NCBI GenBank assembly: GCA_034231615.1
Contig: CM067299.1
Span: 14,375,863 to 14,439,862 of the forward strand
DNA: 64,000 bases
Source: Meghimatium bilineatum
Taxonomy: Eukaryota; Mollusca; Gastropoda; Stylommatophora; Philomycidae
Direction of reading: 5' to 3'
Below, one piece after another: positions 1 through 64,000 of this stretch (position 1 is its first letter; the number at the start of each line of letters is the position of its first letter). The notes beneath the pieces are model-generated. The model did no database searches. It saw only the letters and a list, made by a program, of their open reading frames with translations, and was not told the origin of the DNA. A program made the position numbers and the translations under genes.

Positions 1-761
1 TATTCAGCCACATTTTCTTCTGCCCACCTCGTCTTCTCCCCAACCACCCCCACCTTGAAGAAAATCTCTTGTAATCGAGGATTGGCGAGCACCATGGTTG
101 CAAAGTTTCACAATTGTCAACATTGTTGACACGCTAATGCATTAATTATATAATATGTATACACAAATGGTGGAGTTGTTGGGACAATCCGCGGTTGGGA
201 CAAGGATTTTTGTCTTTCGGAGGTGTAACAAAACAATTCTTTATGTACACGTCGCGGCGACAGCTGTGGCAAAGCGGCATTTATTTCCACAGCCTTGGTT
301 GGTTCGTTGGTTGCTGATCCAGCGATCATGCCCTTTGACCTAATGCCATTAGATGGCATTATATTGCTGGGAAATCTGTGGATTTTCGGCCCACCCTGGG
401 ACAGAGCCAGAGAATAACTATAACACCTCCAGGAAGGTAGGTTTCAACTTATGCACTGCGTCTAGCTACTGTAGCCAAGATAGGGTTCACTGTGCTCATT
501 CCCCGCCACCAATTGACTACTGGTTATGCCGAACTTCTCTATTGCTCCAGGCATGCAACCAACTGTTCAAGTCAAAAGGATTGTCACGTCCTGAGTCACT
601 GTGCCTCTATAATGGGCCTCAGCCATAGGAAAAACAGTGATGTCAGTTTCCTCCTCCTCGGTGCTGCACAGTACATCTCTGGCTCCCTCCCAACCACAGA
701 GGGTGCATACATATATATTCAGGCAACATGAAAAACATTTCAACAACAAAACAAAATCATA
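1..761. other. unassigned non-coding stretch
   Basis: No gene could be supported. Short open frames of 60-90 codons lie on both strands but overlap one another, lack recognisable domains and look like chance. No tandem array or recognised mobile element was seen. Confidence 0.4.
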
Positions 762-905
762 ACTGTATAGATGACATGCCATGAAGTTTCTATAAGAAGA
801 TAACCTGAATATAACGGCATGTCATCCACTAAGGTTTTCTGTTGCATGGATGGTATTTCTAGTGGGCCATTGGTGAGACCCACAGACGCAACCACATGCG
901 TATTT
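762..905 (+). repeat. dispersed repeat L, copy 1
   Basis: About 140 bp that match, in inverted orientation and at roughly three quarters identity by eye, the stretch at 62950-63110. Shared blocks include TAGATGACATG near the left end, ATATAACGRCATGTCATC in the middle and AGACGCAACC at the right. The left half can fold, because GATGACATGCC pairs with GGCATGTCATC about 60 bp away. No coding potential. Family unknown; a small non-autonomous transposon is possible. Confidence 0.55.
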
Positions 906-1140
906 CCACAGCCTTAAAAGCCTTCCTGCACTCATAAACAGGAAAACATGCAGTAACGAAAGTTTTGTGTGTGGTTGCGTGTGTTTATTTATTTATTACA
1001 AACACATCGGTCTTACGTTCTCAGTAACAGAAACTGAACACACCTGTATAGCATTTAATTTCAAACGCCTGGATTCTTCTTTCTAAGTTCGCAATTAGAG
1101 TTCAGGTATCAAAATAATATAGGAATATTGACAAAACCAA

Positions 1141-1144
<4 letters not shown>

Positions 1145-1234
<90 letters not shown>
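1145..1234. repeat. (CT)n(AT)n microsatellite inside LINE C
   Basis: About 21 CT units run directly into about 24 AT units. LINE C sequence continues on both sides: the KINIY-like frame on the right and LERRIQAFE on the left. The open frames rich in alternating Ile-Tyr or Arg-Glu are artefacts of the array. Confidence 0.95.
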
Positions 1235-1237
<3 letters not shown>

Positions 1238-1960
1238 AATCTTAACACTGGTGGTGATCCTGCCTTTCCAAAAGGTGGTTAATCTTGTCATGGCGGCCAT
1301 GGCTGGCCATTGTCAGTCTTTTCTTAACTACAGCTGTTGATTCACCGTCACCACTAATCTGGGCTCCCAGATACCTAACTCCTTGTTGAGGTCTACTCAT
1401 GACTTCGATTGTTAAGATTTATATTGGTTGGAACTACATTAATACTTCTATTCACCAAACTTTTACTCTTACCTGCATTGATCTCCATGCCACGTTTTTT
1501 TTGCTAGATATTTTCATTTCTTGTTAACTCTTGTAGTTACGCCTCTGTTGTCGCCATCACATCAATATCATCAGCGAAGCGGTGATAAGAAGTTTGGTGC
1601 CATCCGCTCGATGTTGTTGAATGAAATTCCTCTAACACTCTTCCTATGATTGCTTCTAGGTAAATGTTATACAGTGTTTGTTAAAGAAATCATCCTTGTC
1701 TAACGCCAACATTACTTCTGAAAAATTCACCGATTTCCTTATCTATGAACACATCACTTATTTTATATTTTTATATAGCACATCTATGATGGCGATGATA
1801 TTGTCAAAATTAAACTCTCTCCTAGTATTCCGCAAACATGCATGCCAAAAACGGTCATAGGTTTTGGTGAAATCAATAAAATTAAGTAATAGATCGTGCT
1901 TGTGTTGTACGTGCTTTTCACTTAATTGATGTAGATTGAAAATGTGTTCTACGTTATGTT

Positions 1961-2192
1961 TGTTCTTCATGAATCCAGTTTGTTCTTCATGAATCCAGTT
2001 TGTTCTTCATGAATCCAGTTTGTTCTTCATGAATCCAGTTTGTTCTTCATGAATCCAGTTTGTTCTTCATGAATCCAGTTTGTTCTTCATGAATCCAGTT
2101 TGTTCTTCATGAATCCAGTTTGTTCTTCATGAATCCAGTTTGTTCTTCATGAATCCAGTTTGTTCTTCATGAATCCAGTTTGTTCTTCATGA
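1961..2192. repeat. 20-bp minisatellite grown from LINE C
   Basis: Eleven almost identical 20-bp units containing TGTTCTTCATGAATCCAG, plus a partial unit. On the minus strand one unit encodes the TGFMKN step of the surrounding reverse transcriptase, directly after AEEILTEEP and before HNVEHIFNLHQL. The array is therefore an amplification of the element's own sequence. As 20 is not a multiple of 3, it breaks the frame. Confidence 0.93.
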
Positions 2193-2278
2193 CTCCAATC
2201 CAGTTGGTTCTTCTGTTAAGATTTCTTCCGCAGTATGATTTAATCTCAGTGTTGTATGGGTACTATCACCGTACCTGA

Positions 2279-2330
2279 TCAACATCTACGCAAAAAAATA
2301 ACTAATGAGAAATGTAAAGGACACCATACC
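2279..2330 (+). mobile_element. LINE family A scrap
   Basis: About 50 bp matching the segment of the LINE A copy at 4950-4985 that encodes NIYAESIMRNV. It shows AACATCTACGCA followed by a degenerate ATGAGAAATGT block. Both sides are unrelated. Confidence 0.55.
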
Positions 2331-2714
2331 ATATGCTTCTTCTGCGTTCGCTCTCTGATAACCTATTCGAAAGTTCATATGATTTCTGCCGGGAGAGTGA
2401 AATAGGTTGTGCTGCTTGTTTACATCATAGCTGCGTTATTTGCACATTGGAAGACCCAACACATTCGTTTTCATAATGGCTTTAATTCGGAAAAGGTCTT
2501 CTCTAGTCCGTGACAGCCTTCCTGTCTGTCGTCAGGCGATGGATGTGTATCGACTTTACGCCGTGAGGGTTTACCGCCCAGTTACCGTGGACTTTTCAGA
2601 CCAAAACGTGTCCCTCGGTGGCAGTCTCCGTGGAGACTGTAGTCAGGGATTTTGGCTTGATCGACTACGTTAATTTCACACAAGTTGTTCCACTGCCCTC
2701 GAATTCAGACGTAA
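2331..2714. other. unassigned stretch
   Basis: A 77-codon plus-strand frame (2440-2673) has no recognisable motif and no support from a second copy. No repeat structure seen. Confidence 0.3.
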
Positions 2715-3372
2715 TTAGACATATTGTGCATGTGCCCATCGGGTACTGAATCTTTTCTCTCCGAGAGCAGGATTTCGGTATAGGAAAGCATCGACGGTAG
2801 ATTGGACCTGGGTTCGTTCGTTCTATTAAACGAGATGTCATTCACCGACATCGTGAACCCCTCGTCCAAATCTTAGTCTCTATACATTTCATAGGATTGC
2901 AGGGAACTAGAAGATGGTTCTCGATATGAACAAATACGTTAGTTCTGATTTCATGTTAACATTTTCCAATTCCTTTTGCACGTTGCTGCCCTCTGTCGCA
3001 GTGCTGCCCTCTCATTGTACTTAATATGCTATCTTTTCGACTCTTACTATTCGTCTTGACATCTGCCATTTCGTGACAATTGCAATTGCTGGCCGCCCCT
3101 TCAATGCTGGAGCAGGACTGTCTTGCGTCACTGTATGTCGACAATGACGCTGCATGTGTTGACACAGAGGTGTCGAAGATATCACTTGTCTTTTTTCTGT
3201 CAATTCTCATTCCATCTGCAACTTCCACGTTTGCGGACACAATCTGAAATGTGTTTGCCAGAAGCAGCACGAGCCTCATACTTCTGTTCCCAGGGTGCAC
3301 TACGCGGACGAACTTTTGGGATCTTGGTTATCTGCTAACCCTGGGTCCACCAAGAGCAATTCGGTACCCCAT
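2715..3372 (-). repeat. dispersed repeat J, copy 1, with signal-peptide-like frame
   Basis: Matches 7505-8250 in inverted orientation. On the minus strand it holds a 114-codon frame (2956-3300) whose internal Met begins MRLVLLLANTFQIVSA, a plausible secretion signal, followed by a Ser-rich stretch and a cysteine cluster ending NCNCHE. The equivalent frame in copy 2 begins METEAHLFLAVFLAYIFRLA and keeps VEAADGM, so the N-terminal part aligns as protein. Either a repeat that captured the first exon of a secreted-protein gene, or two pseudogene copies of one. The CNCHE run recalls laminin-type EGF modules, but that is weak. Confidence 0.55.
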
Positions 3373-3399
3373 GACATATGCTGACTTCTAACCTCTTAC

Positions 3400-4190
3400 C
3401 ATCGACGGTCAGCAGATTCCAGAAATCAGATATGATGACGACACAGTTCTCTTAACAACAAACGGAAATGGTCTAAAGCAAATGTTACTATCAATTAAAA
3501 GAATATAGTGACCCACAAAACCTCTTCTTAAATATTAAAAATAAATTACCACGGATAAAGTGAAAGTTCGACTAAAGATAATGGTTGAAAATTTCGAAGT
3601 AGAGAACGCAACAAATTTCCAGTACTTTGGTACGAATATAAATAGCTCAGACAGAGATGTAGAAATACAGAGGCATTTCAATGGCGATATTGAAACATTT
3701 ATAAACGTAAAGTCTTTGGCAAGATATCAGCAGCATAGCAACAATGTATGATCAGAACATGCGTATTTTCAGTAGCAATATAAGGTTATGAGGAATGACT
3801 AATAAATAAAACAGTATCAAAGAAAATCGCTGCTTTCGAGATGAGATGCTAAAGAAAAAGATTTACGAATACAATGGACAGATAAAAAGACAAATAAAGA
3901 AGTGTTAAGATCAATAAACTTCGAAGATCTCCTTAGCAATATCTTAACAAAAAAAACTGTGTTTGTTTTCATTTCAAAAGACATACCACTATGGAAGGAT
4001 TAATAGCTGAAGGCAGAATTAACAACAACAGGGGAAAACTCCCAAGACGACGATGGTGCAGTGATATATCAGATTGTTTAAACATGCCTCTAGCTGTCGC
4101 AGGTCAACTAGCCCAGAATCACGGAGTGTTCAGAGAATCCATAAGAAACACTACGTTCTGGAAAGAATCTGTCAGATGATGTTGAGTAAA
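3400..4190 (+). mobile_element. LINE family A, old diverged 3' fragment
   Basis: Plus-strand frames give RYDDDTVLL (catalytic box), FEVENATNFQYFGTNINSSD, then RRWCSDISDCLNM and finally TTFWKESVR, which is the family A carboxyl end seen intact at 18930. Many stops and frameshifts make it older than the copies at 4944 and 18086. Confidence 0.8.
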
Positions 4191-4399
4191 CAGTTACCAC
4201 AGTCAGAATGTACCGTATATTGTGAGGTACGATCTTTTCAACGGCGGACGTTAGTTCAAATTGGTTATATCAGATTATTATCGATTACAAAATAGTGGAA
4301 GCAATTATTCCTGGAATCTAATCGCCACGACTTCAGGAAAGTAAATTACTTATATATGATAGGAAATACTTGTGCATGTGTTATATCATTATTAGCATC

Positions 4400-4860
4400 T
4401 GCAATGCCGACAGGCGTAGGCGATCATGGATCAGAATCGTTGTTGACTCTTTGCCATGCCACAATGTCATAATGTCAGACTTGAATGTTCTCAAGGTGTC
4501 GCCCTCTTACCGTCTATCTCTCCTGTTGTAATTATGTTCTCCAGACATCGATATCTCTCGCATAATGTGTCCAGAAAATTCAGATTGTCTCTTTCTGATA
4601 TTATTAAGTAACATGCCATCTCGCATTTGACTCTTTCAGCACATCTTCTCTAGTCTTTCTATCTGCCTATGATACTCTCAGTATTAATATAGATTACCAT
4701 TAGCATCTCTGTTGCTTCTAATTTTCCACTCTCCTGTTTATTTGTTATCTAAGTCTAAAATTCATATGTTAGCATCGGTGTTATATAACTCTGAAGATCT
4801 CTCTTCCTCATCTCTATTGACTGTGATATAGTACATAGTAAATTATTCATTTTTATGAAT
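4400..4860 (-). mobile_element. LINE family B, old diverged 3' fragment
   Basis: Minus-strand reading gives NNIRKRQSEFSGHIMRE and the terminal region matching the family B 3' end at 14000-14270, including the complement of the CTACGCC..CATGGCA block at 4400-4430. Heavily decayed. Confidence 0.65.
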
Positions 4861-4933
4861 CTTGCCTGTTCCTTCTATATTCACGTATTATACGATTGTA
4901 TATATAATTGTATTCATATACGTACAATAATGT

Positions 4934-5833
4934 ATAGATATATGTTCAACATCTACGCAGAAAGTATAATGAGGAATGTGAGAGAAGACATACACAACGC
5001 TGACTATCACGCTTTAAACATAGGTGGATTCCTAATCACGGAACTACGCTACGCAGACGACACAGTACTTCTTTCAAACGATATAAAGGGATTGGAACAA
5101 CTAATCAAGAACACAAAGAAATATAGCGAAGCACAAAATCTGTATTTAAACATGCAGAAAACAAAAATCATGTCAACAGATATAACAACACAACAACCAA
5201 AAATCAGAATAGACGATACCGAGATAGAATGTGTGGATAAATTTGAATACTTAGGAGCAAACATCAACGGTGCAGGAGACTACATGGCAGAAATAAGGAA
5301 GTGATTGGCAATAGCATATTGCAAAATAACACGACTGAAAAACATATGGAAAAACAACAAAATAGAAACGAAAGTGCTAATGTTACAAACTTTTATTTTT
5401 CCGGTTGCAACATACGGCTGTGAAACATGGACTCTAAGTAAAACAGCGGCAAAGAGGATCAACGCCTTCGAGCTGAAATTCTACATGAAGATAATTAGAA
5501 TATCATGGAAGGATAAAATCAGAAACTCAGATATTATAAACACATTGAATATTCCAGAGTTTTGGTTACTAAACACAATAACAAAAAGAAAACTACGCCT
5601 GTCTGGTCATATAAAGAGACACAACTGTTTAGAAAGACAAATAATGGAGGGATGAGTACCTGGGAGAGGAGAAAGGGCAGACCAAGAAGACGATGGACTG
5701 ACGACATTAAAGATAACATGAATACATCGCTAGAAAATGCAAGCAACACCGCCCAAGACAGAGAGAGGTTCAGAGAGTTCATTGGGAAGACAACGTTCTG
5801 GAAGTAATATGTCACATGACACCATAGATATAT
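4934..5833 (+). mobile_element. LINE family A (RTE-like), 5'-truncated, with 10-bp TSD
   Basis: Direct repeats ATAGATATAT at 4934-4943 and 5824-5833 bracket an 880-bp insertion. Its frames encode FNIYAESIMRNV, LRYADDTVLLS (YADD catalytic box), FEYLGANI, ATYGCETWTLSKTAAKRINAFELK, and a basic tail GRPRRRWTDDIKDNMN ending TTFWK. It is the carboxyl half of a reverse transcriptase only; the 5' truncation is typical of target-primed reverse transcription. A stop at 5302 and a frameshift near 5600 break the frame. By eye about 95 percent identical to 18086-18935. Confidence 0.9.
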
Positions 5834-6160
5834 AATGTATAATAATATATACTAGATGTAATATCTTGTGTTCATGGCCGTAGATATGATAACATTAAAG
5901 GGCGGGGGGGGGGATGACAATAAAAACAGGTTTATTCGTTTTCATTGTGTAAATTTCATCGCCGGTATTTGACGGGGAATTTGAAGAAAGTTTTGCGAAA
6001 AATAACGAAGGGAAGAGTTTTTACATATCTCTTGGCGAAGTTCCTCTAGTTTTACAGTGTCGTATTAACATTCGATAGAAAGGGGGTATTGACACATAAA
6101 ACTGGTCTGTTTTAAGTTGTTGGGAAGCACATATAAATCTATGGGTTTTATTATGTATGT
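5834..6160. other. unassigned spacer with a poly-G run
   Basis: A run of about 11 G begins near 5903. Nothing else recognised. Confidence 0.35.
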
Positions 6161-6861
6161 ATTTAGATTTATACAGAAGTAATGGTTATTTCAAAGAAAC
6201 AAAATAACACACCTTGCAAGATAATAGTGAATGATATAGTATTAAAACAGGTCCACCAATTCAAATATCTAGGTACAATGATTACAGCAGATGGAAGAAG
6301 TTCAACAGAATAAGATGCAGAATAGGACAGGCAAAAACAACATTCAGAAAAATGAAAAATATACTGTGTAATAAGACCTTGTCATTAGAGGTGAGAAAGA
6401 GAGTTCTGCAGTGCTATATAACCCCTATACTATCATATCGGTGCGAGTCTTGGACAATAAGCAAACTGGAAAGTGGGAGATTGGAGGCAACAGAGATGTG
6501 GTTCTACAGAAGAATGCTGAGAATACTATGGACTGCCAGAAAAACTAATGTAGAGGTGTTGAAAGAGTTAAATGCGAAACGGACCTTAATCAGCAATATA
6601 AGAAAAAGGCAATCTTCTTTTTTTTTTAGCCACTTCATGAGACAGGCAGGTTTAGAGAACATAATCACAACAGGCAAGACTGAAGGCACTAGAGACAGAG
6701 GGCGACAACGTGAGAAAATATTAGACAGTTTGACAACCTAGCACGGCAAGGAAACAGCAACGACGTTGATACATAATACTGTGGACAGAGAGCTGTGGAG
6801 AGCCATGAACGCCTACGCCACTCGGCATGGCACCTGATGATGATGATGATTTAGCTTTATA
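6161..6861 (+). mobile_element. LINE family B (RTE/BovB-like) 3' fragment with 13-bp TSD
   Basis: ATTTAGATTTATA at 6161-6173 and ATTTAGCTTTATA at 6849-6861 (one mismatch) flank about 675 bp. The insert starts inside the reverse transcriptase thumb (VMVISKK region) and runs to the element's end, which carries CCTGATGATGATGATG. It encodes CNKTLSLEVRKRVLQCYI, CESWTISKLESGRLEATE and RMLRILWTARKTNVEVLKEL. Closely related to 13612-14273, differing by a few percent, so fairly young. Confidence 0.9.
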
Positions 6862-7504
6862 GACAAAAGTAAGCTATAAGAAATAATGTAAGCTCTCGAC
6901 ATTAAATGTTAAAAGTAAAGTTAGCACGGAGCATTTAACTGCCGTAGGCGTGTCAGAAGTTAGTGATCTCACATTTCAGTATCTCTGCTGTAGGAGGGCG
7001 GTAGCATTTTCATTCCCTTGCAGTCTTTACTTCCCGGATTCATCCGGAACAAAATTAAGGCTGAGTCGAATGGAAGCCGTTGCGTTCTGGGAAAAAACCC
7101 ATTTTCGCCTCAACTGAGGAATGAGGTGTAACATCAGGTGTACCATTTAGACGATTAACTTTTCGTATTGGCCAAATGACCCTCAATAATTAATTTCTAT
7201 AGAAACAATATACACATAGACACTATATGTTGAGTAAATAAATGAATTATTACATTGAAAATATTGAATTAATTTAGCACATAATACCCACCCATCGAAT
7301 GATTTTCTGGTAACAGTATCAGACCTGTGTTGTTGTATCTCTCTATATCTTGTATATAATGGTTTAAACTTTAGCTGGTGATGTATTTGGATTCAAGCAC
7401 GGTCACATTAAAGTGAGGAACGTTGCGTTAAACGTCCAACTCACTATCTCACCCAGTGCTATTTGAAACAAGTAGCAAATCAAAGTCCAGAAGGGGTGCA
7501 AGGT
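6862..7504. other. unassigned stretch
   Basis: AT-rich, no convincing frame, no tandem structure and no match to the other repeats noticed here. Confidence 0.3.
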
Positions 7505-8250
7505 ATATCGCATTGCTCTCGTACGCACCCAGGGTTAGCAGATAACCAGGATCCCAAGATTATCTCTTCGTGATGTACCATGGAAACAGAAGCACATCTG
7601 TTTCTTGCTGTATTCCTAGCATATATATTTAGACTTGCGTTCGGAAGTGTGGAGGCTGCAGACGGAATGATCATTGACTGCACGGACAAGCAATATCTCC
7701 GACACCTCTGTGCAAACAACACCCACAGCGTCAATGTCAACACACAGCGGCGCAAAAAATAGTCCAGTCCGAGCATTGGAGTGGCGACCAATGCAATCGG
7801 CACGAAAATGTAGATGCATGGCGACAGACGAAAAGATAACATAATGAGTACAATGAGAGAGTAACACAGCGCTAGAGGGTAGCGCCAAGTGCAAATAGAA
7901 AAGGAAAACGTTCCGATAAAATTGGATCTACAAGTTCTGTTAGCTCGAGACAAGCTTCTAGTAACCAGTGTCCCTTACGGGCAGAGAACTACTCATGGCC
8001 GTCCGGACAAGAAAGCAGCCCTGGCTAAACTCTACTGTCGAGCTTTCCTATACCGGAAACACGCTCGCGGAAAGGTTTCAGTACCCAATGGGCTAAGGCA
8101 AAAATGAGACAAGGTCGTTCAGCCCGAGAACATGCCTTGCTCCCAAACGCGCGGTGAGACTCAGACTTGGATTATCTAATAGTTTATGGTTCACGATGTC
8201 GGAAAACTACTTCCAGACTAAGTAGTCCAACTCTTCTGTCGAGTTCCTCC
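7505..8250 (+). repeat. dispersed repeat J, copy 2
   Basis: Aligns with copy 1 from the ACCCAGGGTTAGCAGATAACC block onward. A 60-codon frame at 7580-7762 begins METEAHLFLAVFLAYIFRLA (signal-like) and continues with VEAADGM, then stops early; homology continues in another frame as DQCNRHENVDAW. A later shared block near 8030-8095 reads CTTTCCTATACCG..CAGTACCC. The order of distal blocks differs between copies, so at least one is rearranged. Confidence 0.55.
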
Positions 8251-8379
8251 TAAACAGGAACCAGACTGGAATCAGTCCCAGGTCACTAAATGTACACCCT
8301 GTATTTGGTTGGACACAATCAATTTATACTTTTAGTGTATCATGTCTAGTTTTATAACCGAATACAATCCTTTGATCTC

Positions 8380-8612
8380 TGTCGGCCTACTCATTATTGC
8401 GCACCGGAAAAAGAAATATTACCACGTCAGACACATATTACCACCGAAGACTGATATGGTGGGCCATTGGCGCAAATAATACGGCTACGCAATATATTTC
8501 CATTATCTGGACTACATCATGCTGGAAATCTATCAGGACCATCGATTTTCTACAAAATAAGTCCAGCAGGAGTTTGATAGTGAACGATGAACAAGAAGAC
8601 ACATGATTGTGT
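8380..8612 (+). mobile_element. LINE family F 3' end
   Basis: Shares TTATTTGCGCCAAT (as complement), CCAGCATGATGTAG and the AAGAAGA-type tail with 15935-16115 and 20000-20175, and more weakly with the region beyond the RNase H tail at 35850-36010. It appears to be the 3' end of a RNase H-bearing LINE. No coding part is left. Confidence 0.5.
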
Positions 8613-8774
8613 AAGTTTTCTAGAGGTAGGCTTCTCTACTTTTACAATAATGTGTCTGTCCACCATGTTTGCACATGAATGTCTGTTGATTTATTCAATG
8701 ATCGGTATACGAGATGCTCGCGACATTATTTGTCAGTGCCCTACCAAACTGGGCCTTCATTGATATAATTATAT

Positions 8775-8945
8775 CTATAGATATATATCTGCGCCTTTTG
8801 TCCTGACACATCCGCCTTCAGCATGGCTTTGGGTCACTGAACCTATATGGGATGAGGCAGCCAACTCCATCCCTCACCACTTTACGGTGCATATCATAAT
8901 GAAATGTTGCTCCTCTAATGCGTATGCCAATAATGATTAGATCAT
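8775..8945 (+). repeat. dispersed repeat K, copy 1
   Basis: CTGCGCCTTTTGTCCTGACA, then CTTCAGCAT, GGGTCACT and GCCAACTCCA in the same order as the complement of 54975-55205 and, more weakly, 39195-39365. Non-coding; family unknown. Confidence 0.55.
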
Positions 8946-9475
8946 CGTTAAAGAAATAAAATTTCATCCGAAACATAATCAGATGTCTCTGAGACATTCA
9001 TAACCAAACTTTGCTGAATTACGGACAACCCGTCATTCCTTCAATATGACTATTTTTCTTTCACTTGTAACACATGGTTCTCTCATGTCTTCCAACAATC
9101 CATGTCCGTAATAGAGATGTCGGCATGTGTAAGTATTTCAGGATAATTTAATTTTAACGTTCTATTTTCTGTTGCTGCCTATTCCTTAATTTTAAGCCTG
9201 ACTAATTCTATTTGGTTTACGTCAGAATGGTAAAAATGTAGTCTTAAACATACGTGTCTATGCTTCTGAATTTCTTTGTCTGTAGAAATATCTTTGTAAT
9301 TGTGTGTTTTTCACAGTTCCTGGTTATTCATAATTCACAGATACTTCGTTGACTAGAATGTTGTTTTTGGTCAGCTAAATCTTTATTACATCTTTAGTAT
9401 TTGATGAATTAGGAACTTCATCTTCTTGTGCCACGACGATATATTACATGAAAGAAGTACATGCTTCACAATCCA
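8946..9475. other. unassigned AT-rich stretch
   Basis: No gene or repeat recognised. Confidence 0.3.
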
Positions 9476-9700
9476 ATCTTGAAATATATTGCCATTAATC
9501 TCTGTACGATAATCCCTAATATCTGTGAATATTGAAATATCTTGTCATTCATCTCTGCATGATAATCCCTAATATCTGTGGATATTGAAATATATTGCCA
9601 TTAATCTCTGTACGATAATCCCTAATATATGTGGATATTGAAATATCTTGTCATTCATCTCTGCATGATAATCCCTAATATATGTGGATATTGAAATAAA
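9476..9700. repeat. 53-bp minisatellite in alternating dimers
   Basis: Four copies of a 53-bp unit containing ATAATCCCTAATAT. Two variants alternate: one with ATTGCCATTAATCTCTGTACG-type sequence, the other with CTTGTCATTCATCTCTGCATG-type. The real period is therefore about 106 bp, repeated twice. Confidence 0.9.
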
Positions 9701-9907
9701 TAGGAATATTATTTAAAAGATCTTGATAGCTGCGTCGTGCATGTGCAATTATTAGCTGCCCTTTGCGGCTTGGTACTAATCTCTTAGTTGTCTCATCAGA
9801 AGATCATCATTCTCGTTCATCGTTGTGGCACGCATTGATCAATATTTGATCTAATTATACTGTATGATAATTATATTTTCTCATTTCTCAGACCGCGTAA
9901 ATATTTA

Positions 9908-10512
9908 CTTCTCATTGTAACTATATGAGGCTTATAATTCTAACTATTTGAGGCTTCTCATTGTAGCTATATGAGGCTTCTCATTGTAGCTATGTGAGGC
10001 TTCTTATTGCTGTATTCCTATCATATATATTTAGACTTGCGTTCGAAATGAGGCTTCTCATTGTAGATGTGTGAGGCTTCTCATTGTAGCTATATGAGGC
10101 TTCTCATTGTAGATATATGAGGCTTCTCATTGTAGCTATATGAGGCTTCTCATTGTAGATGTATGAGGCTTCTCATTGTAGCTATATGAGGCTTCTCATT
10201 GTAGATATATGAGGCTTCTCATTGTAGCTATATGAGACTTCTCATTGTAGATGTATGAGGCTTCTCATTGTAGCTATATGAGGCTTCTCATTGTAGATAT
10301 ATGAGGCTTCTCATTTTAGCTATATGAGGCTTCTCGTTGTAGCTACATGAGGCTCCTCATTGTAACTATATGAGGCTTATAATTCTAACTATTTGAGGCT
10401 TCTCATTGTAGCTATATGAGGCTCCTCATTGTAACTATTTGAGGCTTCTCATTGAAGATATATAAGGTTTCTCACTGTAACTTCGAGGCTTCTAATTGCA
10501 ACTATATGAGGT
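9908..10512. repeat. 23-bp minisatellite with an embedded foreign scrap
   Basis: About two dozen units of 23 bp built on ATGAGGCTTCTCATTGTAG. Variation between GTAGCTATATG and GTAGATATATG gives local dimers. Near 10008-10047 the array is interrupted by 40 bp from dispersed repeat J. Confidence 0.93.
10008..10047 (+). repeat. 40-bp scrap of repeat J inside the 23-bp array
   Basis: Almost identical to 7605-7644, with the shared core CATATATATTTAGACTTGCG. Array units resume immediately on both sides. Confidence 0.8.
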
Positions 10513-11642
10513 TTTTCACATATAAGGTTTTTACCACCAGCATAATCTCTAAAAGTGAATCCCGAATTCCTAATAGTTCGACATAGAGTAAATTTGGAAA
10601 TAACGATGCTATGATTATTCTTAATCAACTTTTCAATTTACCGAAACTCATTGCCTCATTACTGCATATTTCTCTTCGGATTAATTCTCGGACAAAATTA
10701 TCTACCACTCTTGGCCGAATTTTCGTGTCTAAACCATTTGAATTCGAAATTTCAGATTTCTCTATCCAACAATGCAATGAATGTGATCGTTTACTTATAC
10801 CCTAGGCATGAATAGTACTCTTTTCTTGGTTTGAAGTATAATTATATAGTTCTGCTCGAGGTGCAGTTTTCTTGAGTTTGCTCCCACATTGCAGAAATAC
10901 TTAAAAATCTTATTTTGATCTGTTATAATGTCATAAACATTATAAAAAACACACACAAAAAACAACAACTCGAAGACTTATTTTGCTACTAAACTACGTA
11001 CAACTTGTAAAAAACTGCTGACGGATAATGCGAGCAATACACAGGATACAACCTTGAACATCGTATGTTTTATATTAATGAGTACTAACTAATGCAATTT
11101 CACACTTAAATCATGTCAATTGTATGATAAACCAATCATTTGCAAATGTGATCTTATAATTCACAGTAAACAAATTCAGAATGTGTGTGAGATGTGTATT
11201 TGTTGACAAGTAGACTTTTAAATATATCTCGCAAATAAATACATTGAAACTATGATTGCACTTTAATGAAAAAAGAATTAATGTATATGGTCTGCACCAT
11301 TTCAAAATCAAACACATGTCAATTAAATGAGTTATATATTTGCTGAGATACATCATTTTGAAATAGTGCACAACTAGGCACAAAAACGTGCTGTATAAAG
11401 TATCATCCATATACACTAAGATCAATCTCCACATGATTGTACAAAACATCTTATTTGCGACGATTATAATTTTATCAATCATTCTCACTTAGATTTTGTT
11501 TTTGTGGAATATTCGACAGTAAATGAGATAGTTTTCCCAGACTGTAGCCGCATCACGTGTTACAGCTAATGAAATACACATGTGAGAGCTAGATGAAGGG
11601 TGGGCCGGAACTTGTTGAACTATGACAGATTATTGAAGTTAT
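10513..11642. other. unassigned AT-rich stretch
   Basis: The longest frame (11111-11488, minus, 125 codons) is AT-driven, rich in Ile, Leu, Phe and Tyr, with no motif; I do not call it a gene. Confidence 0.35.
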
Positions 11643-14285
11643 ATGATTGGTCCAGAAACAGGAAAAACGGTGAAGGGTTTTATGGCAATATTAGATCGGG
11701 TAATATTAGTTTAACAGGAAAACCGTTGGATATCAACATTGTGCAGGCATATGCACCTACATCAAGCAGTTCAGAGGAGGAAATCGAAATTTTCTATTAA
11801 GATTTAGAAATCGCATTGAAACAGTGTAAAAATCAGGAAGTAACTATAGTAATGGGGGACTTTAACGCAAAAGTAGGTGAAACAGAAATAAAAGATGTGA
11901 CAGGAAGATTTGGTTTACGAACTAAGAATGAAAGAGGTGATTTATTGATAGAGTGGGCACAGGCACATAATTTAATAATAGGGAATACATGGTTCAAGCA
12001 ACATCCAAGAAGGCTGTGTACATGGATTAGCCCAGGTGATAATACTCGGAACCAAATTGATTACATTTTAGTCTCTAAAAGACATAGAAACAGCATTAGA
12101 TCTATGAAAACAAGGCCAGGTGCTGACTGCAACAGTGATCATATACTACTGGTAGCGAAATTGTGTATAAGATTAAAGAAGATCAAGAGAGCACCAAGGA
12201 ATATGAAATTAGATTTAGCTTTATTGAAATAAGATGCTGACATTAAAGAAAGATACAACATAATTGTACAAAATAGATACAATGCCATTGCAAAGATTCA
12301 GAGTATTGAAGATCAATAGAACATGCTAAAACAGTCGATAAACCAAACATCTAAAGAGATAATACCAAAAGTAAAACATAGGCCTACATCAAAACAAAAA
12401 TGGATGACAGAAGAAATATTAGAATTGATGAGCACCAGAAGGAAAAATAAACACAAGATAGTGGAATATCAGAAAATACATAAGGAGATACGAGAGAAAT
12501 GCAAAATAGCAAAAGAAAGCTGGCTGAACAAGAAATGCACAGAAATAGAAATGCATTACAACCAAGATACAACATTACTATAAAAGAAAATTGAGATGAT
12601 AACAGGAAAGAGAAAGTAAACAGTTACAGGGTGTCTAAAATATAAGACAGGGCAGGTATTAATAGGAATAGATCACATGGTACAGAGATAGTCAGAATAT
12701 ATTAAAGAACTTTATGAGGACAATAGACCAGAAATAAACATACAAGATAACGGCGAGGGTCCATCAATACTCACAGCAGAAGTAAGGGAGGCACTAAGAC
12801 ACATGAAATATGGCAAAGCCCCAGGTCCAGACAATATCACATTAGAAGAATTAGCAGCTTTAGATGACTTTGGAGTTTAAAATATCACAAAATTGCTGAA
12901 TGACATATATAACAGCGGAAACATACCCGATGACTTAATGAGATCCATATTCATAGCATTAACTAAGAAACCAGGGACCACCGAATGTGAAGAACACCGT
13001 ACAATCAGACTCACGAGCAAAATAACCAAAATACTGCTCAGAATCATCATGAAGAGAGTGAGAAACAAAATAAAACCAGAAATAAGTCCAGAACAATGTG
13101 GATTTGTAGAAGGCAAAGGCACCAACAATGCGATTTATATATTGAAAACACTAATAGAGAGGTCTATAGAGGTAAAAACAGATCTGTACCTCTGTTTTAT
13201 AGACTACACTAAAGCTTTTGACAAAGTTAAACATAGCAAAATTATACACATGCTAGAGAATCTGAACATTGACAGCAAGGATTTAAGAATAATCAAGAAC
13301 ATGTACTGGCAACAAACAGCAGCAATAAGAGTAGGAAAGCAATTTGGCCCTTTTCAACAAATAAAACAAGGAGTCAGACAGGGATGCGTGCTTTCACCAG
13401 ACCTGTTCTCTCTATACAGTGAAAACATATTGCGTGCAATAGTAGATATCCCAGGAATATCAGTGGAAGGACATAACATAAATAATTTGAGATATGTGGA
13501 TGACACTGTTCTGATTGCAAAAAGTGAGGAAGACCTTCAAAACTTAATTAAAGTAGTAGTCACAGAAAGCAAAGAGAAAGGCTTCATCCTAAATATCAAG
13601 AAAACAGAAGTAATGGTTATTTCAAAGAAAGAAAATAACACACCTTGCAAGATAATAGTGAATGATATAGTATTAAAACAGGAACATCAATTCAAATATC
13701 TAGGTACAATTATAACAGCAGATGGAAGAAGTTCAACAGAAATAAGATGCAGAATAGATCAGGCAAAAACAACATTCAGAAAAATGAAAATATACTGTGT
13801 AATATGACCTTGTCATTAGAGGTGAGAAAGAGAGTTCTGCAGTGCTATATAACCCCTATACTAACATATTTGTGCGAGTCTTGGACAATAAACAAACTGG
13901 AAAGTGGGAGATTTGAGGCAACAGAGATGTGGTTCTACAGAAGAATGCTGAGAATACCATGGACTGCCAGAAAAACTAATGTGAGGTGTTAAAAGAGTTA
14001 AATGCGAAACGGACCTTAATCAACAATATAAGAAAAAGGCAATCTTCTTTTTTTTGGCCACTTCTTGAGACAGGCAGGTTTAGAGAACATAATCACAACA
14101 GGCAAGATTGAAGGCACCATAGACAGAGGGCGACAACGTGAGAAAATATTAGACAGTTTGACAACATGGGACGGCGAAGAAACAACAACTACTTTGATAC
14201 ATAATACTGTGGACAGAGAGCTGTGGAGAGCCATGACCACCTACGCCACCCAGCATGGCACCTGATGATGATGATGATTGGTCCA
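11643..14285 (+). mobile_element. near-complete RTE/BovB-like LINE (family B) with 12-bp TSD
   Basis: ATGATTGGTCCA occurs at 11643-11654 and 14274-14285, bracketing about 2.6 kb. Frames give, in order, the apurinic-like endonuclease (VQAYAPTS, GDFNAKVG, CTWISPGDNTRNQIDYIL, PGADCNSDHILL with the catalytic Asp-His), a linker, and reverse transcriptase ([70 protein letters not shown]). The thumb and tail follow from 13750 (CESWTINKLESGRFEATE, RIPWTARKTN). The 5' end is cut inside the endonuclease. In-frame stops occur at about 11798, 12230, 12583 and 12878, with frameshifts near 13795 and 13982. The 3' end carries TGATGATGATG. Layout and motifs closely follow vertebrate BovB. Inactive but the best family reference here. 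Confidence 0.93.
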
Positions 14286-15141
14286 TGTTTCGATTAGTGC
14301 CATTCTATCAGAATATTGACGCTAGTATAGCAATGGAATTATTTCGTATCAGTGTTTAACACCCTTCTAATGGGTTACGTTTATATAGTACATGTTCTAT
14401 CGGGAAAAATCATAAAAAATTAAATAGAGGAGAATGCTTTTCTCTATATACCAAATTAATTTGCTCAATATAATATATATTTCAATTTGTATTTTAATTC
14501 AGGTTCACACGCGTAGATTAAGAGGGAAAGATGGCTGAGAAAAGGGCCTGTACCCCACCTTTATTGAGTAATATATTTCATTATTTATCAACACTGTGAC
14601 ATACACACTAGCCAAAATTAAAAAAGAAATTAATTGATTTTTAGCTGATGCAAATATTACCACCATTTCTAAAAGATATTGAAAAATATAAAACAAAATG
14701 ACAAAGTGACATATAACGATAATACATACACCGTACATATATATTTATTTAACAATTTCATTCACAATTGTTGATTTTGGAATACATGTTCTACAATATA
14801 TTTCATTGCCTGTCACAGCTTCAAGTTTCAGCAACAAGATCTCCTAGAAACAAATCAAATAAAGTATAATGTCGTTAACATTGTGTCCGGATCTTATTTA
14901 TTCTAACAAAACGATTAAGCCGAGCTGGCAACTGGAACCTGGACATTGTAGTTCAGGGAGCAAATAAAAGTCCCAATGTTATCTTTGCAAGCATGCTGTG
15001 GGATACGATCAAGAGAAGTTGGGGGACAGATTTAGAACATGCCATCTATGGAAAAATCGTAAATGTCACTGAACGTCTTGCGAAGATTATTCTTTTGTCT
15101 GCTGTCAAATGATCTGCAAGAGATAAAGGCCATTGGATATT
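14286..15141 (+). other. unassigned stretch with one unexplained open frame
   Basis: A frame open from 14879 to the stop at 15110-15112 (77 codons) contains SRAGNWNLDIVVQGANKSP and TERLAKIILLSAVK, with a composition less AT-biased than its surroundings. No start codon at the left edge and no family recognised. It could be an old transposon piece or chance. The rest is AT-rich and featureless. Confidence 0.3.
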
Positions 15142-15430
15142 GCAATATGACAATCAATACAAAGTAACTGCGTGAAACGTAAAACAATTAGACTTACGTA
15201 AAACGCAGGTTTATATAATGTTGTGATCATTTTTCCATTCGTCGTCTTTTGATGTTTTGTTTGTATCTTGATGAAGACCTTTTGGTTGAAACGTTGAATA
15301 TGATTTGTGTATTGTAATTTGTATGTTTTCTTCTGTGCGCATCATTACCCACTAGTTTTAGTTATAGTCTGTCGTGTCTGATTGAAGCGATTATATAAAC
15401 CTGTGTTTTACGTACCACGAAACACATAAA
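15142..15430 (+). mobile_element. Penelope-like element 3' terminal repeat, copy 1
   Basis: Shares about 200 bp with the complement of 31793-32035, where the same sequence follows a Penelope-type ORF end. Key block: GATGAAGACC, TTTTGGTTGAAACG. The arms ACGTAAAACGCAGGTTTATA (from about 15195) and the complementary TATAAACCTGTGTTTTACGT near 15405 form an inverted repeat, so one end is present in both orientations, as is common for these elements. Confidence 0.7.
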
Positions 15431-15434
15431 GAGT

Positions 15435-15725
15435 ATGTTTCAAACTTCATAAGAAAACGAAGATGGAAATACCTTGGTCACGTTTTACGACTAGATGTAA
15501 ACAGAATAAACCAACAAGCCCTTATGTGATCACCTGAGGGTAAAAGAAAATAGAGGAAGACATAAAACAACCCTTAAAACACCATTCTTAAAGAAGGGGA
15601 ATTAATAGGCTGTAAGACCATCCAGGAACTAAAGTTGCAGGCAGCGGACCGCATCATATGGAGAACCAAAACCTCTGCCCCATGTGTCGCTTGCGGCACG
15701 AAAGGAACAAACAAACTAAACTAAT
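15435..15725 (+). mobile_element. LINE 3' end (GRPKTTWRRT-type tail)
   Basis: The translation RRWKYLGHVLRLDVNRIN, SPEGKRK, ELKLQAADRIIWRTK aligns with the usual LINE carboxyl end (GHVLRM.., PEGKRKRGRPKTTWRRT, AADR..WR). Stops interrupt it. Only the last 80 or so codons remain. Confidence 0.7.
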
Positions 15726-15934
15726 TGGATATTGCACCATTGTCCTTGTTTGGCTATCTCCTACGTGACCACGGGGAATGTTAGATGTACCATTACTGCT
15801 AGTTAACCGATCTGACAGAAGAATTATGGACTAGTTGACCTCACAAGTATATGCTACTCTCCTGGCAAGATCTGCTGATTCTGAGATGCTACACTTGAAT
15901 ACCTCCCTTCATGGACAAAACTTGCATCCATTGA

Positions 15935-16115
15935 AGCCTTCTTCTTCTTCTTCAGCGTTCATTCTCAAAATCCCGCTGGTTCTACCTTATTGCAGGACCA
16001 TTGCCATACTAGAAATCCAGCATGATGTAGATAATGGAAATTCATTGTGTCACAATTTTATTTGCGCCAATAACCCGAAACATCCGTCTTCGGCGATGAA
16101 TGCCATATAACACAA
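15935..16115 (-). mobile_element. LINE family F 3' end
   Basis: TTCTTCTTCTTCAGCG (tail, complement) followed by blocks shared with 20000-20175 and the complement of 8380-8612. No coding sequence. Confidence 0.5.
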
Positions 16116-16241
16116 ACATACTTTTGAGACAAAATACCTGTTCGCAGTTCGAGTGCCACCTCGGTTACTCAACTGAGGAGGCTGTGCTTTTGTCAGAAAT
16201 TATATGGGCTCAAAAGAACTACATTGTCACAGCTAAAGAGA

Positions 16242-16497
16242 TTACTTCGCCATCATCATTATCAACATCATAATCATCATCATTATCATCACCAGTATCA
16301 TCATCATTATCATCAATATTATCATCATTATCATCAATATTATCATCATCATTATCATCAATATTATCATCATCATTATCATCAATATTATCATCATCAT
16401 TATCATCATCATCATTATCATCATCATTATCATCATCATTATCATCATCCTTATCATCATCCTTATCATCATCATTATCGTCAATATTATCATCAAT

Positions 16498-16538
<41 letters not shown>

Positions 16539-16672
16539 TATCATTATCATCATTATCATCATCATTATCATCATCATCATCATTATCATCATCATTATCA
16601 TCATCATCATTATCATCATCATCATTATCATCATCATCATCATTATCATCATCCTTATCATCATCATCAACC
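16242..16672. repeat. (ATC)n-rich trinucleotide array
   Basis: About 430 bp of ATC and ATT triplets with short internal period-18 blocks. It yields 140-156 codon frames on both strands made of His/Tyr, Asp/Asn or Met/Ile, which are artefacts. It starts 120 bp past the LINE F end. As LINE B ends in TGATGATG, a seed from such a tail is possible but not shown. Confidence 0.95.
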
Positions 16673-16859
16673 AACCAGTTTTTAAGCACTGGTACGGTTA
16701 TAAAAGAGGATGGTGCGTGTGATGGTCGTGTTTTCCTTTTTTTTCCTATCTGCTCACTTTACTAAAGAGTGAACGTTTGAACTTCTCAACCCTCTTCACA
16801 TTTATCTACAAATCTTGAGCTGCAATACCTAAAATGCTAATTGTCTATTGTCTTCCCCC

Positions 16860-17430
16860 AGGTAAGTGATGGTTGACCGCACTCACACTTGCCGTTAAGC
16901 GTGCGAATGGGAACTTACACTGGTGTTCCAAGGCCAGATGTGTCGCCGTTGTTGCGTGTAGTCCATGTTTGTTCAAGGCTATTTTGATGTTTTCTATCCA
17001 CCGTTTTCTTGGTTTACCTTTGACTTTACTTTTGTTATATTCTTTGGATATTCTTTTATTTTATGCTCTTATTGGTATATGGTTTGGGCTCATTCTCATA
17101 AGGTGACCGAACCATTTTATGCACTGTCTTTCCTTATGTTCAATAACTGATATTATACTAACTCTTTTAAACTTTATTCATTTCTTATTTTATCTAGTTG
17201 TGCAACCGTTGAAACTTTTCTCAGACACTTCATTTAACATGTAACGATTTTCCTTGCTGCGAGGCTGTTAAAGGCCATGTTTGACATTGGTAGCAGAGTG
17301 TTGGTATAAAAATGGTAGTTATTATCTTTTTTAAAATTTCCATCTTGATGTTTGGGTGAAGAAATAATGGTAGGTCACTTTTTATGTTTATATCTCCAGT
17401 AAATGAGTACAGGATACACATATTGTGTTA
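16860..17430 (-). mobile_element. LINE family H-like 3' fragment
   Basis: Minus-strand frames encode IPTLCYQCQTWPLTASQQ, then CIKWFGHLMRM, KPRKRWIENIK, and LALEHQCKFPFARLTASVSG. YQCQTWTLT is the hallmark of this LINE group; the plus-strand copy at 45640 carries it too. Frameshifted and inactive. Confidence 0.8.
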
Positions 17431-18085
17431 AACTCTGTTTTTCGATGTAATTACAGCCACTGAATTAACTTGTTTCATGTAAAGTCTTTTCCAGTGAAAT
17501 GTGAGGTTATTTTATGAATACTGTTTTTTAATGGTGTCATCAAGTTCGCTAAAATGTAGTATACATACAAGGAGCTTTAAAGGATGTTCAAATTTTCTCA
17601 GATATCGGCAATATGAAGTGATGACTAAACGCCAGGGTGACGCCCTGGACAACAAGGAGATCAGAGAATAACAGAAAGACTTGTTATGCATGTTTGAAGA
17701 GGTGACTAAGGAGGTTTGGAGTGGAATTTTAACTGTCCCATTTCGTAGTTTAAATTGACCTAAAAATCATTTTCATGTCGGGCATGTTATGCTGATGATG
17801 AAGATATTGTCGTAAATGTCGTGTTGGCTGGCACGGATTAGTGCCCCTGATTATTTTGAGTACCGTGAGTACCCATGAGAACCGTGTAAATTTATCTAAT
17901 TCATTATCACAAAATATTCGACCTAGTAGAGAGTTTCTGATACAATTTACATTTGCTTTAAGGTTTATCATCATCATCCATTGGAAATTACTAGGCACAA
18001 TATTCCCGTAGGTTGCCATTACTTTCGGGAAGGAACAACCGTTAATCGAGCACCGTAAAGAGAACACATTCGTTCTAGTCGGCCA
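17431..18085. other. unassigned stretch
   Basis: A 145-codon minus frame (17750-18187) runs into the antisense of the adjacent LINE and has no motif. No repeat recognised. Confidence 0.3.
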
Positions 18086-18935
18086 TTTTGGCGGAAGACC
18101 TACACAACGCTGACTATCACGCTTTAAACATAGGTGGATTCCTAATCCCGGAACTACGCTACGCAGACGACACAGTGCTTCTTTCAAACGATATAAAGGG
18201 ATTGGAACAACTAATCAAGAACACAAAGAAATATAGCGAAGCACAAAATTTGTATTTAAACACGCAGAAAACAAAAATCATGTCCACAGATATAACAACA
18301 CAACAACCAAAAATCAGAATAGACAATACCGAGATAGAATGTGTGGATAAATTTGAATACTTAGGAACAAACATCAACGGTGCATGAGACTGCATGGCAG
18401 AAATAAGGAAGAGATTGGCAATGGCATATTGCAAAATAACACGGCTGAAAAACATATGGAAAAACAACAAAATAGAAACGAAAGTGCTAATGTTACGAAC
18501 TTTTATTTTTCCGGTTGCAACATATGGATGTGAAACATGGACTCTAAGTAAAACAGCGGCAAAGAAGATCAACGCATTCGAGCTGAAATGCTACAGAAAG
18601 ATACTTAGAATATCATGGAAGGATAAAATCATAAACTCAGATATTATAAACACACTGAATATTCCAGAGTGTTGGTTACTAAACACAATAACAAAAAGAA
18701 AACGACGCCCGTTTGGTCATATAAAGAGACATATTTGTTTAGAAAGACAAATAATGGAGGGAAGAGTACCTGGGAAGAGGAGAAGGGGCAGACCAAGAAG
18801 ACGATGGACTGACGACATTAAAGATAATATGAATACATCGCTAGAAAATGCAAGCCACATCGCCCAAGACAGAGAGAGGTTCAGAGAGTTCATTGGGAAG
18901 ACAACGTTCTGGAAGGAATACGTCACATGACATCA
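18086..18935 (+). mobile_element. LINE family A, young 5'-truncated copy
   Basis: A 99-codon frame then a 178-codon frame encode LRYADDTVLLS, FEYLGTNINGA, ATYGCETWTLSKTAAKKINAF, PGKRRRGRPRRRWTDDIK and the natural end TTFWKEYVT. The two frames are separated by a single stop at 18386-18388. This copy preserves the intact carboxyl terminus and 3' end of the family (TCACATGACATCATCATC). The 5' junction lies at about 18086 after CATTTTGGCG; no clear TSD seen. Confidence 0.9.
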
Positions 18936-19474
18936 TCATCCCGTGTCGCCTCCGTATTGAAGGATGATTACAACAGACACCCAAAATATCATGTCTGTTG
19001 CTGTTGTGGTGCACTCTGCAAGACTATAAACTGTCAATCTCATGACACTTCCATCCCATATGTATCTGACAAATTCATAAACAACGGCTCTCAACTACTC
19101 TTTCAAGTAATGCCTTCAATGAGTATCATGTCTTTTTAATGTCCAAAATATTTTACATTTTATATTGTTTATTTCTTTTATTTTTTTTTCATACGTAGTT
19201 TTGTCATAATTTCTTTGTTCTTCTTACTCTCTTTCAATGAAGTTATTCCTACTCATCTATGTATCCTTACCGCAATGGCATCAATTGTGACTTCTAGTTG
19301 TATGTTACTTATCAACGTTTCTCAACTATACATTAACATCCCAACTTATTTATCAAATGACTTTTTTGCCACTTTAAACTACGAAAAAAAAAACAATTAA
19401 AGCTTCACCTTAAACTTTCCTTAGTCACCTCTTCAGACATACATAACAACCCTTATTGTTCTTCTCTGTTCTTC
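18936..19474. other. unassigned stretch
   Basis: Pyrimidine-rich on the plus strand; no gene supported. Confidence 0.3.
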
Positions 19475-19639
19475 TTCTTCTTCTTCTTCTTCTGCATTCG
19501 TTCTCAAACTCCCAATTTATTTATCTAATATACATAACTAAAAATTGTTATAGAAATTTGAAATATTTATAATTGGTAAAATTAACAACAAAGGAGAATA
19601 TAAATAAAATTACACTGTTGTTAAATAGAATCATGGGCT

Positions 19640-19930
19640 TGACTCTAAATACTCGGGTAATAAATCTAATAGTAATGTAATACATTTCATTATTAAATCT
19701 AATAGTAATGGCATACATTTCATTATTAAATCTAATAGTAATGGCATACATTTCATTATTAAATCTAATAGTAATGGCATACATTTCATTATTAAATCTA
19801 ATAGTAATGTAATACATTTCATTATTAAATCTAATAGTAATGCCATACATTTCATTACTAAATCTAATAGTAATGGCATACATTTAATTATTAAATTAAT
19901 AGTAATGGCATACATTTGATTATTTAACAA
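19640..19930. repeat. 33-bp minisatellite
   Basis: About eight units of 33 bp with core TTCATTATTAAATCTAATAG. Because 33 is a multiple of 3, two minus frames stay open with an 11-residue period (MKCMPLLLDLI). A fragment of the LINE F tail (19478-19520) lies to the left and a larger one (19990-20175) to the right. Confidence 0.93.
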
Positions 19931-19984
19931 CATACATATTAGAAATAATTCCATAAAAACTAATATTTTTAGAAGTTCCAGATA

Positions 19985-20175
19985 TTTACGTCATCATTTC
20001 TCTTCTTCTTCTTCTTCAGCGTTTATTCTCAAATGTCCGCTGGATCTCTCTTGTAGCAGTACAATGGTCCTACTAAATTTCCAGCAGGATGTACTCTAGA
20101 GAATGGAATGAGTTGTATCACCGTTTGTTGCCCTAATTACCCGAAACATCCATCTTCCACGGGATTTCTTTAATG
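19985..20175 (-). mobile_element. LINE family F 3' end
   Basis: CTTCTTCTTCTTCAGCG, then CCGCTGGATCTC, CCAGCAGGATGTA and CCCGAAACATCCATCTTC, in the same order as 15935-16115. Confidence 0.5.
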
Positions 20176-20480
20176 AATATTGCGATAGTTAAAATAAGTA
20201 ACCTCCCCACCCCCGTGCCACAATCAGAGTGACAACAAATAGCTCATATACTGTACAGACAATGCTATTTAAGAAATTATTTATTTAGTTTTGGTTATAT
20301 ATATATTCTTCAATGTACCGCCAATAGCTGTTCAAACACGGACATACACATGATTTCGCCATCCAGTTGCTTACATCTCATGAAGTCAATATTGTTCTAC
20401 AATTGATTTCAGGCCATTCAAACACACATGACAATGATAAGGCTGACTTGCTAGTAAAGAAGGGAGGTAGACAAATGTAG
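20176..20480. other. unassigned spacer
   Basis: Nothing recognised. Confidence 0.3.
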
Positions 20481-21345
20481 CCATATACACTAACGACCAG
20501 ATACACTAACGTTCTTATGCACTAACAACCATACACACTAACGACCAGATACACTAACGTTCTTATTTACAAACGACCATACATACAAACGATCATATGC
20601 ACTATAAAGACCGCACGTACTAACGACCATAAACAATAACGACCATACGCACTAACGACTATACGCACTAATAACCATACACAATAATGACCATACACAA
20701 TAACGTCCATGCACAATAACGACAATACACAATAACGTCCATGCACAATAACGACAATACACAATAACGTCCATGCATAATAACGACAATACACAATAAC
20801 GTCCATGCACAATAACGACAATACACAATAACGACAATACACAATAACGACAATACACAATAACGACCATGCACAATAACGACAATACACAATAACGACA
20901 ATACACAATAACGACAATACACAATAACGTCCATGCACAATAACGACAATACACAATAACGTCCATGCACAATAACGACCATACACAATAATGACAATAC
21001 ACAATAACGTCCATGCACAATAACGACAATACACAATAACGTCCATACACAATAACGACCATACACAATAACGACAATACACAATAACGTCCATGCACAA
21101 TAACGTCCATGCACAATAACGACCATACACAATAACGACAATACACAATAACAACCATACACAATAACAACCGTACATAATAACAACCATACATAATAAC
21201 AACCATACATAATAACAACCATACATAATAACAACCATACACAATAACAACCATACACAATAACAACCATTCGCACTAACAACCGTACACACGAACTTCC
21301 CTACGCACTAACGACCATACACACTAACGACCATACACCATAACG
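20481..21345. repeat. 16-bp minisatellite
   Basis: About 50 units of 16 bp of the form ACAATAACGWCCATRC. Edge units are more diverged (CACTAACGACCATA) and the centre is homogenised. Three minus frames of 200-240 codons are open at once because a 16-bp period cycles through all frames; they are not genes. Confidence 0.95.
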
Positions 21346-21702
21346 CCATGACAGCCGTATAAAAGATACTGAAATATGTGAACACATTGATGTGGCTGAA
21401 TAGACGGGCCAATAGAAAATTACAAGGAGAGAAGAAGTCTAGAAATATAATCACCCAACTCAAACCCATAACCCCACAGGGCCGTAAGAAGTGTCAAGCT
21501 GGAACCATCAATACAAAATTTCGTCATGCCTCTCTGCACTCAGTTCAAACTGGTTTAAGTTTGGATAAACTTAATTCTGTACAGTTCTTTATATTATGAA
21601 TTCATATTTTCTTTTGTCCTCCTCTTCTTCTTCCTCATCACTTGTCCCCTGCAGTATAGTTTTGAAAAAGGATCGTGAATTATCATATAACCAAACCACG
21701 CA
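21346..21702. other. unassigned stretch
   Basis: A 73-codon plus frame (21378-21599) has no motif. Confidence 0.3.
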
Positions 21703-21876
21703 AGTTTGTGATGTTTCACCCAGTGTGTGATGTTTCACCCAGTGTGTGATGTTTCACCCAGTGTGTGATGTTTCACCCAGTGTGTGATGTTTCACCCAGT
21801 GTGTGATGTTTCACCCAGTGTGTGATGTTTCACCCAGTGTGTGATGTTTCACCCAGTGTGTGATGTTTCACCCAGT
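21703..21876. repeat. 19-bp minisatellite
   Basis: Nine nearly identical units, GTGTGATGTTTCACCCAGT. Almost no divergence, so recent expansion or strong homogenisation. Confidence 0.95.
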
Positions 21877-22029
21877 GCCATGAGATGTTCGTCTCATTGA
21901 ATTTTGTTGTTCTATACCATGATCTATTTTTAAAAAAATATTAATATTGGAATTTGTCAAGCCGCACCTTAGCGTGCACCTTCTACCAACTCAACTTATG
22001 ACAATCCTCCACATTTACTATAGTAATTG

Positions 22030-22496
22030 AACATAATTGACCATGTTCCTGCCACCTCTTTCACCAACAATTTCCTTCCAACCCTACATCAACATGTTCA
22101 TTCCACCTTTTATAGTATGTTCATTCCACTTCTAGTATCAACATGTTCTTTCCACACCGTGCACCTACATGTTCCTTCCACCCCTACATCAACATGTTCT
22201 TTCCATACCTTGTACCTACATGTTCCTTCCACATCTTCCAGCAACATGTTTCTTCCATCTCTTCTATCGACATGTTCCCACCATATCTTCCAGCAACATG
22301 TTTCTTCCATCTCTTCTATCAACATGTTCCCACCACATCTTCCAGCAACATGTTTCTTCCATCTCTTCTATCAACATGTTCCCACCATATCTTCCAGCAC
22401 TATGTAACCTCATCGACTTCTACCATCATGTTCATTTCCTTTACCAAAATGTGCCTTCTAATTCTTCTACTATCATTTTCCTTCCAGATTTTATAC
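22030..22496. repeat. 24/48-bp pyrimidine-rich minisatellite
   Basis: Degenerate 24-bp units containing ACATGTTCCTTCCA or ACATGTTTCTTCCATC; toward the right they form 60-bp higher units (CCACCATATCTTCCAGCAAC). The array is split at 22497-23101 by a transposon, and diverged units resume to about 23160. Confidence 0.85.
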
Positions 22497-23101
22497 CATG
22501 TTCCGGTTCTTTCCTAGTACGCGGGTGCCGTATGTCACACTTTTCAATATACCGACTTCGCGTTTTTAATAATTTATTCCGGTTTCTAGTTTTTAACGCA
22601 CCAGTTGCAACAACTTGTTGCAACCAAAACATTAGGCCTAAGTCGCGAAATTATTGCTGGCAAAATTTACAGCAAAATTTAAACACGACAATACTGGTTT
22701 AGTTACCTGTAGTAAAATGTAAACATTAGGCCTATGTCGTAAGTGCAGCAAAACATTATGCCTATGATGAATGAATGTCGCGAATGCGGCAAAATGTAAA
22801 CATTGCCAAACTGTTTCCGTTACCTGAAGTACTCATTTTTTTGAATTGGTTTTCTTTCTAATGACTGATTGATGCACCTACTATTTTAATATGCTTTCTA
22901 CCTCTTCCCACATTCCACCTAACTCATATTCATTTATTCGCATTCCACGGCCAGTAGTCATAATCGTTGTCTGTTACAACTGTTTTCCGGTACCAGTTCT
23001 CTCTCCTTACCTTGCCTTATATTTCGCTACACATTTCGTAAAAGTTGGGTTAAATTCGTTAAATTACTGGCACCCGTGTACTAGGAAAGAACCCATGTTC
23101 C
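22497..23101. mobile_element. 589-bp non-autonomous DNA transposon with TIRs and 8-bp TSD
   Basis: CATGTTCC at 22497-22504 and 23094-23101 flanks an element whose ends are inverted repeats of 25 bp with one mismatch: GGTTCTTTCCTAGTACGCGG and onward at the left, and its complement at the right. Inside are about three loose direct repeats around ACATTAGGCCTAWGTCG and a perfect 21-bp palindrome at 22604-22624. No transposase. An 8-bp TSD and 5'-GG ends suit Merlin-like elements; hAT or P are alternatives. It inserted into the minisatellite. Confidence 0.85.
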
Positions 23102-23199
23102 TTTTATTTCTCCTACCAACTTGTTCCTTTCAACTCGTCTACCAATATGATCCTTCTATATAAGCACGCCGCTTGGAGAAAGAAAAAAATGAAATTGCT

Positions 23200-24180
23200 T
23201 AATCTGTCACCAGGAATAAAGTATTTTTTGTTTTGTTCTTATTTTATTTGTGAAACAAAGGTCTTCAGCAAATGACATTCTATCTATTTCTATGTTTCTT
23301 CAGCGCAGAACATGGTGCATAAAGCCAGTGCAGGATTTACCTATAAGCTAAATAAGCTATAGCTTAAGGACCCCACTTTCTTGGGGCCACTTTTTCTCCC
23401 CCAAAAAATCATGTTTGGAACTGACTTATAATATCGTGATTTATAAAGGGCCCATATCTTAAATAGCTTAGGGCCTTATCAAGTCTAAATCCGTCGCAGC
23501 ATAGGGCAGAAACCAGAGCTCCCACGTTCGAGCGATGTGGTGCTACTATGTGTAATTCTTGCACGTTGTTGAGACCCATAGTCAGACATTCTTTGATGGT
23601 TGTTCTGCGAAGAGTATCTTTTGGTCTTTCTCCTTTTCTTTTGCTGCCATTTGGTACCCATTTTAATGCATGTTGTGGCAGTCTGTTTTCATTCATTCTA
23701 AGTACATGTCCACTATAAGTCCATCGTTTTCTTCTTATTATTATAGAGACATATTACTGTTTGGTGCTTCTCTTACTTTCCCGTTTGACTTGAATTATTC
23801 CCAACCAATATTTAAAAGATTTCTAAGACATTTATTTTCAATTGAATTTAATTTCTTCTCCAGCGTGAACAATGTAATACTATTTTCCCTTTTTCGCAAC
23901 CTTACGTTATTACGGATTAAAATATTTACTTATTGTGTTTTTTATATTCATATACTTGTTAGGAGATTTATCGCACTTGATGGCAACGCATTTGAGGGAT
24001 AAATCTCTTTTGCTGTATCTCCATCTTGTGTCATTTTACTCCATAAATAAGAAAAGTTATCAACTGTTTCTCCGTTGAAGGTGATTTTAAAATTACATTT
24101 CGCAAAATTCATCTTAGTCTTGGAAGTGTTGACTAGAACAATTTGTTCTGAAAGATGACAAACTCCAGTCAACATATATT
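23200..24180 (-). mobile_element. LINE family E, 3' half
   Basis: Minus-strand frames encode VNTSKTKMNFAKCNFKI, YLWSKMTQDGDTAKEI (usually YLGSKITQDG), then MNENRLPQHALKWVPNG and RPKDTLRRT with a terminal SALC, the usual end of this LINE type. A long decayed stretch joins the two parts. A hAT-like MITE (23326-23499) sits close to the 3' end. Other 3' ends: 45080-45332 and 58600-58785. Confidence 0.85.
23318..23507. mobile_element. 174-bp hAT-like MITE inside LINE E
   Basis: The left end CAGTGCAGGATTTAC and right end (complement) CTGCGACGGATTTAGAC resemble hAT termini of the CAGNGNCGGATTTA kind. Inner blocks AAGCTATAGCTTAAGG and CTTAAATAGCTTAGGGCC are also inverted. Flanks CATAAAGC and CATAGGGC form an 8-bp TSD with two mismatches. 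LINE E sequence continues on both sides. Confidence 0.75.
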
Positions 24181-24405
24181 GTGCCTTTTAATGCGTTGGA
24201 CTTATAAAGACGTAAAGGTTCGAAACGTTGAAAATATCTTGTGTAATGTAATTTGTATGTGTTCGTGTTTTCACCTCATAACCCCTTAGTCTGAGTGATA
24301 GTCCGTCTGTTGTGTCTAAGTGAAAATAAAAAACATGTTTTCTACGTGTGTACTACGTTGTTCCGTTTCTCTGCAGTATTACCTTATATTGATTGACTTA
24401 ACAAC
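24180..24405 (+). mobile_element. Penelope-like element 3' terminal repeat, copy 3
   Basis: Shares TTCGAAACGTTGAA, TGTAATTTGTATGT, ATAGTCCGTC, GTGTCT and the terminal TTACCTTATATTGATTGA with the copies at 15220 and 31793. More diverged. Confidence 0.6.
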
Positions 24406-25292
24406 GACGTCACACCATCTGCAAAATGAAGATCATTAAGAGTTCTATCGCCTGTCTGTCATTAACGAGGAGATATTATTCTCATCAATTTCCCACTTTC
24501 CACTTTTATGTGAAAAAGGCGCTCAAAAACTTTACATTAGCGAAATTATAGCTAACGTACTATGTTTTCAGTTGTTTAAAAAATGACATTGTTATGAAGT
24601 TCGATCTTAATATTCCGAAAAAAAATATATAAATTAAAATGAAAAACATAATATATAATGTATATAAAGTAATTAATTGTCTTGATTCATGATTGGAAAT
24701 TTGCATCTTAACACATATGTACATTCACAAAAGTGCTCCGTTCTCCATTCCAGTAACCATTCCAGAGTATGTTGATTCAAAGCCGCAGTAACTTCCTAAG
24801 TGTGCGTTCTTCTGATCTTTCCAGAGAAGGACACAAATTCTTTCCTCACCATTGTCACACCCTTTATAGTAGGTAGGTAGTGGGTTGTTAATAAGTTTAC
24901 CTCTCTTTTGGAGGCGCGTTTCATTCAATCATCGGACAATAACACCCAATTAGTTTATATCAGCAGACACTACTATACACTATTAGAAGTAACAAAGTCC
25001 CCAAGTTTTAAAATAATAACATAACTTCCGTTATGTCACCATAAATGCGTAATATACCCCAGAATCTACTGTATTATATTGGCATTCATAATAATTCTTC
25101 ATCCTTAGGAGGTGTAGGAAAAGCATAACAGAGTTGTTTCTAAAGGGTGTTTATGATACGTGGTGAATTACCAATACTGCTCCTTGAGAAATAACATATT
25201 CTCACGACCTGGCTTGATATGTGTTTGTTTGTATGATGGCAAGAGCAGGGAACTGTCAGTGTAAACCGACAATGAATGAACACATGAGCCAT
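24406..25292 (-). other. 3' flank of the receptor gene, with an unexplained open frame
   Basis: Probably includes the 3' UTR of the GPCR on the minus strand. A 67-codon minus frame (24725-24928) encodes GCDNGEERICVLLWKDQKN and CGFESTYSGMVTGMENG, which looks less random than its neighbours, but I cannot assign it; a decayed transposase piece is one guess. Confidence 0.3.
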
Positions 25293-26432
25293 TCAAATGG
25301 CGGTGGAGAAGGCTGTTGTACATGTCTCAGAAATATGTCCACCGTTTGTTGAAACCATTGTGTAATTGTTGTCCCTTTCTCTCCTAGATGCTACGCTTCT
25401 GCAGAATTGTAGTTTTCCATTTAATGTGACCAAAAATATCACTTCCTTTCGAAAATGTTTTCCAGTGACAAAGTAAATAAAACAATAACAGGCATAATGA
25501 GAAACACAGATAACCTCAATCACTTTTCGTATGTCTAAATATGTAAACAACTTAGACCAGGTTTTGTCATTATGAATTTGCTCCTCAGACATGTAATTGT
25601 TTCCATTTGGGAACAGAGGCTGCAAGCAAACAACGATGGTTGCACTGAGCTGCGTAATGATCAAATAGAAAGACACCGCAAGAAGTGTAACAGTAGATGC
25701 CGTGTTATTACCGGTTCTACTCTGCTGACGCTTCATAATATCGTTTTTTGATATCTTAAATATTTCTCTCAAAACTAGAATGTTAAAAGCAAGTACAATA
25801 AGAGGAACGATTCCAAAAGCAAAGATATCGGTTATCCAGGTCCAGATGTTCCAGAAACTCATGTTATCGTTGATTGCAGCTTCGACTCTGACGTTACACG
25901 TGTTCTCTGATGGATTGAATGTCCAGATATAAATCTGAGCCGAGGCAAGAGTTACTGAGAAGATGGTGAGAAACATCACGATTATTCCAGCTCTCTTAAC
26001 GGTGCAGAGTTTCTCCTTGAGAAATGGATGGCATACAGCAACGTAGCGTTCTATTGTGAATCCCAGAACAAGCATTGTAGACAAGTACTGGGGTACGTAG
26101 TATAGAAAGTGAAAAATCTCACAAATAATGTGGTCGTTGTAAACATTAATCCCCCAGGCGATGTGTAAGATCAGAAGCAGGTGTAAGAATAGGAAAAATA
26201 AATCAGAAATGGACAAGGCTCCTAGGTAAATGGCTGAAGAGTTGTTCCGACGCATACGCTGCCCCAACCAAACAATTGCTGATATAGGATTCCCTATGAA
26301 ACCAATGGCATACCATATAGGGGACATGATGCGTTCCATCATCGGTCCTGCAGGGGCGAATTCCTCCAAAAAGGATGCCCTGGTTTGATACTTCTCAAAT
26401 ATATTAAAACCATCCACTGTAGTGTTGTTCAT
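25293..26432 (-). CDS. rhodopsin-class (class A) G-protein-coupled receptor, peptide-receptor-like
   Basis: 379 residues, seven hydrophobic segments at about 33-57, 66-90, 102-127, 147-170, 198-223, 246-270 and 299-323. Family marks: GN in TM1 (GFIGNPIS), SISD in TM2, Cys104 at the top of TM3 and Cys179 in ECL2 for the conserved disulphide, ERY (128-130) for DRY. Deviations: TM6 lacks CWxP, and TM7 has HYACYCFIY where NPxxY is expected. N-glycosylation sites NNT/NTT lie at the start. The tail ends STAI, a possible PDZ ligand. It would sit in the plasma membrane and signal through heterotrimeric G proteins. Ligand unknown; general appearance is that of invertebrate neuropeptide receptors (FMRFamide or TRH receptor-like), and a molluscan chemosensory-type role is possible. 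The coding region is one exon. Met1 is preceded by ATACATC and a splice acceptor at 26440-26442. Frame is intact. Confidence 0.9.
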   Translation of the reverse strand: MNNTTVDGFNIFEKYQTRASFLEEFAPAGPMMERIMSPIWYAIGFIGNPISAIVWLGQRMRRNNSSAIYLGALSISDLFFLFLHLLLILHIAWGINVYNDHIICEIFHFLYYVPQYLSTMLVLGFTIERYVAVCHPFLKEKLCTVKRAGIIVMFLTIFSVTLASAQIYIWTFNPSENTCNVRVEAAINDNMSFWNIWTWITDIFAFGIVPLIVLAFNILVLREIFKISKNDIMKRQQSRTGNNTASTVTLLAVSFYLIITQLSATIVVCLQPLFPNGNNYMSEEQIHNDKTWSKLFTYLDIRKVIEVICVSHYACYCFIYFVTGKHFRKEVIFLVTLNGKLQFCRSVASRRERDNNYTMVSTNGGHISETCTTAFSTAI

Positions 26433-26460
26433 GATGTATCTGAAAGAAGGAAAAAATACA
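26433..26460 (-). promoter_or_regulatory. splice acceptor upstream of the receptor start codon
   Basis: On the minus strand the sequence reads TTTTTCCTTCTTTCAG immediately before ATACATC-ATG: a strong polypyrimidine tract and CAG. This implies a 5' UTR exon further upstream, which I could not locate. Confidence 0.65.
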
Positions 26461-26589
26461 ATAGAATTGGTGCTACAAAAATATTTTATCTGTAATAGTT
26501 AGGACTAATATATTAATACTAATACTATAATACATATGCAATTTAAGGTCATGGTGGTGACACACTGAGACATTTAAAACGTAAAGATG

Positions 26590-27215
26590 CTCAGTCGCCC
26601 CTATCATCTGTCGTTCTGATGAGTTCAGAAAGTTCACACACTGTCCATTCATTGATATTATCCAAAATATGTTTTCTTTTCATCAAGTCTTCTTCCGACT
26701 GCGACCGTACAATGAAGAACAACTTTTGACATGGAAGAATGTCTTTACAGGTGTCCATCCCACTGAAGTTTACAAAGTTTCGCGACACTCAACAGTGTTT
26801 TTTGTAATCTCGCTAATACCATAATTATATTATGCAAAATTACATTGGTCTTATGTTCACGATAACAAATACCCAACACATGTCTATATAATTTCTTCTC
26901 AAACGCCTGGATTCTTCTCTCTAAGCCCTCAGTTAGAATCCAGGTTTCAAATTCATATAATAATGTTGGCAAACACCATTTATTTATATAAATTAATCTT
27001 AACACGACTAGTGATCCTGTTTTCCAAATTGTAGTTAATCGTGTCATGGCAACAGTGGTAATTCATTGTTTTCTTGTTGACTCACCATTCCTGTTAATCA
27101 GGGCTTCCAAGTTAGATACATGTCGTAAGCACTTCAAGCTTAAGGTCTCTAAAGTTTATGTTGGTGGCGGCGTCAGTGTTATTCCTAATTAACCAATTAC
27201 TAAGTAGAACAACTG
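26590..27215 (-). mobile_element. LINE family C, 3' fragment
   Basis: Frames of 100 and 65 codons encode MTRLTTIWKTGSLV, CLPTLLYEFETWILTEGLER, RIQAFEKKLYRHVLGICYRE and, later, HILDNINEWTVCELSELIRT, the standard order of a LINE thumb and carboxyl tail. It lies about 150 bp upstream of the receptor exon, within the probable 5' intron, and in the same orientation. Confidence 0.85.
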
Positions 27216-27269
27216 CTCTCATGACATTCTGATCTGTGCATACACATGCACAAGTATAGCTTCAGTCAA

Positions 27270-29306
27270 CAAAGTTGGTAGCTTCAGTCAACAAAGTTGG
27301 TAGTTCAGTCAACAAAGTCGGTAGCTTCAGTCAACAAAGTTGGTGGCGTCAGTCAACAAAGTCGGTAGCTTCAGTCAACAAAGGTGGTAGCTTCAGTCAA
27401 CAAAGTCGGTATCTTCAGAAAGTGGTAGCTTCAGTCAACAAAGTTTTTAGTTTCAGTCAACAAAGGTGGTAGCTTCAGTCAACAAAGTCGGTATCTTCAG
27501 AAAGTGGTAGCTTCAGTCAACAAAGTTTTTAGTTTCAGTCAACAAAGGTGGTAGCTTCAGTCAACAAAGTTGTTAGCTTCAGTCAACAAAGTTCGTAGCT
27601 TCAGTCAACAAAGTTGGTAGTTCAGTCAACAAAGTTGGTAGTTCAGTCAACAAAGTCGGTAGCTTCAGTCAACAAAGTTGGTGGCGTCAGTCAACAAAGT
27701 TTGTAGCTTCAGTCAAAAAAGTCGGTAGCTTCAGTCAACAAAGTTGGTAACTTCAGTCAAGAAAGTCGGTAGCTTCAGTCAACAAAGTCGGTATCTTCAG
27801 AGAGTGGTAGCTTCAGTCAACAAAGTTGTTAGCTTCAGTCAACAAAGTTGGTAACTTCAGTCAAGAAAGTCGGTAGCTTCAGTCAACAAAGTCGATATCT
27901 TCAGAAAGTGGTAGCTTCAGTCAACAAAGTTGTTAGCTTCAGTCAACAAAGTTGGTAGCTTCAGTTAACAAAGTTGGTAGCTTCAGTCAACAAAGTTGGT
28001 AGCTTCAGTAAAAAAAGTCGTTAGCTTCAGTCAACAAAGTCGGTAGCTTCAGTCAACAAAGTCGGTATCTTCAGAGAGTGGTAGCTTCAGTCAACAAAGT
28101 TGTTAGCTTCAGTCAACAAAGTTGGTAACTTCAGTCAAGAAAGTCGGTAGCTTCAGTCAACAAAGTCGATATCTTCAGAAAGTGGTAGCTTCAGTCAACA
28201 AAGTTGTTAGCTTCAGTCAACAAAGTTGGTAGCTTCAGTTAACAAAGTTGGTAGCTTCAGTCAACAAAGTTGGTAGCTTCAGTAAAAAAAGTCGTTAGCT
28301 TCAGTCAACAAAGTCGGTAGCTTCAGTCAACAAAGTCGGTATCTTCAGAAAGTGGTAGCTTCAGTCAACAAAGTTTGTAGCTTCAGTCAACAAAGTTGGT
28401 AGCTTCAGTCAACAAAGTCGGTAGCTTCAGTCAACAAAGTCGGTAGCTTCAGTCAACAAAGTTTTTAGTTTCAGTCAACAAAGGTGGTAGCTTCAGTCAA
28501 CAAAGTTGTTAGCTTCAGTCAACAAAGTTCGTAGCTTCAGTCAACAAAGTTGGTAGTTCAGTCAACAAAGTTGGTAGTTCAGTCAACAAAATCGGTAGCT
28601 TCAGTCAACAAAGTTGGTGGCGTCAGTCAACAAAGGTGGTAGCTTCAATAAAAAAAGTTGGTAGCTTCAGTCAACAAAGTCGGTAGCTTCAGTCAACAAA
28701 GTTTGTAGCTTCAGTCAAAAAAGTCGGTAGCTTCAGTCAACAAAGTTGGTAACTTCAGTCAAGAAAGTCGGTAGCTTCAGTCAACAAAGTCGGTATCTTC
28801 AGAGAGTGGTAGCTTCAGTCAACAAAGTTGTTAGATTCAGTCAACAAAGTTGGTAACTTCAGTCAAGAAAGTCGGTAGCTTCAGTCAACAAAGTCGATAT
28901 CTTCAGAAAGTGGTAGCTTCAGTCAACAAAGTTGTTAGCTTCAGTCAACAAAGTTGGTAGCTTCAGTCAACAAAGTTGGTAGCTTCAGTCAACAAAGTTG
29001 GTTGCTTCAGTAAAAAAAGTCGGTAGCTTCAGTCAACAAAGTCGGTAGCTTCAGTCAACAAAGTCGGTATCTTCAGAAAGTGGTAGCTTCAGTCAACAAA
29101 GTTGTTAGCTTCAATCAACAAAGGTGGTAGCTTCAGTCAACAAAGTTTGTAGCTTCAGTCAACAAAGTTGGCAGCTTCAGTCAACAAAGTCGGTAGCTTC
29201 AGTCAACAAAGTCGGTAGCTTCAGTCAACAAAGTCGGTAGCTTCAGTCAACAAAGTCGGTAGCTTCAGTCAACAAAGTCGGTAGCTTCAGTCAACAAAGT
29301 CGGTAC
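27270..29306. repeat. 2-kb 22-bp minisatellite with 274-bp higher-order repeat
   Basis: About 90 units of 22 bp with core TAGCTTCAGTCAACAAAGT. A short variant unit, GTATCTTCAGARAGTG, recurs at 27787, 28061 and 28335 and again at 28789 and 29063; each step is 274 bp. The whole 27.3-28.3 kb block also recurs about 1.0 kb to the right. The array lies upstream of the receptor gene. Confidence 0.95.
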
Positions 29307-29346
29307 AATACACGTGGACGACTTAGTGCTCATCATGATCGAGGTT

Positions 29347-29545
29347 TAGTAAAGACCTGTGTACAGAAAGTAAATATAACCTGAAAGGCTCGTTTATTTT
29401 ATTATTTCCGTGCATTTGGATGGACGGCCCTGGTTTTTTATGGCATGGGACTCTGGGTAAGTAAGTAGTAACCAACGAAAATCACGTCAATATTCAAGAA
29501 CGTGATGAATGAAGTCCTAATCAATTCTTTACAGAGGTCTAAATT
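29347..29545 (+). mobile_element. small TIR element (MITE family I), copy 1
   Basis: About 195 bp. Ends GTAAAGACCTGTGTACAG and, as complement, AGACCTCTGTAAAG. The interior CCTGAAAGGCT, CGTGCATTT and CAACGAAAATCACG match the complement of 51322-51515. No coding capacity. Exact ends and TSD not resolved. Confidence 0.7.
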
Positions 29546-29656
29546 GAATAGTCTCGGACGAGCGGCTTCCACCCACGAGCAAGTTCATCAGAATTGTGTT
29601 TGTGAAGTGTGCACACTAACAACTCTACCAACTTAATTTATTCACTAATATGTTAA

Positions 29657-30663
29657 AAGAAACAAACGCAACATTATTGCAGGACTAATGGGCACCAAGA
29701 AACGCAACATTATTGCAGTGCTCTTGGTTATTAAGAAACGCAACATTATTTTAGTGCTAATGGGCATCAAGAAACACAACATTATTTCAGTGCTAATGGG
29801 CACCAAGAAACGCAACATTATTTCAGTGCTAATGGGCACCAAGAAACGCAACATTATTTCAGTGCTAATGGGCACCAAGAAACGCAACATTATTTCAGTG
29901 CTAATGGGCATCAAGAAACACAACATTATTTCAGTGCTAATGGGCACCAAGAAACGCAACATTATTTTAGTGCTAATGGGCATCAAGAAACACAACATTA
30001 TTTCAGTGCTAATGGGCACCAAGAAACGCAACATTATTGCAGTGCTGTTGGTTATTAAGAAACGCAACATTATTTTAGTGCTAATGGGCATCAAGAAACA
30101 CAACATTATATCAGTGCTAATGGGCACCAAGAAACGCAACATTATTGCAGTGCTGTTGGTTATTAAGAAACGCAACATTATTTTAGTGCTAATGGGCATC
30201 AAGAAACACAACATTATTTCAGTGCTAATGGGCACCAAGAAACTTAACATTATTGCAGTGCTAATGGGCACCAAGAAGTACAACATTATTGCAGTGTTAA
30301 TGGGCACCAAGAAACGCAACATTATTGCAGTGCTGTTGGTTATTAAGAAACGCAACATTATTTTAGTGCTAATGGGCATCAAGAAACACAACATTATTTC
30401 AGTGCTAATGGGCACCAAGAAACTTAACATTATTGCAGTGCTAATGGGCACCAAGAAGTACAACATTATTGCAGTGTTAATGGGCACCAAGAAACGCAAC
30501 ATTATTGCAGTGCTGTTGGGCACTAAGAAACGCAACATTATTGCAGTGCTAATGGGAATCAAGAAACGCAACATTATCTCAGTGCTAATGGGCACCAAGA
30601 AACGCAACATTATTTCAGTACTAATGGGCACCAAGAAACGCAACATTATTTCAGTACTAATGG
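29657..30663. repeat. 36-bp minisatellite, open on both strands
   Basis: About 28 units of 36 bp, encoding VLMGTKKRNIIS on the plus strand and LRFLVPISTEIM on the minus. Frames of 346 and 341 codons stay open throughout because 36 is a multiple of 3 and no unit variant creates a stop. Variants change amino acids freely (KKRN, KKHN, KKLN, KKYN), which argues against selection on protein. Higher-order blocks of 108 and 180 bp are visible; one 180-bp block repeats at about 30195 and 30375. Confidence 0.93.
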
Positions 30664-30769
30664 ACGCCAAATTTCAAACTTGCACCAAAGTTTTATTTTG
30701 CGGAATTAATGTTTCAACCTTGGTATGAAGAATCTTTCAGACTAATAATGAAATGATGTTCATTAATTT

Positions 30770-31785
30770 TGGTTTGGACTTTTATTCTTTGCGACTGAGG
30801 CCTCCGTTTCAGTAAATTTTATGGCCTTTAGCATCTATCAGAGAACGATATCTCCGTGACATGGAACTGATTAGCTGTTAGATCTGCTGTTATGGAATGG
30901 CGTTCCACTCTTCCCGCAGTGCAAGAGACAACTATTGGAGATTGGCTGGGGCCACGTCTCGCTGGTGAAGTCGTCTGTCGAGTTCATCCCATACGTGTTC
31001 TATGTGGTTGATGGATAGTGACATGGCTGACCATGGAATGGTCTGGACGTTGTTGTCAGCAAAGAACCGCGCGGTGAGCTGTGCCACACAAGGTCGAGCC
31101 TTATACTGCTGAAAATTCGACCCCCGTGCAGCCAAATTGGAATTACGCGAGGACTAACAATTTTAGCGATGTATAATTCAGTATTCATGCGTTCTTTAAT
31201 TTGCATCAAGTCAGTTCTTGCCATGAAGTTGTTCTCCAGACAGGATGTCCTGGTCTGACACTAGTTTGATGCCACATTATTATGCCTCCACCACTACTTA
31301 GAGGAGCCTCATCAACGCTGTTTGACGTAGCGCTCACGAACACTGCGGTAAAATCTTCTCCGTCTACCGTTTCGCTGGAGCACAAAAAATATGATTCCTC
31401 ACTAGATTAAACCCGTCTCCAGTAATTACCGTCATTACTAACGGTCCATTGACGATGCTGGTTTGCTCACTGTAGTGGTTCTGGCGATGCTGGTCCGTAA
31501 GAACATGACCTCTGTAGGGTATTCAAGCAAAGACGAGCGTCTTGCAGCCGATTCCGATCATTTAATATGAAATTCGACGAGCTGTTGACATTGACAGGAC
31601 TGTGGAGGACGCAGATTCCTGAGGTTACACAACCGTATGAAGCGGTTTTCGGTAGGAGTTGTGATTCTGGGTCTTTTAATGCTCGGCCGGTCTGCCACTG
31701 AGAAAGTTAGCTAACATCTCCTCAAAGGCGGCTAATAGTGCTTCTAACCGCATTAAATTATTTGGCCACTACACTGTGGGGTTAT
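30770..31785 (-). pseudogene. Tc1-like transposase, decayed
   Basis: Minus-strand pieces in order: VADRPSIKRPRITTPTENRF (between the HTH and catalytic domains), then MAARGSNFQQYKARPCVAQL, ADNNVQTIPWSAMS, HIEHVWDELDRRLHQRDV (the block holding the catalytic Glu) and LREEWNAIPQQQINQLISSM with the end RYRSLIDAKGH. All are standard Tc1/mariner landmarks. Several stops and frameshifts; no activity expected. Terminal inverted repeats were not found. Confidence 0.88.
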
Positions 31786-31786
31786 C

Positions 31787-32520
31787 TATACATCAATCAA
31801 TACAAGGTAACTGCGTGAAACATAACAACAATTGTACTTACGTAAAACACAGGTTTATATAATAGCTTCAATCAGACACGAGGGACTATAACTGAAACTA
31901 GTGGGTAATAATGTGCACACAAGAAAACATACAAATTACAATACACAAATCATATTCAACGTTTCAAACAAAAGGTCTTTATCAAGATACACCCAAAACA
32001 TCAACATACGACGAATGGAAAAATTATCACAACAAACAAACAACGGAAATATGAAAATGAGATGCCGGAAGGTCAGGAAGTACATAAAAAACGTAAATAT
32101 ATGTGGAAACGTACGAACAAAAATATGAGTAAATGACGGAACAAAAATATTTTACAGACAAAGACCACACCAACCCAGTACTAGACTTAAGAGTAGTCGG
32201 AATTGAGTCCAAAAGGCTTGAGTGTACGCAATTCCAAAATTATACGATTTTATAGAGTACCTAGATCTACCATCGGTGGTGCAGGATCTAATGGCGGTGA
32301 CCTGAATATCAAAAGCACTATTATAACCCACGCCGTTGAAGTGTGTGGCCACATGAGTGGGTGTTTTGTGATTGATGGCATGAAGATGGCTAAAAAAAAA
32401 GTGATCGCTCAATCTTAAATTTGTGATTGTCTAGTCTATAAAGGCCCAATAAGGATGTAAGGATGCATACTTGCGCATTTAATTTCAACTGAGATTATTC
32501 AACGACCGTCAATCTTTTGT
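31787..32520 (-). mobile_element. Penelope-like element, 3' end of ORF plus terminal repeat
   Basis: On the minus strand, FFSHLHAINHKTPTHVATHF and FDIQVTAI followed by TLKPFGLNSDYS and a stop (near 32188) match the carboxyl end of the GIY-YIG domain in Penelope-like proteins. The 3' region then runs to 31793 with GATAAAGACCTTTTG..GAAACG and AACCTGTGTTTTACGTAAG. It links the non-coding copies at 15142, 24180 and 51020 to this family. 5'-truncated; decayed. Confidence 0.78.
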
Positions 32521-32882
32521 GCTCATGCAATAGTATTTTCATATAGTTTTGTTTTCAGTAGGTTTCATAGGATTCTCATGAACCAGTCACGAGCTATTTC
32601 AACAAAATAATGTTTTGACCCTCACCTCTTTCATGACCTCAGGAACTATAAGGTGAGTACAATACAGGTAACCAGGAGAAATTAGTCACCAGATGAACAT
32701 ATTCGATTGGCTGAATGATGTCCAATCATCGAATATCTTTTAAGAAGTAACTCCAAAAAATGTGTGTCTTCTTTCTTTGGAACAATATATAAACACTAAA
32801 TCGCCTGGTGTTACCAAGACGTGAGATGAATGCGAAGAATAAATAATAACACTATTACTTGATAATCTTGTTTGAACATGAC
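32521..32882. other. unassigned stretch
   Basis: May contain further decayed Penelope sequence; nothing certain. Confidence 0.3.
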
Positions 32883-33113
32883 ATGACATGACATGGGCCT
32901 TTACTGCCAGATCAAAAGGAAGAACAGTACACGAAGCCAGTGGTGCCTTTACCGCAACAACAAGCAGCCTAGCTATGGAAGTATTCGCAGTAACGCAGCC
33001 AATTAACTGGCTGGAATCGTAATATTATTCTCAAGTTTGCATATTAAGTGATTCTCGGAATATGATTCAGAAAGTCAAAATAGGTGATATACGTAGGGAA
33101 TGGGTAGAGTCAT

Positions 33114-33153
<40 letters not shown>

Positions 33154-33545
33154 AGAAATGCAGGCATCATTATGAAGACTCACGCTTATTTTTTCCCCCG
33201 GACACGCCGGCGTGGAGGGAAACGAACGAGCCGACCAATTAGCTAGCCTCGCCTCCACAACAAACGCTGAGTCTATGGACCGAGCAGACATACTCATTGC
33301 TCTTCGTGAATCCTCACGATCAGAGGATTTTGCGATGAATGAGCATGAGTCAATATCGAGAATGCGCGAATTGGGAGTGAAGATGAGTGTGGCCCATAGA
33401 GACCCCTGACAAAGATTTTAAAAAGAGCAGTGAACCAACATAGAACCGGAATCATCAGCCATTATACCTTGAGAGATTTACTGAAGCGGAGATCTGAGCA
33501 CCTATGGACTTGTCCGGTGTGCGAAGAGGATAATCAACATACCTA
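32883..33545 (+). mobile_element. LINE RNase H domain fragment
   Basis: Frames give GWAFTARSKGRTVHEASGAF, LAMEVFAVTQPINW, CILSDSRNMIQKV, then PGHAGVEGNERADQLASLAS and RADILIALRESS, ending LLKRRSEHLWTCPVCEED. These are the Asp-Glu-Asp-His-Asp landmarks and tail of a retroelement RNase H. An (AG)n tract (33114-33152) has grown in the middle. The following LWTCPVC tail resembles the EHLWECP blocks at 37900 and 41930. Confidence 0.85.
33114..33152. repeat. (AG)n microsatellite inside the RNase H fragment
   Basis: About 19 AG units, between the REWVESL and PGHAGVEGN coding blocks of the LINE. Confidence 0.95.
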
Positions 33546-33619
33546 ATACCTATTAGGTAACTAAGACGGATAGGGCGTGGAATTGTATGCTTAGTTCTTA
33601 TTTTTTTTAAATAACGCGT

Positions 33620-33755
33620 GAAAATCGTTGTAGTACTACATTGGATATGCCAATACACAGATACCTTAAGTTGTAGTGGTAATGCATTGGATGTCTGAAT
33701 ACAGAGAGACCTTATTCCGTGGTGGTACTACATTGGATGTACCAACACACAACGA
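33620..33755. repeat. degenerate ~62-bp tandem triplicate
   Basis: GTAGTACTACATTGGATRT, GTAGTGGTAATGCATTGGAT and GTGGTGGTACTACATTGGAT mark three diverged units. Confidence 0.6.
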
Positions 33756-34509
33756 TCGTAAGCAATTTCTAGCCTAAGCGATTTGGATCATTGTGAAAAA
33801 ATCTTGACATTTCCAGACCTCGATTGTGTCTGTCTATGATTCTCTTTGACATCCTCTAGTTCTTCCCCTTTTTAACTTTACTCTACAATATAGTTTTTGA
33901 CATGTTTGCATTTTATTGTACACTATTGAAAGCATTTTCTCCATGTTTAGAGCGTGCCAGAGATTTATGTGCCTGTCTGTCTGATAAATACGCCATCAGC
34001 TTGACTTCAAAGGCAATTTAATCCTGTAAGGATCTTCGTAGACACAAGGGGACTACAGTAATAAAAAAGACTATTTTGTGTTTTAATGAATCCTAGATGT
34101 CCAATGTCATGTGAAATGTTTACGTAGGCAAAAGGAGTAGAAAGCTTAAGGATATATTGCACAACGATTTTCCTGGAATAATTATCGCAAATAATTTACA
34201 GACAGTAAAATCTTTCTTACGGAAACCACAAGGAACTGGGACACTGTGCCGCTTAACCTGATTTTCATTTAATCACTACGGAAAGTTAACTATCACGAGA
34301 CTGGAAAATATTTATGTTGAGGATACATTTCCATTTAATAGAGGAGTCTTAAAACATATTTAATGTAATATGTCGATACAAAGTGCACGATTTACACATA
34401 CACACACGTACGCACGCAAACACACACACACACGCACGCACACCCACACACATAATTGTTATAAAAATAACTAATGTAAATGATACTTGATGTTTTCATA
34501 TTCATTTTC
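33756..34509. other. unassigned stretch with a CA-rich tract
   Basis: An impure (CA/CG)n tract lies at about 34397-34452. No gene seen. Confidence 0.4.
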
Positions 34510-35780
34510 ATCTCTGAAACAACAATGCTAAACCATCTCTGAAACAACAATGCTAAACCATCTCTGAAACAACAATGCTAAACCATCTCTGAAACAACAA
34601 TGCTAAACCATCTCTGAAACAACAATGCCAAACCATCTCTGAAACAACAATGCTAAACCATCTCTGAAACAACAATGCTAAACCATCTCTGAAACAACAA
34701 TGCTAAACCATCTCTGAAACAACAATGCTAAATCATCTCTGAAACAACAATGCCAAACCATCTCTGAAACAACAATGCTAAACCATCTCTGAAACAACAA
34801 TGCTAAACCATCTCTGAAACAACAATGCTAAACCATCTCTGAAACAACAATGGTAAACCATCTCTGAAACAATAATGCCAAACAATCTCTGAAACAACAA
34901 TGCTAAACCATCTCTGAAACAACAACTCTAAACCATCTCTGAAACAACAATGCTAAACCATCTCTGAAACAACAATGCTAAACCATCTCTGAAACAACAA
35001 TGCTAAACCATCTCTGAAACAACAATGCTAAACCATCTCTGAAACAACAATGCTAAACCATCTCTGAAACAACAATGCTAAACCATCTCTGAAACAACAA
35101 TGCCAAACCATCTCTGAAACAACAATGCTAAACCATCTCTGAAACAACAATGCTAAACCATCTCTGAAACAACAATGCCAAACCATCTCTGAAACAACAA
35201 TGCCAAACCATCTCTGAAACAACAATGGTAAACCATCTCTGAAACAACAATGCTAAACAATCTCTGAAACAACAATGCTAAACCATCTCTGAAACAACCA
35301 TTCTAAACCATCTCTGAAACAACAATGCTAAACCATCTTTGAAATAACAATGCTAAAACATCTCTGAAACAACCATTCTAAACCATCTCTGAAACAACAA
35401 TGCTAAACCATCTCTGAAACAACAATGCTAAACCATCTCTGAAACAACAATGCTAAACCATCTCTGAAACAACAATGCTAAACCATCTCTGAAACAACAA
35501 TTCTAAACCATCTCTGAAACAACAATGATAAACAATCTCTCAAATAACATGGTAAACCATCTCTGAAAAAACAATGTTACACCATCTCTGAAACAACAAT
35601 GCTAAACCATCTCTGAATCAACAATGTTAAACCATCTCTGAAACAACAATGTTAAACCATCTCTGAAACAACAACTCTAAACCATCTCTGAAACAACAAC
35701 TCTAAACCATCTCTGAAACAGTATTCCAAACCATCTCTGAAACAAGAATGTTAAACCATCTCTAAAACAACAATGCTAAA
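34510..35780. repeat. 25-bp minisatellite
   Basis: About 50 units with core CCATCTCTGAAACAACAATG. Very uniform in the left two thirds, more diverged in the last 300 bp. It ends about 70 bp from the LINE F fragment. Confidence 0.96.
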
Positions 35781-35849
35781 GCTGTTTTAATTGATTAAAA
35801 TATTTGTAATGACATAACCAGGTCACAATATCGTCCTATGTAATAATTA

Positions 35850-36610
35850 CCTGTTCTTCATCTTCTTCTTTCACTTTTAAATAAATTCAGTAAGAGTAAT
35901 CTTGTAATTTGAGTTGGAGAGCGTGAAATATTGTGTTGTGCTAGATTCAGAGAGGATCTGTGTTATTTGCGCCTTTCAGTCCAAAACACCCGATTACTGC
36001 ATAACAGTACTTTTCATCATCGTTTACTTCTTCTCGTTCGCAGTTTAACATTTCTACACAGCAAGTCCAGTTTCTTAATAAATGTATCCGTCTCTGTGGG
36101 CCACTGCTCATCCCTTAACTGGTTTACTGCAATGCACTCTTGCAGGATATGTTTAGCGGTCTGTGTCGCCTGCAAACATGGACACAGAGGTCATGTAACC
36201 AGTCTTATTCTATTTAAGTGGCTGTAGTCTGTTGTATCGTCCGGCTCTGTGGCGAAGTGATACATAGCGCGTCTCTGGCGGCAAAGGTACCGAGTTTAAT
36301 CCCCGCCACAATTGTGCATCCGGACCGTTCAGAAAGCAATGGCAAACTACTGAAACGTATTTATATTGCCTAGAAAATCACCACAGCCAACAAATGCTGG
36401 GTTGATAGCTAAGTCCTGTAAAGTATATGCTACCAATTTTAGCCTGTTGTATCCTGTCATGATTCGGAAGATGATAACTTGCTCAGCTCTGTCAAGATAG
36501 TGATAGTTGTCTTTTGGGTGGTCGAATTTTCTAATAGTTTTGATGACGGTATTCTTCTCTTGGTAGATAAAAGTCTTTACTATTTCTGTTCCTGTGTTCT
36601 TTTAAACACA
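35850..36610 (-). mobile_element. LINE family F, RNase H tail, split by a SINE
   Basis: On the minus strand, TVIKTIRKFDHPKDNYHYL and EQVIIFRIMTGYNRL (36610-36454) lie on one side of the SINE, and CLQATQTAKHILQECIAVNQ, RDEQWPTETDTF on the other. Together they match the conserved end of RNase H-bearing LINEs (QVIIFRLRTGHNRL, CPCG..QT.EHILQ.C, WP). The 3' UTR follows to about 35850 and resembles the family F ends. Confidence 0.85.
36229..36453 (+). mobile_element. tRNA-derived SINE-1, full copy with 10-bp TSD
   Basis: CTGTTGTATC at 36229-36238 and 36444-36453 bracket a 205-bp SINE. The head has an RNA polymerase III A box (TGGCGAAGTGA) and B box (GAGTTTAATCC); the body carries AAAGCAATGGCAAACTACTG and ends ATGCTACCAATTTTA. 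It interrupts LINE F. The best reference copy of the family. Confidence 0.92.
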
Positions 36611-37714
36611 ACCGCCAAACACTGTCGTATTATGTAGTGGAGGTATTTTAACAAAAATGATAATCAGTGTTAGAAAAAGTCACACGAAACAAAATTATAA
36701 TAAAAATTAAAGTGATATATTTATACAGCATATAACTAACTGTACAAAGGATTCCTGAACACACAACGTCTATGCTGCCCCGTATCAATAGGGCATATGA
36801 AGTTCATAAAAACATTGATTTGTTACAAATCATAATATGCATATTTTACGACCTAACCTATAGCGTTTTCTTTATTTGTGTGAGCTAACACTGCAAACAT
36901 CCAGGTGTGGGGTTAATGACGTCAACCAAATATGGGATATCAATTCTGTTGACAACATAAATACATAAACTGTCACCAGTTTTCAACCATATTATTTACA
37001 TTTATTGCTTTTATATTGTGATTAGTTGCAACAATACTAGTAAAACTTGGAAAACGGAATTGTATATATGTGTTGTTACTACTGTATTACTGTTATTATC
37101 TCGTTTACACCATCAAGGTTTTCCGTAATTAAAATATCTTTACTGAGTATTTCAAGTGTATAATATGTAAAAATTAACGGAAATATAGTACATTAATGTT
37201 TCTGTGGGCGTGGTACCCTTTTCTCTTTAATGTTATTTTTGGAGGAAAATGAGTTTATTTTTACATTAATCAAATGCGAAATAATCTGAAGTGGTATTAT
37301 TACTGAAAGTTTCATTTTTAGAAAAATTAAAGTCAAACAAAATATAAAAAAAACGTGTAAAAATTTAACAAATTATTATTATTGACGCAATTGTTTGTGG
37401 CAAAAAAATTGCTTGTGCAAATTTAAATGCATGCAAAATCTCATAAAATCATGTGTTATGAAAATTTCATGAATCAACAGAAAAAACATTTAACTTTAGA
37501 GGGAAATAACCATTACATTTGTGAACACAACAATGACGAAGATGTTTGAGCCGAAATGGTTCGTTGTAAGATAACAACACTTAGTAATATATGGTTAATA
37601 CTACATTTCATATTTAAGATAGTTGAAATGAAATTATATTTACATATTATGTAATAGACTAATATACGTCCAATATACTTTGGTTGACATCAATGAATTT
37701 CTACATCGGGAACC
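36611..37714. other. AT-rich unassigned stretch
   Basis: No frames above 60 codons, no recognised repeats. Confidence 0.4.
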
Positions 37715-37975
37715 AGGAGCTTGTGTGATATGTCAAATATTGAAGTGACTATTCCTATGTTACTTTTTAGTTACGGACACGGCGTGGATGGGCGGAACAA
37801 CAAAGAAACCTGTCGCAAGGGCCAGAGTTGTGCTCTGATGTCGACGTCTGTTTCGGTGGCATTAGATTCAAAACCCCATCGAGTCGAATGGCTACTGGAT
37901 CAGAGGGCGGAACACTTATGGGAATGCCCCACGTGCTGTGAGTCCAGTTTTCTAATCAATAATCAAGAATGTCAC
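37715..37975 (+). repeat. dispersed repeat D, copy 1 (possible LINE RNase H tail)
   Basis: Over 80 percent identical by eye to 41757-41990, with shared GGCGTGGATGGGC, AGAACAACAAAGAAACC-type and CATCGAGTCGAATGGCT blocks. The frame RVEWLLDQRAEHLWECP aligns with LRDLLKRRSEHLWTCP from the RNase H LINE at 33475, so it may be that LINE's end. Confidence 0.65.
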
Positions 37976-37976
37976 T

Positions 37977-38165
37977 TTTTGGTGACATGTCAGCTGTTGA
38001 ATTGTGTATTCTTATTTTTCCTCTTGGTAATATTTCAGATACTGCAGTGTGTATTATTGTGTTTCATGTCGGTGATGTCTCAGATATGGAAATATGTATT
38101 ATTATGCATTTTGTTGGTGATATACCAGATACTGAAGTGTATTCTTATGCTTCTTGTTGGTATTT
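37977..38165 (+). repeat. old 45-bp tandem repeat
   Basis: Four diverged units of about 45 bp (GGTGATRT.TCAGATA.TG..). In one frame they read as 15-residue repeats (GNISDTAVCIIVFHV, GDVSDMEICIIMHFV). The 168-codon frame spanning 37721-38227 joins repeat D and this array and is not a gene. Confidence 0.7.
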
Positions 38166-38189
38166 GCTGCAATTCAAATCTTCATAGTG

Positions 38190-38395
38190 TTTGGTGTTTG
38201 ATTTTGTTCAAGAGGTTACGAGTTTGAATATAGTTCGCGATGTCCTGTTTACAAAGTGATTTTTATTAAATCCTGTAGGAATTATAACGTGAAGCTACGT
38301 AGTTACGTGCTATAAGTGGTACTCTCGGCAGCCCGCGTGACTCTTCGTTGAAAGGAATAGGGTACATAACGGCACAGTGAGATACACGACGTTTG
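38190..38395 (+). mobile_element. SINE-2, copy 1
   Basis: Matches 41045-41255: TTGTTCAAGAGGTTACGAGT, TCCTGTAGGAATTATAACGT, GAAGCTACGTAGTTACGTGC, then AGTGGTACTCTCG. The first block includes a B-box-like GAGTTTGAATA. tRNA origin is probable but weaker than for SINE-1. Confidence 0.6.
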
Positions 38396-38478
38396 ATTAC
38401 TTTTGAATTGCGATTTACAAAGTTACGTTTGATGAATACTGTAGTCATATGTAAAGTACCATGTTTTGGGTTAGTTCA

Positions 38479-38703
38479 AATGAGGCTCTGTGGTGGCATA
38501 GCACATAGTTCGTCTGTGACAGCAAAGGTACCGAGTTTGAATACCACCACAGAATATTGTGTTTCCGGACTTTTAGAGAACAATGGCAAATTACTGAACG
38601 TATTTATATTTCCTAGACACCCACTACAGCAAAAACAAATACGACAAAATAAAACAACAAACGCTGGGTTAATGGCTACATCTGGAATATAATATACTAC
38701 CAA
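38479..38703 (+). mobile_element. SINE-1 copy
   Basis: GAGGCTCTGTGGTGGCATAG head, B box CGAGTTTGAATAC, CAATGGCAAATTACTGAACG and tail ATACTACCAATTAG. About 20 bp longer than the 36239 copy because of an A-rich insertion after the CTAGACACCC block. Confidence 0.88.
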
Positions 38704-38909
38704 TTAGATTTTCGCCTGAGATATTTCATACCCACATTACTCAAATAGTCATCTATATGCAAAGCTATGAGAAAAACTGGTACCATTTTTTTACAACGTA
38801 TGCCATATGACTGCATGTGTTAAATACAAAGTATGTAGAAATATTGATTCATTACAGGATAATGTGTCCATACACATTTCAACTTTTTAATATTAGGTTT
38901 GATTTCATA

Positions 38910-39075
38910 CAGGTTCCGTGGCGCGTAGGTAAAATAACACGCATCGTCTGCAACCGATCATTCGATCTGCGCGCAACACAGAGAGCCCCTCTTCCCCAAG
39001 ACTTTTCCAGGGGGGGGGGGCTTCTCAGTGAGCTGTGCACATATCGATGGATGCTGCGTTGTATGCTTCTTTAGC
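38910..39075 (+). mobile_element. possible third tRNA-derived SINE
   Basis: TTCCGTGGCGCGTAGGTAAA resembles a tRNA A-box region and CGATCATTCGATCTG a B box 30-odd bases later. The downstream CTGCGCGC..CACAGAG block has a weak counterpart at 58380-58430. A run of 11 G follows at about 39012. Confidence 0.3.
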
Positions 39076-39194
39076 GAAAGTTTGTTTCGTTAAATAATGT
39101 ATGGGTTTTTCTTGAAAAGCGTTGACACATTATCTTGTAAAGTACCAACATATTTTCTTTGTCTTATGTTTTTTCTCTCTCTCCATCCTTCCAA

Positions 39195-39365
39195 CTTACA
39201 GAAAGTAGTCCGGAGGATAGAATGCGCTGTATCATGGTTTACAGCTTAGCTTTGATATTTACACCTTTTGGCTTGACATACTCGACTTGATCATGGCTTC
39301 ACGCTAGCTCTACCCCCACACCTCCTTAATCGCCTCTTACGGCATGTATGAAAGATAGCAGTGTT
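39195..39365 (+). repeat. dispersed repeat K, diverged copy
   Basis: AGTAGTCCGGAGGATAGAATGC, CTTTTGGCTTGACA..CTCGACTT and CGCCTCTTACGGCATG, in the same order as the complement of 54975-55205. Confidence 0.5.
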
Positions 39366-40090
39366 GCAATTCTTTGCTCTCCGTACACAACATTCACTAC
39401 ATACGTGCGTAGATATATTTATTCAAACAGTTGCTGGTATGATAGCGGAGAAAGATAGACAAAAATACGTGTCAGTTAAATAAAATACAATAACACATTC
39501 ACATTTACCAGAATGTAAGAAATTAAACTTCGGACTACCTACACCACGACCTCTATTCTATTTTATATGATCATTTCTCTAATTTAGGGTGTCTATAAAA
39601 TTGCTGTGCACGGACGTACACATATTCACATTAAATACTCACAATTTATATTATGCAGTGTCACCACTATGCATAACGTTTTTCAAACCCCCTCATGAAA
39701 ATAGAACATGATGTTTAGTACTGAGAAACTCGTAAATCAGAGTGTAACACACGCAGATTAGCTATTAAAAAAAACCCCACAGATCACTCGAAATCTCATA
39801 AAAACGATTTGATTAGCGTTTTTTACCTGTCAATGTTGCCATCGAGGCCAACTCATTGAAATGAAGATGGGACTTAGTCCAGCTAACAGAAGCTGAAAAC
39901 TATGATTGGTCGGGGCAACCCTGACATCTAGCAGGACCACAGTCCTGTCCAAGCAATCACTGGTGCTGAAGTCGGAAATACTAGGCCGCGTTGCGCACCA
40001 GCAACAATTGTATCACGTAATACGATTACATTAAGGGGCTTCACAACTCATCAAAGTTGTATGTGCGACCGTGATTACCATCAATGTTAA
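39366..40090. other. unassigned stretch
   Basis: No gene or repeat recognised. Confidence 0.3.
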
Positions 40091-40375
40091 TGAGTGTAAA
40101 ATAACTTTGTAGACACATGTAAAATAACTTTGTAGACACACGTAAAATAACTTTGTAGACACATGTAAAATAACTTTGTAGACACATGTAAAATAACTTT
40201 GTAGACACATGTAAAATAACTTTGTAGACACATGTAAAATAAATTTGTAGACACATGTAAAATAACTTTGTAGACACACGTAAAATAACTTTGTAGACAC
40301 ATGTAAAATAACTTTGTAGACACATGTAAAATAACTTTGTAGACATATGTAAAATAACTTTGTAGACACATGTAC
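40091..40375. repeat. 23-bp minisatellite
   Basis: Twelve units of AAATAACTTTGTAGACACAT plus three bases, nearly identical. All three minus frames stay open. Confidence 0.95.
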
Positions 40376-41044
40376 GACTAAACTGAGATCACATCCACTG
40401 TTGAAAAAAGCGTACATAACAAACAAACATACTTGTATGCATACAAAATAATGAACCACTTTATTCATTACCTCAATACATCAATTTACTGAGACTAGGA
40501 AGAAAAAAAAAAGAACAGTAAGTCCTTCAATAATAACCAAAACTAAACACAAAGTGCACACGAATCAAGTACAAGTAATGTGACTCCATAAAATCATGAA
40601 ATATTATACATCGCGTCTTAGTTAACTAAATCTGGAGAGAAGAACTTGCCATTGAACTCGGCATGCGCTAGAGATTTGAAACAATTGATATTCCTCTCAT
40701 TTATTCATGAATTAATTAAAACATATTCGATATGCTTAAGATCTAATAACTCCTGTGAAACGAAAGATCATTCGAAGTCTTCTGTTAGTCTTCATGACAC
40801 GATACTCGGAGCTGGTTGAAAACACAAATGTTGTCTCAGAAATACACTCGAACAACACGCACGCGCAGTGTGGTACGTCGCTAGAGACAGAAAATCAACT
40901 GGTGAAGACCTCGCTTAGTTTTCTCGTGCGCTTTCTAAAAGCATAATTATGTGTGCATGTTTATATGTGTGTGTCTATAGCATGGTAGCATAACATTAGT
41001 TATGTGTGAGTGTTTTTTATGTAAGTGTTTATATCATGGTAACA
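40376..41044. other. unassigned stretch
   Basis: No convincing frame; a loose duplication of GTGTTTATAT..CATGGTARCATA at 40955-41050. Confidence 0.35.
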
Positions 41045-41255
41045 TAGCATCAGTTTGGGAGAGGAGGTATGCTGTTCGCCTTGTGTTCAAGAGGTCAAGG
41101 GGTCGAATATGGCTCGTATCGTTTTGTGCAGAAGGTGGGATTTTTTCGGAGATCCTGTGGATTATCACTTGAAGCTATGGAGTTACGTGCTCTGAGTGGT
41201 AATCTCGACAAACGGTGTACCGCGTCGTTGAGAGTAACGGAATCTATATAGAAGT
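41045..41255 (+). mobile_element. SINE-2, copy 2
   Basis: GGAGGTATGCTGTTCGCCTT, GGTCGAATATGG (B-box-like), GAGATCCTGTGGATTATCAC and GAGTTACGTGCTCTGAGTGG. Better preserved than copy 1. Confidence 0.62.
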
Positions 41256-41289
41256 CAATCCGTTACCTCTTTTAAACCCTTTTTTATAA

Positions 41290-41292
41290 ATA

Positions 41293-41381
<89 letters not shown>
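41290..41381. repeat. (AT)n(TG)n microsatellite
   Basis: About 30 AT units followed by about 14 TG units, ending directly at the 5' head of the next SINE-1 copy. Confidence 0.95.
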
Positions 41382-41385
<4 letters not shown>

Positions 41386-41386
<1 letters not shown>

Positions 41387-41535
41387 CCAGCTCTGTGGCG
41401 GCGTGGAACAGAGCGCATCTGTGACAGCAACGGCACTAGTTTCGAATCCGGCAACAGAAAATGTTTCGAAACCGTTCAAAAAGCAATGACAAACGCAAAA
41501 ACAATATTTAAATCTCCTAGAAAATCACTACAACC
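41386..41535 (+). mobile_element. SINE-1 copy, 3'-truncated
   Basis: CCAGCTCTGTGGCGGCGTGG head, B box AGTTTCGAATCC, AAAAGCAATGACAAACG and CTCCTAGAAAATCACTACA. The last quarter of the SINE is missing. Confidence 0.88.
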
Positions 41536-41559
41536 AAATATGATAAACATACAATATTC

Positions 41560-41705
41560 TCATATGGAAGCGTGCAATACTCATATAGATTCGTATGATA
41601 CTCATATAGATTCTTGTGATACTCATGTAGATGCTTGTGATATATAGATTCTTGGATTCCTGTCATACTCATATAGATTCTTGTGACTCTTATGAATGCT
41701 TGTGA
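41560..41705. repeat. 21-bp minisatellite
   Basis: About six units of GATACTCATATAGATTCTTG plus one base, moderately diverged. Confidence 0.85.
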
Positions 41706-41756
41706 TATTTCATACCTCGTAGTCGTAACCTTCGATAACATTTACCATGTTGTTCT

Positions 41757-41990
41757 GACAGGCCGACGTTGTGCTTGAACTAGTTATGGGCACGGCGTGG
41801 ATGGGCAGAACAACAAAGAAACCTCTCGCAGGGGCCAGAGTTGTGCCCTGGTGGCGACGTCTGTTGCCGCACCATTAGACTTGAAACACCATCGAGTCGA
41901 ATGGCTGCTAAAACAGAGGGCGGATCACTTATGGGAATGCCCCCGCGTGCTATGAGGTCAGTTTCTAATCAAGAATCAAGAATCATCATC
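41757..41990 (+). repeat. dispersed repeat D, copy 2
   Basis: Pairs with 37715-37975. One frame again gives RVEWLLKQRADHLWECP. Ends AATCAAGAATCATCATC. Confidence 0.65.
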
Positions 41991-42007
41991 ATATTAAATA
42001 GTTCTTA

Positions 42008-42095
42008 GAGATCTATTGTCCAGCTATCTGCGACGAGATATAGAGCGCGTCTGTGACGGCTGAGGTACCTGGTTAAAAATCCGATGTAGACAGTT
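42008..42095 (+). mobile_element. SINE-1 head, degenerate
   Basis: TGTCCAGCTATCTGCGACGA, GAGCGCGTCTGTGACGGC and GGTACCTGGTTAAAAATCC are the first 85 bp of the family; the rest is absent. Confidence 0.7.
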
Positions 42096-42409
42096 AAACA
42101 TTTATTCGTAAATAAAAACGAATTCATATTTCATGATATCTATAAATGTATTCATAAACCACTGAAGGTACATATTGCCAAGACAACGACTATAACTACA
42201 AATTCTTAAATTGATAGTTACATCCTTGAAAGGAAATATTACGAATTATATTTTTTAAATAAATCTCTTTAATCATCCTAATAAAACGCTATATAGACAA
42301 GTGGAAAAAGCACAGCATTAAAGGTCAACTTATATCCATCTATATATATATATATACAGTTTATATATTTATACAGTTTATATATATATACAGTTTCTAT
42401 ATATACAGT

Positions 42410-43085
<676 letters not shown>

Positions 43086-43174
43086 ATTTAAAACAGCATG
43101 TATTTAGTGGATTTTGTATGTAATGTCTTATCCAGTTATCATCTTATTTATTTTATAACGCTATCGACGTACGT

Positions 43175-43176
<2 letters not shown>

Positions 43177-43208
<32 letters not shown>
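43177..43208. repeat. (AG)n microsatellite
   Basis: About 16 AG units beside the 3' end of the LINE at 43225. Confidence 0.95.
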
Positions 43209-43212
<4 letters not shown>

Positions 43213-43224
43213 CATCAAGAGATA

Positions 43225-44330
43225 CCGGTTCTTCATCTTCTTCTTATGGCCCATGCAGTGTGGCGTTGGTTATCATGTATTTCCACAGCCTCTTTTTTGT
43301 CTTCTGGCAATCATTTTCGAAACTGGTGTTCTCCCATCTCACAAATCTAGGTTGTCAAACATCTTCTTCATCTCACAAATCTAGGTTGTCAAACATCTTC
43401 TCTCATGTCACAAATCTAGGTTGTCAAGCATTTTCTCTCCTGTCACAAATCTAGGTTGTCAAACATCTTCTCTCATGTCACAAATCTAGGTTGTCAAACA
43501 ACTTCTCTCATGTCACAAATCTAGGTTGTCAAGCATCTTCTCTCATGTCAGAAATCTAGGTTGTCAAACATCTTATCTCATGTCACAAATCTAGGTTGTC
43601 AAACATCTTATCTCATGTCACAAATCTAGGTTGTCAAACATCTTATCTCATGTCACAAATCTAGGTTGTCAAACATCTTATCTCATGTTACAAATCTAGG
43701 CTGTCAAGCATCTTATCTCATGTCACAAATCTAGGTTGTCAAACATCTTATCTCCTGATCTTCATCTACCCCTTTGCTCTTCAACTTGCCGGTTGTTACA
43801 ATGGATTCCATCTTTCCTCTTCCCATGGCGAGCCCTATAATGTGGACTGTCTCTTTCTTTTGCGGGTAAGTAGCTCATTTATTTGAATTAACTTATTTGA
43901 AAATTTTTTCATTACGATTTTACTTGCCCCTGATGTTTTTAAAGTTCACATATAAATTCGCATCTCTACTCACTCTATATAATTTTTCACTATTCTATTG
44001 AGTGTCCAAGATTCACTTCCATACATCAGAATTGGTTCTATATAACTTCTCATAACTCTCTTTCTCACCCTAATTGACGAAGATATATTCCATAGAATGG
44101 ACTTCATCTTGTGAAATGTTGTTTTTGCCTGTGCGAAATTCTATATGTGACTCCTTTAAAAACATCTTCCATCTAATGTTATTAATGTTCCTAAATATTT
44201 GAATATACTTCCGAGTATGCTTCTTGCTATTACTCGGGGATGACAATTTGTTATCCCTGCTTGCCTAAAAGGAAATACAGTTCAGTATTTCAGTGTTTTG
44301 TAAATGGAATATGTGATTAATTTTCTGAAT
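43225..44330 (-). mobile_element. LINE family B relative containing a minisatellite
   Basis: Minus-strand frames: AQAKTTFHKMKSIL, SIRVRKRVMRSYIEPILMYG, SESWTLNRI, a decayed stretch, then MFDNLDL (the counterpart of ILDSLTTW in family B) and ELWKYMITNATLHGP-like end, with a GAAGAAGATGAAGA tail at 43225. The minisatellite at 43330-43755 lies exactly at the MFDNLDL step. Confidence 0.8.
43330..43755. repeat. 33-bp minisatellite grown from a LINE
   Basis: About 13 units with core CACAAATCTAGGTTGTCAAA. On the minus strand each unit reads MFDNLDL, the same peptide as the flanking LINE at this position, so the array is an amplification of LINE sequence. A leading variant has CATCTTCTT instead of CTCATGT. 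Confidence 0.9.
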
Positions 44331-44784
44331 GTAATAGATGAAAACACGGTTTAACGATGAAACGACGTTGTACCGAGTCTATCAAACCGACAGCGTAGAA
44401 CTAAAACGCTTGTGGGAAACATGGTGAGTTCTCATATGACGAGCATTCATTGAAGCACAGCTTAAGAATACTCAAATGTTATTCTGTAAGAACATGAGCT
44501 GTACAGATGCTATTTTTAATGCACAGATAACTGGTAGAAAGAAAGAAAAACGACTGAAAAACAATAAAAATATCGTATGTGTCGACCAAGAAAAAGCACT
44601 TGACAGAGTATACAGGCAACATCTGTGAGAAATACTATCAAAATATGGGGTAACATAACACTGAATAAACTTGTGCAGGAGTAATTACACAGGTACTCAA
44701 TTTGCAGTTACAACGAGTGTATGGCTTTCAGACAAATTCCACCTATACTCTTCCACAATGATTTCTTTTATCTCCCTTGTTATT

Positions 44785-44972
44785 CATCACACATATCAAT
44801 TGTATATGTAAAATTTGCCAACACCAATGAAGAAGATAACCTACACATCACACATATCGATTGTATATGTAAAATTTGCCAACACCAATGAAGAAGATAA
44901 CCTAAACATCACACATATCGATTGTATATGTAAAATTTGCCAACACCAATGAAGAAGATAACCTAAACATCA
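44785..44972. repeat. 61-bp tandem triplication inside LINE H
   Basis: Three units starting CATCACACATATCRATTG, just before the FADD box. The LINE frame SPMKKIT/LPTPMKKIT is contained in the unit, so this is a duplication of LINE sequence. Confidence 0.9.
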
Positions 44973-45070
44973 TCCTGAGCGACTTCTTTTTGCAGATGAT
45001 CAGATGATCACGCAATAATATAAAAATAAGAACAACAGCAGCAAGAAAATTTAAATATACTATACACAAC

Positions 45071-45341
45071 AGGGACTTTCATTCATTCATTCATTTTCCT
45101 TTTGCGCTGAAGTTAGCACATAGGGAAGAGATCAGATCTCTCCAATTCTGTCTGTTCAAAGCTATTCTGTGCAGTTCTTGAATAGTATGAATATTGGTTG
45201 TTTTACTTTCTCTAAGTATTGTTCTTCTGAGTGTTTCTTTTGGTCTACCCCTTGCTCTTTTGCCTGTAGGTATCCATTCAAGAGATTGGTGGTGTATTCG
45301 GTTGGTGTCTACGCGTAGGGCATGCCCGGTGTAGGGACTTT
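45071..45341 (-). mobile_element. LINE family E 3' end nested in LINE H, 9-bp TSD
   Basis: AGGGACTTT at 45071-45079 and 45333-45341 bracket 253 bp. The insert encodes (minus) RIHHQSLEWIPTGKRARG, RPKETLRRTILRES and LISSLCANFSAKGK, then an AATGAATGAATG tail. LINE H resumes on the other side. Confidence 0.9.
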
Positions 45342-46039
45342 AAAATGAAGATAAAGACAGAAAAATTCCAAGGTAATGTCAATTCAATCGCAATGACATA
45401 AACAACACCACCATTCTCATCGAAAACCATTAACTTAAACTGGTGAATGGATTCACTTATCTCGTAGAACCATATTATCAAATGGGAAAAGTACCATAGA
45501 AATTCAACATATATGCAACATAGCATACCAGATCTTAGGACAGATGTCTGCTATTTAAAAAAAACCAAATATATGAACACCAACAAAACTGCACTATATA
45601 AAACGGCCATCATAACATGACTGCTACCAATGTCAAGTGTGGACACTAACAACACAAGCTAAAAAGAAAACTTATTACAACAGAAATGACTTGTCTAGGT
45701 ATAATCTTCAGACTAACAATAAGAGATAGAATCAGACACGAAAATATCAAAAGACTAGTAAACACAATGTCAATCTTGGATTATATCAGAAGACAGGAGA
45801 TTAAGTGGTTTTACATGCTTCCAGACTACCGCCAGACAGTGCCCTTCAAATGCATTAAAACATATACATAATGGATACAAAGCCAGGGTCAGACCATAAA
45901 ATCAATGTTATAGCAATAATTAAGTGAACGAAAACAAACATGTATGAAGCACACAAAAAGCCGTATCCAGATATCTCTTTTACCCCTAACACTGCACGGT
46001 AAAAAGAGATATGAAAAGAAAAGAAAGAAATAAAGAATA

Positions 46040-46445
46040 TACGTGTGCTGTTTCAGACTTATCACATCTTCTTTGATGTTGCATTCTGAAACACGTTTAC
46101 TATTGAATACTACCAGCATTTCAGTTTTTTTAATCTTCAGAATAAGTTCTTTGTTACTTTCTTTTGCAATAGTATTCATCATTTCTTGTAACTTTGTTTC
46201 TTTTTCGGCTATCAAAACTTTATCATCAGCATGTTGTATGTTCTTTATAATAAGCTCTACATCTGATATTCCTGGCATATCTTGTATGGAACTCATGATT
46301 TTTTCACTATATATATTGAACAGATCGTATGACAGTACATATCCTTGTCTAACCTCTTGTTTGATGTGTTGAAATGCTCTTGTTTGGCTATCGATTCTTA
46401 CAGCTGCTCTTTGGTAACAAAGATAAACACAGATATCGCATTCAT
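46040..46445 (-). mobile_element. LINE family B, reverse transcriptase fragment
   Basis: Minus frame: QRAAVRIDSQTRAFQHIKQE, VRQGYVLSYDLFNIYSEKIM, SSIQDMPGISDVEL, HADDKVLIAEKE, NKELILKIKKTEMLVVF and ISLKQHTY. Position by position it follows 13310-13690. The catalytic box reads HADD. Confidence 0.85.
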
Positions 46446-46785
46446 GTACACAATAATGAAAGTATCATTTTCGTGAGAGATATTAGGAAGGGTTCAACAC
46501 AATTACCTTGGTGAAGATACCAGATATTATTTGTGATCAAATACTATCAATAAACACAATCGGTGATGAAAGAGACAGGAGAAACGATGAACGTATTATT
46601 CACACTATAATACAAGTGATGAACATAATAATCACACAATAATACCACAGCGAACGTAATCTTTACACTATATATAACCCAAGCGGTGAACTCTATAATA
46701 CAACCAATAATCAACATCATACCTACTCAATGCTATCAATACAGAATGTCCTCACACTATATTATGAACAAAACGATAATATCCA
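46446..46785. other. unassigned stretch with loose CAC/ATA repeats
   Basis: Irregular ACACTATAATAC..GTGATGAAC blocks precede the 27-bp array and may be diverged outer units. Confidence 0.35.
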
Positions 46786-46968
46786 CACTAATTATATAAG
46801 CGATAACATCCACACTAATTATATAAGCAATAACATCCACACTAATTGTATAAGCAATAACATCCACACTAATTATATAAGCAATAACATCCACACTAAT
46901 TATATAAGCGATAACATCCACGCTAATTATATAAGCGATAACATCCACGCTAATTATATAAGCGATAA
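46786..46968. repeat. 27-bp minisatellite
   Basis: About seven units with core TATATAAGCGATAACATCCA. As 27 is a multiple of 3, the frames YISDNIHTN (plus) and YIISVDVIA (minus) are open; not genes. Confidence 0.93.
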
Positions 46969-47502
46969 AGTAACGCTGCAGCACTATAAATTAACAATGT
47001 CTCCACTATTAACATTATCGAAGAACGTACTTCCGTCCATGTTTGAGAATGATAACAATATTACATGTGTTATGACCAGGTATACAAATGTCGAAACTTG
47101 GTACGTGACCTTAGCAGGTAATTTCGTATGTCTAGGTCAGTTTGACCAATGCACATCATATTTATGACATAAGCGATAAATCGAGAAAATAAATTGTAGA
47201 AATGTACATTGTTATTATGGAAAAATAGGCCGATGTATATCGATTATAGTAAATAAAATTATATCGAGGTGGGTCGTCATCGATCCACGGTACAGAAGAC
47301 CTGGTCTCTTAATTAATTAGGAACACATTTGTGACGTTTTTGAGTACTGTTCGGCTTCTCATTGGCCACTTTTTAAATACTTAGAGTGGCATGTCAAAAA
47401 CAGCCACGGCCGACCAATAGATTTCGCGGAAATGACATATGTCAAGTTTATGTTTCAGTTGATATATATTTATTTGAGAAGGTGGTGGTTGAGTACAGTT
47501 AT
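46969..47502. other. unassigned stretch
   Basis: No gene or repeat recognised. Confidence 0.3.
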
Positions 47503-47503
47503 T

Positions 47504-47578
47504 GGCGTCACTAGGGTTACTGTCACCCCATGTGATGATATCACCTGGTACGGTCCGCACCCCCCTCCTAGTGACGCC
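47504..47578. repeat. 75-bp hairpin with 12-bp perfect arms
   Basis: GGCGTCACTAGG at 47504-47515 pairs with CCTAGTGACGCC at 47567-47578; GTGATGATATCAC lies between. Could be a tiny MITE or a hairpin tip of a larger element. Boundaries unknown. Confidence 0.6.
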
Positions 47579-48399
47579 ACTGAGCACAGCCATATTTATA
47601 TGAAGGAAATATCTTGCACTAAAGGGCATGTTTGTTACGAAGTTTTAAGATCTTATCTGCTTGAAGTAAATAATTCGATTACTTGCCACGCTGAATATCT
47701 ATTAGTATATCTCTCTACGACGTAAATCTATCAAAAATCGCTGTACCTAGCAACTCTATTCGATTATCTTGGTAGGCCTACCTAGCAAATCTATCGGATT
47801 ATCTCTGTACGTAAAATCCGCCCATGTTTGAAAATTCATTATTCATAAACTATTCGATAATTTTTAGCAGGTATAATCCGTTATAAAAACGCTACACGTG
47901 AATTTTTGTAATGTAATAACCTTAGAAGAAAAACAAAATTTCTCATAAACTATATATACTATTAAAGAGATTATGATAGCCATAATTTTAGAATGGTCTA
48001 CCGTAAAATTATACTTCCTGATCGTCTTGTACAATTTCACTGATTATGTGTACGGAAAACGGAACAAACTATTATTATTGTACTGTAGCATTTCCTTATA
48101 ACAACACTTTGCACATATTGTGTATACGTCATTGATCATTTTCACATATGTCCACAAAGTGACACTTGTTAAATTTTCTGAAGTCTGTCAAAGGGAAGTT
48201 CTACAGTCTCTACATCACTCATTACATTACATGCTTTGGATTGCAGACAAACAAAGATTACACAGCCGAGCTACCGCAAATGAAATTCGTAATGAATCTG
48301 TAGTGCATATTAGTTACTATGCAAAAGTTGATGAAATATTGCACAAATATTTCTGCATGAAAGTGAGGGAACGTTGTTTATTTCATGATATTCCACACT
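47579..48399. other. unassigned AT-rich stretch
   Basis: A loose 32-bp duplication (CCTAGCAAATCTATCGGATT) at 47742-47805. The start of the transposase homology to the right is not resolved. Confidence 0.35.
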
Positions 48400-49320
48400 C
48401 GGAAAAAGAGAACACAACATACTCTCAGTGTTTTGAAAAAATACGCGTTTGTCTGTTGGATAAGACATGTTGATTGTGGCGCAACAAAAAGTACATTTAA
48501 TCATGGAAGACAAAGAAAGATCGATATTTTCGATAGAGATGTGAATGGACGTGAAATCTTGAAAATGTTTGCAGCAAATCAACTTGCTACTCTTCATGAA
48601 CTTAACGTTCGTCTACAATCAGAAATTGTTATTGAAGTATCAAAGTCAATTTTGTGGAAAGCTGTAAGAGGTGATGGTTTCACGATTAGAAAATCTGCAG
48701 AGTGTTGGAATTTTGTTTGTAAAAATCACACATGATTGCAACCCGAGGCAAATGCTTGAAGCAGAAACAAGCACGACGTTTCGAAGAATATGACATCATA
48801 TATTGTTGAAGAAACATGAGTAGTCGCTCACCAATGCAAATTAAAAGGATTGATACTCATTTGCTAGATTGAGAGAATGCAAATTCTAAGAAGCAAAGGG
48901 CATTACGATATTCTAGCGCATGCTGGCGGTAAAGAGAATGCACTCAAATGCGCCTTTTTTCAAAGTCTCATTGGAAGGGATTAGCGGTTGCCACACTAAA
49001 AAGAATTAATACATTTTAGTAAAATGGATAGTGAATACTGTTCTCAATACATTGGATAGACCCTCATGATTGTAATGGAAAATGCACCCTATCATAATGG
49101 TATACCTCATAAAGAAATATTTGCAACTAATTGGATCAAGTGTAAAATATCAAATTATGTGGATTGCGAAGTAAATACCGCTTTTGATAACAATTATTTG
49201 ATAGCCGACCTGCTGTAGCTTGTAAGAAATATAAAGAAGAAAGAAACACAAAGAAGACAAGTCTATCAGATTGACAACATTATTGAAGAACTTGTCCACA
49301 GTTGTCTTGCACATCTGGTA
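48400..49320 (+). pseudogene. DDE transposase of IS630/Tc1-like type, decayed
   Basis: Frames in order: HGRQRKIDIFDRDVNGREIL, LATLHELNVRLQSEIVIEVS, KSILWKAVRGDGFTIRK (winged-helix-like part), SYIVEET with V (usual YLDETWV), HYDILAHAGGKENAL, IVMENAPYHNGIPHKE (usual VMDNAPYHN, with Asp replaced by Glu) and LVRNIKKKETQRRQVYQIDN. This matches a metazoan transposase group with the same block order. Stops, frameshifts and the altered Asp mean it is dead. No terminal inverted repeats located. Confidence 0.78.
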
Positions 49321-49559
49321 CTCTTACTTTACTTTGCACTTTTACTATTCAAACTGTAACCTAATATACCATGTGTGAGATAGAGACAAATGTCAAAGTT
49401 GTCGAACCTAACACCACATTTGAAGTGTCTGATATAAAAATATGGACACATGATACTTTATCAACGATATGCTGCATGTAGTTTAGAAATGTGAATAAAT
49501 TATTAAAATATATGTATAGTAAATATATCATAATATGTGTGTGATAAAGCTATCAGAAT

Positions 49560-49815
49560 ATCTGTCTAGTAAATTTATAAGCATATCTCTGTATTAATCC
49601 TATCATAACATCTCTGTACTAAATCTATCAGAATACCTGTGTAGTAAATCTAACGGAATACCTGTGTAGTAAATCTAACGGAATACATGTGAAGTAAATC
49701 AATCGAAATACCCGTGTAGTAAATCTATCGGAATACCTGTGTAGTAAATCTATCGGAATACCTGTGTAGTAAATATATAAGAATATCAGATTATCTGTAG
49801 TAAATGTATCAGAAT
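49560..49815. repeat. 25-bp minisatellite, diverged
   Basis: Eight to ten units around GTGTAGTAAATCTATCGGAA, degenerate at both edges. Confidence 0.85.
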
Positions 49816-50274
49816 ATCCACGTATTTAATAAACATTTCCTTTAAATGTATGTTAGGATGTATATGTATGCTGGGCCAACCCAGCGTTAATTGGGTACTG
49901 GATCAGTCCAGGAAGTAAAGACTGCAATGGAGAGGAGATGGCTACCGCCCTCATACAGCAAAACTTCTGAAATGTGAGATCGCTATCATCTCACAGCACT
50001 ACGGCAGTTAAATTCTATTTAAAACGTTTCCTTTGTTATGCTAGGAAATGGATGCCCAACGTTAGGAAATTCTAATCTTGCATTCATGCTCTCATCTACA
50101 CGGAAATATGATATCTTTATTACTGTTAGCATTGATGTATCACAAATCATGTTCTCCACTGAAACCTTTGATACTGCATACTATTTATTCTTTAGATTAT
50201 ATACTCTTACATATATAATGAGCACATTATAATATCATTATACTACATTATAATATTAAATACATATTATAATA
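49816..50274. other. unassigned stretch
   Basis: Nothing recognised. Confidence 0.3.
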
Positions 50275-50560
50275 TATAAATGAGGACATTAGACAAAGAA
50301 CCGGCACCTCCCCAATCTTGGAGTATATTAAGAGCCAACAGATCAAATGATTTGCATACATTAAACAGACTATCACCAGACGTCATACCACAGCAAGCAT
50401 TGTTACACATATACAGTGAAGGCAGACCTAATCCCGACCACGAAACCGATGGACTATCGAAACGAAAGAGTCGACAAATTCCACAATATACTCAGCACAC
50501 ACGAGGGCCATCTACAGAGGACTCTTCTACCCTTGACGCTGAAATGCAATAAATGATTTA
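50275..50560 (+). mobile_element. LINE family H-type 3' end
   Basis: SPDVIPQQALLHIYSEGRPN, then in the next frame RNRWTIETKESTNSTIYSAH and the terminal GLFYP. The 3' end matches 54385-54550 and 45865-46020 (KESTKTNIY..ALKKA). A GACA/GATA microsatellite follows. Confidence 0.75.
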
Positions 50561-50571
50561 GCGAATAGATT

Positions 50572-50628
50572 AGATAGACAGACAGACAGACAGATAGACA
50601 GATAGATAGATAGATAGATAGATATACA
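50572..50628. repeat. (GACA)n(GATA)n microsatellite
   Basis: AGACAGACAGACAGACAGAT turning into GATAGATAGATA, just beyond the LINE 3' end. Confidence 0.95.
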
Positions 50629-50999
50629 TATATAAATATAAGTTGTTTACCACGTGCATGTGGTTACGTTTAAGTAAAATATTTCCGATGGAGCTGATAG
50701 CCAGTATTGTAAGCACACATGTCAGATCAGATAACAGTGAACATGGAGAACATTATAAATTCCCTGTATATGCGTCTGTTAGATGAGAACAAAATGTTGG
50801 ATGGGACTGATGTTAAGAGATTAAGGGAATTTGGAATTGCACTGCGATGTATGAAAAGGGGAATGATTGGAGGATATAAATAGGAAAATATACTATCAAT
50901 AAGTCACGGGAACTATACGCAGGTATAATCTTCCCCGTCTGCTGCAAGAGACGGAATTTCTATAAAATGCTTGGAGTGTGTTGCCCATGGTTCCAATAA

Positions 51000-51245
51000 G
51001 CAATAATCACTAAAATATTTACGCAAAACACAGGCTTTGTTGTGTTATTTGACGACAATTAACAGACTATCACTTTCGGGCTATGGGGTGTTATCACGAA
51101 AGCATACCAATAAAAGTATACACGACAATTTCAACGTTTCAACAGCAAGGTCTTTAACTATAGTTTGTTAGTCGTCGTCAAGTAAAACTACAAAACATGT
51201 ATTTTACGTAAGTACTATTTTTATACAGTTTTACAGTAGTATTAC
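51000..51245 (-). mobile_element. Penelope-like element terminal repeat, copy 4
   Basis: As complement: TTAAAGACCTTGCTGTTGAAACGTTG and ACAAAGCCTGTGTTTTGCGT; the opposite arm AAAACATGTATTTTACGTAAG lies at the right. Like copy 1 it has the terminal sequence in both orientations. Confidence 0.6.
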
Positions 51246-51321
51246 TGTTTAATCACTACAGTAAAGTTTTCTCTTTTCCGCGCCATTGAATAGTACTGAT
51301 GCGGGACCGTCATCTGTAAAG

Positions 51322-51515
51322 AAGACCTCTGTACAGGATGTAATTCGTTAAGTTGTTGATAATTGTCGTGATTTTCGTTGACCACTATTTATATACTTAA
51401 AGTCGCATTCCTCAAAAACCCAAGACAGATCAACGAAATGCACGAATATAATCAAAATCAGCCTTTCAGGTCACGTTTTTTAAAACTTTATGTACACTGG
51501 TCTTTATACTAGAGC
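51322..51515 (-). mobile_element. small TIR element (MITE family I), copy 2
   Basis: GACCTCTGTACAGGATG at the left and ATGTACACTGGTCTTTATAC at the right are inverted. The interior ATTTTCGTTGACC and AGCCTTTCAGGTCACG match the complement of 29347-29545. Confidence 0.7.
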
Positions 51516-51639
51516 CCAGTAATGACTGAGAAATACAGTGTTACACCCACGTTTATCACGCGACAACGGCATACCTGGAGATAATATGTTCACACTTGTC
51601 GCCTTTTACTTTCCTAGAAAATGTGGTACCAATTTTCCT

Positions 51640-51785
51640 TAGACTTGGTTGAATTAGGAATAATTTCAATTAGACTTGGTTGAATTAGGACCAATTTTCC
51701 TTAGACTTGGTTGAATTAGGATCAATTTTCCTTAGACTTGGTTGAATTATGACAAATTTTCCTTAGACTTGGTTGAATTAGGATC
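51640..51785. repeat. 31-bp minisatellite
   Basis: About five units with core CCTTAGACTTGGTTGAATTA. Confidence 0.92.
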
Positions 51786-52971
51786 CGATGACGTTTTAAA
51801 AACATATCTAGATTAACTGAAATTTAAACCTTTCATCATCCTAACAGGAAGCCGATGCTCTAATAACTGAGCTACCACTGCCCAATTACTAAAGTCAACT
51901 TTCTGTCTCTTCTTTCTTGCGTCCCTGGTCAAACGTTGATATAGATTTGGTCCATGAATTGAATTGTGATCAAGAAACCCGTGAAGGGGATCTCATAGCT
52001 TGTCTGCTGTTTCAGTAAAAGAAAATTTAATTGTTGTTACATACAGTCAATATGATGCTGAATTATACGTCTGAAAGTGTGAAATGATCGCATCTGTACG
52101 CCAGTAGTTAGTCGTGGCATTATGCAGATGTTTGAGGACTGCATGTTTATATCATAGTTAGTCTTAGCATTATAGAGATGTGTGTAAACTTTGTATTTAA
52201 TAGATCACGCAAAGTCGCATTTGGGGTATATATATACATAAGACTTGATTTGATTGTCTGCCAGACACCTGTCTTTACACTTATAAGATTCCTAGACAAT
52301 TTTACCGACCTCAACCGAATTTTGCACAGTTACTATAGAGGTAGAGCTTTATCCTCAGACCTGTGAGGGTTTTTTTCTGTTGGAGTGTAAAATAAAATAA
52401 ACGGCTCAGGTCTGGGAGATGTGACCACGTTTTAGCGAAACAAACCATAAGCTCGTAAAAAATGAAACTGTGTGAGGCAAAGTTGACAAATATAGTTTAG
52501 AGAGTAGACAGTTTATTTTATAATTTGTGAAAGGGGGGGGGGGGGTAGAATTGGTGTTAGTATTATAGCAATGTGGAGTAGGGTGTGTAATTGGGGGGGG
52601 GGGGGGTGAGTAGTTCACGAGTGGCTTTAGGGATAATATTATCTAATGTCACAGACTTCTGCGACTGCATCACCCATTTTATTACCGACTCGTCTGTTAG
52701 TTTTGCTTGTTAAAGGGACATTTATGTAACATCACGGAAGATGTGCAAATTATAAATTATATTTACTTGGCTCTGCGCATAACATTACAAAAGATGAACT
52801 GTTATGACGTTATTTGGTCACATCTTCCGGTCATGTACCAAAATAAACTCACCAAGAACATGATCTGGTGACGGCAGGGGCTTACGAGTTTTATCACACA
52901 TTCCACTCGAAACTCCCTACAACTCATTAACAGAAACATCCACATCATTTTGTCATGTTAACTGGAAGATT
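51786..52971. other. unassigned stretch with two poly-G runs
   Basis: Poly-G runs at about 52532-52545 and 52594-52606. No gene seen. Confidence 0.35.
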
Positions 52972-53235
52972 GCAGTATTGACAGTAGTGACAGTATTGAC
53001 AGTAGTGACAGTATTGACAGTATTGACACTAGTGACAGTATTGACAGTATTGACAGTATTGACAGTATTGACACTAGTGACAGTATTGACAGTAGTGACA
53101 GTATTGACAGTATTGACACTAGTGACAGTATTGACAGTATTGACAGTATTGACAGTATTGACAGTATTGACAGTAATGACAGTATTGACAGTATTGACAG
53201 TATTGACAGTAGTGACAGTATTGACAGTATTGACT
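52972..53235. repeat. 9-bp minisatellite (ACAGTATTG / ACAGTAGTG / ACACTAGTG)
   Basis: About 29 units of 9 bp with three variants. All frames are open (VNTVTTVNT and TVVTVLTVL) and are artefacts. Confidence 0.95.
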
Positions 53236-53779
53236 ATTGAGGACTTTGCTGATTTCACGCCACTACAATTTAAAATGTATTAATTGGAAAACAGAAATTT
53301 CAGTCAACTTTACGATATGAATGAAGACAAAGCTAGCCATTTTCGCGTTTTAGACGACAGTTTATAACACCATTTTCCGAGGTAAAGATCATAATTATGT
53401 GATATTCACAAGCGACATCACAAGTTATAATAGCGCACATAGCAGAGTGTCTAACTATTAACACACGTTTGGTGGTTTACTGCTAACCAGGTGTGTTTTT
53501 CTGGGGGAAAAACCCCAAATGATCATGTTTTCATCTTCTACAGTTGTTAAGATCCCATTAAGTACTTACCGAAAGTAGCATTTTCGGTTTGTAGTAGAGA
53601 CTTTCTTGGCATAATTTGTCATTACATTCTATATGGTCAGGAAACCGATGCCATCAGCGCATGAGAAGTACTTTCCTTTTATAAAAAACCTAAAAAATTG
53701 GTCTTAACACATTTTTAAAACAAATACATTTTTGTTTCATTTGCGTAAGAATGTATTAACGATAATTTATGTAAGCTGC
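53236..53779. other. unassigned stretch
   Basis: Nothing recognised. Confidence 0.3.
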
Positions 53780-54180
53780 ACTTGATGTATCAAAATTCTT
53801 GAGATTAACGGGAATTGAACCAGTCCGTTCAGCGGCACCAAATCGCCTAGCAACTATTGAACACGCGTTCTTCCGTACTTGACTAACCGCATCCCCAAAA
53901 AAAGATGCGATTTCATCAAGCCTTTCAAACCGTGCACAGAAAGTCACCAGAACGGACCGATCAAGATCCGTTCTGGTGACTTTCTGTGCACGGTTTGAAA
54001 GGCTTGATGAAATCGCATCTTTTTTTGGAGATGCGGTTAGTCAAGTACGGAAGAAAGCGTGTTCAATAGTTGCTAGGCGATTTGGTGCCGCTGAACGGAC
54101 TGGTTCAATTCTCGTTAATCTCAAGAATTTTAAAAAAAATTGTCCTCTGGCTTCCTATTTAAATTTACTTGATGTATCAA
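53780..54180. mobile_element. 165-bp near-perfect palindrome between 14-bp direct repeats
   Basis: ACTTGATGTATCAA at 53780-53793 and 54167-54180 is a likely TSD. Inside, arms 53792-53956 and 53967-54131 are inverted copies differing at about four positions, with a 10-bp spacer CCGATCAAGA. Each arm carries the same 60-odd codon frame (CARFERLDEIASFF, ACSIVARRFGAAERTGS) and a GGTTCAATTCC block that fits a polymerase III B box. The right arm is followed by TTTTAAAAAAAATT. Product and family not recognised. Confidence 0.88.
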
Positions 54181-54384
54181 TACGTTTTATCGCTATGAAC
54201 GACGATATTGTGTATTTGCGACCTTGTCAGGTTCTTGCTGTGAATCTTAACTATAAATATTAGTTAAATAATAATACGATTGTCCATATTGTTTTCAATA
54301 ATTGACCAACGATGGATGTTACAGACGGTTGTTTTCATAAAAGCATAGCCTCTTTGAATCCGCCTTTAAAAAAAAGCATTACTA

Positions 54385-54550
54385 TGCAGACAGGATGGAT
54401 GCAAAGCCATGGGCAGACCATGCACAAGATAGATTACAGAAATAAAAGAGTCAACAAAAACAAACATATATGACGCACTCAAAAAAGCCCGTCTCCAGAG
54501 AACTCTTCTACCCCTGACGCAGCAAGGCAATAATGGGTATAAAGCGAAAA
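54385..54550 (+). mobile_element. LINE family H-type 3' end
   Basis: GCKAMGRPCTR, ITEIKESTKTNIYDALKKAR and LQRTLLPLTQQGNNG; clean agreement with the 3' ends at 45865 and 50460. Only about 55 codons. Confidence 0.78.
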
Positions 54551-54974
54551 TAGCGAAAATGGTCTCTTTAGCATTTAATCGGTTGTAAATGATTTTTTTT
54601 TGGGTAAAATATCATTGATTATTGTGGTAAAGAAACTACTAGCAATACAAAACGAATGTTGAAAGTAAAAACACTATTTACAGTTAATACGTCCATGTTT
54701 ACTGCACAGCATTTTATCGGAAAGACTCTTGAGGTGATTAGTTAAGATTGTCACCCGTTTTAAAATGTCATTCGTTATTTTATATTTGCAGCATTATCAA
54801 TGTCATGATAACGGAGACAGTCAAATCTCCCCCAAAAGTTATAATCGATAACCATGAACTTGAAAATGTCATTAATTTTTAATTTTGAGAAGCAAGCATA
54901 AACATCTCATGGGATTTTGTAGCAGTAATCAAGTGAACAATTAATCTCGTGTTGTCAGGTCCGAAAGGGGAGCA
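54551..54974. other. unassigned stretch
   Basis: AT-rich, nothing recognised. Confidence 0.3.
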
Positions 54975-55205
54975 AAGAAGAGTAGCACTTTTAAAATTCC
55001 ATTCATGTTGTAAGAGGCCACTAAGGTGTTATGAGGTGGAGTTGGCTGTCCAATTCCATTTAGACTCAAAGTGACCCAGAACATATGCTGAAGTCGAGTC
55101 TGTCAGGACAAAAGGCGCAGGTATGACAACAAAGCAGTAAAGCATAACACAACGCAGTCTGTTCTCCGGACTACATTCTGCAAATCTACAGGATTTTGAG
55201 AAAGT
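54975..55205 (-). repeat. dispersed repeat K, copy 2
   Basis: The longest of three copies; complement contains TAGTCCGGAGAACAG, CTGCGCCTTTTGTCCTGACA, CTTCAGCATATG and CAACTCCACCTCATAAC. Confidence 0.55.
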
Positions 55206-55759
55206 CCCCCAGTAGTAGAAAATGAGAAAGATTGCAATAACAACTTCGAAATTTGAACACGTAAATAATATTTGGTAAAGCTGCAGCTATGAAGCTAAAT
55301 TACATCTGCATGGAGAAAACATATTTCTAATTCATATGAACTTCCAGCAGATCAATAGATGTGATCTCCTGAAGGGGGTAGTTTTACCTAAACAATGCTC
55401 ATCAGTTTTTTTCATGTGTCGGATCTTCTTTTTGATGAAACCTTCGATGACATTTCGTGAATGACCGCTAAAAAAGAGAGAGGGAAGGGGTTTGGCAGTA
55501 ACTTGCGATAACTTTCGTTCTGGTCAAATTCATGGTACTAAAAGTAATGTTCCGATGTGATATGGTGAGGGGGGGGGTTAACATCCTAACCCGCCCTCTT
55601 ATCTGCGATCATGGCATCGGAAATAGTAATCAATAAGCGATAAGAATATTAAGTCTTAAAGAAGGCTGCCTCTTAAAAAATAGTATCATAATAAGAAAGT
55701 TACGATATTTTTGGCTATTTAAAGAAATATAACAGCATGAAAAAAATAATAATTTAAGA
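55206..55759. other. unassigned stretch
   Basis: A poly-G run near 55568. No gene seen. Confidence 0.3.
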
Positions 55760-55925
55760 TACGGCTGGTAAGGGCCGCGCGAGATGACTACGGATACGAG
55801 ACTTCTCAGATTGCTTAAATATTTCCTTTGCTGTGGCAGACCAACTGGCCCAAAATCGTGATAGTTCAGAAGATCGGTAACAAAGACAACATTCTTGAAA
55901 AAAATATAACCTTAATATAGTCATT
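55760..55925 (+). mobile_element. LINE family A 3' scrap
   Basis: SDCLNISFAVADQLAQNRDS is close to SDCLNMPLAVAGQLAQNHGV at 4070-4130, followed by AACATTCTTGAAAAAAATAT (counterpart of TTFWKEYV). Confidence 0.7.
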
Positions 55926-56344
55926 GTCAGTATCATTGGTGAGCAGCTATACCGCCATATCTGACGTTGTTTTAACCTGATTCCAAATTACTTTTTTTGT
56001 ACTGAATATGTTAACAAAGAAATATATCACCAAAAAATCCAACTAAAAGTTCCAACTACAATGAAGAAGTTTCGGCACGACACTTGATGATGATGAGTGA
56101 AGAAGTTACAGGTATTGCTAGCGATTGTCTAAAAACTTCGTCAACAAACAGATGAAAAGATGAAAGATTCTGGCAGATGTTGTCAAGCAGGATGTGTCGT
56201 TAACAATACTGATTTTTATACACCAATGAAATTGTTTTAATTTTAAATAATTTTGATTCTTCTAAAAATTGCACAACAAAACATTTTTTTCCGTACTTTT
56301 TATCAGGTACAAATTTTTAAGGGGAGGTTGTGATTAATTATTTA

Positions 56345-56550
56345 CTCTTTTTTGTGTACACAATTAAGCAGGACAGTAGCTAGCTGAATTCTAGACAGTT
56401 TTTTGTACACAATTAAGCAGGACAGTAGCTAGCTGAATTCTAGACAGTTTTTTGTACACAATTAAGCAGGACAGTAGCTAGCTGAATTCTAGACAGTTTT
56501 TTGTACACAATTAAGCAGGACAGTAGCTAGCTGAATTCTAGACAGTTGTT
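56345..56550. repeat. 49-bp minisatellite, four identical units
   Basis: Units contain GTACACAATTAAGCAGGACA and AGCTAGCTGAATTCTAGACA. Virtually no divergence, so recent. Confidence 0.95.
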
Positions 56551-57004
56551 GATAGTAGGGACGGATTGGGGACAACTTGTTGACTTAATTTATGGACAAC
56601 CCCTCAGTGTGGGTAAGCTGCACTATCTTCTGAAACATATTGATATGCTTAAATATAAGTCTGCCCTGTTTCAGTAAATCATTAAACCATTCCTTGGTCA
56701 TGCGGGGGTTCAGGATAATGAAAGATCTGACTGTCTTTAAATGAACGTAGTTGATCCTCGTATTACACATGAATAATAAATATTTCATTTTCTATACGAG
56801 CTCCATATAGTGAATGATACAATTTAGAATTTCTTTAGAGATTTAAGAAATGATATAAAATAATAAACGATAGCTTTATATTGCTGGTGAAACTCGCGCT
56901 TTCAATCGATGCAACTTCTCATTTTTTCAGACGACCAACTAACTATATCTCACATATTGGTTTCATTATCTGTAATATGCAAAGCAGAAATAATTTGTGA
57001 GAAC
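56551..57004. other. unassigned stretch
   Basis: Nothing recognised. Confidence 0.3.
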
Positions 57005-57405
57005 TCTCTACTTTCCCATGATCTACTTACTTATGATCTACTTACCCAATCATTTAGAGATTGCTCTCGGTGAATTACGCAGACATACTAATGGTCGTTC
57101 CTATGATCTACTTACCCAATCACTTGGAGATTGGTCTCGGTGAATTACGCAGAAATACTAGTGGTCGTTCCTATGATCTACTTACTTATGATCTACTTAC
57201 CCAATCATTTAGAGATTGCTCTCGGTGAATTACGCAGACATACTAGTGGTCGCTCCTATGATTATGATCTACTTACTTATGATCTACTTACCCAATCATT
57301 TAGAGATTGCTCTCGGTGAATTACGCAGACATACTAGTGGTCGTTCCTATGATCTACTTACCCAATCATTTGGAGATTGGTCTCGGTGAATTACGCAGAT
57401 GATAC
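57005..57405. repeat. 70-90-bp variable-length tandem repeat
   Basis: Five units built from CTACTTACCCAATCATTTRG, CTCGGTGAATTACGCAGA and ACTAGTGGTCGTTCCTATG. Unit length varies because CTACTTACTTATGAT is duplicated in some copies. Confidence 0.88.
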
Positions 57406-58595
57406 TACCTTATGGCACAACGGTTAGAAAAGCAACACTTAGCAGAGCGGTATGTGCCGCATAGAACACATGTAGCCACTCAGAACATCTTAGACTTCTT
57501 CTGCATCCTATTACTATTTTCAGTCGTCTCGACTTTATTTTGGCACTGGTGTCAAATTCACCTGCGCTAGAGAGAGTGAGATTAACGATGAGAGCAACTT
57601 CTAACTTTAACGTTACCGTGTTTGAATCCAAATACAACACAAGCCACAATTTTAGCCACTTACGAATAGGATTCGCTGCCTGAATGTGATTTCTTGGTTA
57701 TCTTTGCACTCACCAGAGATGTACACAACATAAGTCTGAAACTGCTGTCATCATGGTGTGCCGTGAATGGCTATTATGTATTAAATTATTTTAATATTTT
57801 CTATGAAAGATTTCATTTGTTTTTTGGAACATATCAATATATGTCTACATCTGCAGATATTAATGATTTATATATCTTTGGCCCTCAAAGTAATTGGGTA
57901 CTCAGTTTTTCGCCATTAAGTTACTTAAAACGTACATTTTTACTTCCCTAACAGTTATGTTTGATGTCAAGCGCTGACAACTCAATACTTTTATCAGCTT
58001 GATCTTTTGATTCTAAAGTTGAAAGCAGTCATAATAAAACTCGGTTCAATTACATATCATATGTCAACCGTCCTCACAGTTTCTAAGTAATCTTCGTCGA
58101 TCTTAATGTTTTGGTAGTTTGCGATACCATCGCCGATTGCATTTTTTTAGTAGTTTGTGACGTCACTGCCAGTTTATTTCTATTAATGAGATGGCTGCCG
58201 TATCAACAGTTTATTTAACGACATACAGGAGGAAAATGAAAACTACTGGCCACCTGTCTAACCCAACAGCCCTAACTCCATAACACAAGCAGGTTTACAA
58301 CCACACAACACACCTAAATAAATCTCCATCTCCCATTTCTTGTCGCTAGATGAATCAATCTTCTGCATGATGCATAGATCTGCGCGCTAGGCACAGAGTG
58401 CCCTCTGTCTCTCTTGTATGACCCCTGGGGGAGTTGCTCTCTGTGCGTAGTGCGGAGATTAATGCATTCGGCAGCAGTCCTTAACCTCCACGGCCATCAC
58501 CTCCCCTCCGATGTGCATCCGTGGTATTAAATCGCGGCATAATTTAATTTATTCTTAAATTAGCAATTCTGTTTTTCTGGCAACACGGTCTGTTA
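57406..58595. other. unassigned stretch
   Basis: A possible SINE-3-like remnant at 58340-58430. Frames up to 85 codons lack motifs. Confidence 0.35.
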
Positions 58596-58599
58596 GTGA

Positions 58600-58785
58600 C
58601 GTAATTTCATTCATTCATTTTCCTATTGCGCTGAAGTTAATGCATAGGACAGAGGTCAGATCTCTCCAATCCTGTCTGTTCAAAGCTATTCTGTGCAGTT
58701 CTTGAATATTATGAATAATGGTTGTTTTACTTTCTCTAAGTATTGGTCTTCTGAGTGTTTCTTTGGTCTACCCCTTGACAACACG
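58600..58785 (-). mobile_element. LINE family E 3' end
   Basis: Nearly identical to the part of 45080-45290 that reads RPKETLRRTILRES..SSLC, with an AATGAATG-type tail at the left. Cut at 58785 after CTACCCCTTG. No TSD found. Confidence 0.85.
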
Positions 58786-59093
58786 AAAACTGCCCGCACT
58801 ATAACACACCTGGAATGAAGTTGTATATAATACGAAACTTTGTATACATTTCAGAAAAGTAAGTAAGCGCATGATATGTGATTGAAGATAACACTCATAT
58901 ATTTATATTTCCTTCCGGGGTAATACACGATGTTACAGATATTATATGTATAAATATGTAATTGTGTGTTACACAAAAAAACTAATACCGATAAGATAAG
59001 AAAAAAATAATAAGGAAGAAAAGAAAAACATATTAACATTTCTGTATAAGAGCCTCGTATGAAAAATAGTGACATAATAATAATATATATATA
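58786..59093. other. unassigned spacer
   Basis: Nothing recognised. Confidence 0.3.
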
Positions 59094-60355
<1,262 letters not shown>

Positions 60356-60645
60356 CAAATAGTGTAATTTACTGCAAGGAGGCCACTGCAGACTGTTGGG
60401 TCACCTTTACCGATTAAGGATCTCATACACAGATGAATGTCTATGTGGATCTGGAACCCACACCCCAGAACACATACTTCAGGACTGCCCAACATACAAA
60501 GAGCAGAGACAGCAGACCTGGCCAGAGGATACAGACTTGAGGCAAAAGCTATGGGGCAACCGCTCTAACCTGGAGAAGACAGTGGAGTTCGTCTTGACGA
60601 CATGTCTGGCGGTATAGCATGACCACAGATGCTGAACGCAGAAGA
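60356..60645 (+). mobile_element. LINE RNase H carboxyl tail
   Basis: A 73-codon open frame: MGHLYRLRISYTDECLCGSG, THTPEHILQDCPTYKEQRQQ, TWPEDTDLRQKLWGNRSNLE, ending FVLTTCLAV and a GAAGAAGAAG tail. It is the standard CxCG..TPEHILQxCP..WPxxT end of RNase H-bearing LINEs and is free of stops, so a fairly young fragment. Confidence 0.88.
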
Positions 60646-61126
60646 AGAAGACTTAAGGAAACTTGTAAAAAAAAAGTTTTCGTTATAATCCCCTTCTTAA
60701 GGTAATCATATCCACGGCCCTGTTAACACAACATTGTGATGTCTGTATGACTTTCTGTCATGTTTCTATATTATTCCTTCAGTCAACTTCTTTTCTCATT
60801 ATTTCATTGTTATTTCATATATAGATTATGTCTACACAAATTCATGCTATTCTGTTGTAAGTTTTCGTTGCTTCATTCAAGATTAGAAACATACCATACA
60901 TTGAATCCAAGAGTTACACAAGTCGGAGGTTGTTAACAAACTTTCTATTACAATATCCTGAAAACTATAACGAGTGCCGCAGTGAAACGTTACACATTTA
61001 CATATATACTTATGTTATATAATAATATTGCAGTTTTTTAGTGCACATTATGTTTGTATATTTTAAGCAAGATGTTTTCATTGCTATGTAAAACCATGGA
61101 AACCAGCTTGATTTTTCCCACAAAAT
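60646..61126. other. unassigned stretch
   Basis: Nothing recognised. Confidence 0.3.
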
Positions 61127-61360
61127 GTAGCTTCACTTAAAAAAAAAATTGGTAGCATATCCTATCCAGGACGTAGCTATCAACCCAGCAATTGTTAGCT
61201 GTGGTGATTTTCTAGGCAACATAAATACGTTCAGTAGGTTGCCATTGCTTTCTGAACGGTTTGGATGCACAATTGCCTGTGGTGAGGATCGAACTCGGTA
61301 CCTTTGCCGTCACAGACTGTACCACTTCGCCACAGAGCCGGACAGTCGTAGCGTCACTTA
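61127..61360 (-). mobile_element. SINE-1, full copy with 13-bp TSD
   Basis: GTAGCTTCACTTA at 61127-61139 and GTAGCGTCACTTA at 61348-61360 flank 208 bp. On the minus strand: CCGGCTCTGTGGCGAAGTGG head with A box TGGCGAAGTGG, B box GAGTTCGATCC, GAAAGCAATGGCAACCTACT and tail GCTACCAATTTTTTTT. The best polymerase III boxes of the family. Confidence 0.92.
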
Positions 61361-61870
61361 GTTACGCTATTTTGCCGAAATCAGAGTGATATTACTCAAT
61401 TACACACCATTAGTGCAATATAGTGTAGAATTAAAAAAGAGCGTAACATTAAGAAATTGCACACAGTGAACCCATTATGTAAATTTGTGCAGTGTGTGAT
61501 CACAAAATATTGCAGTTAAAAGCAGGTAATTTAATGTTGTTTAAGGCGGCCAACTGCATTGTCGTAATACTGGAATTCAATATTGAAGTATTTTTCATTC
61601 GAAGCTTGACATATGCTTTTTAAATAATACGCTTAAACACAGGGAGACAAATCAATATTTTCCTTCAAAGTTTAGTTCATATATTTATTCATGTCATCTA
61701 GCTTTGCCGCTAATCCAAGGATTTATAGCCCGGATCAATATCTGCTAAAGACGCTACTCTAAGATTTGGAATAAAAAATTGATTTGTTAAACTCAGATAT
61801 ATCTGTCCTGGCGTTCACTATGAGCATTATGATTTTTGCTGATAAGTTTTTTTTTATTCTCTAACATCGT
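61361..61870. other. unassigned stretch
   Basis: Nothing recognised. Confidence 0.3.
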
Positions 61871-62005
61871 CAGTAACTGCTGACCAACGGGCGTAGGTCT
61901 CCAATTAACTGCTGACCAACAAGAGTGGGTCTCCAAGAACTGCTGACCAACAGGAGTAGGTCTCCAAGTAACTGTTGAGCAGAGGGAGTATGTCTCCATG
62001 AATTT
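61871..62005. repeat. 31-33-bp minisatellite
   Basis: About four units with core ACTGCTGACCAACAGGAGTA and GGTCTCCAA. Confidence 0.88.
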
Positions 62006-62264
62006 ATTGTATACCAATATTTCATTTTATATATCACTCCCAAATATAATTTTTAATTGCTGTTGACACTAAGTATGAACATGGTGACCAATGAAAATTA
62101 TGGGAAAACTGCGATAAGTTCTTTTAGAAGATTGTTTTCCGATTAGCAAACATGTCTTATATATGTCGACGGTCACGATTAAATGCACTGTGATGGAGTT
62201 TTCAGGTGCGTGCTCCTCATCTCATAACAGAGAAGAAAACATTCTAGAGAAATCATCACGACAT

Positions 62265-62640
62265 AATTTCATGAAATTAGCACTCTAGTTAATTTCATGA
62301 AACCCTGTAGCACTCTAGCTAATTTCATGAAATCCTGTAGCACTCTAGTTAATTTCATGAAACTCTGAAGCACTCTAGTTAATTTCATGAAACTCTGAAG
62401 CACTCTAGTTAACTTCATGAAACTCTGAAGCACTCTAGTTAATTTCATGAAACTCTGTAGCACTCTAGTTAATTTCATGAAACTCTGAAGCACTCTAGTT
62501 AATTTCATGAAACTCTGAAGCACTCTAGTTAATTTAATGAAACTCTGAAGCACTCTAGTTAATTTCATGAAACTCTGAAACACTCTAGTTAATTTCATGA
62601 AACTCTGTGTAGCACTATAGTTAATTTCAGTGAAACTGCA
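62265..62640. repeat. 30-bp minisatellite
   Basis: Twelve units of 30 bp with core AGCACTCTAGTTAATTTCAT. One minus frame is open with a 10-residue period (MKLTRVLQSF); artefact. Confidence 0.95.
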
Positions 62641-62949
62641 AAAAAAAAAAAAAAACCAACGTACTTGTTAAGAGAGCATCGGGTCTCAATTTCGAACATT
62701 CGCCACGGAAACGCAGACGACATCTTCAGAGAGCTACCAGTAATAACACTGTGTGAGATTGTTTAATCACAATCTCCTGGAGCATCCGCAGTGTATATAA
62801 AACTGACAGACTGCGCGCTGTTTCTACACCTGCCAGACCGTGTGTTGCCTCTACCGTTTTTCTAAAGAAAACACACTTTGCTAAAGATATCACTGAAGGC
62901 AAATGATTCTCCAACTCATTGTCATCTACTGTCTGAACACATTGTAGGC

Positions 62950-63115
62950 AATCTATTCCAGTTTATACACATTCGGTTGCGTCTATATGTCTAACCAATG
63001 ACCCACTAGACAAATCACCCATGCCACAGCAAACCTTCGTAGATGACATGTCGTTATATTGAGGCTCTCTTATGGAAGCTTTTTAGCATGTCATCTATAC
63101 AATTTTCCAATGTAT
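62950..63115 (-). repeat. dispersed repeat L, copy 2
   Basis: Inverted match to 762-905. Confidence 0.55.
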
Positions 63116-63134
63116 CAGATGACAGAGACAACCA

Positions 63135-64000
63135 TATCGTGATGACTACCATCAGAAAACCAAAAACCAAGCGAAAATAGTAATACAATAAACAAGAAAG
63201 GCAATGACGAGATCATTAGAGTTAACAAGCTTCAAGATGAAAACATATTAAAACTCTTTGAAAGACAAATATAAGAAGAATACAGGAAATTGAACCCAGA
63301 AACAAGGTCAGTTCAAGAAGAGTGGGCACAATTTAAAACTTTAATAAAAGACACAGCTAAGACACTATGTGGTACTATACAACGCGGGAAAGAAGGGGAA
63401 AAGAGCACCCCATGGTGGAGTGAACAAGAAACATATGAAAAATATAGATTGGCACGGAAAGAAGTAAAACAACTGATTAAAGAAGCTAAGAGTAAAGCAT
63501 TGTCTGATTTTGGCAAGAACTAGAACCAGGATTACAAAACAGCTACAAAATGCTTCTACAAAACAATCAAAGTTATGAGAACCAGAACAGAAAATCACGA
63601 TCCTACAGAACTAATAAATGACAAAGAAGGTAAACCAATCTTCAATAAGCAAAGAACATTAAAAAGATGGAAAGAATACTTTTCTGAGTTACTAAATACA
63701 ACACCAAGCAATAATACAGCAAAAGAAGCCATAAAGAGTTGTAATGAACAAGAGCCAAATATTCTCATATAGGAAATTGCTGAGGTCATAAAAACATAAA
63801 AAAGGCAACAAATAATAAAGCTCCAGGGATAGATAACATACCATTAGAAATTATAAGAGCAGCAGGAGAAACAGGATTATATTGGCTAAACAGAATTTTT
63901 AATACAGCGTGGAGGCAACAGAAGACACCAACAGACTGGAGAAAAGCTATCATAGTGCAAATATGGAAAAGGAAAGGCAGCAAAAGAGACTGTAACCAGT
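63135..64000 (+). mobile_element. LINE, endonuclease-to-RT linker and RT start, runs off the window
   Basis: Frames: MNPETRSVQEEWAQFKTLIK, STPWWSEQETYEKYRLARKE, VKQLIKEAKSKALSDFGKN, TIKVMRTRTE, KRWKEYFSELLNTTP, NNKAPGIDNIPLEIIRAAGE-type near 63810 and WRQQKTPTDWRKAIIVQIWK. This is the usual stretch before the RT palm. Stops at 63521-63523 and 63769-63771, and a frameshift near 63795. The catalytic part lies beyond 64000. Confidence 0.88.

Follow-up and report, generated by a model that had tools for sequence, protein, structure and literature searches.

How does a long, near-perfect palindrome come to lie between two exact direct repeats in an animal genome? This question is raised by a locus at positions 53780–54180 of the 64-kb stretch of DNA analysed here (the window). 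Its inverted repeat (53792–53956 and 53967–54131) comprises 165 nt per arm, of which 162 match, with mismatches at positions 53811, 53867 and 53894. A 10-nt spacer, CCGATCAAGA, separates the arms. An earlier note had described nearly identical arms, a 10-bp spacer and 14-bp flanking repeats, and we confirm that description, to which two details can be added: on the right side only, a 35-nt tail separates the arm from the direct repeat, and the spacer is itself part of the left arm (see below). Our analysis indicates that the palindrome is very probably a single insertion of a non-autonomous retroelement, in which reverse transcription would have been target-primed on both strands and the two cDNAs joined head-to-head. 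The parts of the locus are collected in the table.

Table. Features of the palindromic locus, in window coordinates; unit positions refer to the 378-bp family unit.
Feature	Position	Strand	Details
Left target-site duplication copy ACTTGATGTATCAA	53780–53793	+	14 bp; final AA common to the left arm
Secondary (antisense) arm	53792–53966	-	Unit 166–340; from blastn against the 378-bp unit and the seam table; the 10-nt spacer (53957–53966) is its 5'-most part
Primary (sense) arm	53967–54171	+	Unit 176–378, including the tail; from blastn against the unit and the alignment of relatives; the ending ACTTG is common to the right duplication
One-sided 3' tail	54132–54166	+	35 nt; conserved 3' end of the family, TTGTCCTCTGGCTTCCTA...TTTACTTG in relatives
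Right target-site duplication copy ACTTGATGTATCAA	54167–54180	+	14 bp
Candidate B-box-like block GGTTCAATTCT	54102–54112	+	Left-arm version GGTTCAATTCC at 53811–53821, - strand

A scan of the window for inverted repeats (up to 3 mismatches, spacer of at most 30 nt, arms of at least 25 nt) returned four others, all of them AT-type simple repeats, and arms of 25 nt were absent from three randomised versions of the window (first-order Markov). No third copy of ACTTGATGTATCAA with up to 2 mismatches is present in the 64 kb, and elsewhere in the window identical 14-mer pairs spaced 350–420 bp apart occur only within stretches with tandem arrays. An assembly fold is an unlikely source of the palindrome, since its arms differ from each other and the seams differ in other copies.

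The palindrome is a member of a dispersed repeat family with a 378-bp unit (GC 0.376). To describe this family, the organism's own assembly (1,612,235,226 bases, 1.61 Gb, in 32 contigs) was searched twice, and one natural 378-bp unit, taken from L047, served as the ruler. With the palindrome as query, 40 of 4254 first-look candidates were scored, giving 124 matches; the loci of this first sample are the window and L009–L047. The second query consisted of the unit junction (378|1) and the 5' part; here, 40 of 743 candidates were scored and 18 further loci were read (L068–L085), while L033, whose place was listed in both searches, was counted in the first sample. This amounts to 58 mapped loci, 40 found via the palindrome and 18 via the other part of the unit. 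Some contain head-to-tail 378-bp repeats, with 2.9 unit copies in L047. The 3' end is common to all 14 loci of one alignment (window and L009–L021), in which flanks, arm ends and seams differ; among 16 copies aligned from L022–L047, many have extra unit sequence upstream of the arm. Aligned to the unit, the spacer corresponds to antisense positions 166–175 with one mismatch and is thus part of the left arm. These 10 nt are the distance by which the secondary arm in the window reaches further than the primary.

Inverted pairs account for 27 of the 40 loci in the first sample, next to 7 non-inverted multi-segment loci (multimers, some partial) and 6 single copies, a distribution biased by a query that is itself a palindrome. 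Among L022–L047, which were matched mainly through one arm at a time, 13 of 26 are inverted. In the second sample, which is biased toward copies of more than one unit because its query needs the unit junction, inverted pairs make up 11 of 18 loci. The earlier note had counted single-arm copies without palindromic ones as evidence against its reading; the genome holds both kinds. L013 and L015 are one insertion duplicated, which leaves 26 independent inverted loci in the first sample. These two loci (G000:C1:10142041 and 10417538), approximately 275 kb apart, share both the palindromic insertion and its flanking duplication, TTAAATATTCAA, so that the region was probably copied after insertion.

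The orientation of the inverted pairs follows a single rule. All 38 (27/27 in the first sample and 11/11 in the second) have their 5' ends inward, that is, head-to-head, and no tail-to-tail pair occurs among them. In all 38 the two arms also overlap on the unit, by 30–378 nt. Arms exceed 378 nt in 12 of 67 cases in the first sample and in 15 of 29 in the second, with a maximum of 1113, and the template must therefore have been longer than one unit or closed. Arm identity within a locus (mean 0.963, 18 pairs) and between loci (0.955), with the partner arm nearest or tied nearest for 10 of 36 arms, is uninformative because a star-like family yields the same result; it neither proves a common RNA for both arms nor dates the insertion.

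Sequence beyond the unit was also compared. In 25 of the 26 loci L022–L047 there are no further segments common to at least three other loci (the exception is L022), and 16 of the 18 loci L068–L085 hold none common to at least four (the exceptions are L069 and L073). Each of these three exceptions shares a separate segment with other loci; in L073 it is probably a further piece of the palindromic family. A Penelope-like element would have a reverse-transcriptase ORF joined to its repeat; no larger parent element was seen among L022–L047 and L068–L085. At L032 (3006–3157), a strongly diverged (71%) second copy lies near a young one, which suggests older generations of the family.

Flanking duplications mark these copies as insertions. 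Direct repeats scoring at least 10 were found at 23 of the 40 loci in the first sample (18 of 27 inverted pairs), compared with 1 of 1558 mismatched left/right flanks. The second sample gave 11 of 18 loci (7 of 11 inverted), a count that includes one T-rich repeat at L070, compared with 3 of 306 mismatched flanks. Overall, a strong flanking duplication is present at 25 of the 38 inverted pairs; in 17 of the 40 loci of the first sample and 7 of the 18 of the second, no strong direct repeat was found. The duplications vary in sequence and in length, from about 10 to 20 bp. These comparisons bear out the proposal of the earlier note that the locus is a head-to-head dimer within a target-site duplication and not a local inversion.

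The same note held that the palindrome had arrived as a finished unit, as it would have if a palindromic master locus had been transcribed, retrotransposed whole and truncated later. We consider such a master very unlikely. In its favour, several seams in the palindrome-query sample lie at similar unit positions (145–185), though that search used the window palindrome itself as query, and two locus pairs, L010/L011 and window/L020, have a common seam class. However, the 20 simple inverted pairs fall into 17 seam classes, their truncation patterns are opposite (14 pairs have a secondary arm that extends more than 3 nt beyond the primary on the 5' side, in 5 the primary is the longer there, and one pair is equal), and the outer secondary ends vary from 247 to 342. 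Seam positions in these counts are blastn alignment ends, with L010, L011 and L014 ambiguous through alignments that overlap by 13–18 nt and the primary arm of L018 aligning poorly near the seam. As seams differ among most loci and most relatives have arm ends of their own, palindromes arise anew at insertion, and this part of the earlier account is not supported.

A palindrome could also form during insertion by snap-back, in which the first-strand cDNA folds back and serves as its own primer for the second strand; one arm is then copied from the other. Such a process accounts for the short loop and for a tail on one side only, and the available part of PMC11371274 documents junctions of this kind for cDNA that R2-type proteins have target-primed. 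A self-copied arm, however, cannot carry unit sequence that is missing from the first arm. At clean seams, the excess of the secondary arm amounts to 38 nt in L013/L015, which count as one event, to 35 nt in L024 and to 94 nt in L026, all of which contradict snap-back. L028, L034 and L045, with secondary arms longer by 49, 171 and 68 nt, also argue against it, though they have 32–49 nt of filler at the seam. In the window, the secondary arm is the longer by 10 nt. The presence in several second arms of unit sequence absent from the first requires two separately primed cDNAs. Snap-back could hold at individual loci with a longer primary arm, such as L016 and L017; as the origin of the family's palindromes it is very unlikely.

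The long terminal inverted repeats, flanking direct repeats and high copy number might equally bring to mind a foldback- or MITE-like DNA transposon, and the earlier note had named a foldback element among its candidates. Yet the duplication length is not fixed, the two ends are inequivalent (approximately 378 and 340, differing by about 35 nt), the family includes single and tandem copies that are not inverted, and the inverted pairs show one polarity throughout. Together, these features make a DNA transposon highly implausible. Least credible is a young hairpin-RNA (endo-siRNA) gene that arose when part of a gene was duplicated in inverted orientation: a transcript of the locus, if made, would be predicted to fold into a long and very stable hairpin (MFE -316.9 kcal/mol, z -42), and hairpin-RNA loci with gene- or TE-derived arms are known in Drosophila (PMC10317233, in part), but the arms are a dispersed repeat lacking the protein matches of a gene fragment (see below), and any role of this kind would follow from the palindrome and not account for its origin.

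Further clues to a target-primed insertion come from the ends of the arms. The 67 RNA-3' ends of the first sample comprise 34 at units 374–378, 19 at 331–347, 5 at 320–325 and 9 elsewhere; the 29 of the second comprise 12, 10, 2 and 5 in the same intervals. Beyond the ends at 374–378, the flank agrees with the downstream unit at 5.09 of 10 bases in the first sample (3.30 when shuffled) and at 4.83 (3.33) in the second, with 0 of 2000 shuffles as high in either. This resemblance suggests that the RNA ran beyond 378 and paired with the target; an endonuclease favouring similar sequence is an alternative. At the 331–347 ends, similarity between flank and RNA is not significant (2.37 against 2.83 shuffled, and 3.40 against 3.04). 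The 378-bp unit of L047 holds CTTGTATAA twice, at 71–79 and, across the common 3' end, at 375–378|1–5. Several 5' ends of long copies lie at unit 66–84, near the CTTGTATAA at 71, which is possibly a priming or stop signal.

We propose the following course for a double-primed insertion. The first cDNA would be target-primed on one nicked strand and start at unit ~378, probably aided by pairing of the target with the RNA just downstream of this point. The second would start on the opposite strand, most commonly at unit ~331–347 across the family and at 340 in the window. Both cDNAs would extend toward the RNA 5' side and halt independently, at units 176 and 166 in the window, and their joining mid-element would produce a head-to-head palindrome within one target-site duplication. 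The template may have been two RNAs (dual priming) or one multimeric or circular RNA. The outer and inner ends of the arms are independent of one another and the secondary arm is the longer in several loci, as is to be expected where both target strands are primed independently. Dual priming is thus deduced from structure, and one multimeric RNA serves as well as two RNAs. We further infer an RNA template, its circular or multimeric form and the action of a LINE- or Penelope-type reverse transcriptase.

A bolder reading, which we regard as possible rather than probable, is that this is a small retroelement that lacks a hammerhead ribozyme, moves as circular RNA and normally integrates by having both target strands primed at once on a closed template. 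If so, a single reaction would give rise both to head-to-head palindromes and to head-to-tail multimers. With half to two-thirds of the sampled copies head-to-head and with arm limits and duplications measurable, the family offers a natural data set on second-strand start in target-primed insertion. It also shows one route to long near-perfect palindromes, and hence to potential double-stranded RNA, in an animal genome.

The arms give no sign of coding capacity. They have no Pfam, NCBIfam or PDB match, and the match of one arm only to PHROG 8557 (E 0.17) is sub-significant. Open frames occur in 2594 of 5000 shuffled arms, so that the frame shared by the arms is at chance level and is no evidence of coding; together with the absent domain and structure matches, this led us to reject a coding arm on present evidence. 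Searches of viral and prokaryotic contigs, phages and plasmids reported no relatives. Of the 16 aligned relatives from L022–L047, 15 retain the block GGTTCAATTCC, which we take to resemble a Pol III B box. No tRNA was found in Rfam at E≤10 or by ARAGORN at default settings, and relaxed ARAGORN calls are matched by calls in 279 of 500 shuffled arms, leaving no tRNA fold above the control. Rfam scans detected no hammerhead ribozyme in five loci (to E 5) or in part of L047 (to E 10); the unit holds one CTGANGA, with no GAAA within the next 60 nt. A microRNA was rejected, as the matches to mir-515 (39.9 bits, cut-off 68) and MIR2646 (30 bits, cut-off 245) lie below the gathering score, and weak matches of this kind are expected of any long hairpin. 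A partial literature search, including portions of PMC13282606 and PMC7761336, returned no published name for the element, from which we do not claim that it is unpublished.

The surrounding window (G000:C2:14375863–14439862) contains fragments of reverse transcriptases as well as an ORF for a rhodopsin-type receptor, which mark the genome as that of an animal, probably a mollusc. LINE copies at 4984–6851, 13604–14279 and 18094–18936 are 94–95% alike over parts, have reverse-transcriptase ORFs and end in a (TGATGA)n-type 3' end, which was not found in the tail of the palindrome. Two tRNA-type SINE-like copies, at 36239–36440 and 61145–61343 (- strand), are 86% alike over 206 aligned nt; blocks in both presumably correspond to an A box and a B box, and the copy at 36239–36440 is flanked by the 10-bp repeat CTGTTGTATC. 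The receptor ORF (25293–26432, - strand) encodes a rhodopsin-type GPCR of 379 aa, and its nearest solved structures by sequence include the thyrotropin-releasing-hormone and ghrelin (growth hormone secretagogue) receptors.

The palindromic family shares traits with several known systems. Like a tRNA-derived SINE, it is short, dispersed and flanked by duplications and has an 11-nt B-box-like block; unlike one, it lacks a tRNA head (Rfam, ARAGORN), forms unit multimers and, in long copies, extends more than 200 nt upstream of that block. The R2-type snap-back junctions likewise place an inverted copy beside a target-primed insertion (PMC11371274, in the part available). Here, the arm limits are independent, so the second arm is no copy of the first.

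The overall build is reminiscent of animal non-LTR retrozymes, which, in the available portion of PMC7229834, are non-autonomous, consist of short units, some hundreds of bp long (378 here), in tandem, have low GC (37.6% here), are dispersed as monomers to multimers and are flanked by target-site duplications of more than 4 bp. The 378-bp unit lies within the range taken for retrozymes (tandem units of roughly 150–450 bp, GC below 50%, dispersed). Retrozymes also have a circular RNA intermediate; for the element here, a circular template is one possibility. However, these elements are defined by a type I hammerhead ribozyme, and head-to-head pairs, typical of the element described here, do not figure in that portion of the account. 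With no hammerhead found, we describe the element as retrozyme-like in build and do not class it as a retrozyme.

Integration resembles twin priming, which is familiar chiefly from L1, or dual priming, which has been put forward as a conjecture (PMC2837659, in the section available). Both start reverse transcription on the two nicked strands and would leave two inverted element pieces in one target-site duplication with the 3' ends outward (PMC2837659, PMC12350158), as in our family. According to PMC2837659, twin priming yields a pair of fragments from which internal sequence is deleted, whereas the arms here overlap on the unit, though on a multimeric RNA the two pieces might not overlap. A figure legend in PMC12350158 already lists human L1 insertions by twin priming that have a duplication where the inversion breaks, so that overlap by itself is not new. 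Overlapping arms are what would be expected of either two RNAs or one multimeric or circular RNA.
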